From positions 1 through 48,803 of the forward strand of contig JAJZRE010000014.1 in the NCBI GenBank assembly GCA_021802945.1: 48,803 nucleotides of DNA, given 5' to 3'. The stretch comes from Pseudomonadota bacterium (GTDB lineage: Bacteria > Pseudomonadota > Gammaproteobacteria > Burkholderiales > Thiobacillaceae). A program made the translations under genes and the position numbers. The notes under the pieces are model-generated. The model did no database searches. It was given only the letters and a program-made list of their open reading frames with translations, and had not been told where the DNA came from. Positions 1 through 48,803 of this stretch are shown here, one piece after another; the first letter of the stretch is position 1, and each line of letters starts with the position of its first letter.

Positions 1-323
1 CCGGAGGTGCTGGTGCCGAGCAGCACACCCACCCGTCGCCGGCCGTGGCGCGCAATGGCTGATTCGACGGCAACACTGAAACCATCCTGCTGCAGGCCCA
101 GCCAGGCAAGGCGGTTGTTGCGGCAGTCAAAGCCGGTCAGGCGCGCCGGAAGCTGCACGCCATCCACCCCCGCGACCTCACCCACGAAAGTGCTCAACTG
201 GACCGTTTCGAACGCGCACGGCGCCAGCCCGCCGCGCTGCTGGCGCAGTGCGGCGTGAGTGGATTCAAGGCCGCGACCGATGGCACTGGTCACGGTAAAA
301 CGGGAAAGCCAGAGCGAATTCAA
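1..323 (-). CDS. beta-ketoacyl-ACP synthase, N-terminal part (cut by window edge)
   Basis: This is the first 107 or so codons of a ketosynthase reading off the left edge. The conceptual protein opens NSLWLSRFTVTSAIGRGLES and reaches RVGVLLGTSTSG, the N-terminal glycine-rich strand typical of FabF/FabB-like condensing enzymes of aryl polyene and related loci. The catalytic Cys-His-His lie outside the window. A TTG at 323 is the only plausible start I find, since the ATG at 336 is out of frame and stops at once. A GGATGG stretch lies about 11 bases upstream of the TTG. The frame is the same as that of the PAP2 gene, whose TGA lies 58 bases upstream. The role is presumably chain extension on the ACP encoded at the head of this operon. 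The family call is fairly firm and the exact start is not. Confidence 0.72.
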   Translation of the reverse strand, partial: MNSLWLSRFTVTSAIGRGLESTHAALRQQRGGLAPCAFETVQLSTFVGEVAGVDGVQLPARLTGFDCRNNRLAWLGLQQDGFSVAVESAIARHGRRRVGVLLGTSTS

Positions 324-380
324 CGGGTCAATCCATCCGAATGTAGTGCGTTCTTGACGAATTCCACAGGCCGGTTTCCT

Positions 381-1058
381 TCAAATCCGGCCAGGTGTGG
401 GCGCTGCGTAGGCAGGGTGGCGCAATGACAGCCAGGCCGCCACCCCTCCTAGCACGAGGCCGCCCCACACATCGACCGCCACATGCTGGCGGGTGGCAAG
501 CGTGGAATAAATGATACCGATACACCACATCCAGCTGAACAGCCGACACCACGGCGGCGCGCCGAATCCACGCAGCAGGCGCCCCAGCCAGATCCCCGAA
601 AAGAAGGCCGTGGCGACATGCAGCGACGGGAAGGCATTGCCTGCGGCATCGACGTTTTTGAGGAAATCCACGCCAGGATACCGGGCCCAGTCAATATCGG
701 CCGCAGGGACGGCGGTGGGCCAGAAGTAAAAAGCAATCAGGCCCGCCAGACAAGTTCCGGCCATCGCCATGCCATAGCGATAGAGTTCACGTCGCGTCGC
801 GAGCAATGCGGGCGGCAGGGAAACATACACCCACAACGAGACGTACAGCGGCATCGCCCGCGGCTGAAAACTGATCATCCGGTCCAGCCAGGTAAAGGGC
901 ATCACCGTAGTCGGGTAGGCCGGGTTCTTGAGCACGTAGAAATACGCCCCGAAAAACAGGCCGATGAAAAGCGGCGTTCCTATCCCTTTCAGAGGGCCGT
1001 GTTGGGTGACGGCCGCTGCGATCTGTCGGTACCAGGGGGCTTGCGGACTGTTTTTCAA
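381..1058 (-). CDS. PAP2-superfamily membrane protein, Aur1/inositolphosphotransferase-like
   Basis: A polytopic membrane protein of about 225 residues. It carries the PAP2 signature halves NAFPSLHVATAFF and TRQHVAVDVWGG, which supply the two catalytic His residues and the Asp of the PSxH and xRxxHxxxD motifs. PSLH rather than PSGH is characteristic of the Aur1-like PAP2 subgroup, which transfers or hydrolyses phospho-head groups on lipids. I chose the TTG at 1058 (LKNSPQAPWYRQ). The open frame extends to 1277, but that part runs inside the upstream deacetylase gene and is cysteine- and proline-rich without domain character. It follows the deacetylase directly and precedes the ketosynthase. 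I infer that it trims or transfers a phosphate-containing lipid head group on the product of this locus. The substrate is unknown. Confidence 0.78.
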   Translation of the reverse strand: MKNSPQAPWYRQIAAAVTQHGPLKGIGTPLFIGLFFGAYFYVLKNPAYPTTVMPFTWLDRMISFQPRAMPLYVSLWVYVSLPPALLATRRELYRYGMAMAGTCLAGLIAFYFWPTAVPAADIDWARYPGVDFLKNVDAAGNAFPSLHVATAFFSGIWLGRLLRGFGAPPWCRLFSWMWCIGIIYSTLATRQHVAVDVWGGLVLGGVAAWLSLRHPAYAAPTPGRI

Positions 1059-1107
1059 GGCCTTTGCCCCGGGGTGCGGCAGTGCCGGCTCATGCCTGGG
1101 ATACCGT

Positions 1108-1911
1108 TCATGAAAGGGCCTCTCGCAAGCGGACGAAATGCAGTCCGGACGCGGCGGCCGACTCCAGCACGGCAGGCAGCGCGTCAAGGATAACCGGAGT
1201 GCCACCGGGTGACCGTGCAGCATTGCCATCGTGCAACAGCAAAATGGCGCCCGCCCGCAACCCGCGCAAGAGGGCATGCTTGACGCGCTCGGCGTCGCCG
1301 ACCCGGGTGTCGAAACCCCGCGCCGACCAGCTGGCGAGCGTCAGGCCGAGTCGCGCGAGCATGGGATCGAGAAACGGGTTGCGCAAGCCGGCAGGGGCAC
1401 GGAAAAACACGGGGCGCTGACCGGTAATCTGGCTGAGGGTGCTTTGTGCGGCCTGCAGTTCGCGCAGGTAACCCCGCGGACCCAGCAGGGCAAAATGATG
1501 GTAGTGGTGCTGGCTATGGTTTTCCACGGCATGGCCACGGCGCACGATTTCCCGGCATACATCCGGATAGCGTGCCGCTTTCTCGCCCACACAGAAAAAG
1601 GTGGCGCGTGCGGCATAGCGATCCAGGATATCCAGCACCTGCGGGGTGACATGGGGATCGGGGCCGTCGTCGATGGTCAGGGCGACTTCATGTCTGGCCG
1701 CGGCGGCGGCAGGCAGCCGTGTCCAGTTCGGTCCCAGCCAGCGGCTGCGCGGCCACAGGCCGACGGCGGTCAGCAACAGGTGATTGACGACCACGGCGCC
1801 CAGCACCCAGCGCCATTGCGTGGGCGCGGCGATCACGGCCACCAGCGCCAGACCATGCAGCGCGAACGATGCTCGGATCAACGGGGTGGGGTGCCAGGCC
1901 GGGTCACGCAT
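1108..1911 (-). CDS. NodB-type polysaccharide deacetylase, membrane-anchored
   Basis: A protein of about 267 residues with two hydrophobic N-terminal segments (ALHGLALVAVIAA and LGAVVVNHLLLTAVGL), then a NodB (carbohydrate esterase 4) domain. The motif TIDDGPDPHVT supplies the catalytic and metal-binding Asp pair, and ENHSQHHYHH supplies the metal-binding His pair. A later FFRAPAGLRNP matches the RxPxG motif and LLLHDG the closing His motif. Family members remove N- or O-acetyl groups from sugars outside the cytoplasmic membrane. Three in-frame starts exist: TTG 1941, ATG 1926 and ATG 1911. I prefer ATG 1911 because GGGA lies 7 bases upstream and the overlap with the MMPL gene is then only 8 bases. 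Finding it inside an aryl-polyene-like operon suggests that the exported product carries an acetylated sugar, which is inference. Confidence 0.85.
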   Translation of the reverse strand: MRDPAWHPTPLIRASFALHGLALVAVIAAPTQWRWVLGAVVVNHLLLTAVGLWPRSRWLGPNWTRLPAAAAARHEVALTIDDGPDPHVTPQVLDILDRYAARATFFCVGEKAARYPDVCREIVRRGHAVENHSQHHYHHFALLGPRGYLRELQAAQSTLSQITGQRPVFFRAPAGLRNPFLDPMLARLGLTLASWSARGFDTRVGDAERVKHALLRGLRAGAILLLHDGNAARSPGGTPVILDALPAVLESAAASGLHFVRLREALS

Positions 1912-4258
1912 GGCTGGATCCCGCATCGGGTTGCCGGGCAAAAATCGCCGAATAAATCAGCGCGAGAATGACGCCCGGTGCGACGGTCACGCCCATCGCC
2001 TGCAGGAGAGAGACGTCGGAAAACGCAAGCAGGCCAAAACCGGCGACGGTGGTGAGATTGGCGAACAGCATCGAGGCAAGCGTGCGCGGCAGGATGGGCG
2101 TGCGCGGATCCGGCCGGTCAAAGAACAGGGCGTAGTTGGAACCCACTGCGACCACCAGCAGCAAGCCCACCAAATGCAGAATGATCATTTGCTGGCCCGC
2201 CAAGCTCAATCCCGCCGTGACGGTCATGACCGCGGCGGCCAGCGGCGCGATGATGCGCAGCACGCGCACGGGCGAGCGGAAAACCGCGAACAGCAACCCG
2301 ATGATGGCAACCAGCCCGCCGAGCGACAGCACGATGGCTTCATGCAGGTAGCCGGAATACAGGCGGTCCGACTCCGCCTTCATGTCCACGAACAGCACAC
2401 CGGGAATTGCGCCCAATGCAGCGCGAATAGGATCCGCGTTGATGCTGACGCCTTCGGGCGCGGTCAGCGGCAACAAGGCACGCCACTGCCCCCGTTGCTG
2501 GACGAGCAAGGCATCGACCGCCATCGCCATGGAGGTCTGCTGCAGGTCGGCTGCCCGCAGCAAGGGCTGGCTGCGCGCGGCGGCGGCATCGGCCAGAAAC
2601 GGCGTAAACAGGTGGCTACGCACCGGCAGGCCTTGAACGGCCCGCGCAAGGCGTGCCTCCAGCAGGGCGCGCGGGGGCAGGCTGGCCTGGCGTGCGCGTT
2701 GCGTTGCCGTGCTGGGAAGATAACGGCTGGGGCTTTCGAACCCGGCGAGTTCGCCTTGCTCGACGAGTGTCTGCAGCAGCGTGGAAACCCGCTCGGCGGT
2801 GCGCAATGCGGATTCCTGGTTGGCACCGGATACCACGACCATGTAACGCACATCCGGCGCGCCCATGTCGGCGCGCAAGCGGGTATCGAGTTCCACATCC
2901 GCTTGCGACACCGGGCTGAGTGACGCGATCGTGTCGTTCCACAAAGTGGCGCGGTGATCGACCACGATGGCGCAGGCCGTCAGCACCACCGCCACCGCAG
3001 GCCAGCGCAGTACCGCCGCGCGTCGTGCGACGCGAGACAGGGCGAAGCCGATGCCCGACAAATCATGGATGCGGAAATTTGCCGGCAGCAGGGAAGGCAG
3101 GACGAAGCGCGTCACCGATGCAGCGGCGATCAGCCCGGCGATGGCATACAGGCCGAGTTGTGCCAGGCCGGGAAAGCCGGACAGCAGCAGCGAAGCAAAG
3201 CCGAATATCGAAGTCAGCACACCGAGCCGAATGGTGGGCCAGAAGCGCTTGACCCAGTCTTGATGATCCGCACGGTTCTGTTCCGATTGCACGAACAGGT
3301 AGATCGAATAATCCACTGCTTCGCCGATCAGGGCGGTGCCGAATCCCAGGGTGATGCCGTGCACCGCGCCGAAGCCCAGGCTGACCGCCGCAATGCCCGC
3401 CAGCACGCCGCTGACAACGGGCAACAAGCCCAATGCCAGTGCGCTGAAGGAGCGGTAAACGAGCAAAAGCAGCGTGGCGATGAGCACAAGGCTGATGACG
3501 GACAGGCGGGTGACCTGGCGCTTGATGGTGTCGCGCGACGTCACCGAAAACACGCCGGGGCCGGTCATCACCAGCCGGACGGACGGGGTCGCGCCGGATG
3601 CCTGGTCGAACGCCTGCCGGATGGCGGCCATGGCGTGTTGCTGGGCATCGGTGTCGCTTCCGGCGGCACGCGTTTGCAGCAGCATCAGGGCGCGCGTGCC
3701 ATCGCGCGAGGCCCATGCGCCCTCCACCAGCGCCGGATGGGCGCCGCTGTCGAACTGCTCGAGCAATTTCACCATTTCCCCGGTCGGGTCGCGCGGCAGC
3801 AGGGATTTGACCAGCAATCCGGCCGGCGAGGCCAGGAGATCGATGCTGTCGCTCAAGGCGGCATGCAGACCGTCCACGCTGAAGCGTTCAGGCGTGACTG
3901 CCGGGCTCAGCAGGTAACGATTGTTGAACAGGAAAAGGCGGTCACGTTCGGTGTTGACAGGCTCGCCATTGTTGACGCTGACAAACGCGCGGTCGGCGCG
4001 CAGACGCTGGGCGATTTGCCTGGAAATCCGGGCGCGGGTGGGGGCATCGGCACCTTCTATGCCCACCAGAATCAGGCGCGAGGCCAGGCCGTCGCGGAGT
4101 TGGTCCATGAGCAGCTGCTGCGCGGGCGTCGGCGCGCGCGGCAAGAATGCCGACAGGTCGGTGGTGAAGTGGGTGCGGCTGATGATGCCGGCACAGGCCA
4201 GCAAAAAGACCAGCCACAGCACGATGGCGGCGATGCCCCGGCGGCGTGGGCGGATCAT
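1904..4258 (-). CDS. MMPL/RND-family lipid exporter
   Basis: A 784-residue transporter with an internal duplication. Each half has one N-terminal membrane helix, a large periplasmic domain and a bundle of five more helices; the first bundle starts near VISLVLIATLLLLVYRSF and the second near AIVLSLGGLVAIIGLLFAV. The stretch GEAVDYSIYLFVQSEQ in the first bundle is a typical MMPL helix with a buried Asp. Size and layout match the predicted exporters (COG4258) of aryl polyene and xanthomonadin clusters, which are thought to move the finished acyl product to the outer membrane. Its ATG overlaps the stop of the LolA-like gene by four bases, and its own end overlaps the deacetylase, so synthesis is probably coupled. 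The transported substrate is inferred from context only. Confidence 0.85.
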   Translation of the reverse strand: MIRPRRRGIAAIVLWLVFLLACAGIISRTHFTTDLSAFLPRAPTPAQQLLMDQLRDGLASRLILVGIEGADAPTRARISRQIAQRLRADRAFVSVNNGEPVNTERDRLFLFNNRYLLSPAVTPERFSVDGLHAALSDSIDLLASPAGLLVKSLLPRDPTGEMVKLLEQFDSGAHPALVEGAWASRDGTRALMLLQTRAAGSDTDAQQHAMAAIRQAFDQASGATPSVRLVMTGPGVFSVTSRDTIKRQVTRLSVISLVLIATLLLLVYRSFSALALGLLPVVSGVLAGIAAVSLGFGAVHGITLGFGTALIGEAVDYSIYLFVQSEQNRADHQDWVKRFWPTIRLGVLTSIFGFASLLLSGFPGLAQLGLYAIAGLIAAASVTRFVLPSLLPANFRIHDLSGIGFALSRVARRAAVLRWPAVAVVLTACAIVVDHRATLWNDTIASLSPVSQADVELDTRLRADMGAPDVRYMVVVSGANQESALRTAERVSTLLQTLVEQGELAGFESPSRYLPSTATQRARQASLPPRALLEARLARAVQGLPVRSHLFTPFLADAAAARSQPLLRAADLQQTSMAMAVDALLVQQRGQWRALLPLTAPEGVSINADPIRAALGAIPGVLFVDMKAESDRLYSGYLHEAIVLSLGGLVAIIGLLFAVFRSPVRVLRIIAPLAAAVMTVTAGLSLAGQQMIILHLVGLLLVVAVGSNYALFFDRPDPRTPILPRTLASMLFANLTTVAGFGLLAFSDVSLLQAMGVTVAPGVILALIYSAIFARQPDAGSSHA

Positions 4259-4845
4259 TGCGGCGGCGCCCGCTTTTCAATGGTCATCAGGGAACTGTCG
4301 CCATCCGCCTGGGTAATCTCGACGCTGCGCACCCCGTCCCTGGCCCCCTCCATCCGGATGCGCGCGATGACGGCGCCGACCTTGGGATCGAGGGGCGTGA
4401 GCACCAGGGTCCAGCGTTCCTGGCTGCCCTCCAGAGCGAGGCGGTAGACCCGTTCCAGGGCCTTGCGGTCCCCGGCCAGGGTGGCGCGAATGCTCTCGAT
4501 CATGCCGGCCACCTCGGGGTAGTCCTTGAGTTGGAGGACGTGTTTGCGCTGCCCGCGTTCGATGGTGAGGATATCGCCGTCGAGCACCATGGTCTCGGGC
4601 TTCGGCTTCAGGGTGCGCTTTTCCAGGCGGGCCGGCGCGATGAACAGCAGTTCGCCGGAAGACTCGACCGGCTGGTCGAGGATGGCAATGGTTTTCTTTT
4701 CGGTGAAGGTGGCCGCGCCTTGCGGATTCTTCGCCAGAGCGGCCATGAGCTGGGCGATGCTCAGCGGTGCGGCCTGCGCGAGAGGGCTGGCCAGCAGCGC
4801 CAGCCAGACCAGGGCCCACAGTCGGGAGCGGGTAAGTCGGGTCAT
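4255..4845 (-). CDS. LolA-like outer-membrane lipoprotein carrier family protein
   Basis: A 196-residue exported protein. It has a clear signal peptide (basic MTRLTRSRLWAL, a hydrophobic run, and likely cleavage after LAQAA) and then a LolA-like half-barrel sequence, recognisable from the opening ATFTEKKTIAILDQPVESSG and the strand LLFIAPARLEKRTLKP. Dedicated LolA homologues are regular members of aryl polyene loci and are proposed to carry a hydrophobic product across the periplasm from the MMPL exporter. The gene is four-base coupled to the MMPL gene downstream and begins three bases after the acyltransferase stop. The housekeeping LolA is likely encoded elsewhere, because this protein sits wholly within the lipid operon. 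Confidence 0.82.
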   Translation of the reverse strand: MTRLTRSRLWALVWLALLASPLAQAAPLSIAQLMAALAKNPQGAATFTEKKTIAILDQPVESSGELLFIAPARLEKRTLKPKPETMVLDGDILTIERGQRKHVLQLKDYPEVAGMIESIRATLAGDRKALERVYRLALEGSQERWTLVLTPLDPKVGAVIARIRMEGARDGVRSVEITQADGDSSLMTIEKRAPPQ

Positions 4846-4848
4846 GTT

Positions 4849-5790
4849 TTAGCCGGCATCCTTCGGACGCCATAAATCGAAGAAGTTGAACCAGTTGTAG
4901 GGTGCGGCGCGGCAATGGCGTTCAAGGCAGGCGACGTAGGCCGACACGGCGGACTGGATGGCGGCATCGCGTCCAGTCCGTTCGACGTTGCTGAAATCGG
5001 CCAGCCGCTCGAAGTGGATGGCATAGCGATTGCCGCCCAGGTAGAGCCCGCTCATGAACAGCACCGGACGCCTCAGCATGGCGGCCAGGCGCATGGGGCC
5101 GGCCGGAAACTCGGCGTCCGCGCCCAGGAACGGCACGCTCAGGGTCGGGTCGCCGCCGAGGCTGCGGTCGCCCAGCACGCCCAGGACCATGCCGTCGTCC
5201 AGACCGGCCTGCACCCGCAGCATGGAGTCGAGCTGGCCGAGGGGGATGATGTCCTGCACCGCCGCCGGATTGATGGCGGCCAGCGCGGCATTGAGTTTGC
5301 GGGCATTTTCCTCGTACATGACCATGGCCACCCGGAGGCCGGGCTGTCGGCGCCCGATGGCGCGCACGACCTCGAAGCTGCCCATGTGCGCCCCCATCAG
5401 GAAGGCGCCGCGCCCGGCGGCCAGCACGTCCTTCATCACGTCGGCACCGTGCACCTCCACCTGAAACAGATCGAAACGCCCATTGAGCAGGAAAATCCGG
5501 TCATGGATGGTGGAGGCAAAGCTGTGGAAATGCCGGTACAAGTCGGTCAATCGGGGCGCACGCCCCAGCGCCCGCCGCAGATAGGCGCGCGAGGCGGCCT
5601 TGGCGGCGGGCGCGAAGGCGAGGAAATAGAGGCTGATGCCCGCCAGCACCCAACGCGCGGGCGCACGCCCGAGGCGCAGGGATATCCAGGTCATCAGCCG
5701 CAACATGGCCATGTTGCTGCGCTCCGGGCGCCCTGCCCACTCGGCTTGCGGCGCAGCCCGCTGCGCAATCCCCGGGACCGGAGCGGTCAT
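4849..5790 (-). CDS. LpxL/HtrB-like lysophospholipid acyltransferase
   Basis: A 313-residue inner-membrane-associated acyltransferase of the LpxL/HtrB superfamily. The catalytic HX4E motif is visible in GAHMGSFEVVR, followed by the expected LGVLGDRSLGGDPTLSVPFLG block that lines the acceptor site. A hydrophobic N-terminal anchor (WVLAGISLYFLAFAPA) precedes the domain. Such enzymes move an acyl chain from ACP to a lipid or sugar acceptor. Aryl polyene clusters contain close relatives thought to attach the polyene to a lipid anchor. The ATG at 5790 overlaps the dehydratase stop by four bases, which fixes the start. The open frame continues to 6198, but that extension runs inside the dehydratase gene. 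Confidence 0.84.
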   Translation of the reverse strand: MTAPVPGIAQRAAPQAEWAGRPERSNMAMLRLMTWISLRLGRAPARWVLAGISLYFLAFAPAAKAASRAYLRRALGRAPRLTDLYRHFHSFASTIHDRIFLLNGRFDLFQVEVHGADVMKDVLAAGRGAFLMGAHMGSFEVVRAIGRRQPGLRVAMVMYEENARKLNAALAAINPAAVQDIIPLGQLDSMLRVQAGLDDGMVLGVLGDRSLGGDPTLSVPFLGADAEFPAGPMRLAAMLRRPVLFMSGLYLGGNRYAIHFERLADFSNVERTGRDAAIQSAVSAYVACLERHCRAAPYNWFNFFDLWRPKDAG

Positions 5791-6101
5791 GTCGCGGGCT
5801 CCCGCGAAAACACGGCGGCCCCGCTCGCCACGCCGCGCTCGCCGCACCGAATCTCGAAGCGGAAGCCGCCGCCCGGAGAATCCGCGTAATGCAGGGTGAG
5901 GGCCTCGCCCGGACGGACCGCGCTGAGGAACTTCGCCGACTTGAGTTGCACCGGTCCGGCATGGACGCATTCCCGGGCCGCCAGGGCATGCAGCGCCGCG
6001 TCGAGCAGCACGACGCCGGGGAGGATGGGACGGCCGGGAAAGTGCCCGGCGTACGCCGGATGGTCCGCGGCGATGGTCAGGGGCAGGGTCAGGCCGCTCA
6101 T
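5787..6101 (-). CDS. hotdog-fold 3-hydroxyacyl-ACP dehydratase (FabZ/ApeI-like)
   Basis: A small 104-residue hotdog protein. The motif HPAYAGHFPGRPILPGVVLLD contains the catalytic His of FabA/FabZ dehydratases and the PGRPILPG loop. The length is shorter than FabZ (about 150 residues), as is usual for the stand-alone dehydratase-like proteins that follow the ligase in aryl polyene loci. It should dehydrate 3-hydroxyacyl-ACP during chain building. Four-base ATGA overlaps tie it to the ligase upstream and the acyltransferase downstream. Confidence 0.84.
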   Translation of the reverse strand: MSGLTLPLTIAADHPAYAGHFPGRPILPGVVLLDAALHALAARECVHAGPVQLKSAKFLSAVRPGEALTLHYADSPGGGFRFEIRCGERGVASGAAVFSREPAT

Positions 6102-7456
6102 GCCGGCTCCCGGGTCGCGCCCCGTGATTGCAGGGTGGCCAGCAGGTCCTGGGCGAGCTGGCTGGGGAGCTTGCCCGTGGCGTTGCGCGGCAGGGCATCG
6201 ACGAACAACAGCGGGCGCGGCAGAAAGACGGGGTCGATGCGCTCGCGCAGAGCCCGGGTCAGGTCAGAGGGGGTCAGTCCGGGGGCGACCACCAGGGCGG
6301 TGAGGCGGCCGATGCTGCCGGGGCTGTCTTCGCGCGGCAGCAGGAAGACGCCATCCTGCACGCCGGGAATGGCGTTCAGCTGATGGTTGAGGTAGGCCAG
6401 CGAGGTGCGCTTGCCGGCGATGTTGACCAGGTCGGCGTGGCGGCCATGCAGCAGGAAGGTCGTTGACACCGGGCCGTCGCCGGTGAGTTCGATGACATCG
6501 GCGAGGCCGGTCGGGCTGTCGATGTGCCCGCCCTCGGCCCAGATCACCTCTCCTTCGCGGCGCAGATGAACCGCCGGCAGGGTTTGCCATTCGGCACCCG
6601 CGGTGGTGCGGCGGGTGGCGAGCTGACCTGTCTCGGTGCAGCCGTAGATCTCGTAAAGCGGCGCGCCGAAACGGGATTCGGCCTCACTGGCCAGGTCCTG
6701 CGACAGCGGGGCGGTGGCCGACAGAAGCTGGTCGACTGCCGGCAGCGTGGCCTGATCCGTCAGCACGGCGCGCAGGTGATAGGGCGTGGTGACCAGCATG
6801 CGCGGACGCGGCAGGTTTGACAGGGCAGTGCAGATGTCCGCCGGGTAGAAGGGGCGGCCGGCATGCAGCGCGGCGCCGCATTGCAGCGGCAGCAGAACGG
6901 TGGATTCCAGGCCGTACATGTGCTGCGGCGGGACGGTGCCGACGATGGCATGGAGCGCACCGATGCCCAGACGCTCCGCCTCCGCCTGCACGTTGCGCAC
7001 CAGGCTGCCCCAGCGCTTGACGTGGGGCAGCGGCACGCCGGTGGAGCCGGAGGTGAAGACCCGGGCAACGACCTGCGCGCAATCGATCTCGGGAATAGCC
7101 GGATCCGCCGCCGGCGGCGGCGTCGATTCGGGATAGCGGAAGATGGGCAGGTCCACGCCAGCGCCCTGGTCGACGATGCAGAAGACATCCGGGGCGATTC
7201 TCTGCATCTGCCGGACCATCTCCGGGGTATGGGTGGAGGGCAGCAGACTGATCCGGCCGCTGACGATACAGGCCGCGAGGGCAACGGTGAAACGGTAGCG
7301 GTCGCCGCACAGGTTGAGCACATGCCGCCCCGGCGGCAACTGGCCGGCGACGTACCCGACCTCGCCCAGAAACTGCCTGACGCTGACCGGCGCGTTGCCG
7401 CGCCAGGCCATGACGGCATCAAGGCGGCGATGAGCGATGAGCGGCAGGGACGGCAT
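6098..7456 (-). CDS. acyl/aryl-AMP ligase (adenylate-forming enzyme of aryl-polyene type)
   Basis: An adenylate-forming enzyme of about 452 residues. Visible core motifs are FTSGSTGVPLPHVKRW (the A3 phosphate-binding loop) and the later YEIYGCTETGQLATR (A5). Near the C-terminus, RNATGKLPSQ carries the conserved catalytic Lys. It should activate a carboxylic acid, an aryl or fatty starter unit, and load it on the neighbouring ACP. A TTG at 7465 and an ATG at 7456 are both possible; I give the ATG. The enzyme is shorter than full acyl-CoA synthetases (500-550 residues), as is typical of this cluster type. The substrate is not readable from the sequence. Confidence 0.83.
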   Translation of the reverse strand: MPSLPLIAHRRLDAVMAWRGNAPVSVRQFLGEVGYVAGQLPPGRHVLNLCGDRYRFTVALAACIVSGRISLLPSTHTPEMVRQMQRIAPDVFCIVDQGAGVDLPIFRYPESTPPPAADPAIPEIDCAQVVARVFTSGSTGVPLPHVKRWGSLVRNVQAEAERLGIGALHAIVGTVPPQHMYGLESTVLLPLQCGAALHAGRPFYPADICTALSNLPRPRMLVTTPYHLRAVLTDQATLPAVDQLLSATAPLSQDLASEAESRFGAPLYEIYGCTETGQLATRRTTAGAEWQTLPAVHLRREGEVIWAEGGHIDSPTGLADVIELTGDGPVSTTFLLHGRHADLVNIAGKRTSLAYLNHQLNAIPGVQDGVFLLPREDSPGSIGRLTALVVAPGLTPSDLTRALRERIDPVFLPRPLLFVDALPRNATGKLPSQLAQDLLATLQSRGATREPA

Positions 7457-7474
7457 GGATGGCAAGCAGACAGC

Positions 7475-8152
7475 CTAGCGGGCAGGCGGGGAAACGCCCG
7501 GGCGCGCGGCTGGCGTTTTCCAGTAGGCACGCACGCCGTCCATGATGCTGTGTTTTTTCTGATGCGGCAGCTTGCGCAGGCGAATCCCGTATTCGAGGAC
7601 AAACATCAGCATGACCAGCGGAAAGGAGAGGAAGTTGGCGAAAATCGACCACACCTCGATGCCGGCCAGAAAGAACAGGGCGCCGGAAACGAGGCTGATC
7701 GCCAGAAGAAACAGCGTCCATGCCAGCGTGACCTGGCGCGAATAACGGGCTTCCTCAGGCGTGAGGCTGCCGTGTATCGCTTCGGCAAAGCGCGTGCACA
7801 AGGGCTGCCGTCCGCGTACCAGGGTCACGCCGAACACGGCAGCCAGCATGGCATAGGTGCCGGCGTGCTGCAGGAAGTAAACCCAGCTGAAATTTCGTTC
7901 CAGCGCCCCCCAGAACCCCCACAGCAACGCAGCCACGAGCGCGCACAGAAGCAGCATGGCCGGCTTCATGGACGAGCGCCAGGTGAGTCCGGCCAGGATG
8001 GCGAGGGACGGCGCGAGGGAAACGGCGACCCCCAGGGACGGGAACGTGGTGGCTGCGGACGTGGCTGCGCTGTAATGCGCCAGGGCGGAATACGCAACGC
8101 CTGCTGCGGCAATGCCGGTCCAGCGCGCAACGCGTCCCGGGGTCAGACTCAT
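7475..8152 (-). CDS. COG4648-type polytopic membrane protein
   Basis: A 225-residue integral membrane protein with about six hydrophobic segments, including AGVAYSALAHYSAA, LLLCALVAALLWGFWGAL, TLFLLAISLVSGALFFL and LSFPLVMLMFVLEYGI. Its tail is cationic and cytoplasmic-looking. Proteins of this kind (COG4648) almost always lie between the ACP and the acyl-AMP ligase in aryl polyene loci, exactly as here. Their biochemical function is not established to my knowledge. The start ATG overlaps the ACP stop by four bases. Assignment rests on position and hydropathy, not on a catalytic motif. Confidence 0.75.
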   Translation of the reverse strand: MSLTPGRVARWTGIAAAGVAYSALAHYSAATSAATTFPSLGVAVSLAPSLAILAGLTWRSSMKPAMLLLCALVAALLWGFWGALERNFSWVYFLQHAGTYAMLAAVFGVTLVRGRQPLCTRFAEAIHGSLTPEEARYSRQVTLAWTLFLLAISLVSGALFFLAGIEVWSIFANFLSFPLVMLMFVLEYGIRLRKLPHQKKHSIMDGVRAYWKTPAARPGVSPPAR

Positions 8153-8418
8153 TTCGTCCTGTTCGCCGCGATATGCCGGGTCAGGTTGGCAAGAGAACTG
8201 AAAATGCGGACATTGTCCGCATTGTCGGCCCGCAACTGAAACCCGAAATGCTTGGACACCACCAGAGCCACTTCCAGGATGTCGATGGAATCGAGCCCCA
8301 GCCCTTCACCATAGAGGGGGGCATCGGCTTGAATCTCATCCGGTTTGATGTCGAGGTTGAGGGCGGAAACAACGAGTCCAGCGACTTCGTTCTGCAATTC
8401 CTGGTTGGCTTCAGACAT
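8149..8418 (-). CDS. acyl carrier protein
   Basis: An 89-residue acidic acyl carrier protein, first gene of the minus-strand lipid operon. The phosphopantetheine attachment site is Ser44 in GLGLDSIDILE, the classic DS(I/L) motif on helix 2. An upstream in-frame GTG at 8430 would add four residues; I prefer the ATG at 8418, which begins MSEANQELQNEVAG like related proteins. It should carry the growing chain for the ketosynthase, the dehydratase and the acyltransferase of the same operon. Aryl polyene loci usually have two ACPs; only one is present in this window. Confidence 0.86.
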   Translation of the reverse strand: MSEANQELQNEVAGLVVSALNLDIKPDEIQADAPLYGEGLGLDSIDILEVALVVSKHFGFQLRADNADNVRIFSSLANLTRHIAANRTK

Positions 8419-8735
8419 GGACGGCTTCACAACGATAAATGACAGGGCACCGCGAGGGCATCGCGGGCGGCACCCATTATATTCGGTAAGCAGCCCATTG
8501 GACTGTCCGCCCGGTCAGGCTTGCTACATAATGGGTGCGTCGGCGGCCGGATCGCGGCGGCGACCTCCTTCCACCAGTCACCCCCCGTGGAATCGCCCGC
8601 CATTCTTTTCCGCCCCGGAATACGGCTTCACAAGCAGGTTGAGGCCGAAAAAATCCTTCTGGAAATATCCTCGAAGACTTGTTATTATTCTTGTTTTTCC
8701 CGTTAACAGAAAGCTTCCCAGGAAGCCCTCGTCAC
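8419..8735. other. divergent intergenic region between the ACP operon and rpsU
   Basis: I see no convincing gene in these 317 bases. They must hold the promoters of the minus-strand lipid operon and of the rpsU-dnaG-rpoD operon. On the minus strand a perfect TATAAT occupies 8481-8476. An 11-base inverted repeat is described separately. Close to rpsU the sequence turns A/T-rich (about 8665-8710), where a -10-like TTATTA cluster could serve the operon. I could not pair any of these with a good -35 box. Confidence 0.5.
8470..8538. repeat. 11-bp inverted repeat in the ACP/rpsU divergent region
   Basis: GCACCCATTAT at 8470-8480 returns as its exact complement ATAATGGGTGC at 8528-8538, with 47 bases between. 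Each arm reads outward as a -10-like hexamer followed by GGGTGC: TATAAT on the minus strand and CATAAT on the plus strand. It could be a mirrored promoter pair or a binding site for a dimeric regulator. No function is demonstrated. Confidence 0.55.
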
Positions 8736-8948
8736 ATGCCCCACGTCAAAGTCAAAGAAAACGAGCCGTTTGATGTTGCCCTGCGCCGCTTCAAGCGTTC
8801 CATCGAAAAAGTCGGCCTCCTGACCGAACTGCGCGCCCGCGAGTTCTACGAGAAGCCCACCGCCGAGCGCAAGCGCAAGCTCGCCGCCGCGGTCAAGCGC
8901 CAGAGCAAGCGCCTGCGCGGCCAGCAACTCCCCCCCAAGATGTATTGA
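8736..8948 (+). CDS. rpsU: 30S ribosomal protein bS21
   Basis: A 70-residue, strongly basic ribosomal protein. The start [20 protein letters not shown] and the central [14 protein letters not shown] are diagnostic for bS21, which binds near the 3' end of 16S rRNA in the small-subunit platform and helps translation initiation. The open frame extends 57 bases upstream, but family comparison fixes the ATG at 8736, with AGGA about a dozen bases before it. It is the first gene of the macromolecular synthesis operon. The yqeY gene follows after 29 bases. Confidence 0.97.
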
Positions 8949-8977
8949 TTCTGCCCCAGGCAGCGTCACGCCCGGCC

Positions 8978-9424
8978 ATGTCGCTCAAGGCACGCATTAC
9001 GGACGACATGAAAACCGCCATGCGCGCCAGGGAAACGGCGCGCCTCGGTACGATTCGCCTGCTGCTGGCCGCGATCAGGCAGAAGGAAGTCGACGACCGC
9101 ACCGAACTGGATGATGCAGCCGTCGGCAGCATCGTCGAAAAACTCATCAAGCAGCGCAAGGACTCGATCAGCCAGTTCCAGGCGGCCGGTCGGGACGACC
9201 TGGTGGCGGCGGAACAGGCCGAACTCGTGGTGCTGCAAGCCTATCTGCCCGAGCAGCTCTCCGCCGCCGAAATCGAAGCCGCGGTTGTCGCCGCCATTGC
9301 CGAATCCGGCGCATCCAGCGCGAAAGATATGGGCAGGGTCATGGGGCTGCTGAAACCCCGCCTCGCCGGCCGGGCCGACATGGGCCAGGTTTCCGCGCTG
9401 ATCAAGGCCCGTCTCGCGGGCTGA
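8978..9424 (+). CDS. GatB/YqeY domain protein
   Basis: A 148-residue YqeY-family protein: MSLKARITDDMKTAMRARE, the helix LGTIRLLLAAIRQKEVDDR, and a C-terminal half with SAKDMGRVMGLLKPRLAGRADM. The fold resembles the tRNA-binding tail domain of GatB, the amidotransferase subunit. A role in tRNA amidation is suspected for the family but not shown. It sits between rpsU and dnaG, a common arrangement in betaproteobacteria. I chose the ATG at 8978 over a start at 8945 because the latter overlaps rpsU and adds residues without family character. Confidence 0.9.
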   Translation: MSLKARITDDMKTAMRARETARLGTIRLLLAAIRQKEVDDRTELDDAAVGSIVEKLIKQRKDSISQFQAAGRDDLVAAEQAELVVLQAYLPEQLSAAEIEAAVVAAIAESGASSAKDMGRVMGLLKPRLAGRADMGQVSALIKARLAG

Positions 9425-9463
9425 TTCCTCCCGGCGTCCGCCGGGGTTTATCATGCGGACACC

Positions 9464-11158
9464 ATGATCCCGCGCGATTTCATCGACACCCTGCTGGCCC
9501 GCGTCGACATCGTCGACGTCATCGACCGGCGCGTGCCGCTGAAGAAAGCCGGGCAGAATTATCAGGCCTGCTGCCCCTTCCACAGCGAAAAAACCCCCTC
9601 CTTCACGGTCAGCCCGACCAAGCAGTTCTATCACTGCTTCGGCTGCGGCGCGCACGGCACCGCGCTCGGCTTCCTGATGGAATACGAGCACATGGGCTTT
9701 CCCGACGCGGTGGCCGCGCTGGCGCAGGACGCCGGCCTGCCGGTGCCCGAATCCGGCGAGCCCGACCGCCCCAGACCGCCGCCCGCGCTGTGGGACGCGC
9801 TCGAACAGGCCGCGCAGTTCTACAAAAAGCAGCTGAAGCAGACGCCGCGCGCCATCGAGTATCTGAAAAAACGCGGTCTGACCGGCGCCATCGCCGCCCG
9901 TTACGGCATCGGCTACGCCCCCGACGGCTCGCCGCTGAAACAGGTTTTCGCCGATTACGCGGCGGACGCCCTGGCCGCTTCGGGCCTGGTCATCGACGGT
10001 GACCGCGGCCGCTACGACCGCTTCCGCGACCGCATCATGTTCCCCATCAGGAACATCAAGGGCCAGATCGTCGGCTTCGGCGGACGCGTGCTCGACCAGG
10101 GCGAACCGAAATACCTCAATTCCCCGGAAACCCCGCTGTTCCACAAAGGCTCCGAGCTCTACGGCCTGTTCGAGGCGCGCGCCGCGATCAAGGCGGCCGG
10201 ACGCGCCATCGTGGTCGAAGGCTACATGGACGTGGTCGCGCTGGCGCAGCACGGGGTGGAATTCGCCGTGGCCGCGCTGGGCACCGCCACCACGCCGATT
10301 CATGCGCGCACCCTGCTGCGCCACACCGATCGCCTGATCTTCGCCTTCGACGGCGACAATGCGGGCCGCAAGGCGGCCTGGCGCGCGCTGGAAAACTCGC
10401 TGGAGGCGCTGCAGGACGGCAAGGAAGCCAGCTTCCTGTTCCTGCCCGAAGGCGAGGATCCCGACAGCTACATCCGCAGCCACGGCCAGGCCGCCTTTTT
10501 AAAATTGCTGGATGCCGACACCGTGCCGCTCTCGGCGTTTCTGGTGCGCGAGCTGGCGCGCGGCCGCAAGCTCGACAGCCAGGAAGGCCGCGCCGCGCTG
10601 ATCAAGGACGCCAAGCCGCTGCTGGAAAGAATCGCCGCGCCGCTGCTGGCCAGCCTGATCCGGCGACAGATCGCCGAGCTGGCGCATTTGCAGCCCGACG
10701 AACTGGGGCTCGTGGGCATGAAGGCCAATGCCTCCCGGCAAGCGCCTCCGCGCCCGCAACGGCGCCCCGCGCCGTCTCGCGTGCGCAGCCTGGCTCGCAC
10801 GCTGCTGATGAACCCGCAGCGCGTCGATGACATCGACCCCTGCTGGCTGGATGCGGGCGATCCGCTGAGCAGCCGCATGGGCGAGTTGATGGCCTGGCTG
10901 CGCGAGGTGGGCCCGCTCAAGCCGCAGACCCTCAGCGAAACGGCCAAGGGCAGCGCCCTGCAGCCGCTGGTCGATGAACTGATGACCGATTTGCTCGACA
11001 AAGATGACAATTGGGACTGGAACGCGGAGTTCGATGGCGCCGTCAAACAATTGCGCGACGACTGGCAGCGCCGCCGCTGGCAGGAACTGGCGGCGCGGCC
11101 GCTGGCCAGTTTGAGCACCAGCGAACGCCAGGAATTGACCGAACTGGCACGCTCCTAG
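9464..11158 (+). CDS. dnaG: DNA primase
   Basis: A 564-residue bacterial primase that makes RNA primers at the replication fork. An N-terminal CHC2 zinc ribbon is visible with C37, H40, C58 and C61 (QACCPFH and HCFGCG). The RNA polymerase core and TOPRIM domain follow, with VVEGYMDVVALAQHGV and FAFDGDNAGRKAAWRALE holding the metal-binding Glu and Asp residues. A basic linker near residue 425 leads to the helicase-binding C-terminal domain that contacts DnaB. Length matches the family (E. coli is 581). It lies between yqeY and rpoD in the macromolecular synthesis operon. Confidence 0.97.
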   Translation: MIPRDFIDTLLARVDIVDVIDRRVPLKKAGQNYQACCPFHSEKTPSFTVSPTKQFYHCFGCGAHGTALGFLMEYEHMGFPDAVAALAQDAGLPVPESGEPDRPRPPPALWDALEQAAQFYKKQLKQTPRAIEYLKKRGLTGAIAARYGIGYAPDGSPLKQVFADYAADALAASGLVIDGDRGRYDRFRDRIMFPIRNIKGQIVGFGGRVLDQGEPKYLNSPETPLFHKGSELYGLFEARAAIKAAGRAIVVEGYMDVVALAQHGVEFAVAALGTATTPIHARTLLRHTDRLIFAFDGDNAGRKAAWRALENSLEALQDGKEASFLFLPEGEDPDSYIRSHGQAAFLKLLDADTVPLSAFLVRELARGRKLDSQEGRAALIKDAKPLLERIAAPLLASLIRRQIAELAHLQPDELGLVGMKANASRQAPPRPQRRPAPSRVRSLARTLLMNPQRVDDIDPCWLDAGDPLSSRMGELMAWLREVGPLKPQTLSETAKGSALQPLVDELMTDLLDKDDNWDWNAEFDGAVKQLRDDWQRRRWQELAARPLASLSTSERQELTELARS

Positions 11159-11195
11159 CTTGCCAAATACGGCAAGACAAAGCCCCGATTTGGGG

Positions 11196-11201
11196 TATAA
11201 T
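11196..11201 (+). promoter_or_regulatory. candidate -10 box of an internal rpoD promoter
   Basis: A perfect TATAAT lies in the 113-base gap between dnaG and rpoD. The best -35 at 17 bases (CAAGAC, 11173-11178) is weak. Short hairpins sit around it: CTTGCC/GGCAAG at about 11159-11175, and CCCC/GGGG just upstream of the box. An rpoD-proximal promoter is common in this operon in other bacteria. The call rests mainly on the -10 match. Confidence 0.4.
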
Positions 11202-11271
11202 TGCCGGTTTTTGAACGATTTTTTCTCCTCGCGCTTGCTGCGCGGGGTTGAACCTGAGCGGAGATAAGCCT

Positions 11272-13191
<1,920 letters not shown>

Positions 13192-13196
13192 GCACC

Positions 13197-13219
13197 CTGC
13201 CCCGCCGAGCGCGGGGCAG
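13197..13219 (+). terminator. hairpin after rpoD
   Basis: CTGCCCCGC at 13197-13205 pairs perfectly with GCGGGGCAG at 13211-13219 across a 5-base loop, six bases after the rpoD stop codon. The 9-bp GC-rich stem is terminator-like, but what follows is only moderately pyrimidine-rich, with no clean T run. It may be a terminator or an mRNA-end stabiliser. Confidence 0.55.
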
Positions 13220-13331
13220 CCATTCCATTTCCATCCTTCCACGGTCTCGAGGACAGGCCGCAATCACGGCGAGAATGTCGGCAAGACGCAATCGACAACG
13301 GGACGGTGATTCGGAAATGGGATCCGTTTTC

Positions 13332-13408
<77 letters not shown>

Positions 13409-13461
13409 ATTACCCAACATCAGCGATAATCACCTCCTAATAAGAAAACGGGGAGTGCCTG

Positions 13462-14046
13462 ATGGAAGGGGAAGCCAGAAAACCCGGCGAGCGCCGCTTG
13501 CAGATCCTGCAAACGCTGGCCGCGATGCTGCAGGAGCCGCAACCGGAAAAGATCACCACGGCCGCCCTGGCGGCGCGGGTCGGCGTCTCGGAAGCCGCGC
13601 TGTACCGCCATTTTTCCAGCAAGGCGCAGATGTACGAAGGGCTGATCGAGTTCATCGAGCAGACCCTGTTCGGACTGATCGCGCGCATCACGGCCGACAC
13701 GCCCTCGCCGGCCGCCCAGATCGAGGCCATTCTCAGCATGCTGTTGAATTTCGCTGCAAGGAATCCGGGGATGACCCGGGTGCTGATCGGCGACGCGCTG
13801 GTGCATGAAAACGAACGCCTGCAAAAACGCATCAACCAGCTGCACGATCGCATCGAGGCCCAGCTGCGGCAATGCCTGCGCTTTTGCGGCGACAAGCAGT
13901 CCGAACTGAGCGCGCCGCTGGCCAACCTGCTGCAGTGCGTGGTGGTGGGGCGCTGGCACCAGTTCGCCAAGAGCGGATTTACGCGCCCCCCCGGCGGCGA
14001 TATCGATCTGCTGCTGTCACGCCTGCTCGACCTTCATCCCGCCTGA
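13462..14046 (+). CDS. slmA: nucleoid occlusion factor SlmA (TetR family)
   Basis: A 194-residue TetR-fold protein. The helix-turn-helix (KITTAALAARVGVSEAALYRHF, residues about 34-55) and the next block SSKAQMYEGLIEFIEQTLF align closely with E. coli SlmA (198 residues). The later RNPGMTRVLIGDALVHENERLQKRINQLHDRIEAQLRQ is nearly diagnostic. SlmA binds dispersed chromosomal sites and blocks FtsZ assembly over unsegregated DNA. It lies downstream of the tRNA and converges on moeB; the last 30 bases of the two genes overlap. Confidence 0.92.
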   Translation: MEGEARKPGERRLQILQTLAAMLQEPQPEKITTAALAARVGVSEAALYRHFSSKAQMYEGLIEFIEQTLFGLIARITADTPSPAAQIEAILSMLLNFAARNPGMTRVLIGDALVHENERLQKRINQLHDRIEAQLRQCLRFCGDKQSELSAPLANLLQCVVVGRWHQFAKSGFTRPPGGDIDLLLSRLLDLHPA

Positions 14047-14802
14047 CGCGCGGCCGCCGCACACCGGGCAGGCCGGGTCGCGCGGGACTTTCATCACGCG
14101 GGCCTCGGCATGCAGCCCATCCCATAGCAGCAGCCGGCCCACCAGCAATTCGCCCACCCGCGCGAGATATTTCAGTGCTTCCATCGCCTGCATCGCGCCG
14201 ATGACGCCGACCAGCGGCGCGAATACCCCCGCCTCGGCGCAGCGCACTTCCGGCTCGTCGGCCTGATCCGGGAACAGGCAGTGGTAGCAGGGGCTGTCGT
14301 CGCGCCGCGAATCGAAAACCGCCAGCTGCCCCGAAAAGCCGATCGCCGCCCCCGATACCAGGGGCCTGCCCGCCTGCACGCAGGCACGATTGACCGCATG
14401 TCGCGTGGCGAAGTTGTCCGAGGCATCGACCACCAGTCCGGCTTCCGCCACCGCTTCATGCAGCGCGCGTCCGCCCAGTGCTTCGCGAATGGGCCGCACC
14501 TCGATTTCAGGATTGATGGCCCGCACGCTGCGCGCGAGCGAATCGGCCTTGTTCTCCCCGATGGCCGCGGTGGCATGGCCGATCTGGCGCTGCAGGTTGG
14601 TGAGGTCGACCGTATCGCCGTCCGCCAGCAGCAGCCGGCCGACACCGGCCGCGCCGAGGTAGAGGGCCACCGGGCAGCCGAGCCCGCCGGCGCCGACGAT
14701 CAGAACCGAGGCGTCGATGATGCGTGCCTGTCCGGCCACGCCAACGTCGGGCAACAGGACATGGCGGCTGTAGCGCAACAGCAAATCGTCATTCAGATCC
14801 AT
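14017..14802 (-). CDS. moeB: MoeB/ThiF-family adenylyltransferase
   Basis: A 261-residue E1-like enzyme that adenylates the C-terminus of a small ubiquitin-like sulfur carrier such as MoaD or ThiS. The opening NDDLLLRYSRHVLLPDVGVAG is typical of MoeB/ThiF. The ATP-binding loop is VLIVGAGGLGCPVALYLGAAG, and the metal-binding Cys pairs are CYHC and CPVC. It is the last gene of the gpmI-envC-ctpA run, a neighbourhood seen in other betaproteobacteria. No MoaD or ThiS gene is nearby, so whether it serves molybdopterin or thiamin synthesis cannot be read from the sequence. The MoeB label is the more likely one. Confidence 0.85.
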   Translation of the reverse strand: MDLNDDLLLRYSRHVLLPDVGVAGQARIIDASVLIVGAGGLGCPVALYLGAAGVGRLLLADGDTVDLTNLQRQIGHATAAIGENKADSLARSVRAINPEIEVRPIREALGGRALHEAVAEAGLVVDASDNFATRHAVNRACVQAGRPLVSGAAIGFSGQLAVFDSRRDDSPCYHCLFPDQADEPEVRCAEAGVFAPLVGVIGAMQAMEALKYLARVGELLVGRLLLWDGLHAEARVMKVPRDPACPVCGGRASGGMKVEQA

Positions 14803-14816
14803 GGATGCCGGCGCGG

Positions 14817-15212
14817 CTACTTATAGCCCCGCCATTCCTCCGGCGTCTCATCGCTGTCGCCATGCAGATGTCGCTCGTAGACTTTCATGAAGGCCTGCTG
14901 GGATTTGATGTCGGGCTCGTTGGCCGCGACGTTCCGCCGCTGCACACCTTCGCAGAAATAGGCCAGGGCGCGCTTGAGCTTGCTCAGCAGGCTGTTGTCG
15001 AGATGGAATCCCTGGCTGGCCAAGGCCGTTTCCAGGCCTTCCAGCGTGTACTCGCAGACGTGGTAGCTGACCAGCAGACGGTTGCCGTCCGGTGCGACGG
15101 TTACCGCCACGCCGTCCAGTCCTTCGAGCAGGACCCGTGCGCGTTGCACCTGGCCAGGCGGCAGGGGATGGAAGACGATTTCGCGGTTTTTTTCGAGGTC
15201 GCACGGACGCAT
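14817..15212 (-). CDS. conserved small protein of unknown function, HMA-like pattern
   Basis: A 131-residue soluble protein that I cannot assign to a named family. The middle (VQRARVLLEGLDGVAVTVAPDGNRLLVSYHVCEYTLEGLETALASQGF) has the beta-alpha-beta rhythm of heavy-metal-associated domains, but the CxxC metal site is absent. The second half is helical and charged, ending in ERHLHGDSDETPEEW. I placed the start at the ATG 15212 (MRPCDLEKNREIVFHPL), because the upstream extension to 15287 runs into the spacer before ctpA without domain character. It lies between ctpA and moeB in the same direction and is probably cotranscribed. Confidence 0.7.
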   Translation of the reverse strand: MRPCDLEKNREIVFHPLPPGQVQRARVLLEGLDGVAVTVAPDGNRLLVSYHVCEYTLEGLETALASQGFHLDNSLLSKLKRALAYFCEGVQRRNVAANEPDIKSQQAFMKVYERHLHGDSDETPEEWRGYK

Positions 15213-15294
15213 GACGCCTCCACCAAGCTGGATCAATTCAGTATACCGCGCCGTGCGTGTCGTGGCTGAACCGGTCAGCCACAACACCTTGCGA

Positions 15295-16710
15295 TTACCG
15301 TCCCCGCATGATCTGCAGCCCTTTCAGCAGATTGAGCGCCTGATTCACCTGGAAATCGTTCTTCGACACGATCTCGCCCGGCGCCAGCGGAGACGGCTTC
15401 TTCTCGACGCCGCCCGGCGCGGCGCGGTCGGCAGGCGGGGCCTTGATGACGTCGCTCGGCTTGCTCTCGGGCGACGAATCCCCGCCGTTGGGATTGCTCA
15501 GATGATTCTCGAGATCCGCCTCGCGTATCCCGAGGCCCTGATCGTCGGACGGCATGGTCGGGTCCTCCACCACGATATCAGGCTCGATGCCCTTGTTCTG
15601 GATCGAACGGCCGCCCGGCGTAAAGTAGCGTGCCGTGGTGAGCTTGATCGCGGTGCCGTTGCCGATCGGAAGAATGGTCTGCACCGAGCCCTTGCCGAAG
15701 GTGCGGGTGCCCATGATGACGGCGCGCTTGTCATCCTGCAGCGCACCCGCCACGATTTCGGAAGCCGAAGCGGAGCCACCGTTGACCAGCACCACCATCG
15801 GCACCTGCTTGACGCCCTCCGGCAGGTTCTTCAGGTAGTCGCTCTGCATCGGGCGCAGGTAATTGTCGCGACTTGCCGTCAGTCGCATCTTCGCGTCCTC
15901 GGTGCGGCCGTCGGTGTACACGACCAGGCTGTCCGGCTTGACAAAGGCCGCCGTCACCGCCACCGCGCCATTCAGCAGGCCGCCCGGATCGTTGCGCAGG
16001 TCCAGGATCAGGCCCTTGAGCGGGGCCTTGTTGTCCTTGTACAGCTTGTTCAATGCTTCGGCCAGCAGCTCGCCGGTATGCTCCTGGAACTGCGTCACGC
16101 GCACGTAGCCGTAGCCGTTTTCCAGCAGCTTGGACTTGACGCTGCGGATCTTGATGACCGCGCGGGTCAGGGTCAGCACGATGGGCTTGTCGACGCCCTT
16201 GCGGGCGATGGTGAGCTTGATGGTGGACCCCGGCTTGCCGCGCATGCGCTTCACCGCGTCGTTCAGCGTCATGCCTTTGACCGGCGCATCGTCGAGCTTG
16301 ATGATCAGGTCGCCCGGCTTGACCCCGGCCTTGAAGGCCGGTGTATCCTCGATCGGCGAGACCACCTTGACGAAGCCGTCTTCCATCCCGACTTCGATGC
16401 CGAGGCCGCCGAACTCACCCTGGGTGCCGACCTGCAGATCCTTGAAGGCCTCGGCATCGAGATAGGCGGAATGCGGATCCAGCCCGCTCACCATGCCGTT
16501 GATCGCCGAGTCGATCAGTTTCTTGTCGTCGACCGGCTCGACATAGTCGCTCTTGATGCGGGCAAACACATCGGTGAAGGCACGCAGTTCCTCGACCGGC
16601 AGCGCCGTCTCCGCGTCCTTGTCCGCAATGGCGGACAGATTGAGCGTCAATGCGGCGCCCGCCAGGACGCCTGCCAGGCCGACAAGTACGAATTTTGCCT
16701 TTTGTGTCAT
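15295..16710 (-). CDS. ctpA: C-terminal processing protease (S41 family)
   Basis: A 471-residue periplasmic serine protease. After an uncleaved or cleaved signal segment (FVLVGLAGVLAGAALTLNL) come the helical N-domain, a PDZ domain (about residues 98-175, GLGIEVGMEDGFVKVVSPI onward) and the S41 catalytic core. The Ser-Lys dyad is S315 in NGGSASASEIVAGAL and K340 in TFGKGSVQ, 25 residues apart as in Prc and CtpB, with Q344 following. A Ser/Pro-rich tail leads to a conserved-looking C-terminal helix. Such enzymes trim or degrade cell-wall-related periplasmic proteins. The gene starts one base from the envC stop, so the two are likely co-expressed. Confidence 0.93.
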   Translation of the reverse strand: MTQKAKFVLVGLAGVLAGAALTLNLSAIADKDAETALPVEELRAFTDVFARIKSDYVEPVDDKKLIDSAINGMVSGLDPHSAYLDAEAFKDLQVGTQGEFGGLGIEVGMEDGFVKVVSPIEDTPAFKAGVKPGDLIIKLDDAPVKGMTLNDAVKRMRGKPGSTIKLTIARKGVDKPIVLTLTRAVIKIRSVKSKLLENGYGYVRVTQFQEHTGELLAEALNKLYKDNKAPLKGLILDLRNDPGGLLNGAVAVTAAFVKPDSLVVYTDGRTEDAKMRLTASRDNYLRPMQSDYLKNLPEGVKQVPMVVLVNGGSASASEIVAGALQDDKRAVIMGTRTFGKGSVQTILPIGNGTAIKLTTARYFTPGGRSIQNKGIEPDIVVEDPTMPSDDQGLGIREADLENHLSNPNGGDSSPESKPSDVIKAPPADRAAPGGVEKKPSPLAPGEIVSKNDFQVNQALNLLKGLQIMRGR

Positions 16711-16711
16711 C

Positions 16712-17959
16712 TCACTTCACCCAGTCGAGGGGGTTTACAGGACGGCTCTGGTGCCGCATCTCGAAATACAGGCCGGCGTCGGGCTGGCCGCCGCTGTTGC
16801 CGACCGCGGCGATCGCGTCGCCGGGCTGAACCCGGTCGCCCACCTGCTTATACAGACTTTCATTATTGCTGTACAGGCTCATGTAGCCGTCGCCATGGTC
16901 GACAATGATGAGGTTGCCGAAGCCGCGGAGCCACTCGGCAAACACCACCTGCCCGGCCGCGATCGCCTTCACCGCCGTACCCTGGGCGGCCCGGATGAAC
17001 AGCCCTTTCCAGCTCAGCCCGCCGCCTTCTCTCGGAGCACCGAATCGGTTCATCAGTTCCCCGGCGACCGGCAAATGCAGCGAACCTTTCAGCCGCGAAA
17101 ACGGCAGGCTCGAATGAAACGCCACCGGCGTGTCGGTATTGACCGCAACGGGACGGCGCGGCTGGCCTGGCGCGCTCCCCGTTTCCCGCTTCTGCGGCGC
17201 CTTCTTGGCGGCGCGCGCACGCGCGGCCTCACGCGCCGCCTGCTGCGCCATCAGCCGGTTGAGGCGCTCGACCAGCCGGGTCAGGCTGCGTTCGTTGCGC
17301 TTCAGGCTTGAAATCTCGCGCCGCTGCTGCTGGATTTTCACCGAGAGTTTCTGCAATACCTGCTGGCGGGCACGCTTGTCCGCCAGCAGTTTCTGCTGCT
17401 CGGCCTCGCGAGCGGCCTGGAGTTGCGCGAGTTCGGTCGTTTTTTGCGTGGCCTGGTGCTGCAGGGCGGACAGGTGCGCAAGGTCCGCGCGCAGCGCCGC
17501 GATCATGGATTGCTGCGCGCGCGACAGCTGCGCCAGATAGCGCAGATCGCGCGCGGTCTGGTTGGGGTCGGCCCCGTTCAGCATGAGCTTGAGCGCATCG
17601 CCCTGCCCCCGCAGGTAGGCGCCCTTGAGCGTCTGCGCCAGATGGGCCTGCTGTTCGCGAATGCGTGCGGAAGTGGCGTCGGCCTGCTGCGTCAGCGACT
17701 GCAAGTCGCTCTGGGTCCGCTGGCGTTCGCCGTCCAGCTGGCGGATCTGGCGCACGGCGCTGCTGATGGCGCGCTCGGATTGACGCAGTTCGTCGGCCGC
17801 CTCCTGCTGATGCGCCTGCGTGGCGCGAAAATCCTGCTGCAGCGACTGCAGCCGCTGTTTGAGCGCGTCGAGCTCGGACTGCTTGCGGTCGACCTGGCTG
17901 GCGCCGGCGCACAGCGGACCGCATAGCGCCAACAGAGCAAAGAAGCGTTTGAAGTTCAC
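16712..17959 (-). CDS. envC: EnvC-like murein hydrolase activator (coiled coil plus degenerate LytM)
   Basis: A 415-residue exported protein with a signal peptide (NFKRFFALLALCGPLCAGAS). A long coiled coil rich in Gln, Arg and Leu covers about residues 22-240, followed by a basic linker and a C-terminal M23/LytM domain from about 295. In active LytM enzymes zinc is held by HxxxD and HxH. Here the corresponding stretches read KGLFIRA and LYFEMR, so key His and Asp residues are missing. That is the pattern of EnvC, which activates amidases at the septum rather than cutting peptidoglycan itself. The start is GTG. It lies between gpmI and ctpA. Confidence 0.9.
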   Translation of the reverse strand: MNFKRFFALLALCGPLCAGASQVDRKQSELDALKQRLQSLQQDFRATQAHQQEAADELRQSERAISSAVRQIRQLDGERQRTQSDLQSLTQQADATSARIREQQAHLAQTLKGAYLRGQGDALKLMLNGADPNQTARDLRYLAQLSRAQQSMIAALRADLAHLSALQHQATQKTTELAQLQAAREAEQQKLLADKRARQQVLQKLSVKIQQQRREISSLKRNERSLTRLVERLNRLMAQQAAREAARARAAKKAPQKRETGSAPGQPRRPVAVNTDTPVAFHSSLPFSRLKGSLHLPVAGELMNRFGAPREGGGLSWKGLFIRAAQGTAVKAIAAGQVVFAEWLRGFGNLIIVDHGDGYMSLYSNNESLYKQVGDRVQPGDAIAAVGNSGGQPDAGLYFEMRHQSRPVNPLDWVK

Positions 17960-17988
17960 CCTGTCGAGCTTACCCGAAGCGGGCGGGC

Positions 17989-19530
17989 TTACTCAAACTG
18001 CACCAGGGCTTCGCCGGTCATTTCGGGCGGCTGCGGCAAGCCCATCATCTTCAGCAGGGTCGGGCTGATGTCTTCGAGCGCGCCGGTTTCCGCCAGGGTG
18101 GCGCGGCGGCGCCCGACATAGATCAGCGGCACCAGGTTCATGGTGTGCGCGGTATGCGGCTGGCCGGTTTCGGCGTCGCGCATCAACTCGGCGTTGCCGT
18201 GGTCGGCGGTCACCAGCACTTCGCCGCCACGCGACAGTTGGGCGTCCACCACCCGGCCGAGGCAGGTGTCGACGGTCTCGATCGCCTTGATCGCCGCCTG
18301 CAGGTCGCCGGTATGCCCCACCATGTCCGGGTTGGCGTAGTTGCAGACGATCAGGTCGTATTGCTTGCTCCCGATCGCCGCGACCAGCTTGTCGGTCACC
18401 TCGGCGGCGCTCATCTCGGGCTTGAGGTCATAGGTCGCCACGTCGGGCGACGGCACCAGCACGCGGTCCTCGCCCGGGAAGGAAATCTCCTCGCCGCCGT
18501 TGAAGAAGAAGGTGACGTGCGGATATTTCTCGGTTTCGGCGATGCGCAACTGGCGCAGCCCCAGGTTGGCCACGTATTCGCCCAGTCCGTTCTTGATGCG
18601 CTCCGGTGGAAACGCCACCGACACCTGGAAGTCGTCGCTGTAGCCGGTCAGCGTGCAGTACGTCGCCAGGCGCGGGGTCACCTCGCGCTCGAATTCGCTG
18701 AAATCGGCCTCGATGAACGGCCGCGACAGCTGGCGCGCGCGGTCGGAACGGAAGTTGAGAAAAATGACCGAATCGCCGTCCTCCATTTTCACCGGCTTGC
18801 CGTCGGCCGGCAGGATCGCCGTGGCCTTGACGAATTCGTCGGTCTCGCCCCGGGCATAGGCGGCCTCCAGTCCGGCCAGCGCATGTTCCGCCGTGAATTC
18901 GGCACGCCCCTGGGTGAGAAGGTCGTAGGCCGACTTGACCCGCTGCCAGCGCCGGTCACGGTCCATCGCGAAATAGCGGCCGATCATCGACGCGATGTGG
19001 CCGACGCCGATTTCCCCGATCTTCTCGTTGAGGCGGCGCAAATAGATCTCCGCGCTCTTGGGCGGCGTGTCGCGGCCATCCAGGAACACGTGCAGGCAGA
19101 CCTTGTGCAGCCCCTCGCGCCGCGCCAGTTCGAGCAGCGCGTGGAAGTGCGATTCGTGACTGTGCACCCCGCCGTCCGACAGCAGGCCGAGCACGTGCAG
19201 GGTTTTCCGGTTGTCGCGCGCCAGGTGTACCGCGTTCAGCAGCGCGGGGTTGGTGTAGAAATAGCCGGATTCGATGGCGCGGTCGATGCGGGTGAACTCC
19301 TGGTACACCACCCGCCCGGCGCCGATGTTCAGGTGCCCCACCTCGGAGTTGCCCATTTGCCCCTTGGGCAGGCCCACCTCGGATTCCGACGCATGGATGA
19401 GTGTGTGGGGCTGCTGCTTCCACAGCCGGTCCCAATTGGGCTTGTCGGCCTGGGCGATCGCGTTGTCCGCGCGCTCCGCGCGACAACCGAAACCGTCGAG
19501 GATGATGAGGAGAACCGGCACGGTCTTCAT
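17989..19530 (-). CDS. gpmI: 2,3-bisphosphoglycerate-independent phosphoglycerate mutase
   Basis: A 513-residue alkaline-phosphatase-superfamily enzyme that interconverts 3- and 2-phosphoglycerate in glycolysis and gluconeogenesis, using two Mn ions. The start MKTVPVLLIILDGFG holds the first metal Asp. Ser62 in GQMGNSEVGHLNIGAGR is the phosphorylated nucleophile. SDGGVHSH, FLDGRDTPP and VTADHGNAE supply further metal and substrate ligands. The ATG at 19530 is chosen over the open frame to 19653, which lies in the A/T-rich promoter region. It heads the gpmI-envC-ctpA-moeB run and is divergent from the ArsR-type regulator, sharing a 168-base control region. Confidence 0.96.
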   Translation of the reverse strand: MKTVPVLLIILDGFGCRAERADNAIAQADKPNWDRLWKQQPHTLIHASESEVGLPKGQMGNSEVGHLNIGAGRVVYQEFTRIDRAIESGYFYTNPALLNAVHLARDNRKTLHVLGLLSDGGVHSHESHFHALLELARREGLHKVCLHVFLDGRDTPPKSAEIYLRRLNEKIGEIGVGHIASMIGRYFAMDRDRRWQRVKSAYDLLTQGRAEFTAEHALAGLEAAYARGETDEFVKATAILPADGKPVKMEDGDSVIFLNFRSDRARQLSRPFIEADFSEFEREVTPRLATYCTLTGYSDDFQVSVAFPPERIKNGLGEYVANLGLRQLRIAETEKYPHVTFFFNGGEEISFPGEDRVLVPSPDVATYDLKPEMSAAEVTDKLVAAIGSKQYDLIVCNYANPDMVGHTGDLQAAIKAIETVDTCLGRVVDAQLSRGGEVLVTADHGNAELMRDAETGQPHTAHTMNLVPLIYVGRRRATLAETGALEDISPTLLKMMGLPQPPEMTGEALVQFE

Positions 19531-19566
19531 GAAAAAGTTTATATAACCTGACTCGTTTTCGTGGAA

Positions 19567-19580
19567 ATATTTTAATATAT
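19567..19580. promoter_or_regulatory. AT-rich symmetric element in the gpmI/arsR divergent region
   Basis: ATATT at 19567-19571 and AATAT at 19574-19578 form an inverted repeat with a two-base spacer. It sits in a conspicuously A/T-rich patch of an otherwise GC-rich sequence. The overlapping octamer TAATATAT (19573-19580) recurs twice in the tolC promoter region (21125-21132 and 21143-21150). This could be the operator through which the ArsR-type protein controls itself. It is a weak motif on its own. Confidence 0.35.
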
Positions 19581-19698
19581 GCGTGATTGCTAATCTATAC
19601 GCAATCCGCAAAGTTGGTTTAAAAGTAACGCGCGCGGCGACATTTTGACCCAAAAGCCGAGCGCACCGTTACGCCACCGGAAGGATCGAGGAACGAAT

Positions 19699-20022
19699 AT
19701 GGCAGTTGAATGGGACGAAGTGAATCTCATGGACAAGGACGAGCACATCGAGCAGGCCTCGCGTGCGATGAAGGCCATGTCGCACCCGCTGCGCCTGAAG
19801 ATTCTCTGCGTGCTGGGCGACAAGGAAGTCAGCGTCCAGGACATCGTCGACCATGTCGGCACGTCGCAAAGCAATATCTCGCAGCACCTCGCCATCCTGC
19901 GCGACAAGGGCGTGTTGCGCACCCGCAAGGATGCCAACCGCGTGTATTACCGCGTGGGCGACACCCGCACGCTGAAGCTGCTCGGCATGATGCGCGACGT
20001 TTTCTGCGGCTTCACCAAGTAG
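19699..20022 (+). CDS. ArsR-family regulator of BigR/SqrR/YgaV type (putative persulfide sensor)
   Basis: A 107-residue winged-helix repressor: MSHPLRLKILCVLGDKEVSV, the recognition region TSQSNISQHLAILRDKGVL, and the wing RKDANRVYYRV. Two cysteines are present: C37 in LKILCVLGD and C103 in MRDVFCGFTK, separated by 66 residues. They occupy the same places, with the same spacing, as the Cys pair of BigR (C42/C108) and the pair of E. coli YgaV, where persulfides link the two and release DNA. The classical ArsR metal-site Cys motif is absent. ygaV neighbours the rhodanese gene ygaP in E. coli; here rhodanese and DUF2892 genes lie about 7 kb downstream. I infer a reactive-sulfur sensor controlling itself and probably the tolC operon. 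Confidence 0.85.
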   Translation: MAVEWDEVNLMDKDEHIEQASRAMKAMSHPLRLKILCVLGDKEVSVQDIVDHVGTSQSNISQHLAILRDKGVLRTRKDANRVYYRVGDTRTLKLLGMMRDVFCGFTK

Positions 20023-20040
20023 GCGGTACCGCATTTCCCG

Positions 20041-20070
20041 GGCCCGGCCTCGCGCAAGCGTGGCCGGGCC
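20041..20070 (+). terminator. GC-rich hairpin after the ArsR-type gene
   Basis: GGCCCGGCC (20041-20049) pairs perfectly with GGCCGGGCC (20062-20070). Inside the loop a further CGC/GCG stem closes a GCAA tetraloop. It lies 18 bases after the stop codon and is followed by TTATGTTT. It may act in both directions, since small minus-strand frames end just beyond it. Confidence 0.65.
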
Positions 20071-20090
20071 TTATGTTTCGGATGTCCCGC

Positions 20091-20192
20091 TCAATCCTGT
20101 TCCGGCACCGAGCGGTCGCGCCTTTCCTGCCAAGCCCAATACAGGGCCGGAATAACGAAAAGCGGCAACCACGGCGCGGCGATCCGCTTCAT
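20091..20192 (-). CDS. possible small membrane peptide (33 aa)
   Basis: A short frame encodes one hydrophobic helix (APWLPLFVIPALYWAW) followed by a charged tail, the layout of a single-pass small membrane protein. Its ATG overlaps the stop of another short frame (20189-20281) by four bases, the same coupling used throughout this chromosome. I know of no family for it. It could equally be chance reading in a 460-base region without a long gene. Confidence 0.28.
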   Translation of the reverse strand: MKRIAAPWLPLFVIPALYWAWQERRDRSVPEQD

Positions 20193-20281
20193 CGCTTCGG
20201 AGCCGGCACCGTCGCTGAACCGGATTTCTCGACGATCTTGTCGATATGGCGCCGCATCGCGATACCGAACTCCGCCCGCAC
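20189..20281 (-). CDS. possible small peptide (30 aa) coupled to the membrane peptide
   Basis: From a GTG at 20281 the frame reads RAEFGIAMRRHIDKIVEKSG and ends in an ATGA overlap with the 33-residue membrane frame. Codon choice (GC-rich third positions) looks coding, but there is no clear ribosome binding site and no recognised family. It may be the tail of a decayed gene. Confidence 0.22.
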   Translation of the reverse strand: MRAEFGIAMRRHIDKIVEKSGSATVPAPKR

Positions 20282-20392
20282 CCGCCAGCGCGATGCATGC
20301 GCGCCCTAAAAAAAGGACTTCGGCCGGGTCTTCATGGAACCCGAACGGCAAGCGCTCAACCCGGAATGCGCGAAGACTTGCACAATGTCCAT

Positions 20393-20421
20393 CAGACAGC
20401 GCATGCCCAGGCGGATATAAT
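20393..20421 (+). promoter_or_regulatory. sigma-70-type promoter of the nsrR-like gene
   Basis: CAGACA (20393-20398) and a perfect TATAAT (20416-20421) are separated by 17 bases, with the gene start 64 bases further on. The -35 matches four of six consensus bases. Confidence 0.55.
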
Positions 20422-20484
20422 CGAGGGCGATCGGAAAATCCAAGCACCACGCCTCATGGCATAACGAACACTGGAGGAGATGCC

Positions 20485-20961
20485 GTGCGGTTGACCAAAT
20501 TCACGGACTATTCCTTGCGCGTCGTGATTTACCTGGCGCGCAATCCGGACGGTCTGGCAACGATTGCGGACATCGCGCGCGACTACGACATCCCCTCCAC
20601 CCATCTGATGAAGGTGGTGCATCGGTTGGCGCAATGCGGCTACATCGTGACCGTGCGCGGGAAGGGCGGCGGGATGCGGCTCGCCAGATCGCCTGACATG
20701 ATCAACATCGGCGATCTGGTGCGGGACACCGAAGACAACATGGACATCGCGGAATGCTTCAGCGCCGAGCACCAGAATTGCCCGATGCTGCCCGCATGCG
20801 CACTGAAATCGGTTCTCCTCGAGGCACGCAAGAGCTTTCTGGCCACGCTGGATTTCTATCGTCTGTCGGACATCATGGGGGGCGGCGTGCCGCCGCCCGT
20901 CGCTCCCATGCTCCCCGCGCGTGGCTCATCCGCCCCTGTCGCCCCACGCAAAAAAGGATGA
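20485..20961 (+). CDS. nsrR: Rrf2-family regulator, NsrR type
   Basis: A 158-residue Rrf2 protein. The start MRLTKFTDYSLRVVIYLARN, the helix-turn-helix around ADIARDYDIPSTHLMKVVHRL, and the wing VRGKGGGMRLAR follow E. coli NsrR closely, as does the end of the core (SFLATLDFYRLSDIM). Three cysteines, C91, C99 and C105 (AECFSAEHQNCPMLPACAL), would ligate an NO-sensitive Fe-S cluster. The first spacing is seven residues rather than the four of E. coli NsrR. A Pro-rich tail of about 27 residues is added. The GTG start is fixed by a perfect GGAGGAG before it. It lies immediately upstream of the efflux operon. NO, Fe-S status or redox are possible signals. Confidence 0.82.
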   Translation: MRLTKFTDYSLRVVIYLARNPDGLATIADIARDYDIPSTHLMKVVHRLAQCGYIVTVRGKGGGMRLARSPDMINIGDLVRDTEDNMDIAECFSAEHQNCPMLPACALKSVLLEARKSFLATLDFYRLSDIMGGGVPPPVAPMLPARGSSAPVAPRKKG

Positions 20962-21105
20962 GAACCCGAGCGTCGGAGGCACCCCTCCCCCAGACCTGAC
21001 GAAGCGCCAATCGGTGCCGCGAGCCGGTTGCGTTTCGCCGACGGAAAATGCCGCGCGATGCCCGCTTCCCAGGCCAGGACGGGTTGCAGTGGCTATAAAA
21101 TCCGC

Positions 21106-21139
21106 TTGGATCGACATTAATAATTAATATATAATTATT
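21106..21139 (+). promoter_or_regulatory. tolC-operon promoter with palindromic operator over the -10 box
   Basis: TTGGAT (21106-21111) and a perfect TATAAT (21130-21135) are 18 bases apart. A perfect inverted repeat AATAATTA-N5-TAATTATT covers 21119-21139, so a bound dimer would hide the -10 box. Two copies of TAATATAT (21125-21132 and 21143-21150) lie 18 bases apart in the same stretch. The island is strikingly A/T-rich in a GC-rich genome. The candidate regulators are the two encoded just upstream (ArsR type and NsrR type). AT-rich palindromes over the -10 region are known for BigR. Confidence 0.65.
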
Positions 21140-21198
21140 CTCTAATATATTGCACGCAACCTGGCGGGCTACGCGGCCCGCCCGACACGAGGTGACGA

Positions 21199-22590
21199 AT
21201 GCAACTGACGAATACAACGCCCACCCGGCTGAAATTGCTGGACGTTCTGTGCCTGATGGCCTTCGCCACCGCCGCGCAGGCGGAAACGCTGGATTTCGCG
21301 CAGGCTGTACAGCGCGCGCTGGCGCAAAATCCGGACATCATCATCGCGGGTGCGCAGATCGGTCAGGCGCAAGCCGCGGTCAGGCAGAGCGAAGGGGCGC
21401 GCCTGCCCAAGCTGACGGCCTCGGTCAATGTCACGCGCACCAATGACGCCCTCAACGCCTTTGGCCTCAAGTTGTCGCAGCGCAACGCCACGTTCAACGA
21501 CTTCGGCGCAGCCGAGTTCACCGGCCCCGCCGCACTCAATGTCGCCCCGCAAAACCTGAACCACCCCGACCCGGTCAACAATTTCAACGCCCGCCTGGAA
21601 GCGCAGCTGCCGCTCTATACCGGCGGCATGATCGAAGGTTACTCCGAGCAGGCCAGAGCGTATTTGCGGGCGGCGCGCCAGGGCGATGCGCTGGCGCGCC
21701 AGAAGGTGATTTTCGACGTGCTGCGCGCCTACGAGGGCGTGCATGCGGCGCGCGCGTACGAGGAGGTCGCCAGGCAGGGCCGCAGCGCCGCCGAATCCTA
21801 TGTCAAGACCGTCGACAGCCTGTTCAAGGGAGGCGTGGTGGTGAAGAGCGACCTGTTGTCCGCCAGGGTGCACCTGGAGGATGTGAAGGTGCAGCAGGCG
21901 CAGGCGGAAAATGCCGTGCAGCAGGCCCTCGATCAACTCCACCTGCTGCTGGGCATGCCGCTGGCGGAGCCGCTGGACGTGGCCGGTGAGGTCGAGGTGC
22001 GGCCCCTGGCGGGCAAGCTGGCCGACTATCAGGCCGAAGCGCTCAAATCCAATCCCGGTCTGGCCGCCCTGCGCAACCAGCTGGACGCGGCACAGGCTGC
22101 GATCAAGGTGGCGCGCGCCGGAAAATACCCGCAGGCCGGGCTGCTGGCGCGTTTCGACACCAACGACGACAACGTCGGATTCGATGCCCATTCCTATACG
22201 CTGGGCGGCCAGGTGTCGTGGCAGTTGTTCGACGGCGGCGTCACCAGCGGCGCCATCCAGCGGGCCCGTGCCAGCCGCGACGAACTGGCGGCGAAGCTCG
22301 GCCAGGCCGAGAACGGCATCACCTACCAGGTGGCGGAAGCCTGGCGTCGTGCCGACGAAGCGCAGCGGCGCGTCGCGGCCCGGGAGCTCGCGGTGAGCCA
22401 GGCCGAGGAGGCCCAGCGCCTGGTGGAAAAACGCTATGCCAGCGGGGTGACGACCATCACCGAACTGCTGGGCGCCCAGGCCCAGCTGGACAAGACCCGG
22501 GCGGACCTGGTGGCAGCGCGCTATGAACTCAAGGTGCAACGCGCCAACGCCCGCCTGGCGGTCGGCCGCCTGCAACCGGACCAACTTTGA
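21199..22590 (+). CDS. TolC-family outer-membrane efflux protein
   Basis: A 463-residue outer-membrane factor. A signal peptide (LLDVLCLMAFATAAQAE) is followed by two repeats of the OEP type rich in Ala, Gln and Glu helices: LDFAQAVQRALAQNPDIIIAGAQIGQA opens the first, and NPGLAALRNQLDAAQAAIKVARAGKYPQ the second. It should form the trimeric channel and tunnel for the RND pump encoded two genes on. The start ATG at 21199 has GAGGTG a few bases upstream. It is first in a five-gene run driven by the promoter described just upstream. Confidence 0.93.
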   Translation: MQLTNTTPTRLKLLDVLCLMAFATAAQAETLDFAQAVQRALAQNPDIIIAGAQIGQAQAAVRQSEGARLPKLTASVNVTRTNDALNAFGLKLSQRNATFNDFGAAEFTGPAALNVAPQNLNHPDPVNNFNARLEAQLPLYTGGMIEGYSEQARAYLRAARQGDALARQKVIFDVLRAYEGVHAARAYEEVARQGRSAAESYVKTVDSLFKGGVVVKSDLLSARVHLEDVKVQQAQAENAVQQALDQLHLLLGMPLAEPLDVAGEVEVRPLAGKLADYQAEALKSNPGLAALRNQLDAAQAAIKVARAGKYPQAGLLARFDTNDDNVGFDAHSYTLGGQVSWQLFDGGVTSGAIQRARASRDELAAKLGQAENGITYQVAEAWRRADEAQRRVAARELAVSQAEEAQRLVEKRYASGVTTITELLGAQAQLDKTRADLVAARYELKVQRANARLAVGRLQPDQL

Positions 22591-22600
22591 GCAATCCGAC

Positions 22601-23701
22601 ATGAATCCCATGGCTAAATCCCACTTTTTGCGTATGGCCTTGCTTGGCCTGGCCGTCAGTCTGGTCAACGCTTGCGGCAAACACGAGTCCCCCGAAGAAT
22701 CGGCCGCCGCCGGCCGCACGGTGGCGGCCGCGGTGCAGACCGTGCAGCAGACCCCGTTGAGCGTGCGCGTGGAAGCACCAGGCGCCGTGGTTTCGGAAGA
22801 CCAGGTCCAGGTGGCCTCGCGGCTGATGGGTTATATCCGCGAGATCAAGGTCGAGGAGGGACAAGCGGTCAAGGCCGGTCAATTGCTGTTCGTGGTCGAT
22901 CCCGCCGATATCCAGGGGCAGATGAGCCAGGCGCGCGCCGGCCTGGCCCAGGCGGAGGCCGCGCTGGCGGACGCCAGGCTCGACTACGAGCGCTTCGGCG
23001 CGCTTTACAAGGACGAAGCCATTCCGAAGCTGCAGTGGGACAAGGTCCGTCTGCAATACCAGGTTGCCCAGCAACAGGTTGCCGCGGCCCGCGCCGGACT
23101 CGGCCTGGCGTCCGGCCAGATGCGCTATGCCTCGGTGGTCGCGCCGATCGATGGCGTCGTCACGCAGAAGCTGGCCAATGCCGGCGATCTTGCCGCCCCC
23201 GGCCGGCCCGTGCTGGTCATCGAAGGTCTGAAGAAACTCCAGGTGCGCACCCAGGTGAGCGGCGGCGTGTACGCCCGCATCAAGACCGGCGAGAAGGTCG
23301 CCATCACGCCCGATGGCGATGCAACGCAGGCGCCGATCGAAGGCGTGATCGCCCAGGTGGTGCCGGCGGCTGACCCGGTCAGCCACACCCACCTGGTGAA
23401 GATCGACCTGCCGGCAGGCAGCGGCCTCTCCAGCGGCAATTTCGTTCGCGTGGGGTTTGCCGCCGGCAGCCGCGAAGGCATCCGCGTGCCGGCCGCGGCC
23501 CTGGCCGAGCGCGCCGGCATCACCGGCGTGTTCGTGGTCGACGCCCAGGGCATCGCGCGTTATCGCATGGTGCGCACCGGCGCGGCCGGGCAGGACGGCG
23601 TGGAAATCGTGTCCGGCCTGAACCCCGGCGACAAGGTGGCCGTTTCCAACGTCAGCCAGCTGGAGAACGGCGACAAGGTGAGCGGGGCTGCCCATGACTG
23701 A
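22601..23701 (+). CDS. RND efflux membrane fusion protein
   Basis: A 366-residue periplasmic adaptor. Its hydrophobic start with a Cys (AVSLVNACGK) suggests a lipoprotein, though the residue at -2 is an unusual Asn. The half-lipoyl segments are GYIREIKVEEGQAVKAGQLLFVVDP and SVVAPIDGVVTQKLANAGDLAAPGRPVLVIE, with the alpha-helical hairpin between them, then beta-barrel and membrane-proximal domains (RVPAAALAERAGITGVFVVD). I chose the ATG at 22601 over a frame start at 22523, which lies inside tolC. Its end overlaps the start of the pump gene by eight bases. Confidence 0.93.
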   Translation: MNPMAKSHFLRMALLGLAVSLVNACGKHESPEESAAAGRTVAAAVQTVQQTPLSVRVEAPGAVVSEDQVQVASRLMGYIREIKVEEGQAVKAGQLLFVVDPADIQGQMSQARAGLAQAEAALADARLDYERFGALYKDEAIPKLQWDKVRLQYQVAQQQVAAARAGLGLASGQMRYASVVAPIDGVVTQKLANAGDLAAPGRPVLVIEGLKKLQVRTQVSGGVYARIKTGEKVAITPDGDATQAPIEGVIAQVVPAADPVSHTHLVKIDLPAGSGLSSGNFVRVGFAAGSREGIRVPAAALAERAGITGVFVVDAQGIARYRMVRTGAAGQDGVEIVSGLNPGDKVAVSNVSQLENGDKVSGAAHD

Positions 23702-26700
23702 GCGCGCCGCTCCGCTCAATATCGCCGGCAAGCTCGCCGGCGTTTTCATCGAATCCAAGATCACCGCCATGATCATGCTGGCGGTGGCGCTGGCCGGCAT
23801 GATGGCGCTGTTCGTCACGCCGCGCGAATACAACCCGCAGATCGTGGTGCCGGCAGCCAATATCATCGTCGCCAAGCCGGGCGCCTCGCCGCAGGAAATC
23901 CAGAACCTGGTCGTCAAGCCGCTGGAAGCCATCATGAACGCCCAGTCCGGCGTCGACCACACCTTTGGCTACGCCGCCCCGGACTTCGGCCTGGTGACCG
24001 TGCAGTTCAAGGTGGGGGAAGACCAGGAAAGGAGTCTGGTCAAGCTCTACAACCAGTTGATGCAGAACCTCGACCGCATGCCGCCCGGCGCGATGCAGCC
24101 GGTGGTCAAGCCGGTCAACGTCGACGACGTGCCGATCATGACGCTGACCCTGTCGTCCAGCAAGCTCGACGGTCTGCAGATCCGCCAGGTGGCGAGCCGC
24201 GTTCTGGAGCAGCTGCGCAACGTGCCCGGGGTGTCGTTCACCCAGCTCATGGGCGGCGCCCCGCGCGCGGTCAATGTCTGGATCTCGCCTGCCAGGCTGG
24301 CGGCGGCCGGCATCGCGCTCGACCAGGTGGACCAGATGCTGCAGGGGCAGAACGTCGCCGTGCCGGCCGGCACCCTGGTGGACAACAACCGGGCCTCGCC
24401 CTTGCGGGTGCAGGGTTTCCTAGGCAGCGCCCGGGAAGTGGGCGACATCGTCATCGGCGCGCCCAACGGGCGGCCGGTGTTCCTGAAGGACGTCGCCACG
24501 ATCGTGGACGGCCCCGAGGAAATCGACCAGAGCACGCGCTTTGCCTTTGGCCCCGCGGCCGGCAAGGACGCCGCGCGCGGCGAGGCGCCGGCCGTGACGC
24601 TGGCCATCGCCAAGAAGGCCGGCACCAATGCGGTGGTGGTGGCGAACGCCGTGCTGGCGAAACTCGACCAGCTGAAACGCCAGGCCATCCCCGCCGACAT
24701 CACGGTTGCGGTGACCCGCGACGACGGCGCCCGCGCCAACGATGCGGTCAACACCCTGGTCGAGCACCTGGGCATCGCCATCGGTTCGGTCGTGGTGATC
24801 CTGGTGTTCTTCCTCGGCTGGCGCGAGGCCGGCATCGTCACCCTGACCGTGCCGCTGATCCTGTTCGTGGTGCTGACCATCGGCCTGTTCGCCGGCCAGA
24901 CCATCAACCGCATCACCCTGTTCGCGCTGATCCTGTCGCTGGGCCTGCTGGTCGACGCCGCCATCGTGGTGGTGGAGAACATTCACCGCCATCTGCACCA
25001 CGGCATCGGCGACCGCGATTTCAAGGACGTCGTCATCCAGGCCACCAATGAAATCGGCAACCCCACCAACATCGCCACCATCGCGGTGATCCTGGCCTTC
25101 ATCCCGATGGCCTTCGTCACCGGCATGATGGGCCCCTTCATGCTGCCCATCCCGTTCAACGTGCCGGTGGCCATGATCGCCTCGCTGCTCATCGCCTACA
25201 TCGTGGTGCCGTGGGCGACCAACCTGTGGCTCCGCAAGAAAGCCGCGCGGAGCGAGCTCGCCCGCAAGGAAAGCCTGGAGGAAACCGGCGCGCACAAGAC
25301 CGACCGGTTGCACCGCGCCTATGTCAAGACCATCACGCCCTTCATCGAGTACAGCGGCCGCCGCAACCTGATGTTCCTCGCGGTGCTGGGCCTGCTGGTG
25401 GCGGCGATGCTGATGCCGGCGTGGCAGTTCATCCGTCCCTCGGGCATCAACGGGCCGCTGTCGGCGCTGGGGGTGGAACTGAAGATGCTGCCCAACGATA
25501 ACACCAACACCTTCCTGGTGGAAATCGACACCCCGGCCGGCACCACGCTGGAAGAAACCGACCGCGCCGCGCGTGCGGTGGGCGGGGTGCTGGCGCACAA
25601 CCGCTTCGTCACCGATTACCAGACCTTCCTCGGCATGACCGCGCCGATCGACTTCGCCGCCCTGGTGCGCGGCGACCCGATCAAGCGCGGCGACAATCTG
25701 GCGCAGATCCGCGTCAACCTGGTGGACAAGCATCGGCGTTCGACTTCGTCGCACCAGATCGTGCAGGCGCTCAACGACAGCCTCAAGCCGCTGCGCCAGG
25801 CGTTCCCGCAGGCCCGCGTCAAGCTCTACGAGACCCCGCCCGGCCCGCCGGTGCAGGCGCAGGTGCTGGCCGAGCTGTACGGGCCCGACTATGAGAAACT
25901 GCGCGGCGCCTCGCCCGAGGTGCGCCGCGCGTTCGAGTCGGTCTACGGCATGATCAACACCGACGATTCGGTGACCGCCACCACGCAGTCCTTCTCGGTG
26001 CAGGTGGACCGCGAGAAAGCCGCGCTGTCGGGCATCGTCGCCGGCCAGGTGGGCAAGCTCCTGCGCGACTACGTGTCGGGCCTGTCGATCGGCTCGGTGC
26101 ACGTCGATTCCGCGCGCGACCCCGTCAACATCGTGGTGCGCCTGCCGCGCGCGGAACGCCAGTCGCCCGAGTCGCTGATGGCGATCCGCCTGACCAACAT
26201 GATGGGCAAGCAGGTGCCGCTGGGGGCGATCGCCAGGGTGGAAACCGTCCCCTACGGCAAACCCGTCTACGACCGCGACCAGCATCCCATGGTCATGGTG
26301 GGCGGCGAAATGATCACCTCCAGCCCGGTCTATGCCGTACTGGCGCTGGACAAGATGCTGGACGGCACCCTGCTGCCCAATGGCGTGCGCTTCAAGACCG
26401 GCAATCTGGGCTTCACCCAGGCGACGCCGGACGACGTCACCGGCTACCACCTGCTGTGGGGCGGGGAAATGCGCCTGACCCTGGACGTGTTCCGCGACCT
26501 CGGATCGGCGTTCATCATCGCCCTGGTGTTCATCTACCTGCTGCTGGTGGGCTACTACAAGTCCTTCATCATGCCGATGATCGTGATGGGCGCCATTCCG
26601 CTCACGCTGATAGGCGTCTTCCCCGGCCACTGGGCGACCAGCCAGGCTTTCACCGCCACCTCGATGATCGGCGTCATCGCCCTGGCCGGCATCGTGGTGC

Positions 26701-26978
26701 GCAACTCGCTGCTGCTGATCGACTTCATCGTCGATTACCGCGCCCAGGGCTACGGCCTCAAGGAGGCCGTGATCGAGGCCGGCGCCGTGCGGCTGCGGCC
26801 GATCCTGCTGACCGCGTTGGCCATCATCCTGGGATCGGCCATCATGATCACCGACCCGGTGTTCGGCGGGCTGGCCGTTTCGCTGATTTTCGGCACCTTC
26901 GCCTCCACCGCGCTGACCCTGGTCGTCATCCCGCTGCTGTACTACATCTGGCAAAAGCGCAGCGAGCCCCGTGCTTGA
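23694..26978 (+). CDS. RND efflux pump (inner-membrane permease) with non-canonical proton-relay residues
   Basis: A 1094-residue pump of the AcrB/CzcA superfamily with duplicated 6-helix bundles and large periplasmic loops. TM4 reads SLGLLVDAAIVVVENIHRH: D421 matches AcrB D407, but the D408 position is Ala422, as in heavy-metal pumps of the CusA type. In the second half IALAGIVVRNSLLLIDF has Arg where AcrB has the essential K940. These features separate it from the drug-efflux group without making it a clear metal pump. It overlaps the fusion-protein gene by eight bases and is followed by DUF2892 and rhodanese genes, which suggests a link to reactive sulfur species or thiol-bound substrates (inference). 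Confidence 0.9.
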   Translation: MTERAAPLNIAGKLAGVFIESKITAMIMLAVALAGMMALFVTPREYNPQIVVPAANIIVAKPGASPQEIQNLVVKPLEAIMNAQSGVDHTFGYAAPDFGLVTVQFKVGEDQERSLVKLYNQLMQNLDRMPPGAMQPVVKPVNVDDVPIMTLTLSSSKLDGLQIRQVASRVLEQLRNVPGVSFTQLMGGAPRAVNVWISPARLAAAGIALDQVDQMLQGQNVAVPAGTLVDNNRASPLRVQGFLGSAREVGDIVIGAPNGRPVFLKDVATIVDGPEEIDQSTRFAFGPAAGKDAARGEAPAVTLAIAKKAGTNAVVVANAVLAKLDQLKRQAIPADITVAVTRDDGARANDAVNTLVEHLGIAIGSVVVILVFFLGWREAGIVTLTVPLILFVVLTIGLFAGQTINRITLFALILSLGLLVDAAIVVVENIHRHLHHGIGDRDFKDVVIQATNEIGNPTNIATIAVILAFIPMAFVTGMMGPFMLPIPFNVPVAMIASLLIAYIVVPWATNLWLRKKAARSELARKESLEETGAHKTDRLHRAYVKTITPFIEYSGRRNLMFLAVLGLLVAAMLMPAWQFIRPSGINGPLSALGVELKMLPNDNTNTFLVEIDTPAGTTLEETDRAARAVGGVLAHNRFVTDYQTFLGMTAPIDFAALVRGDPIKRGDNLAQIRVNLVDKHRRSTSSHQIVQALNDSLKPLRQAFPQARVKLYETPPGPPVQAQVLAELYGPDYEKLRGASPEVRRAFESVYGMINTDDSVTATTQSFSVQVDREKAALSGIVAGQVGKLLRDYVSGLSIGSVHVDSARDPVNIVVRLPRAERQSPESLMAIRLTNMMGKQVPLGAIARVETVPYGKPVYDRDQHPMVMVGGEMITSSPVYAVLALDKMLDGTLLPNGVRFKTGNLGFTQATPDDVTGYHLLWGGEMRLTLDVFRDLGSAFIIALVFIYLLLVGYYKSFIMPMIVMGAIPLTLIGVFPGHWATSQAFTATSMIGVIALAGIVVRNSLLLIDFIVDYRAQGYGLKEAVIEAGAVRLRPILLTALAIILGSAIMITDPVFGGLAVSLIFGTFASTALTLVVIPLLYYIWQKRSEPRA

Positions 26979-27030
26979 AAAAAACATGGGCGGCCCTTAT
27001 CTTTTCCATTGTTTCTCTGAGGAATACATC

Positions 27031-27249
27031 ATGACCGTTGAACGTTTGGTCCGCATCATCGCCGGATTTTTCATCATGCTTTCGCTCGCGTTGGCGCATT
27101 TTTCCGGCACCGTCGACATGAGCCACGTGTCATGGCTGTGGTTCACCGCCTTCGTCGGCTTCAACCTGTTCCAGTCCGGCCTCACGCGCTTCTGCCCGAT
27201 GGACATCATGCTGAAGAAGGCCGGGGTCAAAACCGGCTGCGGCCTGTAA
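27031..27249 (+). CDS. DUF2892 small membrane protein (YgaP-tail-like)
   Basis: A 72-residue protein with two membrane helices (IIAGFFIMLSLALAHF and WLWFTAFVGFNLFQSGL) and the conserved end TRFCPMDIMLKKAG, with C55 and a near-terminal C70. The same module forms the C-terminal membrane domain of E. coli YgaP, where it is fused to a rhodanese domain; here the rhodanese is the next gene, 11 bases away. The ATG at 27031 is preceded by GAGGA. It likely dimerises in the membrane and may hand sulfur species to or from the rhodanese. Confidence 0.9.
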   Translation: MTVERLVRIIAGFFIMLSLALAHFSGTVDMSHVSWLWFTAFVGFNLFQSGLTRFCPMDIMLKKAGVKTGCGL

Positions 27250-27260
27250 GGGGAAAATGG

Positions 27261-27674
27261 ATGGATGTTCAATTCCTGCAGCAGAACTGGATGCTGGCGG
27301 CGGTGGCGGCGGTATCCGGCGCCATGCTGGTGTGGTCCTTCATCGGCGGCAAGCTGTCCGGCATCGAGGAAGCCGATACGCTGAAAGCCACCCGCCTCTA
27401 CAACGACGATGCCCTGGTGCTCGACGTGCGCGAGGACAAGGAATTTGCCGCGGGCCACATTCCCAAGGCCAAACACATCCCGCTCGGGCAGCTGGCCGGC
27501 CGCATGAAGGAGCTCGACAAGTTCAAGGACAAGCCGATCCTGGTCACCTGCCGCAGCGGCCAGCGCTCGGCGCGCGCCTGCGGCATGCTGAAAAAGGCCG
27601 GTTTCGAGACCGTGTACAACCAGGCGGGCGGCATCATCGCGTGGGAACGCGCCAACCTGCCCGTCGCCAAGTAA
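27261..27674 (+). CDS. membrane-anchored rhodanese-like sulfurtransferase
   Basis: A 137-residue protein with an N-terminal membrane helix (WMLAAVAAVSGAMLVWSFIGG) and one rhodanese domain. The active loop is C97-R-S-G-Q-R-S, preceded by LVLDVRE and EFAAGHIPKAKHIPL, which are the standard CH2A-like and structural motifs. C97 would carry the persulfide; a second Cys, C107, lies close by. Together with the preceding DUF2892 protein it recreates the parts of YgaP in split form. The domain probably faces the cytoplasm if the anchor inserts N-out (inference). It ends the efflux run and precedes glutaredoxin by 14 bases. Confidence 0.92.
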   Translation: MDVQFLQQNWMLAAVAAVSGAMLVWSFIGGKLSGIEEADTLKATRLYNDDALVLDVREDKEFAAGHIPKAKHIPLGQLAGRMKELDKFKDKPILVTCRSGQRSARACGMLKKAGFETVYNQAGGIIAWERANLPVAK

Positions 27675-27688
27675 CCCAGGAAACCCCC

Positions 27689-27952
27689 ATGGCCAAAGTC
27701 GTGATGTACTGCACCGCCGTCTGTCCCTACTGCATCGCCGCGGAGCGCCTGCTCAAGAGCCGCGGCGTCGCCGAGATCGAAAAGATCCGCATCGACCTCG
27801 ATCCGGCGAAGCAGGAGGAAATGATCGCCCGCTCCGGCGGCCGCCGCACCGTCCCGCAGGTCTTCATCGGCGACACCCATGTCGGCGGCTTCGACGACAC
27901 CTCGGCGCTCGACGCCGCCGGCGAGCTGGCGCCGCTGCTCGCCCGCGCCTGA
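27689..27952 (+). CDS. grxC: glutaredoxin 3
   Basis: An 87-residue dithiol glutaredoxin. The active site is C12-P-Y-C15, with the cis-Pro motif TVPQVFIG and the GSH-binding GGFDD typical of Grx3. It reduces glutathione-mixed disulfides and supports ribonucleotide reductase; glutaredoxins also act on glutathione persulfides. The ATG at 27689 is the first Met of the domain. It follows the rhodanese closely and is probably part of the same transcript or of the downstream trxC-secB group. Confidence 0.93.
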   Translation: MAKVVMYCTAVCPYCIAAERLLKSRGVAEIEKIRIDLDPAKQEEMIARSGGRRTVPQVFIGDTHVGGFDDTSALDAAGELAPLLARA

Positions 27953-27961
27953 GCCCCCTTC

Positions 27962-27990
27962 GGCGTGCGCTTGAATTTTCAGCGTACGCC
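27962..27990 (+). terminator. imperfect hairpin between grxC and trxC
   Basis: GGCGTGCGC (27962-27970) pairs with GCGTACGCC (27982-27990) through eight Watson-Crick pairs and one G-T across an 11-base loop, nine bases after the grxC stop. No T run follows, so termination is uncertain. Confidence 0.35.
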
Positions 27991-28031
27991 GCCACCTTGA
28001 AGCAGTCATCCACCGTTTCAAGGATCGCCCC

Positions 28032-28460
28032 ATGGAACTCGCCTGCCCCCACTGCCTCGCCGTCAACCGCGTGCCGGACGACCGGCTGGCGAATGCCCCC
28101 AAGTGCGGCAAATGCGGCACGCCGCTGCTGCCCGGCAAGCCGGTGGATCTCACCGCCGACACGTTCGACCGCTTCATCGCCAGGGCCGGCCTGCCTGTGC
28201 TGGTCGATTTCTGGGCCGGCTGGTGCGGCCCCTGCAAGATGATGGCGCCGGTGTTCCAGCAGGCCGCCGCCGAGATGGGCACGCGCGTGCGCTTTGCCAA
28301 GGTCGACACCGAAGCGCATCCGCAAGTGTCGATGCGCCACCACATCAAGGGCATCCCCAGCCTGATCCTGTTCAGGAATGGCAGCGAAGCGGCGCGCATC
28401 TCGGGCGCGATGGAAGCCCATGCGCTGAAACGCTGGCTGGCGTCGCAGGGCATTCAATAA
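28032..28460 (+). CDS. trxC: thioredoxin 2 with N-terminal zinc ribbon
   Basis: A 142-residue thioredoxin of the TrxC type. The zinc ribbon uses C5, C8, C25 and C28 (ACPHCL and KCGKCG), and the thioredoxin active site is W64-C-G-P-C68 in FWAGWCGPCKMM, with the cis-Pro loop KGIPSLILF. TrxC is an oxidative-stress thioredoxin whose redox potential is tuned by the ribbon. Its place beside grxC and the rhodanese fits a thiol-repair neighbourhood. The length is as expected (E. coli 139). Confidence 0.94.
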   Translation: MELACPHCLAVNRVPDDRLANAPKCGKCGTPLLPGKPVDLTADTFDRFIARAGLPVLVDFWAGWCGPCKMMAPVFQQAAAEMGTRVRFAKVDTEAHPQVSMRHHIKGIPSLILFRNGSEAARISGAMEAHALKRWLASQGIQ

Positions 28461-28484
28461 AGCCCGTGTAAAATAAGCCCGTTC

Positions 28485-28502
28485 CCGGAGCGCACGCTCC
28501 GG
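28485..28502 (+). terminator. tight hairpin between trxC and secB
   Basis: CCGGAGCG (28485-28492) and CGCTCCGG (28495-28502) form a perfect stem with an effective four-base loop, followed by TTTCTTATT. It ends 21 bases before the secB start, so it may terminate trxC transcripts or sit in the secB leader. Confidence 0.5.
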
Positions 28503-28523
28503 TTTCTTATTCAGGGAGACATC

Positions 28524-28982
28524 ATGGCCGACGCGCAGCAACCCGTATTCAACATCGAAAAACTCTACGTCAAGGACCTGTCGGTGGAAGTGCCCAACGC
28601 ACCCGGCATCTACCTGGAACGCGAGGCCCCGCAGATCGAAGTCAACATGTCGACCGAAAGCCGCGCACTGGGCGAGGATCTGTACCACTCCGGCATCACC
28701 GTCACCGTCACGGCCAAGACCGGTGACAAGACCATGTTCCTGGTCGAATGCACCCAGGCCGGCATCTTCCGCATCGAACACGTGCCGCAGGACCAGCTGC
28801 CCATGGTGCTGGGCATCGGCTGCCCCAACATCGTCTTCCCGTATCTGCGCGAAACCGTGTCCGACGTGGTGATCCGCGCTGGCTTCCCGCCGCTGCTGCT
28901 GAACCCGGTCAACTTCGAATCGCTGTTCCTGCAGCAACAGCAGGCGCAACAGCAACAGGCCGCCCCTGCGCAAACCCATTGA
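28524..28982 (+). CDS. secB: protein-export chaperone SecB
   Basis: A 152-residue tetrameric chaperone that keeps precursors unfolded and delivers them to SecA. Family landmarks are FNIEKLYVKDLSVEVPNAP near the start, the central ECTQAGIFRIEHV, the CPNIVFPYLRETVSDVVIRAGFPPLLLNPVNFESLF block and a Gln-rich tail. The start at 28524 has GGGAGA upstream. The grxC-trxC-secB-gpsA order is common in proteobacteria and supports the assignment. Confidence 0.96.
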   Translation: MADAQQPVFNIEKLYVKDLSVEVPNAPGIYLEREAPQIEVNMSTESRALGEDLYHSGITVTVTAKTGDKTMFLVECTQAGIFRIEHVPQDQLPMVLGIGCPNIVFPYLRETVSDVVIRAGFPPLLLNPVNFESLFLQQQQAQQQQAAPAQTH

Positions 28983-28992
28983 TGAAACCGGC

Positions 28993-29454
28993 GTGCTGAC
29001 CTTGCGACGGCCCCACACCGCCCTGCTCCTCGCCGGCGGCCTGCTGTTCGCGCTGGCGCAGCCCGCCGGCGCGCTGGAGTACCGCAGTACCGGACGCGCG
29101 GCCCTGCTGTACGACGCGCCGTCGACCGCGGCCGGCAAGCTGGCGGTCGCAGGCAGCGGCCTGCCGCTCGAAGTCGTCGTCGACACCGCGGCCTGGGTCA
29201 AGGTGCGCGACTACACCGGCCGCCTGGCGTGGATCGAGAAATCCGCCCTCGGCGGCCCCCGAAGCGTGATGGTCAAGGCCGAAACCAGCGCCATCCGGCA
29301 ACAGCCCCGTGCCGATGCCGACATCGTGTTTCGTGCCGCGCGCGGCGTCCTGCTCGACGTTACCGGCAAACCCGACGCTGCCGGCTGGCTGCAGGTCAAA
29401 CATGCCAACGGCCTCACTGGCTGGATCCCCGTGAACGAGGTGTGGGGCCAATGA
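28993..29454 (+). CDS. exported SH3-like domain protein
   Basis: A 153-residue exported protein with a signal peptide ([20 protein letters not shown]) and two bacterial SH3-like repeats, roughly residues 30-85 and 95-150. Each has the pattern of a W-x-K/Q-V core followed by Gly-x-x-x-W-I ([15 protein letters not shown] and [15 protein letters not shown]). Such domains often bind peptidoglycan or proteins in the periplasm. The exact function is unknown. The start is taken as GTG 28993, the only start that keeps the whole signal peptide. The stop overlaps the gpsA ATG by four bases, so it is coupled to gpsA. Confidence 0.8.
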
Positions 29455-30437
29455 AACTGTCGGTGCTCGGTGCCGGCGCCTGGGGCACCGCGCTGGCGGC
29501 CAGCTGGGCCCCCCATCACGCCGTCACCCTGTGGGCCCGCAACGCGGCCGAACTGGACGCCATGCGTGCCCGACACGTCAACGCCCGCTACCTGCCCGAT
29601 TGCCCGCTCCCCGATACGCTGCAATTCGACGCGGACCTCGATGCCGTCGCCGACCACGCCGACCTCGTGATCGTCGCCGTGCCCAGCAGCGGCCTGCGCG
29701 CCACCCTGGCGGCGCTGGCGCCCCGCCCCGCGCTGCCGCCGCTACTCTGGGTGTGCAAAGGTTTCGAGCCCGGCAGCAGCAAGCTGCCGCACCAACTCGT
29801 CGCCGAACTGCTTCCCGAACATAACCGGACCGGTGTCCTCTCGGGCCCCAGCTTTGCCCAGGAAGTCGCGCAGGGCTATCCCACCGCGCTCACCCTCGCC
29901 TCGCACGACACCGTTCTGGCGCAGCATCTGGCCGAGGCCCTGTCCGGCCATCGCCTGCGTATCTATGCGCACGACGACGTCATCGGCGTGGAAGTGGGCG
30001 GCGCGCTGAAAAACGTCATGGCGATCGCCGCCGGCATCTGCGACGGCCTGCGGTTCGGCCACAATGCCCGTGCCGCGCTCATCACCCGCGGACTGGCCGA
30101 GATGACCCGGCTCGGCGTCAGGCTCGGCGGCCGCCTCGAAACCTTCATGGGGCTGTCAGGCCTCGGCGACCTCATCCTCACCACCACCGGCGACCTGTCG
30201 CGCAACCGCCAGGTCGGCCTGCGCCTGGCGCGCGGCCAGGCGCTCGATCGCATCCTCGCCGAACTCGGCCACGTCGCCGAGGGCGTTACCACTGCGCGCG
30301 AAGTCGCCGCGCTGGCAGACAAGCTCGGGGTCGACATGCCCATCACCCGCGCCGTCTGCCAGATCCTGTTCGAGAACCTGCCCGCCGCGCAGGCGGTGGA
30401 TGCGCTGCTTAACCGGGAAATCAAGGCGGAGTTCTGA
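29451..30437 (+). CDS. gpsA: glycerol-3-phosphate dehydrogenase [NAD(P)+]
   Basis: A 328-residue dehydrogenase that reduces dihydroxyacetone phosphate to sn-glycerol-3-phosphate for phospholipid synthesis. The Rossmann loop is [15 protein letters not shown]; further landmarks are [19 protein letters not shown], the catalytic Lys region [22 protein letters not shown], and [20 protein letters not shown]. Length and all motifs are intact. Its ATG overlaps the SH3 protein stop. Confidence 0.96.
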
Positions 30438-30482
30438 GTCTCGGGCATTTGCACGACCGCATCCGAGCGCCACAAGCCAGCC

Positions 30483-30962
30483 TTACCCCGCCTTGCCCGC
30501 GGACATTTCGGCGATTCGGCCGATCATCTCCTTGAATCCAGGGTCCTCGCCCTGCAGCAGCCCCGGCAGCGCCGCGCGAAAATCCTCGCGCTGGCACCAC
30601 TCGGTCATGTAGTCCGCCCATGACTGCCACAGCCGCGCCTGCTGGCGGCTCATGTCGTCCTCAAACACCAGCACGTAGGCGCGCTCGAACAGGCTGACCA
30701 GGATGGCGAACAGGGCATGCTTGCGTTCGAGCTGGTCTTCGCTGAGTTCGCCTTTCGCGGCGGGCGACAGCAGGTGCAGGTCGGCGTTGTCGATCACCAG
30801 CCGCATGAAGTCGGCATATTCGTCGGACAGCCGCAGGAAGATTTCCTCCTCGTCATTCTGCTGGTCGCGACGGCGGTCGTAAATGAACACGCCGATGGCG
30901 AGCGGCAGGCCGACGATGGTGACGAGGTAGCTGGCAGCTTCCAGCCATTCAAGACCGCTCAA
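30483..30962 (-). CDS. membrane-anchored protein of unknown function
   Basis: A 159-residue protein with one N-terminal membrane helix (AASYLVTIVGLPLAIGVFIY) followed by a basic stop-transfer segment DRRRDQQ and a long helical, acidic cytoplasmic part rich in Trp, Tyr and Phe. I do not recognise a named family. I prefer the TTG at 30962: GGAGG lies eight bases upstream, and it begins two bases after the trmL stop. An alternative TTG at 30980 overlaps trmL. It is likely cotranscribed with trmL. Confidence 0.7.
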   Translation of the reverse strand: MSGLEWLEAASYLVTIVGLPLAIGVFIYDRRRDQQNDEEEIFLRLSDEYADFMRLVIDNADLHLLSPAAKGELSEDQLERKHALFAILVSLFERAYVLVFEDDMSRQQARLWQSWADYMTEWCQREDFRAALPGLLQGEDPGFKEMIGRIAEMSAGKAG

Positions 30963-30963
30963 T

Positions 30964-31428
30964 TTATCCGCCTCCGGCAAAACCGTTCTGCCGCCAGGCC
31001 TCGAACACGACCACGCTGACGGCGTTGGACAGGTTCATGCTGCGCGAACCGGGCAGCATCGGCAAGCGCAGGCGATGGTCGGCCTCGAACTGCGCCAGGA
31101 TGTCGGGCGGCAGGCCGCGCGATTCGGGCCCGAACAGCAGTGCGTCGCCGGCCCGGAAATCCACCGTGGCGTAGTTGCGGCTGCCCTTGGTGGTAAATGC
31201 GAACCAGCGCCGGTCCGGCAGCGCCGCCTGCACCGCCCCCCAGTCCCGGTGCACGCTGACGCAGGCCATGTCGTGATAATCCAGCCCGGCGCGCGCCACC
31301 TGCTTGTCGGACAGATCGAACCCCAGCGGTTCGACCAGATGCAGGCAGCAGCCGGTATTGGCGGCGAGGCGGATCAGATTGCCGGTATTGGGCGGAATCT
31401 CGGGCTGATATAAAACGATGTCAAACAT
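30964..31428 (-). CDS. trmL: tRNA (cytidine/uridine-34-2'-O)-methyltransferase
   Basis: A 154-residue SPOUT methyltransferase that modifies the wobble base of certain leucine tRNAs. The start MFDIVLYQPEIPPNTGNLIRL and the trefoil-knot motifs LLFGPESRGLP and LPMLPGSRSMNLSNAVSVVVFEAWRQ match E. coli TrmL closely. I chose the ATG at 31428 by family comparison; the open frame runs on to 31755, but that extension is antisense to gshA. It is divergent from gshA with a 45-base gap. Confidence 0.94.
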   Translation of the reverse strand: MFDIVLYQPEIPPNTGNLIRLAANTGCCLHLVEPLGFDLSDKQVARAGLDYHDMACVSVHRDWGAVQAALPDRRWFAFTTKGSRNYATVDFRAGDALLFGPESRGLPPDILAQFEADHRLRLPMLPGSRSMNLSNAVSVVVFEAWRQNGFAGGG

Positions 31429-31473
31429 CCGGCTTGCCCTAAAATAAGCGAACTTGTCGAGTCCGCCTATTCT

Positions 31474-32769
31474 ATGGTCCCTTACCTCACCACCGCACTC
31501 ACCGGCCCGCTGCTGGAACTCGAGAAACGCCTGCTCGACGCCCAGCCGACCATCGAGCACTGGTTCCGCCAGCAATGGAAGGAGCAGGCGGCGCCGTTCT
31601 ACACGTCCGTGGATATCCGCAACGCGGGCTTCAAGCTGGCGCCGGTCGACACCAATCTGTTTCCCGGCGGCTTCAACAATCTCAATCCCTCGTTCATGTC
31701 GCTGTCGATCCACGCGGCGATGGGCGCGGTGGAAAAAATCTGTCCCGACGCCCAACGCTTATTGCTCATCCCCGAGAGCCATACGCGCAACACCTTCTAT
31801 CTGCAGAACGTCGCGGTGCTGGCGCACATCCTGCGCCAGACCGGCCTGATCGTTCGCATCGGCACGCTGATTCCCGAGATCACCCAGCCGACCACGCTGG
31901 AATTGCCCGCGGGCGGGCGTCTCACGCTGGAGCCGCTCATCCGCCGTGGTGATCGTATCGGGCTGGACGGCTTCGACCCCTGCGCGGTGCTGCTCAACAA
32001 TGATCTGTCGGCCGGCGTGCCGGACATCCTCAAGGGGATCGAGCAGACCATCATGCCGCCGCTGCACGCGGGCTGGGCGACGCGCCGCAAGTCGCGCCAC
32101 TTCGCCGCGTACCAGAACGTCGCCATCGAATTCGCCCGGCTGGTGGGAATCGATCCGTGGCTGATCGACCCCTACTTCAACCACTGCGGCAAGATCGACT
32201 TTCAGGCGCGCCAGGGCGAGGACTGCCTGGCCGAAAAGGTCGGTGACATGCTGGCCAAGATCCGCGTGAAATACGACGAGTACCGCATCGACCAGCCGCC
32301 CTTCGTCATCGTCAAGGCCGACGCCGGCACCTACGGCATGGGCATCATGACGGTGAAGTCGCCGGACGACGTGCGCGAACTCAACCGCCGCCAGCGCAAC
32401 AAGATGGCGGTCGGCAAGGAAGGCATGGAGGTGAGCGAAGTGCTGATCCAGGAAGGGGTCTACACCTTCGAAAGCATCAACGAGGCGGTCGCCGAGCCGG
32501 TGGTCTACATGCTCGACCACTTCGTCGTCGGCGGCTTCTACCGCGTGCACACCGGGCGCGGATCGGACGAGAACCTCAACAGCCCCGGCATGCATTTCGT
32601 GCCGCTGGCGTTCGACGACACCTGCCTGACGCCCGACCGCGGCGCCAACCCCGACGCCGCCCCCAATCGTTTCTACGCGTACGGGGTGATCGCGCGTCTG
32701 GCGATGCTGGCCGCCAGCATCGAACTCGACGAAGCGCTCAACGAGACCGGGAACGCGGCCGCCGCATGA
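31474..32769 (+). CDS. gshA: glutamate--cysteine ligase (Acidithiobacillus/betaproteobacterial type)
   Basis: A 431-residue enzyme for the first step of glutathione synthesis, joining Glu and Cys with ATP. It belongs to the short class first named from Acidithiobacillus ferrooxidans, not the 518-residue E. coli class. Recognisable blocks are VDIRNAGFKLAPVDTNLFPGGFNNL, LLIPESHTRNTFYLQNVA, and PFVIVKADAGTYGMGIMTV, the ATP-grasp-like nucleotide site. The stop overlaps the gshB start by four bases, which supports the assignment. It is the first gene of a coupled six-gene run. Confidence 0.93.
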   Translation: MVPYLTTALTGPLLELEKRLLDAQPTIEHWFRQQWKEQAAPFYTSVDIRNAGFKLAPVDTNLFPGGFNNLNPSFMSLSIHAAMGAVEKICPDAQRLLLIPESHTRNTFYLQNVAVLAHILRQTGLIVRIGTLIPEITQPTTLELPAGGRLTLEPLIRRGDRIGLDGFDPCAVLLNNDLSAGVPDILKGIEQTIMPPLHAGWATRRKSRHFAAYQNVAIEFARLVGIDPWLIDPYFNHCGKIDFQARQGEDCLAEKVGDMLAKIRVKYDEYRIDQPPFVIVKADAGTYGMGIMTVKSPDDVRELNRRQRNKMAVGKEGMEVSEVLIQEGVYTFESINEAVAEPVVYMLDHFVVGGFYRVHTGRGSDENLNSPGMHFVPLAFDDTCLTPDRGANPDAAPNRFYAYGVIARLAMLAASIELDEALNETGNAAAA

Positions 32770-33698
32770 AGCTGCTGTTCGTGGTCGATCCGCTCGCGGG
32801 TCTCAAGCCCTGCAAGGACAGTTCGGTCGCCATGATGCGCGCGGCGGTGGCGCGCGGCCATGCGGTGTTCGCCGCCGAGTCGCGCCAGCTCAATGTGAAG
32901 GACGGCATCGCCCATGCCGCCTGCGCCGCGCTCGAGGTGCGCAGCGACGACGACTGGTATCGCGAGACGCAAACGGATGACTGTGCATTGAAGGATTTCG
33001 ACGCCGTGGTGATGCGCACCGATCCGCCGGTGGACACCGACTATCTGCTCGCCACCCAGCTGCTCGGCATCGCCGAAGCCAACGGCGCACGGGTGCTGAA
33101 TCGGCCGGCCGCCTTGCGCGACTTCAATGAGAAGCTGGCGATTCTCAACTTCCCGGCTTTCGTCGCACCCACCCTGGTTTCCGCCGACGCCGCGGACATC
33201 GGACGCTTCCTCGCCGAACACCGGGACATCATCGTCAAGCCGCTCACCGAAATGGGCGGCAGCGGCATCTTCCGCCTGACGCTTGCCGATCCCAACCGCA
33301 ACGCCATCCTGGAAACGCTCACCCGGCGCGGCGGCCGCGCCATCATGGCGCAGCGCTATCTGCCTGAAATCAGCGACGGCGACAAACGGATCCTGCTGAT
33401 CGACGGCGACGTGGTGCCGTGGGCGCTGGCGCGCATTCCCCTGGCGGGCGAGACGCGCGGCAACCTCGCCGCGGGCGGTACCGCGCGTGCGCAGCCTCTG
33501 AGCGCGCGCGACCGCGAGATCGCCGAAACCGTCGCGCCGTGGGCCAGGGCCCACGGCATCTTCCTCGCCGGCCTCGACGTGATCGGCGACTGCCTCACCG
33601 AGATCAACGTCACCAGCCCGACCGGCTTCCAGGAAATCACCGCGCAGACCGGGCACGACGTCGCGGCGCGGTTCATCGCTGCGATCGAGCGCGCATGA
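32766..33698 (+). CDS. gshB: glutathione synthetase
   Basis: A 310-residue ATP-grasp enzyme that adds Gly to gamma-glutamylcysteine. Motifs are VVMRTDPPVDTDYLLATQLL, FLAEHRDIIVKPLTEMGGSGIFRL, the loop QRYLPEISDGDKRILLIDGDVV, and the C-terminal metal site GLDVIGDCLTEINVTSPTG. Length matches E. coli GshB (316). It is coupled by four-base overlaps to gshA before it and apbE after it. Confidence 0.96.
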   Translation: MKLLFVVDPLAGLKPCKDSSVAMMRAAVARGHAVFAAESRQLNVKDGIAHAACAALEVRSDDDWYRETQTDDCALKDFDAVVMRTDPPVDTDYLLATQLLGIAEANGARVLNRPAALRDFNEKLAILNFPAFVAPTLVSADAADIGRFLAEHRDIIVKPLTEMGGSGIFRLTLADPNRNAILETLTRRGGRAIMAQRYLPEISDGDKRILLIDGDVVPWALARIPLAGETRGNLAAGGTARAQPLSARDREIAETVAPWARAHGIFLAGLDVIGDCLTEINVTSPTGFQEITAQTGHDVAARFIAAIERA

Positions 33699-34693
33699 GG
33701 GTCGCGCGACACGGACTGTGGCTTCTGCTGCTGTGGGCGCTCGCCGCCTGCAGTCCGCCGCCGCTGGTTCAGCAGCAGTCCTACGTATTCGGCACCCTGG
33801 TCGAGGTCAGCGTCTACGGCGCGCCGGAAGCCCAGGCCCAGCAGGCGATCGCCGCTGTGCTGGCCCGCTTCGACGCGCTGCATCACCAGTTGCACGCCTG
33901 GCAGCCGAGCGAGTTGTCGCGGCTCAACGCCGCGCTCGCCAAAGGCGAACGCGCACCGGTCACCCCCGAGCTCGCAGCCATGCTGCGCGATGCGCAAGCG
34001 CTCTCGGGCCAGTCGAACGACCTGTTCAACCCGGCCATCGGCGGGCTGATCGCGTTGTGGGGCTTCCATGCCGACACGCCGCAGGGAAGAGTGCCGGGTT
34101 CCCAAGCCATCGCGCGCTGGGTGCGGGCGGCCCCCCGCATGCGCGACCTGCATATCGAGAACGGCACGGTCTGGAGCGACAGCCCGGCGGTGCAGCTTGA
34201 CCTCGGCGGCTACGCCAAGGGCCGCGCGCTGGACGACGCCGTGGCCATTCTCAAAGCGCACGGCATCAGGAACGCGCTGGTGAACATCGGCGGCAACGTG
34301 ATCGCGCTGGGGACGCACGGCGACCGCCCGTGGCGCGTCGGCATCCAGCATCCGCGCAAGCCGGGCACCCTGGCGACGCTCGACCTCCACGACGGCGAGG
34401 CGATCGGCACCTCGGGCGACTACCAGCGTTATTTCGAGGCGGGCGGACACCGCTACTGCCATCTGATCGATCCGCGCAGCGGCTGGCCCGCGTCCGGCAT
34501 GCAGTCGGTGACGATCCTGGTGTCGGGCGCGCATGCCGGCACGCGCTCGGATGCGCTGTCGAAGCCCCTGTTCATCGATGGCGTCGCGCGGCTGCCATAT
34601 CATGCCGCCCGCCTGGGCATCGCCGACTATCTGGCCGTGGACGCCGCGGGCCAGATCCATGCCTCCCCGGCGATGAAGGCCCGGCTTCGCTAG
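33695..34693 (+). CDS. apbE: FAD:protein FMN transferase (ApbE)
   Basis: A 332-residue exported lipoprotein: the lipobox ALAACS gives an acylated Cys after a basic, hydrophobic leader. ApbE attaches FMN covalently to Thr or Ser of periplasmic flavoproteins such as RnfG and NqrC. Signature segments are LDLGGYAKGRALDDAVAIL, NALVNIGGNVIALG, and ATSGDYQ-like IGTSGDYQRYF followed by HLIDPRSGWPASG, with the metal-binding Asp in the later GTRSDALSK. It is coupled to gshB by an ATGA overlap. No Rnf or Nqr gene is in the window, so its client is unknown. Confidence 0.94.
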   Translation: MRVARHGLWLLLLWALAACSPPPLVQQQSYVFGTLVEVSVYGAPEAQAQQAIAAVLARFDALHHQLHAWQPSELSRLNAALAKGERAPVTPELAAMLRDAQALSGQSNDLFNPAIGGLIALWGFHADTPQGRVPGSQAIARWVRAAPRMRDLHIENGTVWSDSPAVQLDLGGYAKGRALDDAVAILKAHGIRNALVNIGGNVIALGTHGDRPWRVGIQHPRKPGTLATLDLHDGEAIGTSGDYQRYFEAGGHRYCHLIDPRSGWPASGMQSVTILVSGAHAGTRSDALSKPLFIDGVARLPYHAARLGIADYLAVDAAGQIHASPAMKARLR

Positions 34694-34722
34694 AATACGG
34701 CTTTTGGCCTGATGCACACCCC

Positions 34723-35139
34723 ATGATAGGCATTCTCATCGTCGCCCATGGTTCGCTCGCCGACAGCCTGGTCGAGTGCGCCACCCACGTGCTGGGACAA
34801 AGCCCGCGTGGCCTCGCCACGCTGGATTTCATCGGCCATGCCGACCCCGACGAGCGGCAGAAGGCCTTGCAGTCCCGGCTGGCCGAACTGGACGAAGGCG
34901 ACGGCATCCTGGTGCTGACCGACGTCTACGGCGCCACGCCCAGCAATACGCTGTGCCGCCTGCTCGAGCCCGCCCACATCGAGGGCGTCTCCGGCGTCAA
35001 CCTGCCGATGCTGCTGAAGGCGCTGAACTACCGCGAGACGCTGGCGCTTCCCCAGCTTATCGAGCGCATCGTCGAAGGCGGGCGCAACAGCATCAACCAT
35101 ATTTCCGAGACCATGTGCCATGCAGCAACGGGACGTTGA
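34723..35139 (+). CDS. PTS EIIA component, mannose/fructose family
   Basis: A 138-residue EIIA-Man-type protein. The phospho-acceptor is His9 in ILIVAHGSLA, and the pattern GILVLTDVYGATPSNTLC matches the DLxGGTP active-site loop, here DVYGATP. No EIIB, EIIC or EIID gene is adjacent, so it more likely acts as a regulatory phospho-acceptor than in sugar uptake. The gene overlaps the HPr gene by 20 bases. An upstream spacer of 29 bases separates it from apbE. Confidence 0.92.
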   Translation: MIGILIVAHGSLADSLVECATHVLGQSPRGLATLDFIGHADPDERQKALQSRLAELDEGDGILVLTDVYGATPSNTLCRLLEPAHIEGVSGVNLPMLLKALNYRETLALPQLIERIVEGGRNSINHISETMCHAATGR

Positions 35140-35389
35140 AATCGTCAACAAGCTTGGGCTGCACGCGCGCCCGTCGGCCCGGCTGACGCAGCTGGCGTCC
35201 AGCTTCAAGAGCAATGTGCACATGTCGCGCAACGGCCGCCGCGTCAACGCCAAGAGCATCATGGGCGTGATGATGCTGGCCGCCGCAAAGGGCAGCACCG
35301 TCACGCTGGAAACCGAGGGGGACGACGAGGCGGAAGCCATCGATGCCCTGACCAGCCTGATTTCCAGCGGCTTCGGGGAGGAACTGTGA
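35120..35389 (+). CDS. ptsH: phosphocarrier protein HPr
   Basis: An 89-residue HPr. His15 in KLGLHARPSARL accepts phosphate from enzyme I. Ser46 in NAKSIMGVMMLAA is the site used by HPr kinase, so both regulatory inputs are possible. It lies between the EIIA gene and ptsI with 20-base and 4-base overlaps. It belongs to the permease-lacking regulatory PTS found in many betaproteobacteria. Confidence 0.95.
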   Translation: MQQRDVEIVNKLGLHARPSARLTQLASSFKSNVHMSRNGRRVNAKSIMGVMMLAAAKGSTVTLETEGDDEAEAIDALTSLISSGFGEEL

Positions 35390-37110
35390 GCTTCTCGCTG
35401 CACGGCATCGGCGTCTCCGGCGGCATCGCCATCGGATATGCGCATCTCGCCTCGAGCGCGCGGGTCGAAGTGCCGCAGTACATGCTCGACCGCAAATACG
35501 TCAAGGACGAACTGGCGCGCTTCGACGAGGCCATACTCGCCACGCGCGCCGAGCTGGAGATCCTGCGCACCCACATCCCGCCCAACGCGCCGGCCGAACT
35601 GTCGGCCTTTCTCGACATGCACCTGATGTTCCTCGGCGACTCGATGATCGCCGAGGCGCCCAAGCGCCTGATCCGCGAAACCCAGTGCAACGCCGAATGG
35701 GCGCTGGCGCAGCAGATGGAAGCGCTGGTGGCGCGCTTCGAGGAAATCGACGACGCCTACCTGAGGAGCCGCCAGGAAGACGTGGTGCAGGTGGTGCAGC
35801 GCGTGCTGAAGGCCTTGATGGGCCACCCCAGCCACCTGCCGCTGGACGTCGATTTCGACAGCGAACGCATCCTGGTCGCGCACGAACTGTCGCCGGCCGA
35901 CATGGTCATTTTCAAGAACGTGCATTTCGCCGCCTTCATCACCGATCTCGGCGGCACCACCTCGCACACCGCGATTCTCGCGCGCAGCATGGGCATGCCG
36001 TCGGTGATGGCGCTGCACAATGCGCGCGGCCTGATCCGCGACCACGACCTCCTGATCGTCGACGGCCGCGACGGCGTGGTGATCGTCAACCCGGACGAAT
36101 CGGTGCTGGCCGAATACCGGCTGCGGCAGAACCAGTGGCGCATCGACACCGACAAGCTGAAGCGTCTCAAGACCAGCAAATCGGCCACCCTGGACGGCAC
36201 CCCGATCGAGTTGATGGCGAACATCGAGCTGCTCTCCGACCTCGACGCGGTGAAGGCCGCGGGCGCGCATGGCATCGGCCTGTTCCGCAGCGAATTCCTG
36301 TTCCTCAACCGCAGCGACCTGCCGAGCGAGGAGGAGCAATACCACGCCTACAAGGCGGTCGCCGAGGCACTGGACGGCAAGCCGGTCACCATCCGCACGC
36401 TCGACCTGGGCGCCGACAAGCAGGCGCCGTGGGGCCACACGGTGGCCGACAATCCGGCGCTGGGCCTGCGCGCGATTCGCCTGTGCCTGGCCGAGCCGGG
36501 CCTGTTCCATGCCCAGCTGCGCGCCATCCTGCGGGCGTCGGCCCATGGCCAGGTGCGCATTCTCATCCCCATGCTGGCGAGTTTCCTGGAGCTGCGGCAA
36601 ACCCTGCAGCGCATCGACGAGGCCAAGGCCTCGCTGCGCCGCGACGGGCTGAAGTTCGACGAAGGCATCCCGCTCGGCGGCATGATCGAAGTGCCCGCCG
36701 CCGCGTTGTCGGCCGGATTCTTCGCCGAGCAGCTGGATTTCCTCTCGATCGGCACCAACGACCTGATCCAGTACACGCTGGCGATCGATCGCGCCGACGA
36801 CAGCGTGGCGCACCTGTACGACCCGCTGCATCCGGCCGTGCTCAACCTCATCCAGCAGACCATCCGGGCCGGCGACAAGGCCGGCAAGCCGGTCTCGGTA
36901 TGCGGCGAGATGGCGGGCGATCCGCTGCTGACGCGGCTGCTGCTGGGGTTGGGATTGCGGACATTCTCGATGCAGCCGGCCAGCCTGCTGCAGGTCAAGC
37001 AGCAGGTGCTGAAATCCCATCTGGAGGAATTGACGGCCGCGACGCAGCGACTCGTGAAGAATACCGACCCGGACAAGACCCCGCTGCTGCTGAACCGCCT
37101 GAACGGTTAG
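35386..37110 (+). CDS. ptsI: PTS enzyme I (phosphoenolpyruvate-protein phosphotransferase)
   Basis: A 574-residue enzyme I that takes phosphate from PEP and passes it to HPr. The HPr-binding helical domain comes first, the phospho-His is H194 in GGTTSHTAILARSMGMPSV, and the PEP-binding barrel follows with GIGLFRSEFLF, LGADK and GTNDLIQYTLAIDRAD, plus the active-site Cys region VCGEMAGDP near the end. The GTG start overlaps the HPr stop by four bases. Length is typical (E. coli 575). Confidence 0.96.
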   Translation: MSFSLHGIGVSGGIAIGYAHLASSARVEVPQYMLDRKYVKDELARFDEAILATRAELEILRTHIPPNAPAELSAFLDMHLMFLGDSMIAEAPKRLIRETQCNAEWALAQQMEALVARFEEIDDAYLRSRQEDVVQVVQRVLKALMGHPSHLPLDVDFDSERILVAHELSPADMVIFKNVHFAAFITDLGGTTSHTAILARSMGMPSVMALHNARGLIRDHDLLIVDGRDGVVIVNPDESVLAEYRLRQNQWRIDTDKLKRLKTSKSATLDGTPIELMANIELLSDLDAVKAAGAHGIGLFRSEFLFLNRSDLPSEEEQYHAYKAVAEALDGKPVTIRTLDLGADKQAPWGHTVADNPALGLRAIRLCLAEPGLFHAQLRAILRASAHGQVRILIPMLASFLELRQTLQRIDEAKASLRRDGLKFDEGIPLGGMIEVPAAALSAGFFAEQLDFLSIGTNDLIQYTLAIDRADDSVAHLYDPLHPAVLNLIQQTIRAGDKAGKPVSVCGEMAGDPLLTRLLLGLGLRTFSMQPASLLQVKQQVLKSHLEELTAATQRLVKNTDPDKTPLLLNRLNG

Positions 37111-37122
37111 CGAAGCGCGTCG

Positions 37123-39027
37123 TCAGGCAGCCAGCTGCGCAGCCATGCGGGCCAGTTCCGCCTTGTCGTGGCGCAGCTGGCCGATTTCAGCCTTGATCTG
37201 CGCCATGCGGCTTTGCAGCGTGCTCATGTTTTCGAGAACGCGTTGCAGGCTTTCCAGCCGGGTGTCGAGGTACTGCTTGTGCTCGCGGATGCGCGTCATG
37301 ATGGGATCGAGCGCGATGCGCAGCCAGCGTTCCGCCTCCAGCCGCGCGAGCTTGAATGCCTTGCGCGCCTCCTCGGCCAGCCCGGCATAAAAGCGCCGGA
37401 TCATGAAACGTTTTTCCAGCATCAGGTTGGCAGGGTCCTTGCAAAACGCATCGGTCTCGCGCGTCAGCGCTTGCAGGCGGTTGCGATAGGCGCCCAGGTC
37501 GAGGCGCGGCACCTGCATTTTCGGCAGGTGATGCTGACGGTGAAACCGGATATAGGCCTGGTCCAGCGCATCCAGCATGTTGTCGGCCAGTTTGGTCGCC
37601 TGCACGATGCGTTCGCCCATCCGCTCGCTCAGTTGGCGGATCCCGCTGGTCAGCCCGCGCGTGGTCAGGCTGCTCTCCATTGCCGTGCGGCCTGCCTGGC
37701 AGATGGTGGCCAGCGTGTCGTCGGACAGATAGGACAGCAGGTGCGCACCCTGCGCCTGAACCGCTTTGCGGGTCGCCCGGAACTGGTTGGCGGTCGCGTC
37801 GTAGCTGTCCTTTTCCTTCTGCAGGGTTGCGCGCGACTGCTCGATCAGTTCGCGGTTCTTGCCTGACAACTGGGTAAGCTGGATCAGCTCGTCGCTGCTG
37901 CGCTTGAGCCGTGCGGCCAGGTCCACCCGGCTCTCGTCGAGCAGGGCCACCACGTCGCGATTGACCGCATGGTAGAGCATGTCGCGCCGCGCCGGGATCA
38001 CCTGATGCGCCAGCAGGTACTCCAGCGATTCGATGCCGGAGCGCACGCGCAGGGCCGCGTCGCCACGGATGGTGGCGGCCAGCGCCTTCTGCGCCGACAC
38101 GGCAAACACCCTGCTGCGCGGCAGCTTGAGCACGCGCGCGGTTTCCTCGGCCTGGCGCTCGATGGTGGCCTGCACCTCGGCATCGCTCTTGAGCTCATCC
38201 CACAGCATGTCGATCTTGTTGAGCACCGCCACGTGGTAGTTGGAATGGCGGTGGACATGCTTTTGCCAGATTTCCAGGTCCGAGCGGGTCACGCCGGTAT
38301 CGGTCGCCAACAGATACATCACGGCATGCGCGTTGGGGATGACCGAAAGCGTGAGCTCGGGCTCGGTCCCCAGCGCGTTGAGCCCGGGCGTATCCAGGAT
38401 CGTCAGCCCGGCCTGCAGGAGCGGATGCGGATAATTGACCATGGCATAGCGCCATGCCGGCACCTCTACCGTGCCATCGTCACGCAGATGGTGGCGCTCG
38501 CTTTCATCCTCGCCATTCCACAGCCCCAGTTCGATGGCGTCCACCGCAGGCATCAGCCTGGTTTCGGTGAGTTTCCTCAGGCTGTCCTTCAATTGATCCG
38601 AATCGGTCGGATCGAGCGACACCCGGCACCATTCGATCGGCATGTGCTTCAGCCGCGCCAGCGATTCGTCGCGGCGGCGCGTCTCGATCGGCAACAGGCT
38701 GAGACTGGGCGCCTCGTCCGGGTTGGAGAACAGCTCGGTCGGGCACATCGTGGTGCGGCCGGCGTCCGAGGGCAGCAGTCGCTGCCCGTGATCGGCAAAA
38801 AACAGGGCGTTGATGAGTTCGGTCTTGCCGCGCGAGAACTCGGCGACGAAGGCCACCACCAGCTTGTCCTGGCGCAGGCCCGATGCGGTGTCGGCCAGCC
38901 GCAGGGTGCGTTCGGCATCGATGCCGTGCTGACGGTCGAGCCAGTCGGCATACTCGGTGATTGCGGTCGCCAGCCGCATGCGCCGTTCGCTGAAGTCGGC
39001 AACTTCCTGTTCCAGGTGGATGCTCAT
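37123..39027 (-). CDS. dynamin-like GTPase with altered P-loop
   Basis: A 634-residue large GTPase. G1 is at residues 62-69 (AEFSRGKT), where the first position is Ala instead of the usual Gly. The G2 Thr lies in GRTTMCPT near 93, G3 is DTPG at 212-215, and G4 is NKID at 270-273. A long helical, Arg/Glu-rich region with coiled-coil character follows (about 330-634), ending in a heptad-like tail. Bacterial dynamin-like proteins remodel or sense membranes. No clear transmembrane paddle is evident by eye. Its ATG overlaps the yggU stop by four bases, placing it in the yggS-proC-yggT-yggU operon. Confidence 0.85.
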   Translation of the reverse strand: MSIHLEQEVADFSERRMRLATAITEYADWLDRQHGIDAERTLRLADTASGLRQDKLVVAFVAEFSRGKTELINALFFADHGQRLLPSDAGRTTMCPTELFSNPDEAPSLSLLPIETRRRDESLARLKHMPIEWCRVSLDPTDSDQLKDSLRKLTETRLMPAVDAIELGLWNGEDESERHHLRDDGTVEVPAWRYAMVNYPHPLLQAGLTILDTPGLNALGTEPELTLSVIPNAHAVMYLLATDTGVTRSDLEIWQKHVHRHSNYHVAVLNKIDMLWDELKSDAEVQATIERQAEETARVLKLPRSRVFAVSAQKALAATIRGDAALRVRSGIESLEYLLAHQVIPARRDMLYHAVNRDVVALLDESRVDLAARLKRSSDELIQLTQLSGKNRELIEQSRATLQKEKDSYDATANQFRATRKAVQAQGAHLLSYLSDDTLATICQAGRTAMESSLTTRGLTSGIRQLSERMGERIVQATKLADNMLDALDQAYIRFHRQHHLPKMQVPRLDLGAYRNRLQALTRETDAFCKDPANLMLEKRFMIRRFYAGLAEEARKAFKLARLEAERWLRIALDPIMTRIREHKQYLDTRLESLQRVLENMSTLQSRMAQIKAEIGQLRHDKAELARMAAQLAA

Positions 39028-39335
39028 GTTTTGCTGTCGATCCCGATATCAAGCCAAGGGGTCTCCACCCCTGACACCGCCACGGTTTTCTGCCGCGACG
39101 CCTCCCCGCGTACCAGGCGCACCGCCGACCTGGGCACCCCCAGTTGCGCAGCCAGCCAGGTCAGCAGATGCACATTCGCTTTGTTATCGACCGGCGGCGC
39201 GGAAATCTTTAGTTTCAGGCGGCCGCCATGTTCCCCCACCACCGACGTGGATTTTGCGCCCGGCTGCACGTGCAACTCGAGCAGCCAGCCGGCGCCGTCG
39301 CGGCGCGCCCAGACAGGGGGCTCAGAGGGCCCCAA
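39024..39335 (-). CDS. yggU: DUF167 (YggU) family protein
   Basis: A 103-residue small protein of the DUF167 family: LHVQPGAKSTSVVGEHGGRLKLKISAPPVDNKAN and the following LLTWLAAQLGVPRSAVRLVRGEASRQKTV are the family core. Its function is unknown. The start is a TTG at 39335 that overlaps the yggT end by 14 bases, and the stop overlaps the dynamin-like start. The yggT-yggU pairing is widespread. Confidence 0.88.
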   Translation of the reverse strand: MGPSEPPVWARRDGAGWLLELHVQPGAKSTSVVGEHGGRLKLKISAPPVDNKANVHLLTWLAAQLGVPRSAVRLVRGEASRQKTVAVSGVETPWLDIGIDSKT

Positions 39336-39897
39336 GCAGCGCCCGCTCCAGCGCCAGAACCGGCATCATCAGGATCAACTGGCACAGGATGAACAGCACC
39401 AGGGGCGTCAGATCGACCTGGCCGACCATCGGAACAATACGCCGCAAGGGACGCAGGAAGGGCTCCGTCAACTCGTAAACCACCGGCGTCAGCGGGGTAT
39501 TCGTATTGACCCACGACAGCACCGCACGCGCCAGGGTCAGGCCGATGATCATGTAGACCGTCAGGCTGACCAGCCGCACCGCCGCCAGGCCGAGCATCAC
39601 CGGCCACACCTTGCCGCCGGCCAGCGCGAACGGGAAGCCGTCCAGCCAGTACCCCGCCGTCACCACCACCACTTCGACCAGCCAGGCAATCAGCAGGCAG
39701 GCCCAGTCCAGGCCGAAAAATCCCGGCACAACACGGCGCAGGGGCTTGACCGCGAAGTCGGTGACGGCGACGATGAACTGCGCGAAGGGATTGCGAAACG
39801 GCACGCGGAACAGCTGCATCATGAAGCGCAGCAGCACGGCAATCACGAACAGGTGGCCCAGCGTCTGGATGAGGAAGTGCAGTGCGCCCGCGATCAT
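39322..39897 (-). CDS. yggT: YggT family membrane protein
   Basis: A 191-residue membrane protein formed by two YggT repeats, each with two helices around a short amphipathic linker. Examples are FLIQTLGHLFVIAVLLRFMMQLFRVPFRNPFAQFI and TPVVYELTEPFLRPLRRIVPMVGQVDLTPLVLFILCQLI, with the conserved R-x-P-F-N/L-R pattern. It has been linked to osmotic tolerance and membrane organisation in other bacteria, but no mechanism is settled. It is coupled by four bases to proC. Confidence 0.92.
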   Translation of the reverse strand: MIAGALHFLIQTLGHLFVIAVLLRFMMQLFRVPFRNPFAQFIVAVTDFAVKPLRRVVPGFFGLDWACLLIAWLVEVVVVTAGYWLDGFPFALAGGKVWPVMLGLAAVRLVSLTVYMIIGLTLARAVLSWVNTNTPLTPVVYELTEPFLRPLRRIVPMVGQVDLTPLVLFILCQLILMMPVLALERALLGAL

Positions 39898-40709
39898 GCG
39901 AGGCGCCCCAGTTCGTCGCCGAGTTCGGCGCTGCGCAGGCCGGCCGCCGCCACCGCCTTGGCAATACCCTGTTTGACCGCCGCCGCGTCCAGCGCCGCGA
40001 GGCCGCGTTCCGTGGTGCCGCCCTTGGAGGTGACGCGCTGGCGCAGCACCGCCGGTTCCTCGCCCGATTCCAGCGCCAGCTTGGCGGCGCCGAAGAAGGT
40101 CTGCAGCGCCAGCTGGCGAGCCGTGGCGGCCGGCAGGCCCTGCGCCACGGCCGCGGCCTCCAGCGACTCGATGAAATAGAACACGTAGGCCGGACCGCTG
40201 CCCGACACGGCGGTGACCGCATCCAGCCGGGTTTCCTCATCCACCCATACCACGCCGCCGACGGCCCGCAGCACGGCTTCGGCCTGCGAACGCGCATCCT
40301 GATCGACGTCGGGCGGCGCATACAAGCCGCTGATGCCGGCCCGCACCAGCGCGGGGGTATTGGGCATGGTACGCACGATCCGACGGTGCCCGCCCAGCCA
40401 GCGGGCAAGGTCGGCCACCCGCACGCCGGCGACGATCGATATCACCAGGTGGCCCGCGAGACGTGATGCCAGCGCCGCCGCCACCCCGGGCAGGGTTTGC
40501 GGTTTGACCGCCAGCACGACCAGAGGATGCAGTCGCGCCTGCGAGAGATCCGTGTGGGTCACGACGCCGAAACGCGCGGACAGCCGCGCCCGCGCGTCGG
40601 CGTTGATTTCGACCACCTCGATGTCGGTCGGCTGGGCGCCGCTGGCGATCAGGCCGCCGATGATGGCGGCAGCCATGTTACCGCCGCCGATGAAACTCAC
40701 TTTATGCAT
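39894..40709 (-). CDS. proC: pyrroline-5-carboxylate reductase
   Basis: A 271-residue NAD(P)H-dependent enzyme making proline. The Rossmann start is KVSFIGGGNMAAAIIGGLIASG; VLAVKPQTL and RTMPNTPALVRAGISGL follow, and the C-terminal dimerisation domain has the signature AVSGSGPAYVFYFIESLEAAAVAQGL and VTSKGGTTERGL. The ATG at 40709 has GAGGTGAAC in front, which decides it over the open frame to 40835. It lies downstream of yggS but is separated from it by a 157-base spacer with inverted repeats. Confidence 0.96.
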   Translation of the reverse strand: MHKVSFIGGGNMAAAIIGGLIASGAQPTDIEVVEINADARARLSARFGVVTHTDLSQARLHPLVVLAVKPQTLPGVAAALASRLAGHLVISIVAGVRVADLARWLGGHRRIVRTMPNTPALVRAGISGLYAPPDVDQDARSQAEAVLRAVGGVVWVDEETRLDAVTAVSGSGPAYVFYFIESLEAAAVAQGLPAATARQLALQTFFGAAKLALESGEEPAVLRQRVTSKGGTTERGLAALDAAAVKQGIAKAVAAAGLRSAELGDELGRLA

Positions 40710-40730
40710 GTTCACCTCGGGTGTTTCATG

Positions 40731-40756
40731 AATTCGCGCGATGATCGCGCAGAATT
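40731..40756. promoter_or_regulatory. palindrome in the proC leader
   Basis: GCGCGAT (40736-40742) and ATCGCGC (40744-40750) form a perfect inverted repeat around one base. AATTC (40731-40735) and GAATT (40752-40756) extend the stem to twelve pairs with a single-base bulge. It lies 22 bases upstream of the proC start and could be an operator or an mRNA leader hairpin. Confidence 0.5.
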
Positions 40757-40837
40757 TTGTTTTGTAGGGGAATTTTGGGAAGGAGTGGCGTAGTGATTCA
40801 TACGCCCGACTGAGCAAAGTTTCCCTACGAAACAAAA
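40755..40837. repeat. 83-base nested inverted-repeat element between yggS and proC
   Basis: The 18-base arms 40755-40772 and 40820-40837 are complementary at 16 positions. In between, GGCGTA (40787-40792) and TACGCC (40801-40806) form a second hairpin with an eight-base loop. The element is more A/T-rich than its surroundings. It may be a REP-like or miniature mobile element, or a processing hairpin of the transcript. No copy is seen elsewhere in the window. Confidence 0.5.
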
Positions 40838-40866
40838 GACCAGTGAGGGCGCGTGCAATTTATGAA

Positions 40867-41571
40867 TCATCCGAGGTATGTCCTCTCGCCAAAGAGGGCG
40901 GTCCCGATCCGAACGATGGTCGCGCCCTCCAGAATCGCCGCTTCCAGATCGCCCGACATGCCCATCGACAGGGTGTCGAGCGCATGGCCGCGCGCGCGCA
41001 GATCGTCAAACAGTTCGCGCATCTTCCGGAATGCGGCACGCTGCGCCTCCCCATCGGAGGTCGGCGCGGGAATCGCCATCAGGCCGCGCAATCGCAGGCC
41101 CGGCAACGCCGCGACCGCCGCCGCCAGCGCGGGCAGTTCGGCCGCGGCCACCCCGCCCTTGCTCGCCTCGCCGCTGACGTTGACCTCGATGCAGACCTGC
41201 AGCGGCGGCAAGCCGGCCGGGCGCTGGGCGGACAGGCGCTCGGCGATTTTCACCCGGTCGACGCCGTGCACCCAGCTGAAATGTTCGGCGATCGCCCGCG
41301 TCTTGTTGCTCTGGATCGGTCCGATGAAATGCCACATCAGCGGCAGATCGCGCAGGGCCGCCTGCTTGTCCAGCGCTTCCCGCAGGTAATTCTCGCCGAA
41401 TTCGTGCTGGCCGCAAGCGGCCAGGTCGCGCACGGCCGCCGCCCCGAAGGTCTTGCTGACCGCCAGCAGGCACACCCCTGCCGGATCGCGCCCCGCCGCG
41501 ATCGCGGCACGCGCGATCCGTGCCCGCACAACACGCAAACGCGCTTCTGCCGTGCTGTCGCGCGAAGGCAT
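40867..41571 (-). CDS. yggS: PLP homeostasis protein (YggS family)
   Basis: A 234-residue pyridoxal-phosphate-binding barrel protein. The PLP Lys lies in VCLLAVSKTFGAAAV; HEFGENYLREALDK, WHFIGPIQSNKTRAIAEHFSWVHGVDR and the phosphate-binding MGMSGDLEAAILEGATIVRIGTALFG complete the family pattern. It buffers PLP and affects amino-acid metabolism, and has no known catalytic activity. I chose the ATG at 41571, which gives the same length as E. coli YggS; an ATG at 41610 would add 13 residues. It is divergent from pilT, as in many proteobacteria. Confidence 0.94.
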   Translation of the reverse strand: MPSRDSTAEARLRVVRARIARAAIAAGRDPAGVCLLAVSKTFGAAAVRDLAACGQHEFGENYLREALDKQAALRDLPLMWHFIGPIQSNKTRAIAEHFSWVHGVDRVKIAERLSAQRPAGLPPLQVCIEVNVSGEASKGGVAAAELPALAAAVAALPGLRLRGLMAIPAPTSDGEAQRAAFRKMRELFDDLRARGHALDTLSMGMSGDLEAAILEGATIVRIGTALFGERTYLG

Positions 41572-41658
41572 GCCAATCTCAAGTTTGTGCGCTTCAGGGC
41601 CGTTATCCATAGTGGTTATTATCTGACAAAACCCCATCCAACACTGAACGAGGCACGC

Positions 41659-42702
41659 GTGGATATTTCCGAACTGCTGGCTTTTTCCGTCAAGAACAAG
41701 GCGTCCGACCTGCACCTGTCGTCGAGCCTGCCGCCGATGATCCGGGTCAACGGCGACATTCGCCGGATCAACCTGCCGCCGATGGACCACAAGGACGTGC
41801 ACCGCATGGTGTACGACATCATGAACGACAGCCAGCGCAAGGCATACGAGGAAACGCTGGAAATCGACTTCTCGTTCGAGATTCCCTCGCTGGCGCGTTT
41901 CCGCGTCAATGCCTTCAACCAGCAGTATGGCGCCGGCGCGGTGTTCCGGACGATTCCGTCCAAGGTGCTGACGCTGGAAGAGCTCAACGCACCGCCGATC
42001 TTCAAGGAAATCTCCGACCAGCCGCGCGGCATCGTGCTGGTGACCGGGCCGACCGGCTCGGGCAAGTCGACCACGCTCGCGGCGATGATGGACTACGTCA
42101 ACGAAAACCAGTACGGGCACATCCTCACCGTCGAGGACCCGATCGAATTCGTGCACCAGAGCAAGAAGTGCCTGATCAACCAGCGCGAAGTCGGACCTCA
42201 CACGCTGTCGTTCGCCAATGCGCTGCGTTCGGCGCTGCGGGAAGACCCGGACGTCATCCTGGTCGGCGAATTGCGCGACCTGGAAACGATCCGCCTCGCG
42301 CTGACCGCCGCCGAAACCGGCCACCTGGTATTCGGCACCCTGCATACCTCGTCGGCCGCCAAGACCATCGACCGCGTGGTCGACGTGTTTCCGGCGGCCG
42401 AGAAGGAGATGGTCCGTTCCATGCTGTCCGAATCCCTGCGCGCGGTGATCTCGCAGACGCTCCTGAAAACCAAGGACGGCGCCGGCCGCGTCGCCGCGCA
42501 CGAAATCATGATCGGCACGCCGGCCATCCGCAACCTGATCCGCGAGAACAAGGTCGCGCAGATGTATTCGGCGATCCAGACCGGCGGCAACATCGGCATG
42601 CAGACGCTCGACCAGAACCTGCAGGAGCTGGTCCGGCGCAACGTCATCGCATCGAGCGTGGCACGCGCCGCCGCGCAGAACAAAGACGCATTCTTGGGTT
42701 GA
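41659..42702 (+). CDS. pilT: type IV pilus retraction ATPase PilT
   Basis: A 347-residue secretion-type ATPase that depolymerises the pilus for twitching motility. The N-terminal PAS-like part begins MDISELLAFSVKNKASDLHLSS. Walker A is GPTGSGKSTT, the Asp box follows in ILTVEDPIEFVH, Walker B is PDVILVGELRDLETIRLAL, and the His box TGHLVFGTLHTSSAA and the retraction-associated end GMQTLDQNLQELV are present. The GTG start at 41659 is preceded by GAGG-like sequence. pilU follows after 10 bases. Confidence 0.96.
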   Translation: MDISELLAFSVKNKASDLHLSSSLPPMIRVNGDIRRINLPPMDHKDVHRMVYDIMNDSQRKAYEETLEIDFSFEIPSLARFRVNAFNQQYGAGAVFRTIPSKVLTLEELNAPPIFKEISDQPRGIVLVTGPTGSGKSTTLAAMMDYVNENQYGHILTVEDPIEFVHQSKKCLINQREVGPHTLSFANALRSALREDPDVILVGELRDLETIRLALTAAETGHLVFGTLHTSSAAKTIDRVVDVFPAAEKEMVRSMLSESLRAVISQTLLKTKDGAGRVAAHEIMIGTPAIRNLIRENKVAQMYSAIQTGGNIGMQTLDQNLQELVRRNVIASSVARAAAQNKDAFLG

Positions 42703-42712
42703 GGATTGAACG

Positions 42713-43840
42713 ATGAACGCTGAAAAAACCGTCCACGATTTGTTGCGTCTGATGCTGGCGAAAAATGCGTCCGACCTGTTTCTCACCGCCGGCTTCCCGC
42801 CCGCGATCAAGGTCGACGGCAAGATCACCCCGGTGTCGAACCAGAGCCTCACCCCCGCGCACACCAGCGAACTGGCGCGCTCGATCATGAACGAGCGGCA
42901 GTGGAAGGACTTCGAGGCCACCAACGAATCCAACTTCGCGATCAGCCCGCCCGAGATCGGCCGCTTCCGCGTCAACGTCTTCGTGCAGCAGGGGCGTGTC
43001 GGCGTCGTCATGCGGACGATCAACACCAGGATCCCGAAGATGGAAGACCTCAACCTGCCGCCGATCCTGCGCGACGTCGCGATGATCAAGCGCGGACTGG
43101 TGATCTTCGTCGGCGGCACCGGCACCGGCAAATCGACCTCGCTGGCGGCGATGGTGGGCTACCGCAACGAAAACGCCTGCGACCACATCATCACGGTCGA
43201 GGACCCGATCGAATACGTGCACGAGCACCGGAAATCGATCATCACCCAGCGCGAGGTCGGCATCGACACCGACACCTGGTTCTCCGCGCTGAAGAACACG
43301 CTGCGGCAGGCGCCCGACGTCATCCTGATCGGCGAAATCCGCGACCGCGACACCATGGAATACGCCATCGCGTTCGCCGAGACCGGCCACCTGTGCCTGT
43401 CGACGCTGCACGCCAACAGCGCCAACCAGGCGCTCGACCGCATCATCAACTTCTTCCCCGAGGAGAAGCGCGATCAGCTGCTGATGGACCTGTCGCTGAA
43501 CCTGAAGTCCTTCATCTCGCAGCGCCTGATCCCGCGGAAAGGCACCAACGGCCGCATCGCCGCGGTCGAAATCCTGCTCAACTCGCCGCTGATCGCCGAC
43601 CTGATCTTCAAGGGCCAGGTGCACGAGATCAAGGAAATCATGGCGAAATCGCGCGAACTGGGGATGCAGACCTTCGACCAGTCGCTGTTCGACCTCTACG
43701 AGGCGGGCATGATTTCCTACGAGGACGCGCTGAGGAACGCCGACAGCCTCAACGACCTGCGCCTGCAGATCAAGCTGCACGGCCAGGAGGCCAAGGGTCG
43801 CGACATGATGGCGGGGCTGGACCACCTCGATATCGTCTGA
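42713..43840 (+). CDS. pilU: PilT-dependent retraction ATPase PilU
   Basis: A 375-residue paralogue of PilT. Walker A is GGTGTGKSTS, the Asp box ITVEDPIEYVHEHRKS, Walker B PDVILIGEIRDRDTMEYAI, and the His box TGHLCLSTLHANSANQALDRI. The longer C-terminus with EEAKGRD-like HGQEAKGRDMMAGLDHLDIV is typical of PilU. It helps PilT in high-force retraction. It ends at the strong bidirectional hairpin. No other pilus genes are in the window. Confidence 0.95.
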   Translation: MNAEKTVHDLLRLMLAKNASDLFLTAGFPPAIKVDGKITPVSNQSLTPAHTSELARSIMNERQWKDFEATNESNFAISPPEIGRFRVNVFVQQGRVGVVMRTINTRIPKMEDLNLPPILRDVAMIKRGLVIFVGGTGTGKSTSLAAMVGYRNENACDHIITVEDPIEYVHEHRKSIITQREVGIDTDTWFSALKNTLRQAPDVILIGEIRDRDTMEYAIAFAETGHLCLSTLHANSANQALDRIINFFPEEKRDQLLMDLSLNLKSFISQRLIPRKGTNGRIAAVEILLNSPLIADLIFKGQVHEIKEIMAKSRELGMQTFDQSLFDLYEAGMISYEDALRNADSLNDLRLQIKLHGQEAKGRDMMAGLDHLDIV

Positions 43841-43849
43841 TGCCTTCCA

Positions 43850-43890
43850 GCCGATGAAAACGGGGGGCCTGGCACCCCGTTTTCATCGGC
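43850..43890. terminator. perfect 16-bp-stem bidirectional terminator
   Basis: GCCGATGAAAACGGGG (43850-43865) pairs exactly with CCCCGTTTTCATCGGC (43875-43890) over a nine-base loop. AAAA and TTTT lie in the arms, so a T run follows the GC part on either strand. It sits between the convergent pilU and methyltransferase genes, ten bases after the pilU stop and five bases before the other. Confidence 0.88.
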
Positions 43891-43895
43891 ATCGC

Positions 43896-45125
43896 TCAGA
43901 CCGCGCTGTCGGACGCCTTTTTCGGCCGCATCGGCCCCGCGATCAGCTTGTACTGCATGAACCGCGTCTCGATCGGCCCGTTGAACAGCGGGATGCGGCG
44001 GCTCGCTTTCAGCCCGATCAGCTTCGGCAGCAGCGGGTCGCCGGAAATGATCCACGCCTCCCAGCCGGCGAAATTCTGCTTCAGCCAGTCGCCCAGCCGC
44101 GGATACCAGTCGGCCAGATCCTCGGCCTCGCCCAGCCGCTCGCCGTAGGGCGGGTTGGTGACGATGGTGCCGGCGGGCGTCGGCGCCTTCAGATCGAGCA
44201 CGTCGGATACCTTCAGTTCGATGGCATCGGCATAGCCTGCGCCGGCGAGGTTGTTGCGCGCCTTGTCGAGCACCCAGCGGTCCTGGTCGGCGCCAAAGAT
44301 CGGCAGGTGCGTCAGCGGCTTCTCCTGCGCCTGCGCCTCGACCTTGATGCGCTTCCACAGCGCCGCGTCGAAGTCGCGGTAGTGCTCGAAGGCGAAGTGC
44401 CGCCCGCGTCCCGGCGCGCGGTTCAATGCCATGTCGGCCGCTTCGAGCAGGAGGGTGCCGGCGCCGCACATCGGGTCGAGCAGCGGGGTGCCGGGTTCCC
44501 AGCCCGACAGCATGAGCAGCCCGGCGGCGAGGTTTTCCTTGATCGACGCCGCGCTCGCCTCGCGCTTGAAGCCGCGCTTGAAGAGCGGCTCGCCGCTGGT
44601 GTCGAGGTAGAAGGTCACCGCGTCCGGGGTGAAGAAGGCATACACCGGCACGTCGGGCGCAGAGGGGTCGACGCTGGGCCGTTCGCGGGTTTCCTCGCGG
44701 AAGCGGTCGCAGATGGCGTCCTTGATTTTCAGCGTGATGAAGTTGAGGCTCTTCAGCGGCGCGTTCTGCGCGCCGACCTTGACCGCGATGGTCTTCTTGA
44801 CGTCGAACCACTCCGGCCACGGCAGGTCGAGCGCGGCGCGGTAGATGTGCTCCTCCTTGCGGTAGCGGGTGAATCCGACCTTGCGCAGGATACGGGTGGC
44901 GATGCGCGAGGTCAGGTTGGCGCGCATTTCTGCGGCGGCATCGGCCATGAACAGCACACCGGCGGGCACCTGGCGTACCACCTGCGCACCGGCCGCGGCG
45001 AGTTCGGTTTCAAGCAAGGCTTCCAGGCCGCGCGGGCAAGTGGCAAAGTGGCTGGCTGGCGGCAGCGCCTCACGCTCGGGACGAACGGAATGCGGCGTTT
45101 TGGTACGACGGGATTCGGGTTTCAA
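43896..45125 (-). CDS. THUMP-domain RNA methyltransferase (RlmL N-terminal-like)
   Basis: A 409-residue class I SAM-dependent RNA methyltransferase. The N-terminal ferredoxin-like/THUMP part contains ATCPRGLEALLETELAAAGAQVV. The catalytic domain has LLDPMCGAGTLLLEAADMAL (SAM loop) and TIVTNPPYGERLGEAEDL (the NPPY motif of amino-group methylation). It corresponds to the N-terminal enzyme of E. coli RlmL, which makes m2G2445 in 23S rRNA, without the fused RlmK half. Which guanosine it modifies here is inference. The first codons are basic and may not all be structured. Confidence 0.9.
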   Translation of the reverse strand: MKPESRRTKTPHSVRPEREALPPASHFATCPRGLEALLETELAAAGAQVVRQVPAGVLFMADAAAEMRANLTSRIATRILRKVGFTRYRKEEHIYRAALDLPWPEWFDVKKTIAVKVGAQNAPLKSLNFITLKIKDAICDRFREETRERPSVDPSAPDVPVYAFFTPDAVTFYLDTSGEPLFKRGFKREASAASIKENLAAGLLMLSGWEPGTPLLDPMCGAGTLLLEAADMALNRAPGRGRHFAFEHYRDFDAALWKRIKVEAQAQEKPLTHLPIFGADQDRWVLDKARNNLAGAGYADAIELKVSDVLDLKAPTPAGTIVTNPPYGERLGEAEDLADWYPRLGDWLKQNFAGWEAWIISGDPLLPKLIGLKASRRIPLFNGPIETRFMQYKLIAGPMRPKKASDSAV

Positions 45126-45136
45126 ACGGGACTTTC

Positions 45137-45550
45137 TTAAAAAGGCTTCAGCACCACCAGCAATACCACGACCAGCAGCACGATCACCGGGATTTCATTG
45201 AACCAGCGGAACCAAACATGCGATTTGGTGTTCTGTCTGGCTGCGAATGCGCGCAGCAGCTTCTTGCAGACGTGGTGATATCCCACCAGCCCGGCCACCA
45301 GCGCGAGCTTGAGCCATAGCCAGCCCATGGTCGGCCGCCAGTACGCCAGCCACAGCCAGACGCCGGTAACCAGCGTCAGCCACATGATGGGCGTGACGAA
45401 CCGATACAATTTGCGCGCCATCAGCAGCAGGCGGTCATAGGCGGCTTCGTTGGTTTCCATCGCCAGGTTGACGAAGATGCGCGGCAGATAGAACAGCCCG
45501 GCGAACCAGCTGACCACCATCACGATATGAAACGACTTCAGCCACAGCAT
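45137..45550 (-). CDS. hemJ: HemJ-like protoporphyrinogen oxidase
   Basis: A 137-residue four-helix membrane protein. The start MLWLKSFHIVMVVSWFAGLFYLPRIFV is the classic HemJ opening, with the heme-related His8. The middle YRFVTPIMWLTLVTGVWLW and the charged TKSHVWFRWFNEIPVIVLL near the end are also typical. HemJ oxidises protoporphyrinogen IX to protoporphyrin IX in bacteria lacking HemG or HemY. The start codon shares two bases with the start codon of the oppositely oriented thioredoxin gene. Confidence 0.92.
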   Translation of the reverse strand: MLWLKSFHIVMVVSWFAGLFYLPRIFVNLAMETNEAAYDRLLLMARKLYRFVTPIMWLTLVTGVWLWLAYWRPTMGWLWLKLALVAGLVGYHHVCKKLLRAFAARQNTKSHVWFRWFNEIPVIVLLVVVLLVVLKPF

Positions 45551-46082
45551 GGATAGACGCGCCTTCGTAAAAAAATGGACACCGAGTCCGCTGACCCTGA
45601 TTTTACTGGGTTTGATCGCCTGGCTGTGGTTTCGCCCGCCGGCCGAGGTCAGCGACGAGAATCGTGCCGTGCCGCCGTGGCAGGTCACGCTGACCGACGG
45701 CCGCACGCTGGGTGGCGACACGCTCAAGGGCAAGGTCGTGCTGGTGAACTTCTGGGCGACCTGGTGCCCGTATTGCCGCAAGGAGAAACCGGTAATCGAC
45801 GCGTTCTGGCACGACTACCGCGACAAGGGGGTCGAGGTCGTATCGATCAGCGTCGACGACCCGCCGGACAAGATCGCCGCCTGGATGAAGGACAAGGGCT
45901 ATGCCCTCCCGGCGGCACCGACCAACGCTTCGGTGGCCGCGGCGTTCGGCAGCGTCACCCGTGTGCCGACCTCGTTCATCCTCGACGCCGACGGCCACAT
46001 CCGCCACAAGATCGCCGGGCAGGTGTATTACGGCCGGCTGGAGAAACTGGTCACGCCTCTTCTGAAAGCGCCCGCGCCATGA
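45549..46082 (+). CDS. TlpA/ResA-like membrane-anchored thioredoxin
   Basis: A 177-residue protein with an N-terminal membrane anchor (PLTLILLGLIAWLWFRP) and a periplasmic thioredoxin fold. The redox site is W-C-P-Y-C in FWATWCPYCRKEKPVIDAF, and the cis-Pro motif is RVPTSFILDADG. Such proteins reduce apocytochrome c or act as thiol-disulfide reductants outside the membrane. The ATG at 45549 has only a weak ribosome binding site, but no later start preserves the anchor. It is coupled to slyX by an ATGA overlap. Confidence 0.9.
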   Translation: MDRRAFVKKWTPSPLTLILLGLIAWLWFRPPAEVSDENRAVPPWQVTLTDGRTLGGDTLKGKVVLVNFWATWCPYCRKEKPVIDAFWHDYRDKGVEVVSISVDDPPDKIAAWMKDKGYALPAAPTNASVAAAFGSVTRVPTSFILDADGHIRHKIAGQVYYGRLEKLVTPLLKAPAP

Positions 46083-46312
46083 TCGAATTACCCGACAGCC
46101 TTGCGGCTTGGACACAAGCCCGCCTGACCGAACTCGAGACCAAGCTCGCCTTCGCCGAGGACCTGCTCGAAACGCTGAACCAGACCGTGGTCCGCCAGCA
46201 GGCCCGGATCGATCTGTTGCAGGAGCAGCTTCGCCTGCTCCACCGGCAGCTGCAGGACGTGCGGCCGGACGAGTCGCGCACGCCCCGCGACGAGATCCCG
46301 CCGCACTACTGA
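46079..46312 (+). CDS. slyX: SlyX family protein
   Basis: A 77-residue SlyX homologue, predicted as a single coiled coil: LTELETKLAFAEDLLETLNQTVVRQQARIDLLQEQLRLLHRQL keeps a clear heptad pattern, and the end PRDEIPPHY is the conserved PPHY tail. Its function is unknown. It overlaps the thioredoxin stop by four bases and abuts the convergent YhcH-family gene with no spacer. Confidence 0.92.
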   Translation: MIELPDSLAAWTQARLTELETKLAFAEDLLETLNQTVVRQQARIDLLQEQLRLLHRQLQDVRPDESRTPRDEIPPHY

Positions 46313-46759
46313 TCAGACCGCGATTTTCATCACCACCTTGCGGATCAAGCCTCCGCTCACCAGCGGCGCGTGCGCATCCTCGGGGAAAAACAGGCAGAAC
46401 GACCCCGGCGGCGTGGCGATCCAGCTCGACGGTGCGTCGTTGAAAAACCGGATATCGCGTGCGGCATCGTAATCCGTCGCCGGATCCCCGCACGCAGCCA
46501 CCGGCTTCCAGCCCATCTCGTCGACGCCTTCGAGCACCAGTTGGATGTCGATGTAACGGCGATGGCATTCCAGCTTCGCTTCTGCTCGGGTCCGTCCGGC
46601 GCACGCTTCGGCAATCACGAACAGCTGCTCATCCTGTATCACATGCTTGCCGGGCGCGAGCGCCTTCAGGTCGGTGTTGCGCAGGAATCCGAAGGCGCGC
46701 GGAAACAGCGAATGCAATCCGAGATAACGATCAGCCTGGCTCAGTGAATCGAGAATCAT
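46313..46759 (-). CDS. YhcH/YjgK/YiaL family protein (DUF386)
   Basis: A 148-residue cupin-like protein of the YhcH/YjgK/YiaL family. Core segments are ECHRRYIDIQLVLEGVDEMGW, FFNDAPSSWIATPPGSFCLFFPEDAHAP and the last strand GGLIRKVVMKIAV, which hold the metal-binding His and Glu residues. E. coli relatives act on sialic acid or other sugar anomers. No sialic-acid genes are nearby, so the substrate is open. A perfect 14-base palindrome lies 12 bases upstream of its start. Confidence 0.9.
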   Translation of the reverse strand: MILDSLSQADRYLGLHSLFPRAFGFLRNTDLKALAPGKHVIQDEQLFVIAEACAGRTRAEAKLECHRRYIDIQLVLEGVDEMGWKPVAACGDPATDYDAARDIRFFNDAPSSWIATPPGSFCLFFPEDAHAPLVSGGLIRKVVMKIAV

Positions 46760-46770
46760 GGTCAGTTGAT

Positions 46771-46784
46771 ATCTGACGTCAGAT
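46771..46784. promoter_or_regulatory. perfect 14-bp palindrome upstream of the YhcH-family gene
   Basis: ATCTGACGTCAGAT is its own reverse complement. It lies in the 26-base gap between the NYN-domain gene stop and the YhcH-family start, and looks like a dimeric repressor operator. Whether the gene has its own promoter there is not clear. Confidence 0.45.
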
Positions 46785-46785
46785 C

Positions 46786-47580
46786 TTATTGTGCGGCACT
46801 GGCCGGTGGCCGTTGCGCCGAGCGTTTGTCGCGCACATAGACCCCCTTGTCCTTGGTCTGAATGTCGAACAGGCCGATCGCCTGGTACAGATCCTTGAGC
46901 TTGGCGTAGCCGTAGTTGCGAGAGTCGAACGAAGCCTGCTTTGATATATGTTGGCCAACGGCTCCCAAGCCGGCCCATCCTTCGTCATCCGCCCCGGCCT
47001 CGACAGCCTTGCGCAACAAATTAACCAGACGAGTGTCGCTCTTGAGCTCCTTGGCACTTAAGCGAACTGTGGTTGTCTTGGGTAGCGGAGAAACGACACT
47101 GTCAGTATCAGCCGCTGTCGCAACCTTAACGTCGGTCTCAACTGGCACCCCCAGGGTTTCCAGATAGAGAAACTTGGAACATGCACTGACAAATGGCGAC
47201 GGCGTCTTTTTCTCGCCAAAACCAAATACCTTCAGGCCATTGGCACGGATGCGCATCACCAGAGGCGTGAAATCCGAATCGCTTGAGACAATTCCGAACC
47301 CATCCAGTTGCTTTGTGTAAAGCAGATCCATCGCGTCGATAATCATCGCGGAATCGGTAGCGTTCTTTCCCTTGGTATAAGCAAACTGCTGAATGGGCTG
47401 GATCGCGTATTCATGGAGCACTTCTTCCCACGCATTCAGATGCCTGCTTTTCCAATCCCCATAGGCGCGCCGTATGTTGATGACACCATAATTGGCCAGT
47501 TCGTCGAGTATTTCATCTATTTTGCTGGCTGGGCTATTGTCGGCATCAATTAACAGGGCAATCCGTGATTCGTGCGTCAT
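46786..47580 (-). CDS. NYN-domain protein with C-terminal OST-HTH/LOTUS domain
   Basis: A 264-residue protein of the LabA/MARF1-like type. The NYN (PIN-like) nuclease fold is marked by ALLIDADNSP, KGKNATDSAMIIDAMDLLY and FGIVSSDSDFTPLVMRIRANGLKVFGFG, which give the acidic metal site. The C-terminal half (about 175-250) fits an OST-HTH/LOTUS RNA-binding domain: LVNLLRKAVEAGADDEGWAGLGAVGQHI and the following YGYAKLKDLYQAIGLF. An RNA-processing role is inferred. The gene is visibly richer in A/T than its neighbours, roughly half GC by eye, which hints at a different origin. Confidence 0.88.
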   Translation of the reverse strand: MTHESRIALLIDADNSPASKIDEILDELANYGVINIRRAYGDWKSRHLNAWEEVLHEYAIQPIQQFAYTKGKNATDSAMIIDAMDLLYTKQLDGFGIVSSDSDFTPLVMRIRANGLKVFGFGEKKTPSPFVSACSKFLYLETLGVPVETDVKVATAADTDSVVSPLPKTTTVRLSAKELKSDTRLVNLLRKAVEAGADDEGWAGLGAVGQHISKQASFDSRNYGYAKLKDLYQAIGLFDIQTKDKGVYVRDKRSAQRPPASAAQ

Positions 47581-47621
47581 AGTCGACCTCGGGGCGGGTT
47601 ATCCATCATTGCTTGCAAAGG

Positions 47622-48803
<1,182 letters not shown>

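Follow-up and report, generated by a model that had tools for sequence, protein, structure and literature searches.

An RND pump with a DUF2892 gene as a probable arm of the reactive-sulfur response in Thiobacillus-type bacteria

Introduction

What does a tripartite RND pump do when its genes lie between those of a sulfur-type ArsR repressor and a rhodanese? The locus that raises this question is found in a 48,803-nucleotide stretch of Thiobacillaceae DNA (contig JAJZRE010000014.1 of assembly GCA_021802945.1, positions 1 to 48,803; hereafter the window), from a genome that carries dsrA and soxB. Sulfur-oxidising bacteria face large fluxes of toxic sulfane sulfur, and on RND pumps the available text of PMC12423496 offers a genomic association only. 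There, RND pumps are stated to lie beside genes of sulfane-sulfur ArsR proteins and a role in the transport of sulfur compounds is suggested; section 2.1 of that paper describes the same association as found here, with no mention in that section of DUF2892, pump replacement or a shared site. A sequence-only reading of the window had known of no described system of this composition, a claim that has to be narrowed, since the adjacency of such pumps to such ArsR genes is already in print (PMC12423496).

Results

Every gene named in that reading was found open, in the order given and on the + strand, on which all genes below lie unless stated otherwise. The first (19699..20022) encodes an ArsR-family repressor whose best PDB matches include BigR (3pqj), HlyU, YgaV (3cuo) and the ArsR-family entry 6o8l, which we take to be SqrR. 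By alignment it is of the SqrR/BigR/YgaV type: it has an ArsR fold, and its alpha2 and alpha5 helices each carry a cysteine where BigR and HlyU have theirs (Cys37 and Cys103). Both residues were invariant in 16/16 aligned ArsR proteins (alignment numbering is 2 lower), and the pair, judged by eye, was present in 25 of 30 ArsR-like ORFs and missing in 5. The protein scored 75.4 bits against the NCBIfam BigR equivalog model, under its cut-off of 155, and is therefore not classed as BigR itself. With the two sensing cysteines of BigR/SqrR/YgaV, it is a predicted persulfide-sensing repressor, and it adjoins the pump.

The pump comprises a TolC-family outer membrane channel (21199..22590; Pfam OEP, 195 bits), an RND periplasmic adaptor (22601..23701; TIGR01730, 225 bits, above cut-off) and an RND permease (23694..26978; Pfam ACR_tran, 520 bits) of what is here called type B, with 91-94% identical orthologs in seven genus members. 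The channel and adaptor genes are 10 bp apart, those of the adaptor and permease overlap by 8 bp, and the three form a complete tripartite pump in one operon, as judged from spacing only. The pump scored under the cut-off of all 14 NCBIfam models that it matched (best, 429 vs 1250 bits), and thus as none of their named drug or metal pumps. Its TM4 carries Asp-Ala instead of Asp-Asp; among 97 clade members, Asp-Asp was found in 70 and Asp-Ala in 18, and the pattern was unmatched in 9. A gene for a small DUF2892 membrane protein (27031..27249; Pfam YgaP-like_TM, 54 bits, cut-off 25) follows after 52 bp, and after a further 11 bp that of a rhodanese with a hydrophobic N-terminus and a CRSGQRS loop (27261..27674; PDB rhodanese matches). 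No terminator-like site was found between the permease and rhodanese genes, and a weak promoter-like match lies there at 26975-27003. Genes for glutaredoxin GrxC (27689..27952, 14 bp from the rhodanese gene; TIGR02181), thioredoxin TrxC (28032..28460; NF008229) and SecB (28524..28982; TIGR00809), each above its cut-off, complete the run.

The DUF2892 and rhodanese genes had been read as a split YgaP, which would make them one inherited unit. YgaP also has a DUF2892-type membrane part, with which the Pfam name agrees. Rhodanese was present in 67/80 ArsR loci and, among the 55 with enough flanking sequence, in 47, whereas DUF2892 was present in only 11, in 8 of which a pump occupied the slot. 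The rhodanese gene is part of an older operon, arsR-rhd-(grx)-secB (with trxC in the window), which usually has no pump, and DUF2892 tracks the pump; the split-YgaP interpretation was accordingly rejected. None of the papers listed on rhodanese, glutaredoxin and sulfur oxidation, 15 of the 17 matched, contained secB.

In chosen rather than random loci, DUF2892 was found near 34 of 36 clade pumps of relatives and at 0 of 40 other RND genes of the same relatives, these controls coming from many low-identity RND matches. In the first set of loci it lay within 5 kb of 20/20 clade RND genes, and in the second (L228-L243) it adjoined 14/16, the exceptions being L229 and L231. The linkage of pump and DUF2892 exceeds chance. 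Papers naming DUF2892 together with RND efflux or YgaP were not found among those listed from the open-licence literature. Across the class, in 60 clade loci drawn from 144 genomes with a match, mostly top-scoring, DUF2892 was missing from the neighbourhood of 47 and a Cys-pair ArsR from that of 48, as detected (like rhodanese) by profiles grown from the window's own locus, which distant forms may escape; in independent pairs of the RND tree, proximity to ArsR and to DUF2892 were not significantly correlated (median p 0.45). These class-wide counts, and the fact that the clade shares a large superfamily with drug pumps, would suit a general multidrug or solvent pump in a permissive slot, with accidental neighbours. 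We regard this as quite unlikely: two pump types, A and B, about 40% identical, occupy the one slot with the same kind of operator and both keep DUF2892, which is found at none of the 40 other RND loci. The pump has been swapped in place several times, with its neighbours unchanged.

Between the arsR and pump genes lies a gene for an Rrf2 regulator (20485..20961), NsrR/RirA-like by alignment to NsrR 5n07, with which its Asp8 and three Cys align; these we take to be the cluster ligands in NsrR. It scored 118 bits against the NCBIfam NsrR model (cut-off 182) and 125 against that of RirA (cut-off 193). In sister species the gene flanks an island that carries cusA and copper-oxidase genes, of which the window keeps, on the - strand, a remnant, the eroded 3' end of a CusA-type RND gene (20126..20295); by blastn it matches the interior of intact cusA genes at three sister loci (L224, L225 and L226), that of L224 scoring above the CusA/CzcA cut-off. 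When the ArsR-Rrf2 gap was compared with plasmid records, one short RND match was obtained, which pointed to this remnant. The position of the Rrf2 gene directly upstream of the pump, and its borders in the sisters, might suggest that the NsrR-like protein makes the pump respond to nitric oxide or copper. Such a response is very improbable, as Rrf2 was found at the locus in no more than 4 of the 25 mapped genus members (the window, G013, G005 and G016), was not found there in the other 21 (of which G030 has no upstream sequence), and leaves the pump operator unchanged whether present or not. The gene is foreign, the edge of an island of copper genes that has since eroded in the window; its earlier assignment as a co-regulator was rejected, and it probably lies outside the system.

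The candidate pump operator of the window, ATAATTATTCTCTAAT (21131..21146), has two mismatches to the motif ATTAG-N6-CTAAT. It is individually weak, 76/1000 shuffles of the region holding such a site, and its position and half-sites are identical in 8/8 type-B pumps of the genus. The exact motif occurs in 14 of the 15 type-A pump regions examined, two other families included, and at the tripartite pumps of L252, L254 and L257; in another genome (G059), sites precede a TolC-like gene and trxC. A second candidate, ATGCGTGATTGCTAAT (19579..19594), likewise with two mismatches and weak alone (99/1000 shuffles), is one of only 5 such sites across the 48.8 kb window; the gpmI-arsR intergenic block around it is conserved in 22/22 aligned genus loci, 17 of which keep the site at two mismatches. 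A perfect palindrome before tolC, AATAATTA-N5-TAATTATT, was discarded as an operator, being present in the window and absent from the other loci among those listed.

In 15 genus genomes, 61 sites were counted vs 7 controls. By classes assigned by eye, with families checked on examples, 36 of the 61 precede a pump (10, by coordinates), rhodanese-tusA-dsrE2 (14), a DUF302 protein gene (9) or a peroxiredoxin gene (3), L357 and L395 being classed by a dsrE2 about 0.8 kb off. The other 25 have no clear sulfur role and lie at the end of dnaE (13, mostly where dnaE and acylphosphatase/metG genes converge), before DUF4212-symporter pairs (8) or elsewhere (4), L366 being classed by a dnaE fragment and L405 by a shared neighbour. 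The shared site, common to pumps of both types and to sulfur-carrier genes, is a new result. Among 250 genomes of the order, the 97 with this ArsR held 244 sites vs 56 controls (sites exceeding controls in 76/97), and the 153 without it 231 vs 208 (in 29/153); the difference in enrichment had a p of about 1e-16, uncorrected, and the Fisher and Mann-Whitney tests used for this comparison and for the type-A pump regions ignore relatedness. Within the seven families holding genomes of both kinds, the link between site and ArsR was not significant (p=0.16).

Which protein binds the site was considered from its placement. None of 80 named loci (a few with shorter flanks) has the exact motif in the 350 bp that precede arsR, and beyond arsR it was found only where pump genes follow (L246, which has the site, was counted as pumpless, its contig ending after an adaptor gene and before any RND gene); another regulator could therefore bind it. 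On this alternative, a different sulfur- or redox-responsive protein would act at the shared site and ArsR would run only its own older operon, from a site like ATTAT-N3-ATAAT, which was found upstream of arsR in 11/63 diverse loci (shuffle mean 0.02). A palindromic model of width 19, built from 61 regions upstream of arsR, gave no significant score in the corresponding regions of 22 Thiobacillus loci (p 0.08-0.80). Against a different regulator, site enrichment goes with the presence of this ArsR, and two genomes have the site next to the repressor gene: in G342 it precedes the ArsR match by 84 bp, and in G051 it lies between a Cys-pair ArsR gene and a gene run of Blh/ETHE1-like protein, adaptor, RND permease and DUF2892. 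Against the Blh model (cut-off 625) the Blh/ETHE1-like protein scored 366 bits, the match covering the dioxygenase half of that model. In Xylella and Acinetobacter, BigR with Blh/PDO joins a Cys-pair ArsR to a persulfide dioxygenase; the G051 arrangement is similar, with its Blh/ETHE1-like gene ahead of the pump genes, whereas the window locus has no dioxygenase and an ArsR under the BigR cut-off (75 vs 155 bits). Control by a different regulator seems rather unlikely, and ArsR is the preferred candidate.

Discussion

In sulfur-oxidising Thiobacillus-type bacteria the pump probably serves as one arm of the cellular response to reactive sulfur, because a persulfide-type ArsR adjoins it and its control site is common to sulfur-carrier genes. 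On the same grounds derepression by reactive sulfur, as the sequence-only reading had proposed, is favoured.

Known systems offer partial parallels. As in the window, a SqrR/BigR-type ArsR repressor adjoins a rhodanese in E. coli ygaV-ygaP, which sulfide derepresses; that operon, in the available text of PMC9774250, has no pump, whereas in the window rhodanese and DUF2892 are separate genes, the latter placed after the pump. The SqrR site deduced in the same source, ATTC-N8-GAAT, has the spacing of ATTA-N8-TAAT here, where the half-site is ATTAG. In Rhodobacter capsulatus, peroxiredoxin, sulfurtransferase and rhodanese genes are among those whose expression increases over 10-fold with sulfide and upon loss of sqrR (PMC9995734); such genes under a Cys-pair ArsR are also what is proposed here, and no RND pump is named in the available text of that paper.

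The following account, in which a pump with DUF2892 joins an older operon, ArsR controls a regulon and overflow is exported, is proposed as a whole with moderate confidence. The RND pump and DUF2892 genes would have been inserted into an older persulfide-response operon, arsR-rhodanese-glutaredoxin-secB. Reduced ArsR would bind ATTAG-N6-CTAAT-type sites and repress the promoters that they overlap, namely those of the pump, rhodanese-tusA-dsrE2, the DUF302 protein and peroxiredoxin. When sulfide or thiosulfate is being oxidised and sulfane sulfur builds up, a Cys37-Cys103 polysulfide bridge would form, to judge from characterised homologs, and the DNA would be released. Cytoplasmic carriers would pass sulfane sulfur on toward oxidation. 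In the weakest step, the pump, with DUF2892 as membrane partner, would expel an overflow product, which may be a polysulfide, a conjugate of a thiol or a small molecule damaged by sulfur. A dedicated RND export arm, in which one ArsR and one operator would run rhodanese-TusA-DsrE2, peroxiredoxin or dioxygenase and a pump for reactive sulfur or its conjugates, distant pumps being interchangeable and DUF2892 their specific partner, is put forward tentatively, as a possibility.

A site that stands before both an RND pump and genes of known sulfur carriers allows a direct and cheap test, with one protein and one DNA site, of whether RND pumps serve in reactive-sulfur defence. It also links DUF2892 and DUF302, two families of unknown role, to the reactive-sulfur response. 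The in-place exchange of pumps, with the kind of operator kept, would show that function resides in the slot and not in the lineage of the pump.

Gene order and the ArsR sensor

The window is a single contig from an assembly of 2.55 Mb with 87.6% completeness. It very probably comes from the genus Thiobacillus; Thiobacillus MAGs are among the closest named matches of its ArsR protein (92–97%). As dsrA and soxB both score above their cut-offs in the same genome, the source organism probably oxidizes sulfur compounds. The gene order was confirmed: gpmI on the reverse strand is followed on the forward strand by arsR (19699–20022), rrf2 (20485–20961), tolC (21199–22590), adaptor (22601–23701) and RND (23694–26978) genes, DUF2892 (27031–27249), rhodanese (27261–27674), grxC, trxC and secB. 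Between trxC and secB there is a hairpin that resembles a terminator (28485–28502), so that secB may be transcribed separately; such hairpins were no commoner than in shuffles (7 found versus a mean of 7.4).

The best structure matches of ArsR were BigR (3pqj), HlyU and YgaV, with 6o8l, which we take to be SqrR, lower down; the NCBIfam BigR cut-off was not reached. In the displayed alignments with BigR and HlyU, Cys37 and Cys103 (numbering starts at the ATG, position 19699) stand opposite cysteines of both proteins; the pair is invariant across 16 aligned ArsR proteins. Scored by eye, the pair was present in 25 of 30 ArsR-like ORFs from the window and other loci, and absent from five (two in locus L054, one each in L042, L125 and L143). 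According to PMC12423496 and PMC10509353, a polysulfide bridge joins these two cysteines in characterized homologues. Loci L125 and L143 encode an ArsR–rhodanese fusion, divergent from TolC–adaptor–RND–DUF2892, which is a second sulfur-type regulator adjoining this clade of pumps.

The NsrR-like gene and the copper island

The sequence-only reading made the NsrR-like regulator a member of the system. This was not borne out: rrf2 was found at the locus in 4 of 25 mapped genus members, namely the window and genomes G013, G005 and G016 (G030, among the 25, has no upstream sequence). An island of about 8 kb separates arsR from rrf2 in G013 and G016, and in G005 arsR–cusA lies on one contig and rrf2–pump on another. 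In G013 the cusA of the island passes the CusA/CzcA threshold; with it are genes for a CusB-like adaptor, for a protein resembling copper nitrite reductase (200 bits against a cut-off of 296), for two cytochromes c and for a second copper oxidase. The 463-bp arsR–rrf2 gap of the window still holds fragments of the 3' end of this cusA, and the eroded island remnant there (20126–20295) has counterparts in the sister species (L224, L225, L226). In those species an island of cusA–cusB, copper-oxidase/nitrite-reductase-like and cytochrome c genes, together with the NsrR-like gene, separates arsR from the pump. The NsrR-like gene was thus left behind by the island, and the candidate pump operator is independent of Rrf2.

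Rhodanese, DUF2892 and exchange of the pump

Of 80 named loci that contain this ArsR, 67 also have rhodanese and 65 SecB, and the order arsR–rhodanese–secB was frequent, in Chromatiales, Rhodocyclaceae and others. Flanking sequence was sufficient in 55 of these loci, and in 9 of the 55 an RND gene occupied the interval between arsR and rhodanese (the slot); DUF2892 accompanied 8 of these 9 pumps, versus 3 of the 46 loci without a slot pump (Fisher p about 1e-6, relatedness ignored). The rhodanese gene is older at the locus than the pump. Reading DUF2892 and rhodanese as one split YgaP had to be abandoned, since rhodanese is common without the pump and DUF2892 occurs mostly with it. DUF2892 also follows pumps of the clade near which no rhodanese was found (e.g. 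L130–L135). In relatives, 34 of the 36 clade pumps (20/20 and 14/16) have DUF2892 close by, versus none of 40 other RND genes. Among 60 clade loci sampled across the class, mostly the highest-scoring, DUF2892 was near 13, a Cys-pair ArsR near 12 and both near 8, in varying arrangements. At least 10 changes in DUF2892 proximity are needed on the RND tree, across whose independent pairs it showed no significant correlation with ArsR proximity.

In the 25 genus members the slot holds a tripartite (type-B) pump in 8, window included, and an adaptor–RND (type-A) pump in 17, the two being about 40% identical. In trees of the flanking genes, the window and G013, which carry type B, fall with the type-A members G005 and G016; on these trees the kind of pump switches 4–5 times, with 2–3 switches forced by well-supported branches. 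These trees indicate that the pump has been replaced in place. DUF2892 is 88–92% identical to that of the window beside type A and 76–93% beside type B (13 genus loci), equally near beside either, so the exchange spared it.

A candidate control site

Aligned pump upstream regions yielded ATTAG-N6-CTAAT, exact ahead of type-A pumps in 14 of 15 regions examined, two other families included. Of 12 named pump loci checked, 9 have the exact form. It is exact at the tripartite pumps of L252, L254 and L257, two with G+C-rich spacers; L255 carries one mismatch and L258 no site. All eight genus type-B pumps have ATAAT-N6-CTAAT at the same place. The window contains only five matches at up to two mismatches, two of them in the arsR–gpmI block and the tolC upstream region, which are individually weak (arising in 99 and 76 of 1000 shuffles). 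The same spacing is seen in ATTC-N8-GAAT, the site deduced for SqrR (PMC9774250).

Fifteen whole genus genomes hold 61 exact sites versus 7 for the reversed pattern. Ten belong to the pump; all 51 others were inspected, gene families (Rhodanese, TusA, DsrE2 above its cut-off, DUF302, peroxiredoxin, DUF4212) being checked on examples. Fourteen belong to rhodanese–tusA–dsrE2, ending 2–26 bp ahead of the called rhodanese start in 10, nine to a DUF302 exported protein, eight to DUF4212–symporter, three to peroxiredoxin (in L362 the next gene has a metallo-beta-lactamase fold and matches Blh in part), 13 to the end of dnaE, in most cases facing convergent acylphosphatase/metG genes, and four to other positions. 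Upstream of the DUF4212–sodium:solute symporter pair the spacers vary (L349, L352, L368, L396, L397, L401, L403). The dnaE-end sites (L344, L346, L350, L355, L360, L365, L366, L367, L372, L374, L377, L399, L402) recur exactly in another family (G049, L411).

In genomes of other families, sites stand ahead of a DUF302 gene (G049), ahead of a TolC-like gene, trxC and a C_GCAxxG_C_C protein (G059), and, in G051, between the gene of an ArsR with the Cys pair and a Blh/ETHE1-like gene, after which come adaptor, RND and DUF2892. In L391 and L408 of G059 the exact site is immediately upstream of the C_GCAxxG_C_C protein, a putative redox-active protein. The same search gave no site in G055, G057, G052 and G043, and fewer sites than controls in G050. 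Likewise, the R. capsulatus genes whose expression rises with sulfide and on loss of sqrR include those for peroxiredoxin, sulfurtransferase and rhodanese (PMC9995734).

A survey of 250 genomes of the order bears on which regulator binds. This ArsR occurs in 97 of them (E ≤ 1e-30), which held 244 sites versus 56 controls; the 153 without it held 231 versus 208 (Mann–Whitney p about 1e-16, relatedness ignored). When only the 7 families with both kinds of genome were compared, the effect was not significant (p=0.16). In G342 a site precedes the ArsR match by 84 bp, and in G358 and G388 sites lie 72 and 111 bp past its 3' end. It speaks against ArsR that, in the 80 named loci, the site beyond arsR accompanies 8 of the 11 with a pump versus 1 of the 69 others, that one a truncated pump locus. 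Upstream of arsR, ATTAT-N3-ATAAT occurred instead in 11 of 63 diverse regions versus a mean of 0.02 in shuffles. Sites are enriched with ArsR, yet none was exact within 350 bp upstream of arsR in the 80 named loci; ArsR is therefore the best candidate, only, for binding ATTAG-N6-CTAAT.

Precedents and proposed function

The initial statement that no system of exactly this composition was known has to be qualified: PMC12423496 already notes RND pumps in the vicinity of sulfane-sulfur ArsR genes. The close relative ygaV–ygaP differs in lacking a pump. The open-licence literature yielded no paper joining DUF2892 with RND efflux and, judged mostly from listings, none evidently describing this set of site-bearing genes. 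In the proposed mechanism, persulfide would release ArsR and thereby derepress the sulfane-sulfur carriers and the pump, a regulatory part that is moderately supported; we further infer that the pump would remove an overflow product.
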